Below, piece after piece: positions 1 to 35,104 of a stretch of DNA of 35,104 nt (its first letter is position 1; each line of letters starts with the position of its first letter). Origin of the DNA: Candidatus Nomurabacteria bacterium. Its GTDB lineage: Bacteria > Patescibacteriota > Minisyncoccia > Phycocordibacterales > Phycocordibacteraceae. The position numbers and the translations under genes are program-made. The stretch covers positions 1 to 35,104 of the forward strand of contig CALRBA010000008.1 of assembly GCA_943353835.1 (NCBI GenBank), read 5' to 3'. The notes below the pieces were generated by a model. It ran no database searches. It was not told where the DNA came from and was given only the letters and a program-made list of their open reading frames with translations.

Positions 1-313
1 AGTGAACAAGGGTGTGCCCTATGGAAGAGAGTCGTGGGTTGATAGGATGGTCACTACACACCACTTGGAAACTACACTACGCAATGCTGGGCGACCGAAG
101 AAATATTAGGACACGGAAAAGACAAAAGAATCGTGACTGTCCCCATTACCGTCCCATTACATTACCCCCGCCCGCACTCGCCCAAATAAAGAAATCGTGA
201 TAATTTGCCTATACGAGTGAGCACCGGCGAAAGCGTTACTTGCACGCTTTCCTTCGGCTCGTTCGGAGAATACGAGACTAGGTGCAGACTCCCGTCTCAT
301 ATTTCCTCACTTC
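1..313. other. Upstream region without a supported gene
   Basis: I see no credible gene here. The open frames are short and lack family features. A stretch near 139-150 (GTGACTGTCCCC) resembles debris seen next to REP-type transposases, but no transposase is present. Short complementary blocks (about 232-239 with 311-318) could pair, but the second is part of the tRNA-Thr acceptor region, so a separate RNA is not supported. The window edge may cut off an upstream gene. Confidence 0.4.
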
Positions 314-386
314 GCCGGAGTAGCTCAGTTGGTAGAGCACGTCATTCGTAATGACGGGGTCGTCAGTTCAATCCTGACCTCCGGCT
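314..386 (+). tRNA. tRNA-Thr (CGT anticodon)
   Basis: A complete cloverleaf is visible. The 7-bp acceptor stem (GCCGGAG with CTCCGGC), the D-arm GCTC/GAGC, the anticodon stem CGTCA/TGACG with loop TTCGTAA, and the T-arm GTCAG/CTGAC all pair. The anticodon CGT reads ACG (Thr). CCA is not encoded. The next gene starts 4 nt after the tRNA, so the two are probably on one transcript. Confidence 0.95.
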
Positions 387-390
387 CAAA

Positions 391-1080
391 ATGGAAATTG
401 AAACAACAGCCCAAGATGAGGACACATCGCGCCGCGAGGCGAGGCGCGATGCGTTCAAGAATCTGGCGTTTATCCTGATCACCGTTGGCGCGGCGTATTG
501 GCTTATCGTCTCAATAGGGATAGACAGCCTTGAGAGGATTGTCGCAGAAGCCGGTATATGGGGCCCGCTTGCGGTCATCGCGCTTAAGATGGCCACAATA
601 ATAATCGTGCCTCTCTCCGGTGGCCCCGTCTATGCGATCGCAGGCGCGGCATTCGGCTTCTGGCAAGGATTCGCCATCACTTTCGTAGGCGACGTGCTCG
701 GCTTTTCCGCAGCGTTTTATTTGAGTCGAATATTCGGCCGGAAAATAATCAACGTGTTCGTACCGCGCACGCAATTTCCTTTTATAGAGAAACTTCTCGT
801 GCAAGGGTCTGCGCTCAAATCCTTCCTCAAGGCGCGCCTCGCATTCAGCGGATTCCCTGAAGTGTTTGCGTATGCGGCGGGTCTTACGAATATTCCATTT
901 TTCATATTTATCGTCGCACAGATGGCGTTCCATATGCCGTTCTCGGCTCTCGTGGTTCTTTTTGGGAACGCGCTTCTCACGGGCAATCCGCTTTTCTTTA
1001 TCGCCGCGACGATTACTGCCCTCCTCCTTGCAGTGGTCGGCGGATGGTGGTTCCACCGCGACCTCATGCGCGAAGCCTAA
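391..1080 (+). CDS. VTT/DedA-like (TVP38/TMEM64) membrane protein
   Basis: A 229-aa integral membrane protein. After a charged cytoplasmic N-terminus (about residues 1-25) come several hydrophobic segments, including the typical VTT-domain stretch rich in Gly, Ala and Pro around residues 60-110 (SGGPVYAIAGAAFGFWQG) and a loop with an arginine-containing segment (LKARLAFSGFPE). Members of the SNARE-associated/DedA superfamily act in membrane homeostasis and lipid or ion transport; a substrate cannot be assigned. The start follows tRNA-Thr by 4 nt with no room for a Shine-Dalgarno outside the tRNA. Either the mRNA is released by tRNA 3' processing and is leaderless, or translation starts at a later codon. 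A second, weaker VTT-like protein lies at 10651-11226. Confidence 0.8.
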   Translation: MEIETTAQDEDTSRREARRDAFKNLAFILITVGAAYWLIVSIGIDSLERIVAEAGIWGPLAVIALKMATIIIVPLSGGPVYAIAGAAFGFWQGFAITFVGDVLGFSAAFYLSRIFGRKIINVFVPRTQFPFIEKLLVQGSALKSFLKARLAFSGFPEVFAYAAGLTNIPFFIFIVAQMAFHMPFSALVVLFGNALLTGNPLFFIAATITALLLAVVGGWWFHRDLMREA

Positions 1081-1097
1081 TATCTGCCTAGGTGAGT

Positions 1098-1103
1098 TAT
1101 AAT
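1098..1103 (+). promoter_or_regulatory. -10 box of prfB
   Basis: A perfect TATAAT lies 10 nt before the prfB ATG. Transcription would start about 4 nt before or at the start codon, so the mRNA should be nearly leaderless. There is no Shine-Dalgarno. Confidence 0.6.
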
Positions 1104-1113
1104 CTGTTAATTC

Positions 1114-2013
1114 ATGGACGACAATAAAAATAAACGATTAAACGAGCTCGAGGCGTTGATGGCATCGCCCGACTTCTGGTCGGACAAGAACAGCGCACAA
1201 GAGCTGGTGCGGAAGTATCAGATGCTTAAAGAAGGCGGCGGAGGCGACCCGCACGACGCCGGAAACGCGACCCTCGCGATACTGGCTGGGGCTGGCGGGG
1301 ACGACGCCGAAGACTTCGCGAGAATGTTGCGTCGTATGTACGAGGGCTACGCATCCAATAAGGGTTGGGGCGTGCGCGAACTTCATACGAACGAGAACGA
1401 CCACGGCGGATACCGAAATTTGATGCTAGAAATCTCGGGCCCCTCGACTTCGCTTGGGGTAAACGGCCCTTACGGGCGTTTAAAGCATGAGGCGGGTGTG
1501 CATCGGCTCGTGCGCCAGTCGCCGTTTAATGCAAACGCGAAACGTCAGACTTCTTTTGCGCTCGTTGAAGTGCTTCCGACTCTCGTCGCTACCGATAAGT
1601 TGGAGCTTAAGAGCGATGACTTGGAGATACAGTTCGCCCGCGCCGGCGGCGCGGGCGGTCAGAACGTGAACAAGCGCGAGACGGCCGTGCGCATTCTCCA
1701 CAAGCCGACCAATCTCTCTGTACACATCTCAAGCGAGCGGAGCCAGCTCGCCAACCGCGAGAAGGCGATGGAGCTCCTCAAAGCTAAGATATTTGCGAAA
1801 CAAGAGGCAGAACGCCTTGCCGAGGCGAAAGGCCGTTCTATCGCTTCTACAACCGCGAACGAGTGGGGGAGTCAGATTCGTTCATACGTCCTTCACCCCT
1901 ACAAGATGGTCAAGGATCACCGGACTGAGCACGAATCATCAAATCCCGACAAGGTGCTCGCGGGCGACCTGGACGATTTTATTGACGCAGTCGCAGATAA
2001 GTACGGCAAATAA
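1114..2013 (+). CDS. prfB: Peptide chain release factor 2, short form
   Basis: Class I release factor that reads stop codons UGA and UAA and triggers peptide release. It contains the RF2 codon-recognition tripeptide SPF (in VRQSPFNAN) and the peptidyl-transferase-centre motif GGQ (in [12 protein letters not shown]), followed by the conserved C-terminal [10 protein letters not shown] block. At 299 aa it is well below the ~365 aa of E. coli RF2: the second half of the N-terminal helical domain 1 is missing, with the sequence going quickly from the first helices to the [19 protein letters not shown] segment. The programmed +1 frameshift of many prfB genes is absent. The gene's presence fits TGA being used as stop here (for example 2691-2693 and 14705-14707). 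Confidence 0.95.
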
Positions 2014-2028
2014 CGTATACTGGAAGCA

Positions 2029-2376
2029 ATGGAGACTAGAATAGTTAAAGATACAATCACGCTCGAGGAACTGCGCGCACTCGCGCGTGAGCAATATGGT
2101 GATGTTATAAAAGCCGTGGTAGACATCGCACATGGAATCATGGGAGTGGGTGGAGAACTCCATGTAGATATCCAATCTCTATTAATTGAAAAAGAAGATG
2201 CGCGTGGCGATACTACATGGGGCATTAACTTATATCTTGAAAAGACCAAGAATGAATTTATTGAATTTGACTCAATGATTAATTTAAAGCCGATACAAGG
2301 AAATAGGACGCGAGGAGTTGGGAACCCAGATGTTCGCGATAAAATAAAAGAAATTGTGAATAAATTGGTGGCATAA
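2029..2376 (+). CDS. DUF5674 family protein
   Basis: A 115-aa soluble protein. I recognise the DUF5674 pattern: a helical N-terminus (TLEELRALAREQYGDVIKAVVDIAHGIM), the GGELHVD block, WGINLY, and the C-terminal IEFDSMINLKP...GNRTRGV segment. The family is common in Patescibacteria and has no known function. A TATACT box at 2016-2021 lies 7 nt before the ATG, inside a 15-nt gap after prfB, so the gene probably has its own leaderless promoter as well as read-through from prfB. Confidence 0.75.
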   Translation: METRIVKDTITLEELRALAREQYGDVIKAVVDIAHGIMGVGGELHVDIQSLLIEKEDARGDTTWGINLYLEKTKNEFIEFDSMINLKPIQGNRTRGVGNPDVRDKIKEIVNKLVA

Positions 2377-2378
2377 GT

Positions 2379-2693
2379 ATGATGATTTCAAAACAAAGAT
2401 GGTTCACTCTCTCTCTTCCTGAACAGCTCGGCAATATTGGAAGTGAGGTGGGTAGGGCGTGTACCTGGCAAGGGAAAGACGACCAATCATTTTGGGGTGC
2501 AATCACGAGAGCGCTAGAGCTTTTTGACTTGACGCAAGAGGACCAGAGATGGACAAAACGTCGCTCCGAGATTGACCGCGCTCGTGAGAGCTTCGCCGAT
2601 GCGGTTCTTGGAGGAGAAGAGTACCAAAGCACTTTATCAGACATGGAGAAGTACTTCATGCAGTTTGCGCTCCTCGCCCGTAGAGGCAATTGA
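2379..2693 (+). CDS. Conserved small hypothetical protein
   Basis: A 104-aa protein, probably all-helical, with N-terminal RWFTLSLPEQLGNIGSEVGRACTW and a charged middle. I recognise the general pattern (NIGSEV.RA..W near the N-terminus) from small uncharacterised proteins of candidate-phyla genomes, but know no function. It starts 2 nt after the DUF5674 stop, with two consecutive ATGs (2379 or 2382), which suggests co-transcription. It ends in TGA. No membrane segment or signal peptide is visible. Confidence 0.65.
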   Translation: MMISKQRWFTLSLPEQLGNIGSEVGRACTWQGKDDQSFWGAITRALELFDLTQEDQRWTKRRSEIDRARESFADAVLGGEEYQSTLSDMEKYFMQFALLARRGN

Positions 2694-2720
2694 AGCGATA
2701 GGGTACAATAGACCGAAAGC

Positions 2721-3401
2721 ATGATTTATTTTGATAAAGTGACGAAGAGGTATGATGGGAACGGGCCGGCGCTTGAAGACATCACTCTCTCAATCGCTCC
2801 GAAAGAGTTCGTCTCAATAGTCGGACATTCTGGTGCGGGTAAGACGACTTTACTGAAACTGCTTTTAGCAGAAGAGCGTCCTACAGAGGGGGCGGTTTTT
2901 TTTGAATCCATTAACGTCAACGACCTACCGAGCTCGGCGCTCCACCATTATCGTCGTAGAATCGGAATGGTCTTCCAAGATTTTCGGCTCATACCGAATA
3001 AGACCGCCTACGAGAACATCGCATTCGCGATGGAGGCAGTTGGCCGAACTGACGACGAGATTAAGAGCGACGTGCCGTACATTCTGGAACTCGTGAATCT
3101 CTCGGATAAGGCGATGCATTTCCCCAGCCAGCTCTCCGGCGGTGAGAAACAGCGCGTTGGCATCGGCAGAGCGATTATCAACCAGCCCGACCTTATCGTC
3201 GCCGACGAGCCGACCGGTAATCTGGACCCTATTAATACATATGAGGTGGTAGAAATATTGAAGAAGATAAACGAGCTCGGCACCACTATCATCATCACGA
3301 CGCATAATAAGGGAGTGGTAGACGCTATCGGCAAGCGTGTTATCACCATTGACAGAGGGAAAATGGTGCGAGATGACGCCGAAGGTAAATACATACTATA
3401 A
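2721..3401 (+). CDS. ftsE: Cell-division ABC ATPase FtsE
   Basis: A 226-aa ABC ATPase, full family length. Visible motifs are Walker [10 protein letters not shown] (residues 35-43), the ABC signature LSGGEKQR, and Walker B with D-loop [10 protein letters not shown]. FtsE binds FtsX on the inner face of the membrane and, at the division septum, transmits ATP hydrolysis to peptidoglycan hydrolases outside. A TACAAT box at 2704-2709 lies 11 nt before the ATG. The stop codon overlaps the ftsX start by one base (TAATG), so the two are translationally coupled. Confidence 0.95.
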
Positions 3402-4336
3402 TGAAAAATATGGAATGGATGCTGATAAATAGAGTTCTAGTAAGCGGTTGGAAGAACTTCGCGCGAGGCGGAGCAGTCTCGGCGGCAACAGTACTCATAA
3501 TGACCGTGACTCTCGCGATTATAGGCTCTTTAATTTTCCTCTCCGCTCTTCTCACATTCACTCTGGATACGATTAAAGACAAGGTTGACGTTTCCGTCTA
3601 TTTTGTCACTACCGCTAGCGAGGCGGACATACTCTCTGTGAAGAACCGTCTGGAGAACCTACCGCAGGTAAAGAGCGTTTCTTATACATCTGCCGAAAAC
3701 GCCCTCATCGCATTTCGCGAGAAGCACGCGAACGACCAATTGACTCTACAAGCTCTTGAAGAACTCGGCGGGAATCCGCTTGACGCTTCACTCTCCGTTC
3801 GTGCTAAAGACCCTTCTGCTTACGAGAGCATTGTTAGTTTTCTTGAAGCATCTCCGGCGCTTTCTGTTGGCGGGGCGTCAATCGTTGACCGAATTAACTA
3901 TGCACAAAATAAAGAAGTCATTGACCGTCTTGCCCTCGCGATACGTGCGACGCGAGAGATCGGTTTCGCCGTAGTTATATTATTCGCTATAGCATCAATC
4001 CTTATCGCATTCGCCACAGTTCGCCTCGCTATCTATACGTCCAAGGATGAGATAGGTGTTATGCGTCTTGTTGGCGCCAGTAATGCGTACATTCAGGGCC
4101 CGTTCATCGTTACCGGCGTCATCACCGGAGTCATTTCAGCGACGCTTGTCCTGCTTCTCCTGTGGCCGGCAACTCTCTATGCAGGAGTAAAGACTATGGG
4201 TTGGTTCGGCGGATTCAATCTGGCGAGTTATTATGCTGGTAACTTTTCTCTTATTTTTGTCATAATTATGAGTTCCGGTATTGTGCTCGGCGCAGTCGCC
4301 TCTGTGTTCGCTATACGCAGATATTTGAAGGTCTAG
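3401..4336 (+). CDS. ftsX: Cell-division permease-like protein FtsX
   Basis: A 311-aa partner of FtsE. The order is the classic FtsX one: a short cytoplasmic N-terminus, a first membrane segment (about residues 28-58), an extracellular domain (about 60-170, [40 protein letters not shown]), then three C-terminal membrane segments around residues 185-310. The segment [24 protein letters not shown] between them is the FtsX coupling motif. Together FtsEX regulates septal peptidoglycan hydrolysis. It directly follows ftsE with a 1-nt overlap and precedes pyrG by 7 nt. Confidence 0.95.
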
Positions 4337-4343
4337 TTCCTGT

Positions 4344-6002
4344 ATGGCAAAAGAAGGTCATAAATACATATTCGTCCTAGGCGGGGTGATGAGCGGTGTG
4401 GGGAAGGGAGTCGTGACCAGTTCCATTGGTCTCCTTCTCCAACAGAAGGGGTATCCGGTAAATCTGGTGAAGGTTGACCCATACCTTAACGTTGATGCCG
4501 GGACGATGAATCCGACCGAACACGGCGAGGTGTTCGTGCTACGGAGCGGTATGGAGACCGACCAAGATATGGGCAACTATGAGCGATTCCTCGGACGCGA
4601 CCTTACAAACGAAGACTATATGACAAGCGGGATGGTGTATCAGTCGGTTATCGCGCGCGAGAGAGCGCTCGGATACGATGGGAAATGTGTTGAGGCTATC
4701 CCGCACGTGCGCGACGAGATTCTCCGCAGAATTGAAGACGCAGCTTCATACAACGGAAGCAAGGTGTCGGTTATAGAAATCGGCGGGACCATCGGCGACT
4801 TCCAGAACGCGCTCTTCATAGAGGCCGCGCGCGTGCTGAAAATGAAATATCCGGACGATGTACTCTTCGTGATGGTGTCGTATCTGCCTACACCGGGCAC
4901 TCTAGGGGAGATGAAGACGAAGCCGACACAGACTGCAGTACGAGATTTAAATTCATTCGGCGTTCAGCCGGATTTTATTGTCGCGCGTTCCAAGGAGCCC
5001 GTTGACGAGAAGCGTAAGGAGAAATTGTCAATCTCTTGTAACGTACCGCATGATCATATTATTTCTGCGCCGGACATCAAAAGTATTTATGAAGCTCCTC
5101 TAAACTTTGAAAAGGATAAGCTTGGAGACCAGCTTCTGGATGCGCTTAAATTGCCGGAGAAACGCCGAGCATCGCTAGCTGCCTGGAAGAAGTTCGCGCT
5201 CGCCGCCACGAATGTAAAAGTGCCGGAGATTAATGTCGCAATCGTCGGGAAATATTTTGATACCGGCGACTTCGTGCTCGCGGATGCGTACCTCTCTGTC
5301 ATTGAGGCGATTAAATTCTCGGCCGCAAAGTTAAACCGTAGAGTTAATATAACATGGGTGAATTCAAAGAATCTTGAAGGTAGTAATGCGAAGATTGTCG
5401 CCGAACTCGGCAAATATCAAGGCATCATTGTCCCCGGTGGATTCGGGGAGAGTGGTATAGAAGGGAAGATTAAAGCGATACAGTTCGCACGCGAGAAGAA
5501 AATTCCATATTTCGGCCTTTGCTACGGTATGCAACTTATGGTTGTTGAATACGCAAGAAATGTGCTGAAATTAAAAGACGCGAACACGACAGAGGTTAAG
5601 AAGAGTACTGCCGACCCCGTAGTTGACGTAATGCTGGAACAGAAGAAGCATCTCGCCGACAACAAGTACGGCGGGACGATGCGCCTCGGCGCGTACCCCT
5701 GCTACCTGAAGAAAGGGACGCTCGCGCGCGCTGCATATAAAAAAGAGTTGGTAGAAGAACGCCATCGTCACCGATACGAGATAAATTCAAAATATGTAAA
5801 AACTCTTGAAGATGCCGGTCTCGTTTTCTCCGGCACCTCTCCTGACGGCGTTCTGATGGAGATAGCCGAGCTCTCGCGCTCGGTGCATCCATTTATGCTC
5901 GGGACTCAGTTTCACCCAGAGTTCCAAGCGCGCCCCTTGACCCCGCACCCACTCTTCACCGAGTTCCTCCGATCTGCCATCTCTAGGAAACGAAAGAAAT
6001 AA
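4344..6002 (+). CDS. pyrG: CTP synthase
   Basis: A 552-aa enzyme that aminates UTP to CTP using ATP and glutamine, close to the usual ~545 aa. The N-terminal synthase domain starts with the P-loop-like KYIFVLGGVMSGVGKGVVTSSIG and carries the conserved KVDPYLNVDAGTMNPTEHGEVFV block. The C-terminal glutamine amidotransferase domain has the oxyanion strand GGFGESGIEGK, the nucleophile Cys393 in FGLCYGMQ, and the His-Glu pair in TQFHPEF. It lies 7 nt after ftsX, so it may belong to the same transcript. The start ATG is fixed by similarity of the first residues to the family N-terminus. Confidence 0.97.
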   Translation: MAKEGHKYIFVLGGVMSGVGKGVVTSSIGLLLQQKGYPVNLVKVDPYLNVDAGTMNPTEHGEVFVLRSGMETDQDMGNYERFLGRDLTNEDYMTSGMVYQSVIARERALGYDGKCVEAIPHVRDEILRRIEDAASYNGSKVSVIEIGGTIGDFQNALFIEAARVLKMKYPDDVLFVMVSYLPTPGTLGEMKTKPTQTAVRDLNSFGVQPDFIVARSKEPVDEKRKEKLSISCNVPHDHIISAPDIKSIYEAPLNFEKDKLGDQLLDALKLPEKRRASLAAWKKFALAATNVKVPEINVAIVGKYFDTGDFVLADAYLSVIEAIKFSAAKLNRRVNITWVNSKNLEGSNAKIVAELGKYQGIIVPGGFGESGIEGKIKAIQFAREKKIPYFGLCYGMQLMVVEYARNVLKLKDANTTEVKKSTADPVVDVMLEQKKHLADNKYGGTMRLGAYPCYLKKGTLARAAYKKELVEERHRHRYEINSKYVKTLEDAGLVFSGTSPDGVLMEIAELSRSVHPFMLGTQFHPEFQARPLTPHPLFTEFLRSAISRKRKK

Positions 6003-6061
6003 GGTGATATACTTATCCACGATAGATACATGTAGTTATTAATTAAATTAGCGCCTAATTT

Positions 6062-6754
6062 ATGAGTACACTTCGAACCATGGTTATCACAAGCACAACA
6101 GTGGCTCTCATGCTATCGGCTACCGTCGCGTTTGCTCAGGAGCGACCGAGAGTTGTTGGTGACAGAGTCAATGATAGTAGACCACTAGCCACGTCAACGA
6201 CCGACCGTGTGAAAGTCACGCGAGAAAAGGCAATGAATCGCCTAGCAGACATTCAGGATAAGGTAAAAAGTGAGATGGCCATACGTCTTGCAGATCGTCT
6301 CGGCACACTCAACTCGACGTGGACGAGTCGCTTTACCGATACACTGAATCGCTACGACACAATCGTAGGGAAGATTCAGAGTAGGGCAGATAAAGCGCAG
6401 AGTGCCGGTAAGGACGTGTCGACCACTACCGCAGCTATTCTGTCGGCGAAGACTGCGATCGCGAGTGCTCGTACCGCAGTGACCTCGCAAGCGGCCAAGA
6501 CCTACGAACTCGACACATCTACTGTCGTTACGACATCAGCCACCAGTACCTCAAGCGGTCAGGGTGAGTTGATGAAGGGTCTGCGCAAGTCGTTTCAGAC
6601 TCTCCACACCACGCTCTTCAAAGACCTTTTCGCTCTTCGCGATGGCCCGATGAAGAATACGCGTAAGGCTGTGCAGGACGCTCATCAGACACTCGGTAAA
6701 ATCCCCGGAGTTGATGAGGATAACGCAACTTCTACAAAAAAATTGAATCAATAA
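6062..6754 (+). CDS. Secreted helical hypothetical protein
   Basis: A 230-aa protein with a clear signal peptide: MSTLRTM, then the hydrophobic VITSTTVALMLSATVAFA with an Ala-X-Ala-type cleavage site near residue 25. The mature part is rich in Ala, Thr, Ser and charged residues and looks like long amphipathic helices. It contains a RLADRLGTLNSTWTSRFTDTLNR segment of a type I associate with exported parcubacterial proteins. No catalytic motif is seen. The next small membrane gene starts 18 nt downstream and probably forms an operon with it. The function is unknown; a cell-surface structural role is possible. Confidence 0.65.
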   Translation: MSTLRTMVITSTTVALMLSATVAFAQERPRVVGDRVNDSRPLATSTTDRVKVTREKAMNRLADIQDKVKSEMAIRLADRLGTLNSTWTSRFTDTLNRYDTIVGKIQSRADKAQSAGKDVSTTTAAILSAKTAIASARTAVTSQAAKTYELDTSTVVTTSATSTSSGQGELMKGLRKSFQTLHTTLFKDLFALRDGPMKNTRKAVQDAHQTLGKIPGVDEDNATSTKKLNQ

Positions 6755-6772
6755 TTCCTAACTGAAATCACT

Positions 6773-7042
6773 ATGGACCAAACACTGAATCAAAATTCCT
6801 CAAACAAGATCTGGTACTCCGTCGGCGCCATTATTGTGATCGCACTTGTCGCGTGGTACCTCACATCAAAACAGCCAGTCACAAGCCCCAAGACCACCGT
6901 TGACGAACAAGCATCGACACCATCGCTCACAAGTGGCGATACGACCGTAGACATTATGATGGAATTGAATATGACGCCAGACAACTCTGCTACCATCGAC
7001 CAGGACGCAGCCGCTACCGCCAGCGCCATTCAGGGACTCTGA
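6773..7042 (+). CDS. Small membrane-anchored hypothetical protein
   Basis: An 89-aa protein. A short polar N-terminus (MDQTLNQNSSNK) is followed by a single membrane segment (IWYSVGAIIVIALVAWYL, about residues 13-30) and a Thr/Ser/Asp-rich tail, probably extracellular, that includes VDIMMELNMTPDN. It has no Cys, so it is not a lipoprotein. It sits 18 nt after the secreted helical protein, so the two probably form one unit. No family is recognised. Confidence 0.55.
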   Translation: MDQTLNQNSSNKIWYSVGAIIVIALVAWYLTSKQPVTSPKTTVDEQASTPSLTSGDTTVDIMMELNMTPDNSATIDQDAAATASAIQGL

Positions 7043-7111
7043 TTAAAGTTGGCGTTTGAATAAAGAGTATTTTTCAAGTATCGTGCAGGAATGCGCGATA
7101 CTTCGCGTTAT

Positions 7112-7182
7112 TGCGGAATCATCTAATGGTAGGATGCGACTCTCTGAAAGTCGTCATCTTGGTTCGAATCCAAGTTCCGCAG
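7112..7182 (+). tRNA. tRNA-Gln (CTG anticodon)
   Basis: Acceptor TGCGGAA pairs with TTCCGCA, with U1-A72 and discriminator G73, which are glutamine identity elements. The anticodon stem CGACT/AGTCG encloses loop CTCTGAA, giving anticodon CTG (reads CAG). The T-arm CTTGG/CCAAG encloses TTCGAAT. CCA is not encoded. The D-stem is short (ATC/GAT). Confidence 0.93.
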
Positions 7183-7183
7183 C

Positions 7184-7348
7184 CGATTTTTAAGCGTAAA
7201 AATCGCGTCGAAATGAGGCCTATCGTTATGTGATAGGCACCTGTAGACGGCACATTTTCGACGTCGCTCAATAACCACCAATCGCTAGTTACGTCGCCTG
7301 CAGCTTGGATTCGAACGCCGGAACATGTTTCGGTCTGCTGACCGAAAC
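7184..7348 (+). other. Structured intergenic region upstream of msrA
   Basis: Three structures can be read by eye. (1) A 9-bp hairpin with a 4-nt loop at 7184-7205. (2) A nested pair: outer helix 7206-7215 with 7253-7263 (one bulge), inner 7-bp hairpin 7218-7238. (3) A perfect 8-bp hairpin at 7327-7348 with a 6-nt loop. None is followed by a T-run. The stretch 7301-7315 resembles the reverse complement of a tRNA T-arm, but no full cloverleaf forms. It could be a cis-acting leader of msrA, a small RNA, or tRNA-derived debris. Confidence 0.4.
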
Positions 7349-7401
7349 AGTGAGTCGGTGCCCAGACCTCGCAGTGGGTCGATAACAAGGGTTTTTATTT
7401 T

Positions 7402-7968
7402 ATGCCGTATACTAATGAAATGAAAGAAGTCGCGGTATTCGGGGGCGGATGCTTCTGGTGCACCGAGGCGGTGTTTCAGATGCTCAAGGGCGTCACCTCG
7501 GTGACGCCCGGCTACGCCGGCGGTACAACACCTGACCCAAGCTATGAGGCGGTCAGTAGCGGGCGCACGGGCCACGCCGAGGTGACGCGCATCAAGTATG
7601 ACCCTACACAAGTCTCGTTCAACACCTTGCTCACCGTCTTTTTTGCCACCCACGACCCGACAACCCTTAATCGGCAGGGAGCAGATGTGGGGACTCAGTA
7701 TCGCTCCATCATTCTGTATACGACCTCAGTACAAAAAGAAGAGGCAGAAGCGTTTATCAAAGAGGTCGAGAGCTCGACAACTGCTGGCGCTCACGTAGTG
7801 ACAACAGTCGAGCCATTGACCGAGTTTTATCCAGCAGAGAGTTATCACCAAGACTACTTCGATAAGAACCCCCAAGAGAGCTACTGCAACCTCATCATCA
7901 GCCCCAAGGTCGCTAAGGTGCAGAAGCAGTTCGCTGAGCTCCTTAAAAGTAATCAAGAAATCATATGA
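7402..7968 (+). CDS. msrA: Peptide methionine-(S)-S-oxide reductase
   Basis: A 188-aa repair enzyme that reduces the S-epimer of methionine sulfoxide in proteins. The catalytic motif GGGCFWC is at residues 14-20, with Cys17 as the nucleophile, followed by the family blocks GVTSVTPGYAGG, YDPTQVSF and GTQYRS. The C-terminal YHQDYFDKNP block is also present. The length is normal for a stand-alone MsrA. The stop overlaps the msrB start by 4 nt (ATGA), so the pair is translationally coupled and covers both sulfoxide epimers. Confidence 0.96.
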   Translation: MPYTNEMKEVAVFGGGCFWCTEAVFQMLKGVTSVTPGYAGGTTPDPSYEAVSSGRTGHAEVTRIKYDPTQVSFNTLLTVFFATHDPTTLNRQGADVGTQYRSIILYTTSVQKEEAEAFIKEVESSTTAGAHVVTTVEPLTEFYPAESYHQDYFDKNPQESYCNLIISPKVAKVQKQFAELLKSNQEII

Positions 7969-8339
7969 AAAGAGATGAAGATCTGTCGCCAGAGCTCCGG
8001 AGAGTGGCGCGCGAGGGCGGGACCGAGGCACCGTTTACGGGTAAGTATGTCGACAATCACGAGGTGGGGATGTACGCCTGCGCTATTTGTGGGACACAGC
8101 TCTTCTCCTCTGATACTAAGTTTGACTCGGGTTCGGGCTGGCCGAGTTTTACCAACCCAGCAAATTTAGAGCATGTTGAACTTCGAGAAGACACAAGTCT
8201 CTGGATGAAGAGAACTGAGGTCGTCTGCAAGACCTGTGGCGCCCACCTCGGCCACGTCTTTGACGATGGACCAGTCGATGCGGGAGGAAAAAGATATTGC
8301 ATCAATTCAGTTTGTCTTGATTTCGATAAACAGGATTAG
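7965..8339 (+). CDS. msrB: Peptide methionine-(R)-S-oxide reductase
   Basis: A 124-aa enzyme for the R-epimer of methionine sulfoxide. Zinc-binding CxxC pairs are seen at Cys39/Cys42 and Cys88/Cys91. The fold motifs FDSGSGWPSF and GAHLGHVFDDGP are present, and the catalytic Cys is Cys112 in RYCINS. A further Cys at 116 could act in resolving the sulfenic acid. It overlaps msrA by 4 nt. Its TAG stop shares bases with the TAA of the convergent pseudouridine synthase gene (8336-8339). Confidence 0.96.
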   Translation: MKRDEDLSPELRRVAREGGTEAPFTGKYVDNHEVGMYACAICGTQLFSSDTKFDSGSGWPSFTNPANLEHVELREDTSLWMKRTEVVCKTCGAHLGHVFDDGPVDAGGKRYCINSVCLDFDKQD

Positions 8340-9118
8340 GCGAGCCCAATCTTGGCGAGAAATGTCGCGAGTTCTTCACCCTCGATCGCGCGCCATGCGC
8401 CCGAGGCGAGATCATCTAGGCGAACATTTAATATTCTCGTGCGCTCCAGCTCCACTACAATATTATGCATTGCTGAAACCATTCGGCGTATCTGATGTTT
8501 CTTACCCTCGGTGAGTGTAATCGTAAAACTCTTTGGCCCCGTCTTACGCACCGAGCAGGGTTTCGTCAGATAGCCCTCAATGTCCACGCCTGCTTCCATC
8601 GTTTTCTTAAAGCTCTCGCGTAGTGGCTCACTCGTGCGCACGCGGTACTCTTTTTCATGTGCATATTCTGGATTGAGAAGCCTGTCGGTTACTCTTCCGT
8701 CATTGGTGAGGATGATAAGCCCGCTAGAGTCTTTGTCCAATCTGCCAATCGGGAAAATATCTCCCGCATCGGGACGCCCGAAGGGGCGCTGCGAGGATTG
8801 AATATTTTTTTTGATATCTTTCTCGCCCAGTTGAGGCGAATGCGTGATAACGCCGACTGGCTTGTTATAGGCATAATAGAGGTATTTATTTGGTGACGCC
8901 TTACCGCGAAGCTCCACCTTATCGCCATAATTCACCTTCTCGCCCAAGAGGGCGACTCTGCCGTTAACGAGCACCTTACCGCGCGCGACGAGCTCGTCCG
9001 CACCTCTTCTAGTCGCGACACCCTCTCGTGCGAGGTATTTATTAATCCGCACTCCTTCGAGTACGATGAAACATCGCATAGGGTATTCATCTGTTGTCTT
9101 TTCTGCGGGTTTTTGCAT
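8336..9118 (-). CDS. RsuA/RluB/RluF-family pseudouridine synthase
   Basis: A 260-aa rRNA-modifying enzyme. An N-terminal S4 RNA-binding domain (about residues 22-70, VRINKYLAREGVATRRGADELVARGKVLVNG) is followed by the catalytic domain. This has the family block YYAYNKPVGVITHS, the catalytic aspartate in GRLDKDSSGLIILTNDG, and the C-terminal TLTEGKKHQIRRM motif. Gene order gives no hint which position is modified; RluF-like (23S rRNA) seems most likely from the overall pattern. A TATAGT box at 9125-9130 lies 6 nt before the ATG on the minus strand, implying a leaderless mRNA. An internal Met14 could also serve as start. Confidence 0.88.
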   Translation of the reverse strand: MQKPAEKTTDEYPMRCFIVLEGVRINKYLAREGVATRRGADELVARGKVLVNGRVALLGEKVNYGDKVELRGKASPNKYLYYAYNKPVGVITHSPQLGEKDIKKNIQSSQRPFGRPDAGDIFPIGRLDKDSSGLIILTNDGRVTDRLLNPEYAHEKEYRVRTSEPLRESFKKTMEAGVDIEGYLTKPCSVRKTGPKSFTITLTEGKKHQIRRMVSAMHNIVVELERTRILNVRLDDLASGAWRAIEGEELATFLAKIGLA

Positions 9119-9167
9119 GCCGGAACTATAACGGTTTTTTCATTTTAATGCGAAGTGATGGTAAGTA

Positions 9168-10646
9168 ATGTATGGTTGGCAGATGGTCAGAGAAGAAAGC
9201 GTTATTCGCTTTGAAAAAGTTTCGTTTGAATACGGGCACAATAAACCCATTCTGGAGGAGGTTGATTTTCCTATCCGTCGCGGGATGAAGATGGCGGTGA
9301 TGGGTCAGAACGGCGCGGGGAAGTCTACACTCTTCGCGCTGATGACCGGCGAGTTGAAGCCAGAATCTGGCGAGATACACGCGAGTCACGATATGCGCGT
9401 GGCGACCGCTCCGCAGGTGCTCCCGCGCAACCAGATGGAGCTCACCGTCCGCGACTTCTTCTTAAAATGTTTCAACGAACCTGTGTATGACATTGACCCG
9501 CGCATAGACGATGTGCTTGAAGTGGTAAATTTGAAACATCACGAGAAGCTACACAACAGAGTGATGAAGAGCTTCTCCGGCGGTCAACAGGCGCGCCTTC
9601 TGCTCGCATATGCGCTCATCCAGAATCCGGACCTACTTCTCCTAGACGAGCCGACAAATAACTTGGACACGGCCGGCATAGAGCACCTTACCAAGTTTCT
9701 CGTTGACTACCAGAAGACATGCATCGTCATCTCTCACGATGCCGAATTCTTAAACGCATTTACAACAGGCGTCTTGTATCTGGATGTCTTTACAAGAAAA
9801 GTGGAGCAGTATCACGGAAATTATAATACTGTGCTTCGCGACATTAGTATTCGCATTGATGCAGAAAACAGAAAGAACGCGCAGTTGGAAAAAAAGATTC
9901 AGGAGAATAAAGACAAGGCGAACTTCTTCGCACAAAAAGGCGGGAAGATGCGTCTCGTGGCTAAGAAGATGCGCACGGAAGTTGAAGAAATGGAAGAAGC
10001 GAAGGTGGATGTGCGTAAAGAGGATAGAACCATCAGGTCTTTCACAATTCCAGCACAGGAGAAATTAAGCGGGACAGTTCTCGCGCTCACATCGTATTCT
10101 GTTTTGAAGGGTAAGAAGCCAGTAGTAAAGAAGAAAGTGAATATCTCACTTCGTAAGAATAGCCACCTGCTCTTAAAGGGCCCGAACGGGATAGGCAAGA
10201 GCACTTTGCTAGAGAGAATCGCGCTTGGAACGCCGGAGGGAGTCTACATAACTGCCGGAGTGAAGGTTGGTTATTATCGCCAAGATTTCTCTACGCTGGA
10301 CTTTGACCAGACGGTATACAAGGCACTTGAGATTGCGATGGGCCAGCCGGACGAACAGCGTCTCCGCGCAGTCGCCGCCGGGTTCCTGCTAACCTACGAT
10401 GTTATGGAGACGAAGATTGGTAGCTTATCAGAAGGGCAGAAGGGTCTCGTTGCTTTTGCTTCTCTCGTGCTTGAGCGACCGGGGTTACTGATTCTGGACG
10501 AGCCGACGAACCACATAAACTTCCGCCATCTGCCAGTCATCGCGAAGGCGCTAGACCAGTACGCGGGCGCGATGATTCTCGTCTCTCACGTGCCCGAGTT
10601 CGTCTCCCAAATCCGCATTGACGAGATTCTTGACCTAGAAAGATAG
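9168..10646 (+). CDS. ABC-F family ATPase (ribosome-associated type)
   Basis: A 492-aa protein with two ABC domains in tandem and no membrane segments. Domain 1 has Walker A GQNGAGKST, signature FSGGQQAR and Walker B LLLLDEPTNNLD. A charged helical linker (about residues 225-290) follows, and domain 2 has GPNGIGKST, a degenerate signature LSEGQKG and LLILDEPTNHIN. ABC-F proteins bind the ribosomal E site and adjust translation. Nothing here indicates antibiotic resistance specifically. The first residues MYGWQ may be extra: an in-frame ATG at 9183 lies closer to the conserved VIRFEKVSFEYG. Confidence 0.9.
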   Translation: MYGWQMVREESVIRFEKVSFEYGHNKPILEEVDFPIRRGMKMAVMGQNGAGKSTLFALMTGELKPESGEIHASHDMRVATAPQVLPRNQMELTVRDFFLKCFNEPVYDIDPRIDDVLEVVNLKHHEKLHNRVMKSFSGGQQARLLLAYALIQNPDLLLLDEPTNNLDTAGIEHLTKFLVDYQKTCIVISHDAEFLNAFTTGVLYLDVFTRKVEQYHGNYNTVLRDISIRIDAENRKNAQLEKKIQENKDKANFFAQKGGKMRLVAKKMRTEVEEMEEAKVDVRKEDRTIRSFTIPAQEKLSGTVLALTSYSVLKGKKPVVKKKVNISLRKNSHLLLKGPNGIGKSTLLERIALGTPEGVYITAGVKVGYYRQDFSTLDFDQTVYKALEIAMGQPDEQRLRAVAAGFLLTYDVMETKIGSLSEGQKGLVAFASLVLERPGLLILDEPTNHINFRHLPVIAKALDQYAGAMILVSHVPEFVSQIRIDEILDLER

Positions 10647-10650
10647 ACAT

Positions 10651-11226
10651 TTACGAGACAAGCGAACGAGCGACAAGGCCGATAACGAGGATGCCGAGGA
10701 AATTAAAAACAAACGAAAGCACAACAAAATACTTCACGCGCATTTTTGAAAATCCGAGAACGGCGATTCCGAGTTCGTCCGGAAGCGGTGAGGCGATTAT
10801 GAATCCGCCGATGAAAAATGTGAGCCATCGGAAAAAACGGCGTTTGAACAGCATGTGAAAACGCTTCCAGACGCTCCTATGCGTCATCATCTCGGATACG
10901 TGCTCCGAGAAACGATTGCGGACAAATCGGAAAATGATGATATCTCCTACGACGGCCCCCATAGCCCCGAAGAGCGCCGTATAGAAGATGCCCTGGAGAA
11001 TTGATATTTCTCCGAGTGCCGCGATAGCTGGCGCCGTCGTGAATAGCGAAGTAAAGAACATACCCGCTATGAATGCGCCAAATATTCCAATTTCTCCAGC
11101 CGAAGCGATAAGGCTCGCGAGTACATTGGTGCGCACCAAGAGTACGGCGACCAACACGCTAAGCATTATGATGGCGATATCGTTCAAGACATTATTCTCG
11201 TTCCCGTTTCGCTTTTTCATCTGCAT
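10651..11226 (-). CDS. Polytopic membrane protein, VTT-like
   Basis: A 191-aa membrane protein with about five hydrophobic segments: near residues 17-37, 45-68, 74-97, and two C-terminal ones around 133-150 and 165-188. The pattern of small residues and the GAMGAVVGDIIIFRFVRNRF segment followed by a basic loop is reminiscent of SNARE-associated/VTT proteins, but the match is weak. It is divergent from typA. A TACAAT box at 11234-11239 lies 7 nt before the ATG on the minus strand. An alternative start is Met3. Confidence 0.6.
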   Translation of the reverse strand: MQMKKRNGNENNVLNDIAIIMLSVLVAVLLVRTNVLASLIASAGEIGIFGAFIAGMFFTSLFTTAPAIAALGEISILQGIFYTALFGAMGAVVGDIIIFRFVRNRFSEHVSEMMTHRSVWKRFHMLFKRRFFRWLTFFIGGFIIASPLPDELGIAVLGFSKMRVKYFVVLSFVFNFLGILVIGLVARSLVS

Positions 11227-11252
11227 TTCTTACATTGTAGCGTATTTTGTGG

Positions 11253-11294
11253 TATACTGAACGCATAGCCCGCAAGGCTTCCGCCAGTTGGCGG
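11253..11294 (+). promoter_or_regulatory. typA promoter and leader hairpin
   Basis: A TATACT box at 11253-11258 gives a predicted start near 11265 and a ~45-nt leader, unusually long for this window. The leader holds a perfect 6-bp hairpin at 11281-11294 (CCGCCAGTTGGCGG) followed by an AT-rich stretch up to the ATG at 11310. No Shine-Dalgarno is seen. The hairpin may affect translation or mRNA stability. Confidence 0.4.
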
Positions 11295-11309
11295 ATTTAT
11301 TTATTCAAA

Positions 11310-13115
11310 ATGGAAATTCGTAACATCGCCATCATTGCACACGTGGACCACGGTAAGACTGCTCTTACTGACGCCATATTGAAACAGACGGGCGCCGCGA
11401 AGGAGGGCACCACGATGGATTCTAACGTGCTTGAATTGGAGCGCGGTATTACCATTTATGCTAAAAATGCGTCAGTTGAATACAAAGGCACAAAGATAAA
11501 CATCGTAGACACCCCCGGTCACGCAGATTTTGGCAGTGAAGTTGAACGTGTTTTGCGCTCCATTGATTCGGTTCTGCTCGTCGTTGATGCACAGGAGGGC
11601 CCGATGCCCCAGACACGTTTCGTATTGAAGAAGTCATTGGAGCTGGGGCTGAAGCCGATTGTCGTTTTGAATAAAATAGACAAGCCGGCTGCCGACCCGG
11701 CGCGTTCTCACGACCAAGTACTAGAACTTTTCTTGGAACTCGGTGCTTCTGACGAGCAGTCTGATTTTCCTGTGGTGTATGCTATCGGACGCGATGGGCG
11801 AGCATCGCTCACGCCGGATGACCTACTTATGGGCGGGACCGAGGCAAATAAAGATCTCTCACCGCTTCTGGATTTAATTCTTGAGAAAGTACCACCAGCC
11901 AATCGCGGCGCGTCAGCAGACGCGCCACTAATGCTCCAGCCGTTTAATCTCGCCTACGATAACTTCATGGGTCGTCTCGCCGTCGGTAGAATCTATGAAG
12001 GAACTGTGAAGCCCAATCAACAGGTATTTATCAAGAAGCCGGACGGTACGACGCGCACCGGCAGAACAACAAAGATTTTTACATTCAAAGGGCTGGAACG
12101 CGTTGAAGTACCTGAAGCATCGGCTGGAGACATCGCGCTCATTGCCGGCCTTCCAGACATCTACATCGGCGAGACAGTTACGACTAACGAGTCGTCAAAT
12201 CCTCTGCCGGCCATCGCCGTAGACGAGCCGACTATCGCGCTCAACTTTTTAATCAATAACTCGCCATTCGCCGGTAAGGAAGGGAGGTATGTCACCAGTA
12301 GGCAGATACGCGACCGTCTGATTAAGGAACTGGAGGTCAATGTCGGACTTAAAATAGATTTTGATAAAACAGAAATATTTCACGTCTCCGGTCGTGGGGA
12401 GCTACATGTCGCGGTGCTTCTTGAAAATATGCGTCGCGAAGGATACGAACTTCAGGTCTCCCAGCCACAAGTCATCATCCGTGAAGAAGGCGGAGTGAAG
12501 ATGGAACCGTTTGAAGAGGTCATCGTTGATACGCCGTCAGAATTCCAAGGCGCGATTATTGAAAAACTAGGTCAGAGAGCATTTGTGCTTCAGAACCTCA
12601 CTCAGCACGGCAACATAGTACGCATCACGCTTGTCGGCCCGACGCGCGGGCTCCTAGGATATAAAAATATGTTTGTTATTGATACAAAGGGAGAAGGCAT
12701 TCTCTCTTCCCGTGTGCTCGGCTTCAGACCATACGCAGGTGAAATCAAGAAGCGTCAAGTCGGCTCTATGATCTCTATGGCGACTGGGAAGGCGCTCGGC
12801 TACGCGCTCTGGTATCTGCAGGACCGTGGTCAGCTCTATATTAAGCCGGCGACTGAGGTGTATGAGGGCATGGTAATAGGAAACACAGCCAAGGGCGAAG
12901 AGATGCAGGCGAACCCGACGAAGGGAAAGAATCAGTCCAACGTTCGCACCTCTTCTATGGATGAAGCCATCGTGCTTGTGCCGATATTTGACCTCACGAT
13001 TGAACGCGGATTGGAGATTATGGGCGACGACGAGTATCTAGAAATTACGCCACTCTCTGTACGCCTTCGTAAACAGTATCTCACCGAAAACGATCGCGCC
13101 AAAGCCCGCCGCTAA
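11310..13115 (+). CDS. typA: Ribosome-associated GTPase TypA/BipA
   Basis: A 601-aa translational GTPase. The frame is open from 11247, but the family N-terminus [17 protein letters not shown] begins at 11310, and the earlier part overlaps the promoter. G motifs are G1 AHVDHGKT (residues 10-17), G2 around RGITI, G3 DTPGHADF and G4 NKIDKP. Then come domain II, the EF-G-like domains and the TypA-specific C-terminal domain ([20 protein letters not shown] onward, ending in LRKQYL). TypA acts in 50S subunit assembly and stress adaptation. The length matches the usual ~600 aa. Confidence 0.95.
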
Positions 13116-13119
13116 CTGC

Positions 13120-13125
13120 TATAAT
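13120..13125 (+). promoter_or_regulatory. -10 box of cfa
   Basis: A perfect TATAAT lies 8 nt before the cfa ATG, in the 18-nt gap after typA. The predicted transcript is leaderless. No Shine-Dalgarno is present. Confidence 0.55.
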
Positions 13126-13133
13126 ATCTCAAC

Positions 13134-14249
13134 ATGTCGTCTTCTCGGGCGTTTGTTGATGGACTTCTAAAAAAAGCCGATGTAATCATCGGCGGTGGTA
13201 GGCCATGGGACATTACAGTTAGTGACGGACGTTTATTTGATTCTGTTCTTAGCTACGGGACGCTAGGATTAGGTGAGGCATACATGGATGGCTGGTGGGA
13301 CTCTAAAGCGTTGGACCAATTTTTTTGTAAGGTTATTTCTGCAGGATTGGAGAAAGATGTTCAACGTAATTGGCACACCCTTTTTCTGCTATTGAAAGCG
13401 CGTTTTGCCAATAGACAATCAAGAAAGCGCGCGACCGTTGTCGCGCACGAACATTATGACTTAAGCGCAGAACTCTATATGTCGTTTCTGGACCCGTACA
13501 ATCAGTACACTTGCGGATATTTTAAAAATACTGACAGTCTAAATGTGGCGCAGGAACAGAAGCTGGATTTGATATGCAAAAAATTACAGTTAAAATCTGA
13601 TGACCGAGTGTTGGATATCGGCTGTGGCTGGGGAGGGTTCGCGAAGTATGCCGCCAAACAGTACGGTGTTCACGTTACGGGAATTACTCTTTCAAAAGAA
13701 CAGTTGGCGTATGCAAAAGAATTTACCAAAGGCTTGGACGTGGAGTTGCGTCTGCAGGATTATCGGGACCTACACGGCACGTTTGATAAAATCTTGGTCT
13801 GCGGAATGATTGAACACGTCGGACATAAAAATTATCGTGAGATGATGGAAATTGTAAATAAGAATCTCACAGATGATGGACTTTTTCTCCTACACACTAT
13901 CGGCTACAGTCGTTCGGTATATACTACCGACCCGTTTATTGATAAATATATTTTCCCTGGAGGTATGCCACCGTCTATAGCTCAGATAGGGAGGGCGATA
14001 GATAAACTCTTCGTGACAGAAGACCTGCACAACTTCGGCTCGGATTATGACAAGACACTAATGGCATGGTTTCATAATTTTGATTCTGCATGGCCGAAAT
14101 TGAAAAATAAATATGATCAAAGATTTTATCGGATGTGGAAATATTATCTTCTCTCATGCGCGGGCGCGTTCCGTTCTCGAGACATTCAGCTTTGGCAGAT
14201 TGTCCTGTCTAAGCGTGGGGTCCCCGGAGGTTACCAATCCATGCGCTAG
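13134..14249 (+). CDS. cfa: Cyclopropane-fatty-acyl-phospholipid synthase
   Basis: A 371-aa SAM-dependent enzyme that adds a methylene bridge to unsaturated acyl chains in membrane lipids. The N-terminal domain (about residues 1-110) resembles the family's lipid-binding part (LGLGEAYMDGWWDSKALDQFF). The catalytic domain begins with the conserved HYDLSAELY...YTCGYF block. The SAM site VLDIGCGWGGFAKYA starts at residue 159, and GMIEHVGHKNY and GGMPPS blocks follow. It is close to the E. coli length (382). Its presence implies membrane lipids with unsaturated chains, perhaps scavenged if the organism lacks fatty-acid synthesis as many relatives do. Confidence 0.93.
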   Translation: MSSSRAFVDGLLKKADVIIGGGRPWDITVSDGRLFDSVLSYGTLGLGEAYMDGWWDSKALDQFFCKVISAGLEKDVQRNWHTLFLLLKARFANRQSRKRATVVAHEHYDLSAELYMSFLDPYNQYTCGYFKNTDSLNVAQEQKLDLICKKLQLKSDDRVLDIGCGWGGFAKYAAKQYGVHVTGITLSKEQLAYAKEFTKGLDVELRLQDYRDLHGTFDKILVCGMIEHVGHKNYREMMEIVNKNLTDDGLFLLHTIGYSRSVYTTDPFIDKYIFPGGMPPSIAQIGRAIDKLFVTEDLHNFGSDYDKTLMAWFHNFDSAWPKLKNKYDQRFYRMWKYYLLSCAGAFRSRDIQLWQIVLSKRGVPGGYQSMR

Positions 14250-14251
14250 GG

Positions 14252-14257
14252 TATACT
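14252..14257 (+). promoter_or_regulatory. -10 box of smpB
   Basis: TATACT lies 6 nt before the smpB ATG, in the 14-nt gap after cfa. This is too short for any leader, so the predicted mRNA is leaderless. Confidence 0.5.
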
Positions 14258-14263
14258 TTATTA

Positions 14264-14707
14264 ATGACACTCGTTGAGTATAAGAAAGCGTTCTTAAAAT
14301 ATGCGCCGATAGAGAGTTTTTCGGCTGGGTTAGAGCTGACTGGACAGGAAGTGAAATCGCTCCGCAACAAGCTCGGCTCGCTCGATGGGTCACGCGTAGT
14401 GGTGCGCGGAGGCGAAGCGTTCATTGTCGGTATGACTATTCCTGCCTACCAAGCCAGCAACGCGCTAAAGAGCTACGACCCAGAGCGAGCACGCAGACTT
14501 TTATTAACTAAAAAAGAAATCGCATATTTGTACGCGGCGGATTCAAAGAAAGGCTTGACAATCATACCTCTTGAGGTGTATACTAACAAAAGGTTAATTA
14601 AGGTGCGTATAGCGATAGTCCGTGGCAAGGGCAAGTCTGATAAACGCGAGGACTTAAAGAAACGCGATGCTCTTAGAGAGACAGGACGAGTTTTGAAAAA
14701 TCACTGA
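14264..14707 (+). CDS. smpB: SsrA-binding protein SmpB
   Basis: A 147-aa RNA-binding protein that loads tmRNA onto stalled ribosomes. The OB-fold blocks are visible: FSAGLELTGQEVKSLRNKLGSLDGS, then EAFIVGMTIPAYQ, and RLLLTKKEIAYL. It also has the C-terminal basic tail after VRGKGKSDKREDLKKRDALRE. The tail inserts into the empty mRNA channel in known SmpB proteins. It lies directly upstream of its partner RNA gene ssrA. Its TGA stop is followed by a strong palindrome. Confidence 0.96.
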   Translation: MTLVEYKKAFLKYAPIESFSAGLELTGQEVKSLRNKLGSLDGSRVVVRGGEAFIVGMTIPAYQASNALKSYDPERARRLLLTKKEIAYLYAADSKKGLTIIPLEVYTNKRLIKVRIAIVRGKGKSDKREDLKKRDALRETGRVLKNH

Positions 14708-14732
14708 TGTCGGGACGTAGTACGTCCCGACA
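14708..14732 (+). terminator. Strong hairpin after smpB
   Basis: An 11-bp perfect stem (14708-14718 with 14722-14732) with a 3-nt loop starts one base after the smpB TGA. There is no T-run after it, so it may be a processing or stability element rather than an intrinsic terminator. Confidence 0.5.
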
Positions 14733-14787
14733 TGGTCAGTCGCAGAAAGTACACGATGCTTCATCGCACCCGAAGGGGTGTAAGTGG

Positions 14788-14793
14788 TATCAT
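14788..14793 (+). promoter_or_regulatory. -10 box of ssrA
   Basis: TATCAT lies 9 nt before the predicted 5' end of the mature tmRNA. A small hairpin (CACCC/GGGTG, 14767-14780) overlaps the spacer region. The -35 element is not obvious. Confidence 0.4.
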
Positions 14794-14802
14794 GTATTTC
14801 CT

Positions 14803-15204
14803 GGGGGTGACCGGCTTTGACGGTCTGTACCTTGAAAGACGTGCGACGCAGTGCTCTCCCGCCAACACTTTAAAAGGGCAGGGAAACATACTTGCTAAGA
14901 ATACTCTTGCAAGCGTGAAGTCTCCATACTTCGGTATGTCTAACTTCGCGTTCGCGTTCGCGAAAGTCTAACGACCAACGCTACGCGACGTTTGTCTTCT
15001 TTCGGCGCTCATAGCGTTGGAGACAGGCGGAATTATCTGTGAGCTCGATGTACGGACTCCCGACCGCACATCTAAATAAGGGATCGGGTAGGAATGGTTT
15101 CGTCTGCGTTCCTCGCATCCTATCTTAAATATAACGTTGACTACGCGTCGTAGACTCTCTTTCAGAGACGGATTCGGACTCGGGTTCGATTCCCGACACT
15201 TCCA
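14803..15204 (+). ncRNA. ssrA: tmRNA (trans-translation RNA), 3' end altered by an insertion
   Basis: The tRNA-like ends are clear. 5' GGGGGTGACCGGCTTTGACGG pairs through GGGGGTG with 3' CACTTCC (two G-U pairs), and the T-arm TCGGG/CCCGA encloses TTCGATT. The tag frame starts with a likely GCT resume codon at 14894 (AKNTLASVKS...) and ends ...SNFAFAFAKV before TAA at 14969-14971. It is about 25 residues long and lacks the common C-terminal LAA. tmRNA with SmpB rescues stalled ribosomes and tags the unfinished protein for proteolysis. After the discriminator A15204 the sequence reads CAAAA rather than CCA: the element at 15202-19179 is inserted here, and the missing CA and the terminator are found at 19180-19213. 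Confidence 0.92.
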
Positions 15205-16721
15205 CAAAACGAAACTTCAGTCGGATTCAATTCGGAACCGAGCCCTGCGAAAGCCAGGGCTCGGTGCATTTCCGCGCGCAAGCGCGCGGTATTTTCTGAC
15301 GGCGGGGATGCTCTGAAATGCATGAATTTGCTCTGAATTGTGGGGTTCGTTCCGACCTTGCGAACGAAATTGGAAATCTCGTGCAAGTCGTCGGACGAAC
15401 TCAAAACGAGGGCTTGTTTCGTATCCAAAACCCACTCCCGCAGGGGTTCGACCCAATTTTTTCTCCCGCGTTCAAAATCTTTCTTTTTCTCTTGCAAAGC
15501 GGCGGCGGAGCGCATGAGAGCATCTTTCTTGGTCAGGTAAATAGGTTTTGAAATATCACCGTCCAAATACACACCGACAAGTTTTTCCATGCGCTCCTCG
15601 CCCGCTTTGATCTCTAAAGAAAGATTTTGAATCTCGCTCCCTGACGCGGTGATTTCTTCGCGCTCCCACTCGTTCACTTTGTTTAGCATCCAACCGGTGT
15701 ACCTATCGGGGAGCGAGATAGTTTGAAGCCGTTCCTTGATTTGACTTGCGAGCAGGTCTTCGCGCAGATACTTCGCACCGCAGTTTCCTTTCTTTTTCGT
15801 ACAGCGATAATAGCGATAGCGACCGCCAGATTTCCCGGTACACCACTGCGCGGTGAACATCCCGCCACACTCAGCGCAACGAAAAAGATTGGCAAAAGGA
15901 AAATCGTGCTTGCCGCGCACTTTGCGCTTATGTCCTCTGCCCGCAAGTATTTTTTGGACGGCTTCAAACTGACGCGGAGAAAGAATTGGCGCAAAGCTTC
16001 CGGGAAAATATTCGCCATGATGCAAAGTGAACCCCAAATAAGCACTATTGGTTAATATCCTTTTTACGGAAGCTTTGCCAACTGGCGTTCCGGCCCTAGT
16101 CGTAACATTATGGTCCGCCAAAAACTGCGCCATAGAGACGAGTGTATACGACCCTTTGGCGTATTCTTCGTACGCTTTGACAATGATGCGTGATTTAACT
16201 GCGTCTGGTTCTATATTGCGCGTCTTAGGGTTGTTCACATAGCCAAAGGGAGCTTTCGCTAGCCACTCGCCTCGGCGCAGTTTTTGGCGGACGCCGCGCT
16301 TAATATTTTCGCTCAAATTGTCTGAATAATATTTGCTTTGGCCGAACGCCACTTGCAACATAAAGAGCCCCTGCGGAGTGGGTTCAAACCAAAATGTCGG
16401 AAAGCGCAAAGAGACAATTTTAGAAGTGTCTACGGCGTATATGATGCGTCCTCCGTCGATACTGTTACGCGCCAACCTGTCGGGATGCCACGCGAGAATT
16501 CCCACACCATCCATTTTCTCAATACGCATCATCATAACGCCGAACACTTCGCGCCCCGGACTCTTTGCGCTTTTCGACTCTTGAAATTCCTCAAGAATTT
16601 CAAGATTTTCTCTGCTCGCAAATTCACGAAGCTCAAATAACTGCGCTTCGATGGACATTATCTGCTTGTCGTCCTCCTCGGTACTTTTGCGAGCATAGAG
16701 AAAATATTTTGGTTTTGCCAT
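15162..16721 (-). CDS. Large serine recombinase (site-specific integrase)
   Basis: A 519-aa integrase of the large serine recombinase family. The catalytic domain (about residues 5-150) has the nucleophile Ser13 in YARKSTEE and the motif WHPDRLARN. The recombinase domain covers about 155-265, a zinc ribbon uses Cys282/Cys285/Cys307/Cys314, and a long coiled coil covers about 350-440. Residues 465-507 are encoded inside the left inverted repeat. The last 12 residues (SVGNRTRVRIRL) come from antisense translation of the tmRNA 3' end. In the circular form the frame would end in DILTFARTFYEQSN instead. The start codon is buried in a 12-bp inverted repeat. It is probably responsible for inserting the 15202-19179 element. 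Confidence 0.92.
   Translation of the reverse strand: MAKPKYFLYARKSTEEDDKQIMSIEAQLFELREFASRENLEILEEFQESKSAKSPGREVFGVMMMRIEKMDGVGILAWHPDRLARNSIDGGRIIYAVDTSKIVSLRFPTFWFEPTPQGLFMLQVAFGQSKYYSDNLSENIKRGVRQKLRRGEWLAKAPFGYVNNPKTRNIEPDAVKSRIIVKAYEEYAKGSYTLVSMAQFLADHNVTTRAGTPVGKASVKRILTNSAYLGFTLHHGEYFPGSFAPILSPRQFEAVQKILAGRGHKRKVRGKHDFPFANLFRCAECGGMFTAQWCTGKSGGRYRYYRCTKKKGNCGAKYLREDLLASQIKERLQTISLPDRYTGWMLNKVNEWEREEITASGSEIQNLSLEIKAGEERMEKLVGVYLDGDISKPIYLTKKDALMRSAAALQEKKKDFERGRKNWVEPLREWVLDTKQALVLSSSDDLHEISNFVRKVGTNPTIQSKFMHFRASPPSENTARLRAEMHRALAFAGLGSELNPTEVSFCGSVGNRTRVRIRL
15202..15331 (+). repeat. Inverted repeat IR1, left copy (left end of element, attL side)
   Basis: Reading by eye, these 130 bp match the reverse complement of 16770-16899 with one mismatch, in a hairpin loop. 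The copy starts in the tmRNA acceptor end (shared CCAC, 15202-15205). It contains two strong hairpins: a 10-bp stem at 15238-15264 and an 8-bp stem at 15272-15289. It also encodes recombinase residues from about 465 onward. Confidence 0.93.
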
Positions 16722-16752
16722 ACGTTTCTATACTATCACTTAGAAACGTATG
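16719..16752 (-). promoter_or_regulatory. Inverted repeat over the recombinase start codon
   Basis: A perfect 12-bp inverted repeat (16719-16730 and 16741-16752, spacer 10 nt) includes the ATG of the recombinase gene. It could be an operator for self-repression, since serine recombinases bind paired half-sites, or an RNA hairpin hiding the start codon. No Shine-Dalgarno is seen. The unique upstream region before the repeat IR1 is only about 17 bp beyond this element. Confidence 0.55.
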
Positions 16753-16769
16753 GCGGATACGAAACAAGT

Positions 16770-17079
16770 GCAAATTCATGCATTTCAGAGCATCCCCGCC
16801 GTCAGAAAATACCGCGCGCTGGCGCGCGGAAATGCACCGAGCCCTGGCTTTCGCAGGGCTCGGTTCCGAATTGAATCCGACTGAAGTTTCGTTTTGTGGG
16901 GATATTCTAACCTTTGCGCGAACTTTTTACGAACAAAGCAACTGACCATCTCGCACCTCGCAGAGCCTCGGTGCTCGCCCCGCTCGCGGACTCGCGCGGC
17001 CGCCCGTCGCCCTGCCGCTTCCTATGCATTTTTGTTTTGGCGGGGGAATGCATTGAAGAATGGAATGGAGCGGCAGGGC
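16770..17079. repeat. Internal inverted copy of the joined element ends (attP-like), IR1' + IR2
   Basis: The first 130 bp (16770-16899) are the inverted copy of 15202-15331. The next 184 bp (16896-17079) are the inverted copy of 18996-19179 with two mismatches. The 4-bp overlap GTGG (16896-16899) is the CCAC core shared by both ends. Sequence across this junction is identical, on the opposite strand, to what would form if the element ends were ligated. It therefore looks like an intact attP retained inside the integrated element. Hairpins present include a 10-bp stem at about 17001-17078 enclosing a second ATGCATT pairing. Confidence 0.9.
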
Positions 17080-17167
17080 GAAGGGCAAAACAGGAGATTT
17101 GCATTTAAGTAGATAGTGGTAAACTGTATTAACCCTGCGAGGGACAATTAACAACTAATTTTAAATT

Positions 17168-17890
17168 ATGACAAGTCTTGAAAATCCGAACCCAAGAGAA
17201 ACCTTTGATAAAAATGAGGACGGTATTGCTCAAACAAAAAAAGCAATTGCCGAAGCCGTTGCCGCCGGCGATTATGACAAGGTTGGAACATTAGCCCAGG
17301 AAGCAAAAGGCATGGAAGCGTCAAACCTCGAAATGAGCACGGTCTCACAGGAAGCCGTTGATGATAATAAAGCTTTTGACGAAGCAAAGGCTGCAGAAGA
17401 AAAAGCAAAAAGAGATACTGAACTTGCCGAGCAAGCAAAACTGCAAGCAGCGAAAGATTCGCAAGAAGCAGCCGCACTTTTGGCGAAACTTCAAGGTAGC
17501 CCCGCAGAAGCTCCATCAACGGAAACAACCGAAGCGTCGGTGATTGGGAATGCCGAACCAGTGGCCACTGAAAATACTGTGGAAAGAACAACCACGAATC
17601 CTGAAGAACAAGAAGTAGTCCAGAAAGCGTTAGAAACGATTCAAGAAAAATTGGGAAACTACAAGGACAGTTACGGGACCATCTTATTCAAGGTGGGCGA
17701 TAACGAGATAGAAGTACGTAGTAATGACAAGGGTCCTGGATGGGAACCTTTCCGTGTTCAAATCCCTGCCGACTTCGGCAGACTATTCAAAAAGGACGCT
17801 CCGATTGGATCTTCTTATTCCCCTGCGCTTGGAACCCTTAGAAGTGTACTTGATCGAAGCTATAAACCTTCTTGGGACGGGGGGCGATAA
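17168..17890 (+). CDS. Element cargo: coiled-coil hypothetical protein
   Basis: A 240-aa acidic protein of unknown function. Residues about 15-115 are rich in Ala, Glu, Lys and Gln with heptad-like spacing, so a coiled coil is likely (KAAEEKAKRDTELAEQAK). A Thr/Glu-rich linker (about 115-150) follows. The C-terminal domain (about 150-240) contains aromatic and Gly residues (SYGTILFKVGDNEIEVRSN, GPGWEPFRVQIP) and may be globular. There is no signal peptide or membrane segment. It is the first gene after the internal repeat, 88 bp downstream of it, and is followed 51 nt later by the BRO-N gene, so both probably share a promoter. It could be a structural or plasmid-maintenance protein, but no motif supports a choice. 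Confidence 0.7.
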   Translation: MTSLENPNPRETFDKNEDGIAQTKKAIAEAVAAGDYDKVGTLAQEAKGMEASNLEMSTVSQEAVDDNKAFDEAKAAEEKAKRDTELAEQAKLQAAKDSQEAAALLAKLQGSPAEAPSTETTEASVIGNAEPVATENTVERTTTNPEEQEVVQKALETIQEKLGNYKDSYGTILFKVGDNEIEVRSNDKGPGWEPFRVQIPADFGRLFKKDAPIGSSYSPALGTLRSVLDRSYKPSWDGGR

Positions 17891-17941
17891 GTTCAGATAG
17901 AATCTCCAGTAAAGCGTTTGATGTAGCAATACGGTTACACT

Positions 17942-18775
17942 ATGACTGACGAAATCACAACAAAAATAGCGTTGTTTAAGGGGAAAGAAATTAGACGAAC
18001 ACTACACAGCGGCGAATGGTGGTTTGTCATTGCCGATGTGATAGTGGCGTTGACCGACTCGGCGCAACCGGACGGCTATATAAAAGATATGCGCCGCAGG
18101 GACTCGGAGTTATCCACAGGGTGGGGGCAAATTGCCACCCCCCTTTCTATTCCCACAGCCGGTGGCCCCCAAAAGCTGAATTGTGCCAATACCGAAGGGA
18201 TTTTCCGCATCATCCAGTCCATACCATCTCCCAAGGCCGAGCCGTTCAAGCGTTGGCTCGCAAAGGTTGGTTACGAACGAATACAAGAGATAGAGAACCC
18301 AGAACTGGCAACGAAGCGGACGCGCATGCTGTACAAGCTCAAAGGGTATAGCGACGATTGGATAGAAAAACGCATGCGCGGCATTGCAATCCGCGAAGAA
18401 CTAACCGACGAATGGAAAAATCGCGGAGCAAAAGACCAAAGAGATTACGAAATCCTAACGGCTGAAATTTCTAAAGCGACTTTTGGTGTCACGCCAAGCG
18501 AGTACAAAAAGTTAAAGGGACTGGCACGAGAAAATTTGCGCGACCATATGGACGACTTTGAACTCATTTTTAATATGCTTGGCGAAAGATCCACGACCGA
18601 AATACATCGTCAAGAAAAGTCCGTTGGCGTACCGAAACTCAAGCAGGACGCGCATCGCGGCGGAAGAGTAGCTGGAAATGCCCGAAAAGAATTGGAAAAA
18701 GAACTAGGGCGTTCTGTGGTATCAAAAAAGAATTTTTTGCAAAAACCGGAAGATAAAAAGCGACTGAGCAAGTAA
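17942..18775 (+). CDS. Element cargo: BRO-N domain protein (antirepressor/DinD-like)
   Basis: A 277-aa protein. The N-terminal ~110 residues carry the BRO-N pattern: a KIALFKGKEIRRTLHSGEWWFVIADVIVALTDS-type start, a KLNCANTEGIFRIIQSIPSPKAEPFKRWLA segment, then GYERIQEIENPEL. The C-terminal half is helical and basic (SEYKKLKGLARENLRDHMDDFELIFNMLGE) and ends RKELEKELGRSVVSKKNFLQ, as in DNA-damage-inducible protein D-like proteins. BRO-N domains bind DNA and occur in phage antirepressors. Here it could regulate the element or respond to DNA damage. It ends shortly before a 15-bp hairpin. Confidence 0.82.
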   Translation: MTDEITTKIALFKGKEIRRTLHSGEWWFVIADVIVALTDSAQPDGYIKDMRRRDSELSTGWGQIATPLSIPTAGGPQKLNCANTEGIFRIIQSIPSPKAEPFKRWLAKVGYERIQEIENPELATKRTRMLYKLKGYSDDWIEKRMRGIAIREELTDEWKNRGAKDQRDYEILTAEISKATFGVTPSEYKKLKGLARENLRDHMDDFELIFNMLGERSTTEIHRQEKSVGVPKLKQDAHRGGRVAGNARKELEKELGRSVVSKKNFLQKPEDKKRLSK

Positions 18776-18792
18776 TCCTTTCTGAAGGGAGC

Positions 18793-18992
18793 AATCCCCG
18801 CCATTTTATAATTTCTCCTCAAAATGGCGGGGATTATGTGCGCGGTGGGAGGGCGGGCAAGCAAGCACATAGACTTTGAGCCTCGCCATTCCTTTGAAAT
18901 TGGTTTGGCGAGGCACCTTTCTGTATTTGCATCGAACGGCTCATTTCTTCCCATGTGAGCCGTTAGGCGGGAAGATTTGAGCCGTTCCCGCC
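18793..18992. repeat. Array of four hairpins at the right side of the cargo arm
   Basis: Four inverted repeats stand in a row between the BRO-N gene and the right terminal repeat. A perfect 15-bp stem lies at 18793-18835 (loop 13 nt), a 9-bp stem (GCCTCGCCA/TGGCGAGGC) around 18880-18915, a 9-bp stem (AACGGCTCA/TGAGCCGTT) around 18936-18965, and an 8-bp stem (GGCGGGAA/TTCCCGCC) around 18967-18992. The first may terminate cargo transcription. Together they could be a structured RNA or a replication or transfer origin of the circular form. No coding frame is convincing here. Confidence 0.6.
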
Positions 18993-18995
18993 CGA

Positions 18996-19179
18996 GCCCT
19001 GCCGCTCCATTCCATTCTTCAATGCATTCCCCCGCCAAAACAAAAATGCATAGGAAGCGGCAGGGCGAAGGGCGGCCCCGCGAGTCCGCGAGCGGGGCGA
19101 GCACCGAGGCTCTGCGAGGTGCGAGATGGTCAGTTGCTTTGTTCGTAAAAAGTTCGCGCAAAGGTTAGAATATCCCCAC
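18996..19179. repeat. Inverted repeat IR2, right copy (right end of element, attR side)
   Basis: These 184 bp match the reverse complement of 16896-17079 with two mismatches by eye. The copy ends in CCAC at the junction with the restored tmRNA tail. It is GC-rich and contains the long imperfect hairpin described for the internal copy. Open frames across it are shadows, because the same peptide appears in both copies of the repeat without coding features. Confidence 0.92.
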
Positions 19180-19213
19180 CAAAATAAAAAACCACTCAAT
19201 TGAGTGGTTTTTT
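19180..19213 (+). terminator. Displaced tmRNA tail and intrinsic terminator
   Basis: The first bases (CA, 19180-19181) complete the tmRNA CCA when joined to 15205. Then comes an A-tract and an intrinsic terminator: CCACTCAATTGAGTGG palindrome flanked by A6 and T6 (19186-19213), functional on both strands. It probably ended ssrA before the insertion, and may now end transcription leaving the element. Confidence 0.8.
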
Positions 19214-19293
19214 GCGAAGTGGTGGTCATTGTACCAAAATGGACTCATTTCGAAATGTCGAAATTGGGTCAGTCCACTGTCCCTTTACCAGGC

Positions 19294-19322
19294 TTGCGCA
19301 TTTTGTGTATGCGTGTTATGAT
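19294..19322 (+). promoter_or_regulatory. Sigma-70-like promoter of the 177-aa membrane protein
   Basis: TTGCGC (19294-19299), a 17-bp spacer, then TATGAT (19317-19322). The predicted leader is about 60 nt. It contains a GGGGAACCCC mini-hairpin near 19340 and a strong Shine-Dalgarno AAGGAGGTG just before the ATG at 19392. A leader with a strong ribosome site is exceptional in this window. Confidence 0.6.
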
Positions 19323-19391
19323 ATAAAAAGGTTGTATTCGGGGAACCCCACGAATATTTTGGTCTTTTAACGTTTCAGAAGGAGGTGCCAG

Positions 19392-19925
19392 ATGGCGCTC
19401 AAATCAGCGAATCAATCGATTCGCTGGAAAGAGCGAATCGGTATCATGGCCGTTGGCCATACCTTCAAACAGGTAGAGGAATTCGTGTTTGATTACACTC
19501 TCTACCCGCTAGTGATAGCATTTTGGGGCGCAATGATTGGCGGTCTCGTTATGACCGCGTTCTCGGCTCTCGTCTGCTATCTCTACATTCTCTTCTACGA
19601 CTGGGCCAAAAAGGATTGGCTCGGACTCGAACTTCTGAAAGAAGTAAGAGATGGGGGAGAGAAGCATGGCCGTATAGCAAGCTTCATGCAACGACTAGCT
19701 CGTAATGGTGATTGGTATGCGTTCTTCGCTCTGTCCATTTATACGGACCCGTTCGTAACGACCGTCTATCTGCGACAAGGCGCAGGACAGTACAACGGCC
19801 TCTCGGCTCGGGATTGGAAAATATTCTGGGCGAGTGTCTTGGTCGCCAATCTCTGGTGGACGGTTGTCGTGACCTTCGCGGTCGCTGGCGCTCGTTACAT
19901 CCTCAACTGGCTCGGTTTCGCTTAA
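19392..19925 (+). CDS. Membrane hypothetical protein with strong ribosome-binding site
   Basis: A 177-aa protein with three probable membrane segments: residues about 37-68 (YPLVIAFWGAMIGGLVMTAFSALVCYLYILFY), 105-125, and 145-170 (ASVLVANLWWTVVVTFAVAGARYI). The loop between the first two is charged (KEVRDGGEKHGRIASFMQRLARNGDWYAF). The family is unknown to me, though similar proteins occur in candidate-phyla genomes. The start is fixed by the Shine-Dalgarno AAGGAGGTG 6-7 nt upstream. It follows the restored ssrA terminator and is driven by its own promoter at 19294-19322. Confidence 0.7.
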   Translation: MALKSANQSIRWKERIGIMAVGHTFKQVEEFVFDYTLYPLVIAFWGAMIGGLVMTAFSALVCYLYILFYDWAKKDWLGLELLKEVRDGGEKHGRIASFMQRLARNGDWYAFFALSIYTDPFVTTVYLRQGAGQYNGLSARDWKIFWASVLVANLWWTVVVTFAVAGARYILNWLGFA

Positions 19926-19990
19926 TCGGCGGCATGCACATACGCATTGTCGCCGGTTTTCTTTTTACACCCGTGTGGTATAAATCCAGT

Positions 19991-20329
19991 ATGAAGGTCG
20001 GCAAGCTAATTATACTGTTCGTTGTTTTAGCTTCGTTGGTATCGTCTAGCGTGGCATTTTATAAGTTCTACATCGTTCGTGATTATCTCGTTTTTGCAAA
20101 TGTTTCGTGTGATTCTACTCTGCATTCTTGTTTTGTTGGAGACGGCGATAGTGCCACGCAATACTATGAAAAGATTAGCAAGAAGGCCAATACGATTCCT
20201 GTTTGCAATGGGTGGTTGAATCAGTGCCAAGAATTATCTTGCACACAAGGAGATTCAAGCTGTACCATTGAATACTGTCAATCAGACACCGGAGATACAT
20301 GTTATGGCCCAGTATCTACTAATCAATAA
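19991..20329 (+). CDS. Small exported Cys-rich hypothetical protein
   Basis: A 112-aa protein. The N-terminal hydrophobic segment (KLIILFVVLASLVSSSVAFYKFYIV, residues 4-28) is either an uncleaved anchor or a signal peptide. The rest has eight cysteines, including CDSTLHSCF, CNGWLNQCQELSC and CTIEYC, so it probably forms disulfides outside the cell. The pattern resembles small parcubacterial proteins seen in other genomes. I chose ATG 19991 because a TATAAA box with upstream TG lies 6 nt before it; a longer open frame from 19712 overlaps the previous gene and is not credible. Confidence 0.68.
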   Translation: MKVGKLIILFVVLASLVSSSVAFYKFYIVRDYLVFANVSCDSTLHSCFVGDGDSATQYYEKISKKANTIPVCNGWLNQCQELSCTQGDSSCTIEYCQSDTGDTCYGPVSTNQ

Positions 20330-20331
20330 TC

Positions 20332-21099
20332 ATGTCTGTCTTTTCAGAAACTTCAGGGCTCTACACTTCATTATCGGAAGCATTACTAGAACTAGAGAGA
20401 CGTCGGAATGATAAAAAATTGCAACAGAAAGTAAATAACTATTTTGCATCGTATCCATGCCCGCCAGAACTGGCAGTAGAGCCACGGATAGTGATGGCAC
20501 CTCCGCTTGTTAGTCCAAATCTCGAGCTTGAGTATTTTCTTAACGTTTGTGAATCTCTGTCAATGCGAAGTATTTTTTATGAATTCAGAAAGGATAAATT
20601 TGTTCATCTTAATTTTGAGAAACATTATTTAGGGAAACTGGTTTTCTTCAGAAAAAACATTTCTGGCGATAATGAAATCACCGGGTCAATGCGTATTGTT
20701 GATTTTGAAAAGGACCAAGGAAAACCGATGGATGAGATTAAAACCATACAAGGAGAAAATTTCGTTGACTTTCACCATCGCCTCGTCTCAGAGTATTTAC
20801 CGCACACAAATATTGAGATACATGACTTTTCTGAATGGTTTCGGAATAGCTGTTTATTCTCACCGGAATTGCCATACCTTCGATATCTTGGATTATTCAT
20901 TCGTGACGGAATCTTGTTTAGTAACTTTGTCACTGAAAAATATCAATCATCCTTTACTCACGATCGGGTCATTCCGGCGTTTGAAAAACTTAAAGAAGTG
21001 TTTGGTGTGTCGCCACTTATAGTGCCTATTGAACCCGTGGAAACAGATTCAGAGCCCTTTTGGTGTTATTATCCTGAGGAAGTCCGCCAATTCGTATAA
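20332..21099 (+). CDS. Hypothetical protein
   Basis: A 255-aa soluble protein, 2 nt after the preceding stop. No family is recognised. It is mixed helix/strand with a helical start (SLSEALLELERRRNDKKLQQKVNNYF), a middle rich in aromatic residues (YFLNVCESLSMRSIFYEFRKDKFVHLNF), and several acidic-aromatic patches. No signal peptide, membrane segment or nucleotide-binding motif is seen. Its codon use appears more AT-rich than the core genes, like the neighbouring accessory genes. The tight spacing suggests one transcript with the Cys-rich protein gene. Confidence 0.6.
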   Translation: MSVFSETSGLYTSLSEALLELERRRNDKKLQQKVNNYFASYPCPPELAVEPRIVMAPPLVSPNLELEYFLNVCESLSMRSIFYEFRKDKFVHLNFEKHYLGKLVFFRKNISGDNEITGSMRIVDFEKDQGKPMDEIKTIQGENFVDFHHRLVSEYLPHTNIEIHDFSEWFRNSCLFSPELPYLRYLGLFIRDGILFSNFVTEKYQSSFTHDRVIPAFEKLKEVFGVSPLIVPIEPVETDSEPFWCYYPEEVRQFV

Positions 21100-21157
21100 T
21101 CCGAGGGAATGCGCCTCTTCTGGGACTCATATCCGCGCAAGACTAAAAAGTATATAG

Positions 21158-21679
21158 CTATGTAAGTATTTTCTTAATTGGTACGAGCTTAAATGATTTT
21201 GCAGAATTTATATATTCAGCGAGTGGTCCAATATTGTATTTTGCACGTCGTCCATTTACATTTCTAATGTCTCTAATTGGCCAATATGTAAATTTACCCT
21301 TTTTGTTTGTATAAAACTGCGTACCGAATTTTTGAGATTTATTTTCATTCGTCAGTATTCGATCAGTCAAAAAAGCAATGTGCATAAGAGTGATATCCTT
21401 CGGATCTTTTTTATATGCAGATAGCATCAGACGCAAGCACTTTTTTTGGAAACGCAAATCATCATCAGCATGCTGGACTATCAACCATGCATTCTTACTC
21501 CCATCTGTTCCTACTAACGAATTGGTTGGCCAACCATAGCGCGTTACTATCTCTTTAATTTTTTCTGTATTAATTTTAAGAATGCGTTTATTAACGACAC
21601 CTTTTTGTTGTCGTTTCTGGACCGCTTTTTGATCCAAATCAACCATTTTTCGTAACGTAGTAGCTAATTTAGTATTCAT
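21158..21679 (-). CDS. DUF6624 family protein
   Basis: A 173-aa protein. I recognise the DUF6624 pattern: GWPTNSLVGTDGSKNAWLIVQHADDDLRFQKKCL, then a helix, then AFLTDRILTNENKSQKFGTQFY and a final WPIRDIRNVNGRRAKYNIGPLAEYI. The function is unknown. In some bacteria such proteins are exported, but this one has no visible signal peptide. It lies downstream of the terminator at 21681-21721 on the same strand as the ATP-grasp gene, so it may or may not belong to that locus. Confidence 0.72.
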   Translation of the reverse strand: MNTKLATTLRKMVDLDQKAVQKRQQKGVVNKRILKINTEKIKEIVTRYGWPTNSLVGTDGSKNAWLIVQHADDDLRFQKKCLRLMLSAYKKDPKDITLMHIAFLTDRILTNENKSQKFGTQFYTNKKGKFTYWPIRDIRNVNGRRAKYNIGPLAEYINSAKSFKLVPIKKILT

Positions 21680-21680
21680 G

Positions 21681-21721
21681 TATAAAAAATAACGAGGATG
21701 ACAGCACTGCCGTCATCCTCG
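21681..21721 (-). terminator. Intrinsic terminator after the precursor-like gene
   Basis: A perfect 10-bp stem (21693-21702 with 21712-21721, 9-nt loop) is followed on the minus strand by TTATTTTTTATA. It closes the ATP-grasp/precursor unit about 25 nt after the small gene's stop. Confidence 0.82.
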
Positions 21722-21745
21722 CGTTACACGATTGAAAACTCCGAC

Positions 21746-21898
21746 TCAATCGTCTGGGTCCTGCTTTCCATTTGGACCCGTGCTCCAGCTGTTGTTAAAT
21801 GCAGTTGGAGATTCGACAGACTCGATCGCGCATACTGCCGCAAAGATCTCGGCCTGCTTCGCACATACCTGCTCAGGTGGATTTTTAATAGGACTCAC
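21746..21898 (-). CDS. Putative RiPP (graspetide-like) precursor peptide
   Basis: A 50-codon frame from GTG 21898, or 47 codons from ATT 21889, ending in TGA at 21746-21748. A strong Shine-Dalgarno AAAGGAGG sits inside the last codons of the ATP-grasp gene. It is spaced 8 nt from the ATT and overlaps the GTG, so the ATT start fits the ribosome site better. The N-terminal part is acidic and helical (PPEQVCAKQAEIFAAVCAIE), like a leader peptide. The C-terminal part (NNSWSTGPNGKQDPDD) offers Ser/Thr/Lys and Asp side chains, which is what graspetide ligases join as esters or amides. A terminator follows directly. Peptide identity is inferred from context; no homologue is known to me. Confidence 0.6.
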   Translation of the reverse strand: MSPIKNPPEQVCAKQAEIFAAVCAIESVESPTAFNNSWSTGPNGKQDPDD

Positions 21899-22886
21899 CT
21901 CCTTTCGTTAATCCCGTTGAGAGTATAGCAACAATGGCGTCTGAAATCAAGAGACCTGTTAGATGTTCAAGCCAGTACCATTGACCATTCGGATTAACTT
22001 CTAGGAAGTAACAGTTACCGTGTTTATCGACGGCGAAATCAAAAGCTCCAAATTCAAGTCCTAGTGTTTGTAGCATTGAATGACATCGGGCAGTTATTTC
22101 TTCGGGTAGATTAACTTGGGTGTACTTCAACTTCTCGATAAAGTCTGGATTTCTCCAGTCGACTGACGTTTCCGAATGTTCTTGTGAGTCAATCTTCACG
22201 GGGAAGATTTTGTCGCCAACAACGGTCACTCGAAGCTCGTATTCTTTATCAATGAACTCCTGAAAAAGTGACGGCATTTTTCTCACCAACTCAAATCGAG
22301 TCAGATGCTCGCGACTAATCAGTGTCGTGGGAATGTTGAACGACTTTTCCTCATAGTCAAGCATCTCATGATGAATAGCTTTGAAGATCATTCGTTCATC
22401 ACAGGACATGAAGAATTGCTTTACGTGTTCTGGATCGTTGGTGATGATTGTGCGAGGAATGGTAAATCCAAGTTCGCGTGCAATCTTCAGTTGTAGAACC
22501 TTCTTTCGTGCCCGTTCGAGACTAACAGGATTACTTAACCAGAAAACCTCGCCAATTGTTGACGACCAAAGACCTTCGAGGAATTGGTTCGTCTCTATTT
22601 CCGCATATTTGCGTTGCACAGGATCTGTGATTGGTGAATCCAAACGGTTCGGTCTGCGATACCAAATGCTTTTGACATCGGTCGAGAGAAGTCTTTTGTC
22701 GTTGTCTAACATCTCGAAGCCAAAAGTATCTTGGTTTACGCCGAATTTTATTATGAGTTCTCCTTTAGCCAGTCGATCTACATCGAACCGGAAGACGTTT
22801 ACTCCTAGATTCTCCAGTTTGTTGATAACGATTTCGGAGTGAATTCCATCAACAGAATTTGTGAGAACCAGAATTGTATTTCTCAT
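21885..22886 (-). CDS. MvdD-like ATP-grasp ligase (graspetide synthetase type)
   Basis: A 333-aa enzyme. The N-terminal pre-ATP-grasp part has VLVLTNSVDGIHSEIVINKL-type and VFRFDVDRL blocks and the signature SIWYRRP. The ATP-grasp fold follows, with ENKQLQLQ-like RARKKVLQLKIARELGF, IPRTIITNDP, FQEFIDKEYELRVTVVGDKIFPVKIDSQ and the metal-binding FLEVNPNGQWYWLE near the C-terminus. This matches MvdC/MvdD ligases, which make omega-ester or amide links in ribosomal peptides. I chose ATG 22886 because AAAGGAG lies 6 nt upstream and residues from there match the family; the frame stays open to 22985. The stop overlaps the small precursor-like gene. An unrelated peptide-ligase role cannot be excluded. 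Confidence 0.88.
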   Translation of the reverse strand: MRNTILVLTNSVDGIHSEIVINKLENLGVNVFRFDVDRLAKGELIIKFGVNQDTFGFEMLDNDKRLLSTDVKSIWYRRPNRLDSPITDPVQRKYAEIETNQFLEGLWSSTIGEVFWLSNPVSLERARKKVLQLKIARELGFTIPRTIITNDPEHVKQFFMSCDERMIFKAIHHEMLDYEEKSFNIPTTLISREHLTRFELVRKMPSLFQEFIDKEYELRVTVVGDKIFPVKIDSQEHSETSVDWRNPDFIEKLKYTQVNLPEEITARCHSMLQTLGLEFGAFDFAVDKHGNCYFLEVNPNGQWYWLEHLTGLLISDAIVAILSTGLTKGGESY

Positions 22887-22936
22887 GGCTATCTCCTTTG
22901 AAAGAACGTTTGACCCCAGATGGACCAATTGGGGAT

Positions 22937-22964
22937 ATTGTACTCTAATCTTACAAAAAATCAA
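22937..22964 (-). promoter_or_regulatory. Promoter of the ATP-grasp/precursor unit
   Basis: On the minus strand: TTGATT (22959-22964), a 16-bp spacer, TACAAT (22937-22942). It gives a leader of about 45 nt that ends in Shine-Dalgarno AAAGGAG before ATG 22886. The divergent SET-domain gene starts at 23074. Confidence 0.6.
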
Positions 22965-23073
22965 GTTGCTGTTTTGGGCATACACAAACTATCACTGAAC
23001 CCATTTCATGGTAAAATAATCAATATAAAAGTCGGCAGGATTCTTATGTTGTTTATTTGAGTAAAAAATTCAT

Positions 23074-23481
23074 ATGCTCACCATCTTAGCTTCTGCAAAA
23101 CCAAGTCCGATTCACGGAGTTGGGCTTTTTGCCGATCAATTTATTCCGAAAGGAACAATCACATGGCGATTCGATCCCACTTTCGATATTTTTTTTACAG
23201 AGGACGAAGTTGAAAAATTACCAGAGCCGCAGAAACGCCTTATCAAATTTTTCGCATACTTTTCTGCCGGCCGAAAGGTTTACATTTATTCGATTGATGA
23301 CAGTCGTTTTTTGAACCACTCAACTCATCCGAACAACGACTGTCCTCTCTTGCATGGCGAAACAGAATTATGCAACATATCAAATCGCGACATACAAATT
23401 GGCGAGGAGCTTACTGTTGATTATCGTTCGTTTGATGACATAGACAAAGAGAGCAGATCGGCATATTTACAGAACAGTTGA
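23074..23481 (+). CDS. SET-domain protein (putative lysine methyltransferase)
   Basis: A 135-aa single-domain protein. SET signature elements are in order: GVGLFADQFIPKGTI near the N-terminus, the SAM/substrate motif RFLNHSTHPNNDC (an NHS...N variant), and the C-terminal catalytic ELTVDYRSFD, including the conserved Tyr. SET proteins methylate lysines using S-adenosylmethionine. The bacterial substrate is unknown, and the small size suggests a stand-alone enzyme without pre- or post-SET zinc parts. It is divergent from the ATP-grasp unit across a ~190-bp spacer, so a link to that peptide pathway is possible but unproven. Confidence 0.82.
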   Translation: MLTILASAKPSPIHGVGLFADQFIPKGTITWRFDPTFDIFFTEDEVEKLPEPQKRLIKFFAYFSAGRKVYIYSIDDSRFLNHSTHPNNDCPLLHGETELCNISNRDIQIGEELTVDYRSFDDIDKESRSAYLQNS

Positions 23482-23508
23482 TGTATTATGGATGCAAACA
23501 CCTAAGAC

Positions 23509-25167
23509 ATGGATTACAACCTACTCGCCAATTTACAATATTGCAAGGATATCGTTGATGGCCTAATGAGTTTCATTTTGTATAGTCACATCCCCTCTAT
23601 TGTCATAGCGCTTATCGTGAGCAGTTACGTCTTATATAAAACAAAATCATTGGCAGGGCGTGTCCTCTTTGCATTAGCGGTTACTTTTTCTCTGTGGGTT
23701 GGGCTAAGTCTAAGTATCTGGCTCTGGTATGGACAGGCGAGTCCTCTTATGGCCGCATGGTCTGTGCTCGGTCTGCTCACTGACATTATGTTTATTCTGG
23801 TCTTCTATTTTGTGTATGTACTCGTTTTTGAGAAAAACATGCCTGGTTGGATGTTTATAGGATGGTCAATTCTTTTGGTCCCAGTCCTATTTTTTACCTC
23901 AACTAATTTCAATCTCATCGGATATGACATAAGGGACTGCGTGGCTGTAGAAAATACTATGTTTACGAATTATTACTATGGAATAGGCTTTCTCGTTTTT
24001 CTACTTCTTCCGATCATTGGTTATATAGGGTGGAAACGCGCCACCACTGCGAACAAGGGAGGTATACCCATGGTAATAGCCGGAGCAGAACTGTTCCTCT
24101 TGGCATTTTTCACAACTGGTGTGATCGCAACGTATTTGGTAGACAATAATATCATCTCGGACTTTGGTCTTGAGCAGTACGGTATTATGGCGATGGCGGT
24201 CTTTATGACTTTTTTGGGATATGTAATCGTGAAGTATCAGGAATTTAGGATAAAACTTATTGCCACTCAGGCACTTGTTGTTGCTATTGTCATACTCATA
24301 GCGACAGGGTTCACATTCGCGCAGAATACAATGAGTTATGTGCTGGTTGGCGTCACTCTCGCGCTCGCAGCAATAACGGGTTATCTCCTCATAGGAAGCG
24401 TAAAAAAAGAAATAGATCAGCGTGAACGTATTGAGAAGCTCGCGAAGGAGCTTGAGGTCTCCAATGAACAGCTGTCCGAATTTATGTCGCTCGCGACGCA
24501 CGAGATTCGCAATCCCGCCACGTTTATCAAAGGATTCACGGCGGGAGCGCTTGAAGGCGACTTGGGCGAACTCACTCCGGCGATAAAGGACGGTATGCAA
24601 AAGATTTTTGTGCGAGTAAATGACATCATTCATCTTGGCAACCAGTATTTGGATAAGTCAAAACTGGAGCTGAATCAGCTCAAGTATGAATTCACCACAC
24701 TTGATCTCGGCAAACTTGTAGAAGACTTGGTACGCGAGTCTCAACCGACTGCCACCCAATATGGCATCACTGCTACATCCGCCATCGATAAATCAGCGGA
24801 CTACACTGTGCAGGCCGACAGCGGGAAGATAAAAGAAGTCATCGAAAATCTTATTGATAATGCAATCAAGTATACGCCGAAAGGCTCGGTGACCGTCTCG
24901 GTATTGAAAGGCGATAACACGGTAACTGTGAAGATTGCCGACACTGGCAACGGCATACCGGCCGAGGTCATCCCACAGCTCTTTAAGAAGTTCTCACGAG
25001 CTGATGCACAAAAAGCAAACCTATCGGGCACCGGTCTTGGACTCTATCTCGCCAAGATATTTATCGATGCACACCACGGCAGGATTTGGGTAGAATCTCA
25101 AGGTAAGGACAACGGTTCAACATTCTATGTGGAGTTGCCGGTGAATCAACCAAACACTGGTAGATAA
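23509..25167 (+). CDS. Membrane sensor histidine kinase (orphan)
   Basis: A 552-aa kinase. The N-terminal half (residues about 20-300) has around eight hydrophobic segments and resembles a 7TM-type sensor. A short coiled coil follows (KKEIDQRERIEKLAKELEVSNEQLSEF). The HisKA domain carries the phosphoacceptor His331 in LATHEIRNP. The HATPase domain has the N-box NLIDNAIKYTP, the G1 box DTGNGIP, the F-box LFKKFSR and the G2 box GTGLGLYLAK. It autophosphorylates and passes phosphate to a response regulator. No response-regulator gene is in the window, so the partner must lie elsewhere. It starts 27 nt after the SET gene. The signal sensed cannot be told from the sequence. Confidence 0.9.
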   Translation: MDYNLLANLQYCKDIVDGLMSFILYSHIPSIVIALIVSSYVLYKTKSLAGRVLFALAVTFSLWVGLSLSIWLWYGQASPLMAAWSVLGLLTDIMFILVFYFVYVLVFEKNMPGWMFIGWSILLVPVLFFTSTNFNLIGYDIRDCVAVENTMFTNYYYGIGFLVFLLLPIIGYIGWKRATTANKGGIPMVIAGAELFLLAFFTTGVIATYLVDNNIISDFGLEQYGIMAMAVFMTFLGYVIVKYQEFRIKLIATQALVVAIVILIATGFTFAQNTMSYVLVGVTLALAAITGYLLIGSVKKEIDQRERIEKLAKELEVSNEQLSEFMSLATHEIRNPATFIKGFTAGALEGDLGELTPAIKDGMQKIFVRVNDIIHLGNQYLDKSKLELNQLKYEFTTLDLGKLVEDLVRESQPTATQYGITATSAIDKSADYTVQADSGKIKEVIENLIDNAIKYTPKGSVTVSVLKGDNTVTVKIADTGNGIPAEVIPQLFKKFSRADAQKANLSGTGLGLYLAKIFIDAHHGRIWVESQGKDNGSTFYVELPVNQPNTGR

Positions 25168-25247
25168 ACGTTTCTCAAGGAGCCGTTCTCGCCCGAGCCA
25201 CGCCACCATACCTTGCCTCTACACTGCGCCCGTCCATAGCCTTGGCG

Positions 25248-25275
25248 AAAAAACCATTCAATTGAATGGTTTTTT
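25248..25275. terminator. Bidirectional intrinsic terminator before ftsH
   Basis: Palindrome CCATTCAATTGAATGG is flanked by A6 and T6, nearly identical to the ssrA terminator at 19186-19213 (two compensating changes). It ends the histidine kinase transcript. The T-rich arm also forms part of the ftsH promoter region; a TACAGT box follows at about 25286-25291. Confidence 0.85.
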
Positions 25276-25298
25276 ATTTTTGTGGTACAGTGCCTACC

Positions 25299-27245
25299 AT
25301 GTCTCCTGCACCAATTAAAAAGGTAAAAAATCAGCCAACCAATAAGTCTGGAAAGAAACCACATCCGCAGCGCTGGTGGCAGATGGGTCTCGGCGGTCCG
25401 TCGTTCTTCGGCAATCTCCTGACCACTGTTCTCATATTTTTTCTCCTCATGAGTGCGTACTCAATAATTGAGAGTTTCGTCCAACCAACGAGCAACATAC
25501 CCCTCTCCGTAGTCGCGGCCGACGTTGCAGAAGGGAAAATAAAATCAATTATTGTGAAGGGTGACTCGCTTGATTTGGTCTATACTGACGAGTCTATTAA
25601 GGTCTCGCGCAAGGATTCTTCAGCCGGTTTGCCGGAGACGCTCTCGACCTATGGCGTTACTCCAGCAGAACTCTCCAAAGTCTCCATCACGATACAGGGG
25701 CAGTCGGGATTTGAATTCTGGTTTCTCACCCTCGCGCCGATTCTTATTCCCCTTCTATTTATAGGATTCATCTTTTGGTTCCTGTCGCGACAAGTGAAGG
25801 GCGCAGGGATGCAGGCCTTTACCTTCGGCCAGTCCAAGGCACGCATTATTGACCCCGCAGACTCCTCGCAGAGAGTCACATTTGCGGATGTCGCCGGCGC
25901 GCGCGAGGCAAAGGAAGAACTTCTAGAAATCGTGGACTTTCTCAAGAGTCCAAAAAAATTCTTAGACATCGGTGCGCGCATCCCGAAGGGCATCATCCTC
26001 ATGGGAGCGCCTGGGACAGGGAAAACTCTTCTCGCGAGAGCTGTCGCCGGCGAAGCCGGCGTACCGTTCTTCTCTATATCCGGGAGTGAGTTTGTAGAAA
26101 TGTTTGTCGGTGTCGGCGCTTCTCGCGTGCGCGACTTATTCCAAATGGCTAAGAAAGCTGCGCCCGCGATTATATTCGTTGATGAAATTGACGCTGTTGG
26201 ACGTGTGCGTGGCTCTGGCGTTGGTGGCGGTAACGACGAGCGCGAGCAGACGCTCAATCAGATTCTAGTAGAGATGGACGGCTTTGAACCGACAGAGAAA
26301 GTGGTTGTGATGGCGGCGACGAACCGTCCGGACGTTCTTGACCCTGCACTTCTGCGCCCAGGCCGATTTGACAGGCGCGTAACAATTGACCTACCTGACC
26401 GACGCGACCGCGAAGAGATTCTTGGCATACACGCGAGAAAGAAGCCTCTAGGGCCTGATGTTGCACTCGCCGTTATCGCCGAACGCACTCCAGGTTTCTC
26501 TGGAGCCGAACTCTATTCACTGATGAACGAAGGCGCGATTCTTGCCGCACGCGAGAATCGTACGGAGGTTACGCAATACGATTTAATACGCTCTATTGAA
26601 AAAGTGATGCTCGGTCCGGAAAGAAAATCGCATCTATTATCTAAAAAAGAAAAAGAACTTACCGCATATCACGAGGCTGGCCACGCGCTCGTATCTTCTA
26701 TACTCCCCTATGCCGACCCTGTGCATAAAATTTCAGTAATCAGCAGAGGCAGAGCCGCTGGCTACACGCTCAAACTTCCGTTTGAAGACAAGAGAATGCA
26801 TTCAAAAAAGCAGTTTCTTGATGACATCGCCGCGACTCTTGGCGGGTACGTTGCCGAGGAGATGCTCTTTGACGATGTGACGACGGGACCTTCTAACGAC
26901 CTTATGGTTATCACGGCGCTCGCGCGCGAAATGGTGACTCGCTACGGAATGAGCGAGAAGATGGGTCCGATAGCATTCGGCGAGAGACAACTAGGCAACG
27001 AGCCGTACTCCGAGCATGTAGCGATGCAAATTGACGCAGAAGTCGCCCGCATTATTGACGAGGCGAAGACGCGTGCGAAGCAGGTTATCAGCGAGCACCG
27101 TGGCGCACTTGATGCGATAGCAAAAGAGTTGATTGAAAAAGAAACTGTTGAGCGCGCAGAGTTTGAAAAAATTCTTATCGCGAACGGCATCACGCCAAAG
27201 AAGCGCGAAGAAGAGGGAATAGATATCGTTCCGTTTCAATCTTAG
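25299..27245 (+). CDS. ftsH: ATP-dependent zinc metalloprotease FtsH
   Basis: A 648-aa membrane protease that degrades misfolded or regulatory membrane and cytosolic proteins. It has two membrane segments (about residues 40-58 and 143-168) flanking a periplasmic-type domain. The AAA+ module follows, with Walker A GAPGTGKT (residues 236-243), Walker [13 protein letters not shown], and the SRH region [20 protein letters not shown]. The zinc site HEAGH is at 458-462, with a further ligand in the later VTTGPSNDL segment. The frame is open from 25266, but that part is the terminator; ATG 25299 gives the normal N-terminus. Its stop abuts tRNA-Ile on the other strand without a gap. Confidence 0.96.
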
Positions 27246-27319
27246 TCCACCCGCTTGGATTCGGACCAAGGACCCTCGAGGTATAAGCTCGATGCTCTAA
27301 CCAGCTGAGCTACGGGTGG
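27246..27319 (-). tRNA. tRNA-Ile (TAT anticodon)
   Basis: On the minus strand, acceptor CCACCCG pairs with CGGGTGG and the discriminator is A. The D-arm is GCTC/GAGC, and the anticodon stem TCGAG/CTCGA encloses loop CTTATAC, giving anticodon TAT (reads AUA). The T-arm CTTGG/CCAAG encloses TCCGAAT. CCA is not encoded. Most bacteria read AUA with a lysidine-modified CAU tRNA, so a genuine UAU tRNA-Ile is uncommon. Confidence 0.92.
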
Positions 27320-27344
27320 GGAACAAATATACTGTAGCGCATGA

Positions 27345-29525
27345 CTACTCCAAATGCATCTCTCGCTCGGCTAGAGAGGCGCGTAGAGCGAGAGCGGGAT
27401 GGTTTTTTAATTCTGGGTCGCTCGCGATGAGGCGCGCCGCCTCGGCGCGCGCGGCTTCAACCAGCTTAATGTTCTTTAATGCTTCCATCGCGATGTCCGA
27501 GACGCCCCACTGTTTCCCCCCGCCGAGCTCGCCCGCACCGCGTAGCGCGAGGTCATATTCGGCGAGTTCAAAGCCGTTTTTCGCCGTCGTGAGAGCCTTC
27601 ATCCGATTTCTTGTCGCCTCGCCAAATGTTTCTGGGAGTGCAAAGCAGTATGACTGATGTGTACTACGCAAGACGCGTCCGCGCAGTTGATGGAGCTGGG
27701 CGAGTCCGAATCGCTCGGCGCCTTCAATCAATATTACAGTTGCATTTGGAACGTTTACGCCAACCTCAACGACGGAGGTCGCGACAAGAATATCTATCTC
27801 ACCATCCTCAAAATTTTTCATAGTTTCTTCTTTCTCTTTTGGTGTCATCTTACTGTGGAGTATTCCAATGGTCGCATTAGAGAATACGGATTTTTTCAAA
27901 CGCTCCGCCTCGGCTTTTACAGACTTCGCTTGGAGCGCGAATTCTTTCTTTGGATCCGGTTCGTCTATTCTTGGGCAAATAACATATGCCTGATGACCGA
28001 GAGCGAGCTCGGCTCGCACGCGTTCGTAGGCACTCTCACGTTTCTCCGGTCCGAGCACCTCTGTAATTACAGATTTTCTACCTACCGGCATTTCATCAAG
28101 CAATGTCAAATCTAAGTCGCCGTAGATAGTGAGAGCGAGGGTTCGCGGGATTGGCGTCGCCGTCATAGAGAGAAGGTGCGGTGCTATTTCACCTTTCGTT
28201 GCAAGCTTTTGTCTGTGCATCGTTCCAAATCTATGTTGCTCGTCTATTATTGCGTAGGCGAAGTATTTGAAAGAGAGCGACTTCTCAATGAGTGCGTGCG
28301 TGCCGATAACAATCGGTATCTCGCCAGAGGCCACCATCTTCTTGAACGCAGCTTTAGAGAGTTTCGCTGACTCTTCATATCGCACGCGGGAAGGGAACTT
28401 CCGACATTCGCTACCGGTAATTAAACCAATAGGTATTGGATGATCTTTGAAATAAGAAATAAATGTAGAAAAATGTTGTTTAGCGAGAATTTCGGTTGGG
28501 CAGAGATATGCGACTTGGAGCGTGCCGGCGATTCTCCCTGCCGGTTTTGACGTTGCGACCAAGTAAGCAGTCGCCGCAGCGACCGCTGTTTTACCGCTCC
28601 CGACATCGCCTTCAAGGAGTCGCAACATTGGATGCATTTTTTCAAAATCCGCGACAATTGCGTTGATAGCCCTCAATTGCGCGGAAGTCGCGGGGAAAGG
28701 AAATGATGCGATAAAATTTGCGAGCGCGTGGCGGTCAACGGATACTGCGAGAGCCTTCTGCTCTACAAGAGTACGACGACGTTTTTGCATTACTACTTGG
28801 AGTGCGAACACTTCCTCAAAGGCGAATCGCTTACGCGCCGCAGTCGCGTCTGACAATTTTTTCGGCGCATGAATGAACACCAACGCAGATGAGAGTGATG
28901 GAAGGTTGTATTTCTCCAGTATTTCTGTCGGTATCGGGTCTTCTCCGCCAAAGGCGTATCCGCCTTCGGCAGAAAAAACTTTCCTCATCGCATGAAGAAA
29001 CCATAGCGATGAGATGCCCTGACTCTCAGGATAAACAGGATATAGCAAGGCCTCGCCTTGCTGAACAGAAGCGCCGACCTTGGTGAAAAGATTTTCATGC
29101 GCGGCGTCCGGCGCGATAGGTGATTTATCTATCGCAGGATTCGCGAGATACATTTTCGCGCCTTCGCCTGCGACCCGCCCGCTCACCTTCACGACCATGC
29201 CGTCATAAAGTGTTTTTGCGATGTATGGCTGACTGAACCACATCATTTTAATTTTCCCCGATGCGTCTTCTAGCCATGCCTCTGCTATCGGTCGACGGCT
29301 CTTCCAGGTCCTCCTGATGTCGGGCTTGCGCACTGTGCCATACAATGTCACATCTGCTCCTGCCGATATTCCTGCAATTGTTCCTGTCTGTCCAGCGGAC
29401 TCATACCGAGCAGGGAAGTGATACAACAAATCGCGTATCGTCCGTATTCCGAGCTTATGCAACGCCCGTTTCTGCTCTGGCTTAAGCCGGATGAAGTGTT
29501 TATCAATAGTATCTTCCAGATTCAC
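27345..29525 (-). CDS. recG: ATP-dependent DNA helicase RecG
   Basis: A 726-aa helicase that remodels stalled forks and branched DNA. The N-terminal wedge/OB domain (about residues 55-160, ITLYGTVRKPDIRRT-like strands) is followed by the helicase core. This has Walker A EGDVGSGKTAVA, motif II DEQHRFG, motif III SMTATPIPRTLAL, and the C-terminal helicase half with HSKM, ATSVVEVGVNVPNAT and QLRGRVLRS. It ends with the RecG-specific GAGELGGGKQWG. It starts at GTG 29525 (frame MNLEDTIDKHF). The -10 box TATACT lies 6 nt upstream and is shared as a palindrome with the divergent malic enzyme gene. Confidence 0.94.
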   Translation of the reverse strand: MNLEDTIDKHFIRLKPEQKRALHKLGIRTIRDLLYHFPARYESAGQTGTIAGISAGADVTLYGTVRKPDIRRTWKSRRPIAEAWLEDASGKIKMMWFSQPYIAKTLYDGMVVKVSGRVAGEGAKMYLANPAIDKSPIAPDAAHENLFTKVGASVQQGEALLYPVYPESQGISSLWFLHAMRKVFSAEGGYAFGGEDPIPTEILEKYNLPSLSSALVFIHAPKKLSDATAARKRFAFEEVFALQVVMQKRRRTLVEQKALAVSVDRHALANFIASFPFPATSAQLRAINAIVADFEKMHPMLRLLEGDVGSGKTAVAAATAYLVATSKPAGRIAGTLQVAYLCPTEILAKQHFSTFISYFKDHPIPIGLITGSECRKFPSRVRYEESAKLSKAAFKKMVASGEIPIVIGTHALIEKSLSFKYFAYAIIDEQHRFGTMHRQKLATKGEIAPHLLSMTATPIPRTLALTIYGDLDLTLLDEMPVGRKSVITEVLGPEKRESAYERVRAELALGHQAYVICPRIDEPDPKKEFALQAKSVKAEAERLKKSVFSNATIGILHSKMTPKEKEETMKNFEDGEIDILVATSVVEVGVNVPNATVILIEGAERFGLAQLHQLRGRVLRSTHQSYCFALPETFGEATRNRMKALTTAKNGFELAEYDLALRGAGELGGGKQWGVSDIAMEALKNIKLVEAARAEAARLIASDPELKNHPALALRASLAEREMHLE

Positions 29526-29531
29526 TTCTAT

Positions 29532-29539
29532 AGTATACT
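29532..29539. promoter_or_regulatory. Shared palindromic -10 box of recG and malic enzyme
   Basis: AGTATACT is its own reverse complement and reads TATACT on both strands. It lies 6 nt before the recG GTG (minus) and 9 nt before the malic-enzyme ATG (plus). The two starts are only 23 bp apart, so both mRNAs would be leaderless, and polymerase could serve only one direction at a time. Confidence 0.55.
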
Positions 29540-29548
29540 CGTCCTACT

Positions 29549-30685
29549 ATGGACACAAAAACAAAGAAGATTATTGATGCATTTAAGAAGCAGGGCGCGC
29601 GTATAGAGACTGCTGCAAGGGTGAAGCTTGCTGGAAAAAAAGATTTCTCACTCTGGTATACGCCTGGCGTTGGCGCTGCTGCTCTGCACCTCGCGAAGCA
29701 TCCGGAGGATGCAAGAAAGATGTCTATAAAGAAGAACAGCGTCGCTATAGTGTCAGACGGCTCCGCCGTTCTAGGACTCGGAAACATCGGTCCCTACGGC
29801 GCTCTGCCGGTTATGGAAGGGAAGGCGCTCATATTTAAAGAGAAAGCAAATATTGATGCGTGGCCTCTCGTATTAAATACTCAAGACCCTGATGAAATAG
29901 TGCGAATAGTGAAGGCAATCGAGCCGAACTTCGGTGGTATTAATTTGGAAGATATTGCAGCACCTAAATGTTTTGAAATAGAAGAAAGACTCATTAAAGA
30001 GCTGGACATACCAGTAATGCACGACGACCAACACGGCACTGCTATTGTAGTTCTTGCAGGACTTATTAATGCGGCGAAGGTGGTGAAAAAAGATTTTAAA
30101 AAGTTAAAGGTAGTTATTAGCGGTGCCGGCGCTGCCGGCACCGCGGTCGCAAAACTGCTCGTTACATCAGGAATTAAAGACATTATTCTTCTTGACCGTC
30201 AGGGTACGATTTATGCCGGTCGCGCAGGTCTGAACTCGCACAAAGCCTCGCTCGCCAAGCTTACGAACCCGCGCAAGATACGTGGCGACCTCACTCTCGC
30301 GATGCGCAAGGCTGATGTCTTTCTAGGTGTCTCTGGAAAGGGTCTGTTGAAGGCTGAACATATCGTCTCAATGGCACCAAGAAGTATTGTATTCGCGATG
30401 GCGAACCCCGACCCAGAGATACTACCGGGCGAAGCTTATAAAGCAGGCGCCTCGGTCGTTGCAACCGGCCGTTCCGATTATCCAAACCAGATTAATAATT
30501 CGCTGGTATTCCCGGGAATCTTCAGAGGCGCATTGGATAAAGGTGTAAAGAAAATTACAACAGAGACCAAGCTTCGTGCCGCTATAGCACTCGCCGCACT
30601 CATCAAGAATCCGACAGCCAGCGAGATTATTCCCGATATGCTAGATACGCGTGTGGTTGAAACAGTAGCTCGGGCAGTACGTTAG
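29549..30685 (+). CDS. NAD(P)-dependent malic enzyme
   Basis: A 378-aa enzyme for oxidative decarboxylation of malate to pyruvate and CO2, of the short bacterial type. The N-terminal malic domain holds LWYTPGVGAAALHLAKHPEDA, SDGSAVLGLGNIGPYGALPVMEGKA, NLEDIAAPKCFEIEERL and HDDQHGTAIVVLAGL. The NAD-binding Rossmann domain has VVISGAGAAGTAVAKLL. The later FAMANPDPEI, RSDYPNQINNSLVFPGIFRGAL block is also conserved. The length is a little under the ~400 aa typical of the short form. Its stop overlaps the convergent DoxX-like gene (TTAG, 30682-30685). It probably supplies pyruvate and reducing power. Confidence 0.94.
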   Translation: MDTKTKKIIDAFKKQGARIETAARVKLAGKKDFSLWYTPGVGAAALHLAKHPEDARKMSIKKNSVAIVSDGSAVLGLGNIGPYGALPVMEGKALIFKEKANIDAWPLVLNTQDPDEIVRIVKAIEPNFGGINLEDIAAPKCFEIEERLIKELDIPVMHDDQHGTAIVVLAGLINAAKVVKKDFKKLKVVISGAGAAGTAVAKLLVTSGIKDIILLDRQGTIYAGRAGLNSHKASLAKLTNPRKIRGDLTLAMRKADVFLGVSGKGLLKAEHIVSMAPRSIVFAMANPDPEILPGEAYKAGASVVATGRSDYPNQINNSLVFPGIFRGALDKGVKKITTETKLRAAIALAALIKNPTASEIIPDMLDTRVVETVARAVR

Positions 30686-31053
30686 ACTAAACGTTCAGTG
30701 GTCCCGACTTTCGGCCAGAGAGCGAGAGCGAGCGTCATCATTGCGAGAGAGATGTCGCGGAAGACGACATCCATTTGGGCGAGATTGAATGATACGATTC
30801 CAATCAGTATCAGTGTTGCGATTGTCGCAGGAATGCGAATCTGCTTTCCAGAGAGTATCCAGAGCGCGAGCATCACTTCAACGGCGCCGAATCCGTTGAG
30901 GAGGATAAGTGAGTCAATAGGGAGAACACGAATAAAACTGGGGAAGTAACTTGTCCAGGAAACAGAGTCTAACATCGCTGCGACTGGCGGATAGAGGAAT
31001 GCGAACGCTGTGCCGACTCTAAGTAACAAATGCGCCCATCGTTCACTCTTCAT
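30682..31053 (-). CDS. DoxX-like small membrane protein
   Basis: A 123-aa protein with four predicted membrane segments (about residues 8-28, 45-67, 74-92 and 98-115), matching the DoxX-like topology: LLLRVGTAFAFLYPPVAAMLD at the start and the LLNGFGAVEVMLALWILSGKQIRIPA block. The function of such proteins is not settled. It starts 11 nt after the stop of the cupredoxin gene on the same strand, so the two probably form one operon of membrane redox-related proteins. It overlaps the malic-enzyme stop by 4 nt. Confidence 0.7.
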   Translation of the reverse strand: MKSERWAHLLLRVGTAFAFLYPPVAAMLDSVSWTSYFPSFIRVLPIDSLILLNGFGAVEVMLALWILSGKQIRIPATIATLILIGIVSFNLAQMDVVFRDISLAMMTLALALWPKVGTTERLV

Positions 31054-31064
31054 ATTGACAGTTC

Positions 31065-31553
31065 CTACGGAGACGCAGTTACCGTGACTGCACCGGATTT
31101 AGACGCATTAATATGGTCGTGGTATTTCCAGTTACCTTCTTTATTGAAGGTGAAGGAAAAAGAATTTCCTGGCGTTACTCCGATGCAGGCATCAAATGTC
31201 GTATTCGTGGTATTCGGACAATGCTGGCTCAAGCTCGTACCGCTATAGACAGTATGCGTCGGGTGCATCGCTGAAGCGACCCACATATCAACCATGCCCT
31301 GATTGATGAATGTGACGGTTGTGCCAGATGGGATTGTAACGCTTTTAGGCAGAAATCCGTCATCATTGTAAATAACCGTTACGTCAGGCGCTACATTTTC
31401 TACAATTGTTTCCGGCGTTGTACTGCCGATTATCGGCATTTGATTTGTTATTACAGGCGCCGGTACATCGGTCATATTTTCCGAGAGAAAGAACCAGCCT
31501 CCGAAAATAACTAGAACGAGAACAACGATAATTGTTATTGGATTTCCATTCAT
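31065..31553 (-). CDS. Membrane-anchored cupredoxin-like protein
   Basis: A 162-aa protein. An N-terminal anchor (ITIIVVLVLVIFGGWFFL, residues 6-23) and a Pro/Thr-rich linker lead into a cupredoxin domain (about residues 58-160): VTVIYNDDGFLPKSVTIPSGTTVTFINQG, then MHPTH, and FNKEGNWKYHDHINASKSGAVTV. Candidate metal ligands are His in MHPTH and in YHDH. The usual Cys ligand between them is replaced (HDH instead of HCx), so a blue type-1 copper site is doubtful. Two cysteines in HCPNTTNTTFDAC may form a disulfide. It probably faces outside the cell. Confidence 0.82.
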   Translation of the reverse strand: MNGNPITIIVVLVLVIFGGWFFLSENMTDVPAPVITNQMPIIGSTTPETIVENVAPDVTVIYNDDGFLPKSVTIPSGTTVTFINQGMVDMWVASAMHPTHTVYSGTSLSQHCPNTTNTTFDACIGVTPGNSFSFTFNKEGNWKYHDHINASKSGAVTVTASP

Positions 31554-31604
31554 ATTGAATAAATTTATTTAATATAATTAGCTTGAATTTTAACACACAT
31601 AGTA

Positions 31605-31610
31605 TATAAT
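31605..31610 (+). promoter_or_regulatory. -10 box of lemA-htpX
   Basis: A perfect TATAAT lies 6 nt before the lemA ATG, again predicting a leaderless transcript. Confidence 0.55.
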
Positions 31611-31616
31611 CCATCT

Positions 31617-32177
31617 ATGTCCACAATCACAATCATCCTAATAGTTCTGGCGGTAGTCATTCTATGGGCGATTTATTCATATAATAATTTTGTCGCTCTG
31701 GTTAATCAGGCGAAAGAGGCGTGGTCCGATATTGCAGTGCAGTTGAAACGCCGTTACGATCTCATACCGAACCTAATTGAAACAGTGAAAGGTTACGCCA
31801 AGCACGAGTCTAGTGTTTTTGAGAATGTTACCAAGGCGCGTGCAGCTACCGTGGGCGTAACTGGCACAGCAGATAAAGCACAAGCAGAGAATATGTTAAC
31901 GGACGCGCTCAAGTCACTATTTGCCGTTTCGGAGGCGTATCCGGATTTAAAGGCGAATCAGAACTTTCTGCAGTTGCAAAAAGAGCTCGGCGATACCGAG
32001 GACAAGATACAAGCCTCGCGCCGCTTCTATAACACGGCCGTGATGACGCTAAGCACCGCTATTCAATCTTTCCCCGGTAACCTAATTGCATCATCATTCA
32101 GCTTTAAACCCATGGACCTCTTTGAACTCGAGGCAGCGGACGCAGCCGCCAGCGAACCAGTGAAGGTCCAGTTCTAA
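31617..32177 (+). CDS. lemA: LemA family protein
   Basis: A 186-aa protein. One N-terminal membrane segment (ITIILIVLAVVILWAIYSY, residues 4-22) is followed by the four-helix LemA domain: NNFVALVNQAKEAWSDIAVQLKRRYDLIPNLIETVKGYAKHE, then QLQKELGDTEDKIQASRRFYNTAVMTLSTAIQSFPGNLIA. The function is not known with certainty. It frequently neighbours an HtpX-type protease, as here (4-nt gap), which suggests joint membrane-protein quality control. Confidence 0.94.
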   Translation: MSTITIILIVLAVVILWAIYSYNNFVALVNQAKEAWSDIAVQLKRRYDLIPNLIETVKGYAKHESSVFENVTKARAATVGVTGTADKAQAENMLTDALKSLFAVSEAYPDLKANQNFLQLQKELGDTEDKIQASRRFYNTAVMTLSTAIQSFPGNLIASSFSFKPMDLFELEAADAAASEPVKVQF

Positions 32178-32181
32178 CGCC

Positions 32182-33078
32182 ATGGATCTCTACGCGCAGC
32201 GCGCGTCGAATGTCCGCCGAACGTGGGCGCTTATCGTAGGGTTCCTCGTCTTGGTGATTGCGGTTGGCTATGCGATCTCGTGGTATTACCAGAGCTCGAT
32301 TATCCTGTACATCGCGGTCTTTATCGCGATTGCGACCAACTTTTATGCCTACTGGGCCTCTGATAAGCTCGTGCTCTCGATGAGTCGCGCACGACCCGCA
32401 ACCCGCGAAGAATTCTTTGATCTCTATACCGTTACCGAGAATCTGGCGATTACCGCAGGGCTCCCGAAGCCCAAGCTCTATGTGATAGACGATCCGGCAC
32501 CGAATGCCTTTGCGACCGGTCGTGATGAGAATCATGCTGTTATCTGTGCAACGACGGGACTTCTCTCCCTCCTCTCGCGTCCCGAGCTTGAGGGAGTCAT
32601 CGCGCACGAGCTCTCGCACATCAAGAATAAGGACATACTTCTTATGACGGTCGCGGTCGTGCTCGCGGGGTGTATCGCTCTTATTGCCGACATGTTCCTG
32701 CGAATCTCGTTTTATGGAGGAGGGAATCGAGATCGAGGCGGTAGCGTGGTGGTGCTCGTCCTTGGTGTCGTTGGGATTATTCTCGCGCCGCTTGCGGCAC
32801 AGCTCATTCAGATGGCGATTAGTCGCCGTCGCGAATACCTCGCCGACTCTTCAGGCGCGCTCCTCACCCGCTACCCCGAGGGTCTCGCCTCGGCGCTGCA
32901 GAAGATTAGTGCGAATAATGTGCCGATGAAACACGCCTCGCATGCGACTGCACACCTCTTCATCGACGAGCCGTTCGGCAAGCCAGAAGGCAAGAAGCTC
33001 AAATGGCTCGAAGGCCTCTTCGCGACCCATCCGCCTACACAAGACAGAGTTAACGCTTTGCTCGGATCAAACAAGTGA
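32182..33078 (+). CDS. htpX: HtpX-like M48 membrane metalloprotease
   Basis: A 298-aa protease. Two N-terminal membrane segments (about residues 17-37 and 42-60) are followed by the catalytic domain. The zinc motif HELSH is at 142-146 (VIAHELSHIKNKD), with the third ligand Glu expected in the later REYLADSSGALL helix. Two more hydrophobic segments lie at about 153-175 and 190-213. The C-terminus ends with the usual THPPTQDRVNALL. M48B proteases degrade misfolded membrane proteins and complement FtsH, which is also in this window. Base composition in lemA-htpX is visibly more GC-rich than in the accessory genes. Confidence 0.93.
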   Translation: MDLYAQRASNVRRTWALIVGFLVLVIAVGYAISWYYQSSIILYIAVFIAIATNFYAYWASDKLVLSMSRARPATREEFFDLYTVTENLAITAGLPKPKLYVIDDPAPNAFATGRDENHAVICATTGLLSLLSRPELEGVIAHELSHIKNKDILLMTVAVVLAGCIALIADMFLRISFYGGGNRDRGGSVVVLVLGVVGIILAPLAAQLIQMAISRRREYLADSSGALLTRYPEGLASALQKISANNVPMKHASHATAHLFIDEPFGKPEGKKLKWLEGLFATHPPTQDRVNALLGSNK

Positions 33079-33112
33079 TTTAAGGGCTTTTTTCTGCTAT
33101 AACAGAGCGAAC

Positions 33113-33199
33113 GGAGGCGTCGCATAGCGGTCTAGTGCACCACCTTGGAAAGGTGGCAGGCTCGCAAGGGTCTCGGGAGTTCGAATCCCCCCGCCTCCG
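33113..33199 (+). tRNA. tRNA-Ser (GGA anticodon)
   Basis: Acceptor GGAGGCG pairs with CGCCTCC, with discriminator G. The anticodon stem CCACC/GGTGG encloses TTGGAAA, giving anticodon GGA (reads UCC/UCU). The long variable arm is typical of serine tRNAs. A CCA follows directly (33200-33202), unlike the other tRNAs here. A TATAAC box is present about 10 nt upstream. Confidence 0.94.
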
Positions 33200-33202
33200 C
33201 CA

Positions 33203-33386
33203 AAAAACGAAATCGGATTTTAGAGCCGAAATGGGGTCGCGCCGAAGGCGCGACACTAAGGCATTCCCCCCAAAAAATTCTGAATCTGAGAGGATTTTCC
33301 ACGCTCCGCGTGGCTTAAAAAGTACGGTTCGATCCTTAATTTGAAAGTTCGAAATAGTGAAGTAAAAATGTTAGTATGTAAATACT
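33203..33386. other. Intergenic region with hairpins
   Basis: It contains an 8-bp hairpin with a GAA loop at about 33237-33255 and a CCACGC/GCGTGG hairpin near 33299-33313. No gene is seen. The first hairpin may act in tRNA-Ser 3' processing or termination, although a T-run is missing. Confidence 0.4.
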
Positions 33387-34256
33387 ATGTTGGAAAAATT
33401 ATACAAATTCATACCACTCACACTGCTCGCGCTCTTTGTCTCTCTATTTACACTGGCTCCGAGTCTTGTCTTTGCGCATCAGCCTCGAATTACAGAGGAG
33501 AGACTTACCATAGTTACTGACCCCGAAGTTTCCAAAGCATATTACGGCAAGCTTACTGGCGAGCCGGATGTATATACCATCGAGGCGAAGGAAGCGTTTA
33601 ATCTGTATGTCGGAGTCTTGGTGCCAGACATTGCATCCACAAAAAAAGATATACTTGCAGAAGTATTCAAAGGCAATGAAAAAATAGCGACAATAGGAGG
33701 CATCAGTGCTACTTGGAAACCTTTCTTTGAGCCGTTCGGACAAAGCCATTATTTTGACGGTGGGGAATACAAAGCCCGCGCCGAGGCTGGAGTATATACA
33801 ATCAAAGTTTCAAATCCTCTCAACACTGGCAAGTACTCGCTCGCCATTGGTGAGATAGAGAAGTTTGACGGCAAAGAAGGCTTAAACGCACTCACCCTCA
33901 TCCCGCAGATTAAAAAGAACTTTTTTAACGAATCCCCAATAGGCTTTATCCTCTCGCCCTTCGGCTGGGGGCTTATCGTCATTATGTATATTCTTGCGTT
34001 CATCGTGGGCTTCATCTACCGCGCAATTTTGAAAAAGTTTGCCAAAAATTCCCCCCGTGGCGTTGCCCGAAATATCGGCAAGTCCGACCGCTTGCTCCGC
34101 GCGGTCATCGGCGTAGCATTACTCCTATGGGCTATCACCACCACCTGGAGCCCTATCCTCATCTTCTTCTCCGGCTTTGCATTTTTTGAGGCGATATTTA
34201 GCTGGTGTGGATTTTATGCAGCGATGGGAAAGAATACCTGTCCGTCCGAAGCCTAG
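33387..34256 (+). CDS. Exported/membrane protein with C-terminal DUF2892 domain
   Basis: A 289-aa protein. An N-terminal signal or anchor (FIPLTLLALFVSLFTLAPSLVFA, residues 8-30, with possible cleavage after VFA) is followed by an extracellular beta-rich domain of ~160 aa (TKKDILAEVFKGNEKIATIGG...AGVYTIKVSNPLNTGKYSLAIG). Next is a membrane segment near 191-212 (FGWGLIVIMYILAFIVGFIY), and then a DUF2892-like pair of membrane helices at about 235-280 (NIGKSDRLLRAVIGVALLLWAI...FFEAIFSWCGFYAAMGKNTC). DUF2892 modules are usually stand-alone small proteins, so this is a fusion. The function is unknown. Confidence 0.7.
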   Translation: MLEKLYKFIPLTLLALFVSLFTLAPSLVFAHQPRITEERLTIVTDPEVSKAYYGKLTGEPDVYTIEAKEAFNLYVGVLVPDIASTKKDILAEVFKGNEKIATIGGISATWKPFFEPFGQSHYFDGGEYKARAEAGVYTIKVSNPLNTGKYSLAIGEIEKFDGKEGLNALTLIPQIKKNFFNESPIGFILSPFGWGLIVIMYILAFIVGFIYRAILKKFAKNSPRGVARNIGKSDRLLRAVIGVALLLWAITTTWSPILIFFSGFAFFEAIFSWCGFYAAMGKNTCPSEA

Positions 34257-34281
34257 CGCGAAGGAGGGCGTGCCCAGCCAT

Positions 34282-34310
34282 TTGACAATCGACTATGAAT
34301 CGACTATAAT
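34282..34310 (+). promoter_or_regulatory. Consensus promoter of the Fic gene
   Basis: TTGACA (34282-34287), exactly 17 bp, TATAAT (34305-34310): a perfect sigma-70 consensus. The ATG at 34317 is 6 nt further, so the transcript would be leaderless. ATCGACTAT occurs twice within the spacer and -10 area and could be an operator. Confidence 0.8.
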
Positions 34311-34316
34311 ACAACT

Positions 34317-35104
34317 ATGTTCGAACCACGCTATCAACTCAATCAAACCCTCCTCGGCAACATTGTCCGGATCAAGAATTTGATCAGCGCTTTAAACGAT
34401 CAAAAGTTCCCGAATATCGTTTTGGCCAAGTTTGAAAAAGACAGCTACGCCATTTCTGCTCACGCCTCCACCAGTATTGAGGGCAACCCTATTCCACTTA
34501 CCGATGTCCGCAAGATTTTGAAAAGTACTCCAGCCCATATCCGCGACACAGAAAAAGAAGTTCTCAATTACAACAAAGCCCTGCATCATTTAAATAGTGT
34601 ACTAAAAAAAGGTCCAGAAGTTTCTAAAAAGTTTATATGCGATATTCAAGCAATGGTTGTTGATGGGTTGATCGGCGAAATAAATCGAGGAAAAATAAGA
34701 CAAGCACCGGTAGTAGTTAATAATCCCAAAACACGCCAGATTGCCTACATACCGCCAGATGCAAAAGGTGTGGCAAAGCTCACCGATGAGCTGATCGTAT
34801 ACCTAGAGAAAGAATCCAATTCCACCGACCCACTCATTTTGGCCGGTATCTTTCACAAGCAATTCGTCATCATTCACCCGTTTGTGGATGGCAATGGTCG
34901 GACAACGAGGCTCATAACCAAATATCTTTTAGCTCGCATGGGACTCGACACCTTTCAGCTCTTTAGCTTTGAAAATTACTACAATCAGAATGTTTCAAAG
35001 TATTTTACCAAAGTCGGTGTATTGGGGGATTATTATGAAATTAAAGATAAAGTTGATTTTACCGACTGGCTCATATACTTTACCGACGGCATTATCGACG
35101 AATT
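34317..35104 (+). CDS. Fic family protein (AMPylase type), cut by window end
   Basis: The first 262 codons are present; the frame is still open at the last base. The Fic motif HPFVDGNGRTTR begins at His187 and includes the catalytic His and phosphate-binding residues. An inhibitory motif of the class II type, STSIEGN (residues 51-57, key Glu55), lies in the N-terminal helical part and would block ATP binding until released. The IRQAPVVVNN...YIPPDAK segment forms the flap. Fic proteins transfer AMP or related groups to protein hydroxyls. No separate antitoxin gene is visible upstream, as expected when inhibition is internal. It could be a regulator or a toxin-like protein; the target is unknown. 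Confidence 0.9.
   Translation, partial: MFEPRYQLNQTLLGNIVRIKNLISALNDQKFPNIVLAKFEKDSYAISAHASTSIEGNPIPLTDVRKILKSTPAHIRDTEKEVLNYNKALHHLNSVLKKGPEVSKKFICDIQAMVVDGLIGEINRGKIRQAPVVVNNPKTRQIAYIPPDAKGVAKLTDELIVYLEKESNSTDPLILAGIFHKQFVIIHPFVDGNGRTTRLITKYLLARMGLDTFQLFSFENYYNQNVSKYFTKVGVLGDYYEIKDKVDFTDWLIYFTDGIIDE

Follow-up and report, generated by a model that had tools for sequence, protein, structure and literature searches.

At the 3′ end of its tmRNA gene (ssrA), this Candidatus Nomurabacteria contig carries an integrated element of about 4 kb, which encodes a large serine recombinase (LSR) and has a whole second attP, inverted, in its centre. The outer copies of this site are attP halves split by integration: they derive from the circular junction of the right and left ends (R.L, attP1) at the 3′ end of the recombinase gene, while the inner copy (attP2) is a second complete inverted attP that integration leaves intact. 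The element belongs to a family of LSR elements inserting at the 3′ ends of tRNA and tmRNA genes, and the second site is a near-constant feature of this family. An inner copy is present for 160 of the 161 testable recombinases that are at least 38% identical to the one in the window (the whole stretch of 35,104 nucleotides analysed here), and the refuting case named in the sequence-only reading, a recombinase whose relatives carry no second repeat, did not materialize for this family, with a single example at this threshold. The features of the window are as follows.

14803 to 15205, plus strand: tmRNA gene (ssrA), the integration target (ARAGORN; Rfam RF00023, 97.7 bits; empty sites in relatives)
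15162 to 16721, minus strand: large serine recombinase, 519 aa (Pfam Resolvase 3.8e-20, Recombinase 2.6e-11, Zn_ribbon_recom 4.2e-11)
15202 to 15205, plus strand: attL core CCAC, the switch point from tmRNA to element sequence
15202 to 15334, plus strand: outer left repeat, P′ half of attP (attL side); inverted match to 16767-16899, 133 nt, 98%
16767 to 17079, minus strand: inner complete inverted attP (P and P′ joined at the core); 313 bp, 4 mismatches to the circular junction
16896 to 16899, minus strand: inner attP core CCAC (read on the minus strand), from comparison with the circular junction
17168 to 17890, plus strand: cargo ORF 1, 240 aa, no family
17942 to 18775, plus strand: cargo ORF 2, 277 aa, Bro-N domain protein (Pfam PF02498, 1.3e-11)
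18996 to 19179, plus strand: outer right repeat, P half of attP (attR side); inverted match to 16896-17079, 2 mismatches
19176 to 19179, plus strand: attR core CCAC, behind which the native downstream flank starts
19190 to 19214, plus strand: ssrA terminator, CCACTCAATTGAGTGG-TTTTTT, moved 4 kb away by the insertion

Insertion into ssrA is evident from the flanks. Joined at the core, they read ...CACTTCCAC followed directly by CAAAATAAAAAACCACTCAATTGAGTGGTTTTTT, a normal empty ssrA site with its terminator. Empty sites were also found in relatives, 14 of which have an intact tmRNA ending in the CCTCCAC core, in most cases with a terminator-like hairpin right behind it. The 3′ end of ssrA is the source of the B half of attL; attL and attR each combine a half of an attP with a short core and a half of a specific attB, and the end of the target gene is restored, as in other LSR elements. 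Together with the Pfam domains and the ARAGORN tmRNA, the joined flanks confirm the serine-recombinase element in ssrA that had been proposed from the sequence alone. At 15200-15208, the encoded CCA of the tmRNA (attB TTCCACCA) becomes TTCCACAA upon integration, so that the tmRNA here would need CCA addition. Among the RNA families of Rfam, the tmRNA alone was identified in the window, hairpin matches below the threshold not being credible, and an RNA-family explanation was dropped.

A repeat search of the window returned exactly the two inverted pairs described in the sequence-only reading, and alignment likewise supports its claim that both ends of the element recur, inverted, in the centre. 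For the right pair, the search matched 18996-19188 with 16887-17079 (193 nt, 97%), but the true repeat stops at the core, at 19179. The left outer repeat also encodes the C-terminal tail of the recombinase. The earlier estimate of about 310 bp holds (313 bp), whereas its count of three mismatches has to be raised to four. Set against the reverse complement of 16767-17079, the joined ends are mismatched at 15280, 19069, and 19078 and, on the edge of the repeat, at 15332. A circle inferred from these ends would run recombinase arm, attP, cargo arm, inverted attP, which is the order of the yeast 2-micron plasmid, as had been recognized. The arms of the inverted attP pair are 97-98% complementary and hence able to pair within one strand. 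Two full inverted attP copies depart from the usual single attP per LSR circle, although this criterion is not strictly defining. Given the length and identity of the repeats and their recurrence in 160 distinct elements, a chance origin is excluded. A further inverted repeat (16722-16752; CATACGTTTCTA...TAGAAACGTATG), possibly an operator or mRNA hairpin, separates the inner attP from the start codon of the recombinase.

Judged by its Pfam domains, the recombinase is a standard LSR, and its catalytic motif (residues Y9, R11, S13, R82, and R85) is invariant in 20 relatives. Its reading frame traverses the left repeat, crosses the core, and enters ssrA in antisense (15162-15334); the frames of 108 of 116 relatives cross it too. 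The C-terminal tail is therefore predicted to differ between the integrated and the circular form. The window recombinase ends in ...VSFCGSVGNRTRVRIRL in the integrated form and would end in ...VSFCGDILTFARTFYEQSN in the circular one. It is the sole gene seen in all elements: the cargo arms (0.5-9 kb) have no gene in common and carry, in relatives, DNA methyltransferases, HNH nucleases, and OLD-like and other defence-type genes. Comparison of the cargo yielded no excision factor and no replication, partition, copy-control, or transfer gene common to the elements, which speaks against the 2-micron-type copy control suggested by the sequence-only reading.

Family members were sought in 99 near relatives, in 384 genomes from the same class, and in 380 from the phylum, and a GTDB contig collection was scanned as well. 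Automated detection of inverted copies around the recombinase genes covered 214 distinct recombinases. At an identity of at least 38% to the window recombinase, 178 were retained: 160 with an inner copy, 17 cut by a contig end, and one without a copy (L274). This last case, the sole negative at this identity free of a contig-end cut, has 863 bp of 5′ sequence covered. A loose repeat search did not find the inner copy in L169 either; both elements may be decayed or cut. Both repeat pairs are present in 63 complete elements. In the tree, recombinases with an inner copy form one clade (support 100/99), inside which L169 is the only negative. None of 18 tested sister recombinases outside the clade has the inner copy, though the sisters also enter tRNA genes and keep the same orientation, with the recombinase 3′ end towards the tRNA.

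Named hosts are mainly Patescibacteria (Paceibacterota, Nomurabacteria, and others), with some Omnitrophota and Bacteroidota. Two Bacteroidota records with the inner inverted copy, L277 (LGYU01000006.1, Chitinophagaceae bacterium PMP191F) and L280 (Roseivirga), are possible cultivable models; the title of one record gives a named strain, not a MAG. The elements were found integrated: no match above 28% identity was obtained in the plasmid database PLSDB, none was present in GenBank phages, and IMG/VR held distant or partial relatives only. The sequence-only reading knew of no described counterpart, and the open-access literature searched indeed yields no description of an inverted second attP in serine-integrase elements, nor of such elements in Patescibacteria.

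Further integrations accompany the ssrA element in the same genome. A second member of the family (L006; G000:C3:58970-61730 and G000:C2:1-155) occupies tRNA-Tyr, where the assembly stops at the right repeat and the cargo contig is absent. Its recombinase is 36% identical to that of the ssrA element, yet an 82-bp stretch of the right repeat is 91-94% identical, which suggests that repeat or cargo modules were exchanged between the two co-resident elements. A third serine recombinase, of the sister clade (L180; G000:C2:47279-48670), sits in tRNA-Asn without an inner attP copy and is a natural control for it. Elsewhere, two related elements stand in tandem in L048, where they directly abut, and in L136, consistent with a newcomer using the attL of the resident as its attB.

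In nearly all complete elements the inner site is the exact P.P′ junction, with a core of about 4-8 bp corresponding to the end of the tRNA acceptor stem; the targets comprise 17 tRNA types and tmRNA. The P half contains a GTTCR motif resembling the tRNA T-loop. Its distance from the core mostly exceeds that of the tRNA motif by about 5 bp: it is found at -28 to -26 in P, whereas the tRNA motif is most frequent at -23 or -21. A displacement of the zinc-ribbon motif of this kind distinguishes attP from attB in serine integrases, and by this measure the inner site looks like a genuine attP. The L copies of one element are 98.5% identical on average, and repeat identity within elements exceeds that between elements (inner to inner, outer to outer) in 51 of 55 alignable element pairs. 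Mismatches between the copies are scarcest within about 40 bp of the core. With medians of 124 bp (L) and 148 bp (R) and a maximum of about 350 bp, the repeats exceed the integrase footprint. These alignments indicate that the two attP copies are kept nearly identical by concerted evolution, which homologous recombination, too, could bring about.

Arm order is identical in all 63 complete elements, including those of single-contig genomes, and every tRNA or tmRNA gene identified next to a complete element is on the side where the recombinase gene has its 3′ end. Homologous cargo genes have the same orientation relative to the recombinase in 55 of 55 pairs, a comparison drawn from only about nine gene families; a few single-gene cargo arms point towards the inner site. 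A reversed recombinase arm, with the tRNA joined via P′ to the recombinase 5′ side, was seen in 11 contigs (L100, L229, L252, L266, L268, L276, L306, and L308-L311). All of them end inside the element, and no complete reversed element is among them; each may be a misjoin, the result of integration by way of the inner attP, or an arm that truly has the rarer orientation. The near-fixed orientation may be due to context or to selection.

As an explanation for the second site, we tentatively prefer a role at the DNA level, which we regard as possible rather than probable: the attP pair would act as a fold-back, the inner copy serving as a splint for the split site in single-stranded DNA. The element would become single-stranded, for example after natural-competence uptake, a route we offer because relatives carry ComEC (15 of 15 high-quality relatives). 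The inner copy would then pair with the two ends and bring both together at the core, and host flap-trimming and ligation would rebuild the circle and its attP, with no need for a directionality factor. Mismatches between the copies would be corrected in the process without inversion of the arms, and the circle, once made double-stranded, would integrate via attP1. The fixed orientation argues against such a splint, which does not explain it, as a circle with two identical attPs should integrate reversed half of the time. Other single-strand routes were considered and rejected. The self-fold energy of the inner site is unremarkable, and attC-like self-folding was discarded at a z-score of only -1.5. 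LSRs cut all four strands, and direct CTXphi-like insertion of a folded single strand would therefore break the chromosome. Among the single-strand variants, the splint is the only chemically reasonable one. Slightly less likely is its extension to a multi-phylum family whose mobility would depend on a self-complementary att site: the intact copy would fold onto the split one in single-stranded DNA and rebuild the circle with no excision factor, concerted evolution would keep the site identical, and a serine integrase would thereby be coupled to the uptake of single-stranded DNA.

Instead of acting on single-stranded DNA, the inner attP might be the divergent promoter or operator of recombinase and cargo, where bound integrase autoregulates its own gene, a proposal we consider doubtful. 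A second intergenic copy containing attP would presumably be stable only if inverted, and integrations via attP2 would perhaps be selected out by loss of promoters or over-expression, which could account for the scarcity of reversed integrations. In keeping with this, 153 of the 160 elements have their divergent intergenic region filled by attP2, at most 250 bp upstream of where the recombinase begins, and several have a TATAAT-like sequence just upstream of the core, towards the recombinase. In L006, L156, L172, L173, L175, and L029, however, attP2 is 0.9-2.7 kb away from the recombinase, and the intervening genes run away from the recombinase towards attP2, yet the site persists (100% identical in L156; a complete attP in L156, L172, and L175). 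The gene orientation in this one subclade rules out the inner site as a recombinase promoter in general and, with it, a general autoregulatory role. Moreover, integrase binding needs about 50 bp rather than an identical repeat of up to about 500 bp.

It is unlikely, though conceivable, that attP2 is kept as a second working attP that integration cannot destroy, giving the integrase a renewed route to other tRNA genes, chromosomal or carried by incoming DNA, that needs no excision factor. Evidence for such a reaction comes from L260 (3520-5344, recombinase on the minus strand), where the recombinase arm stands between two different intact tRNA-Leu genes that face each other, with P′ behind each one. 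Recombination between the inner attP and a second attB would leave just such an arm, flanked by attL at two tRNA-Leu genes; the arrangement is thus a probable chromosomal rearrangement via the inner attP, which makes activity of this site during evolution probable. Whatever attP2 is kept for, we infer from L260 and the 11 reversed contigs that it is still able to work as an attP, and the depletion of mismatches near the core in both copies also fits a working site. Such reactions, however, separate the arms and rearrange the chromosome, only a single example was seen, and the long identical flanks are left unexplained.

We regard it as improbable that the inverted attPs recombine in the circle, flip the arms, and drive double rolling-circle amplification as in the 2-micron plasmid. 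The layout is 2-micron-like, as is a recombinase gene whose end overlaps the repeat, and a reversed recombinase arm is present in the 11 fragmentary contigs. Flipping of the arms, as put forward in the sequence-only reading, should nevertheless leave both orientations about equally frequent, and the uniform order of complete elements and of cargo pairs excludes free flipping as a regular process. In addition, LSRs do not normally recombine attP with attP, and the elements share no replication gene. That the inner site has no current function and is merely the relic of an ancient duplication, its copies kept alike by homologous gene conversion, is very improbable: the concerted evolution of the copies fits this view, but conversion with crossing-over should flip the arms, and retention of an intact copy in all but one testable member of a deep clade, across several phyla, requires selection. 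Finally, an assembly artefact or a mixed population mis-joined at the repeats is barely credible even though many contigs end at the inner site, since the copies have unique flanks on both sides and fixed mismatches, and is refuted for the family by single-contig genomes with the same structure (L113-L119).

A deep clade that nearly always keeps a mirror-image second attP identical to the first implies that something selects for attP2, and the selected role is neither simply that of a recombinase promoter nor that of a regular flip-flop. Serine integrases are thought to use one attP and one attB, and the use of an inverted second attP to such an enzyme is a question raised here that is directly testable. 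The site also marks a common family of small, tRNA-targeted elements, often bearing defence genes, in very small genomes; it allows the att sites of integrases that target a broad range of tRNAs to be defined exactly and explains many contig breaks in such assemblies.

Among known systems, the family resembles phage-type LSR elements that integrate at tRNA or tmRNA 3′ ends, with which it shares a protein of Resolvase, Recombinase, and zinc-ribbon domains, short-core attP and attB sites, restoration of the tRNA, and a zinc-ribbon motif spacing about 5 bp longer in attP than in attB; it differs by the second complete inverted attP and has no shared excision, replication, or transfer genes. With the yeast 2-micron family it has in common two arms split by site-bearing inverted repeats and a recombinase gene that ends in the repeat, but its recombinase is a serine rather than a Flp-type tyrosine enzyme, and the element is found integrated, has its arms in one orientation in complete elements, and lacks Rep/STB. 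Serine invertases such as Hin and Gin likewise combine serine catalysis with identical inverted sites flanking a segment, whereas here a large integrase with attP/attB asymmetry is involved and no regular inversion is seen. In CTXphi, one of a group of related filamentous phages, opposite attP sites about 90 bp apart pair in single-stranded DNA, and host XerC exchanges one pair of strands (PMC3089051). The elements described here share with it two opposite attP sites that could form one duplex site in single-stranded DNA; unlike in CTXphi, at least 1.4 kb separates these sites, and in place of XerC/XerD at dif an LSR encoded by the element itself acts at tRNA and tmRNA targets, where it cuts both strands.
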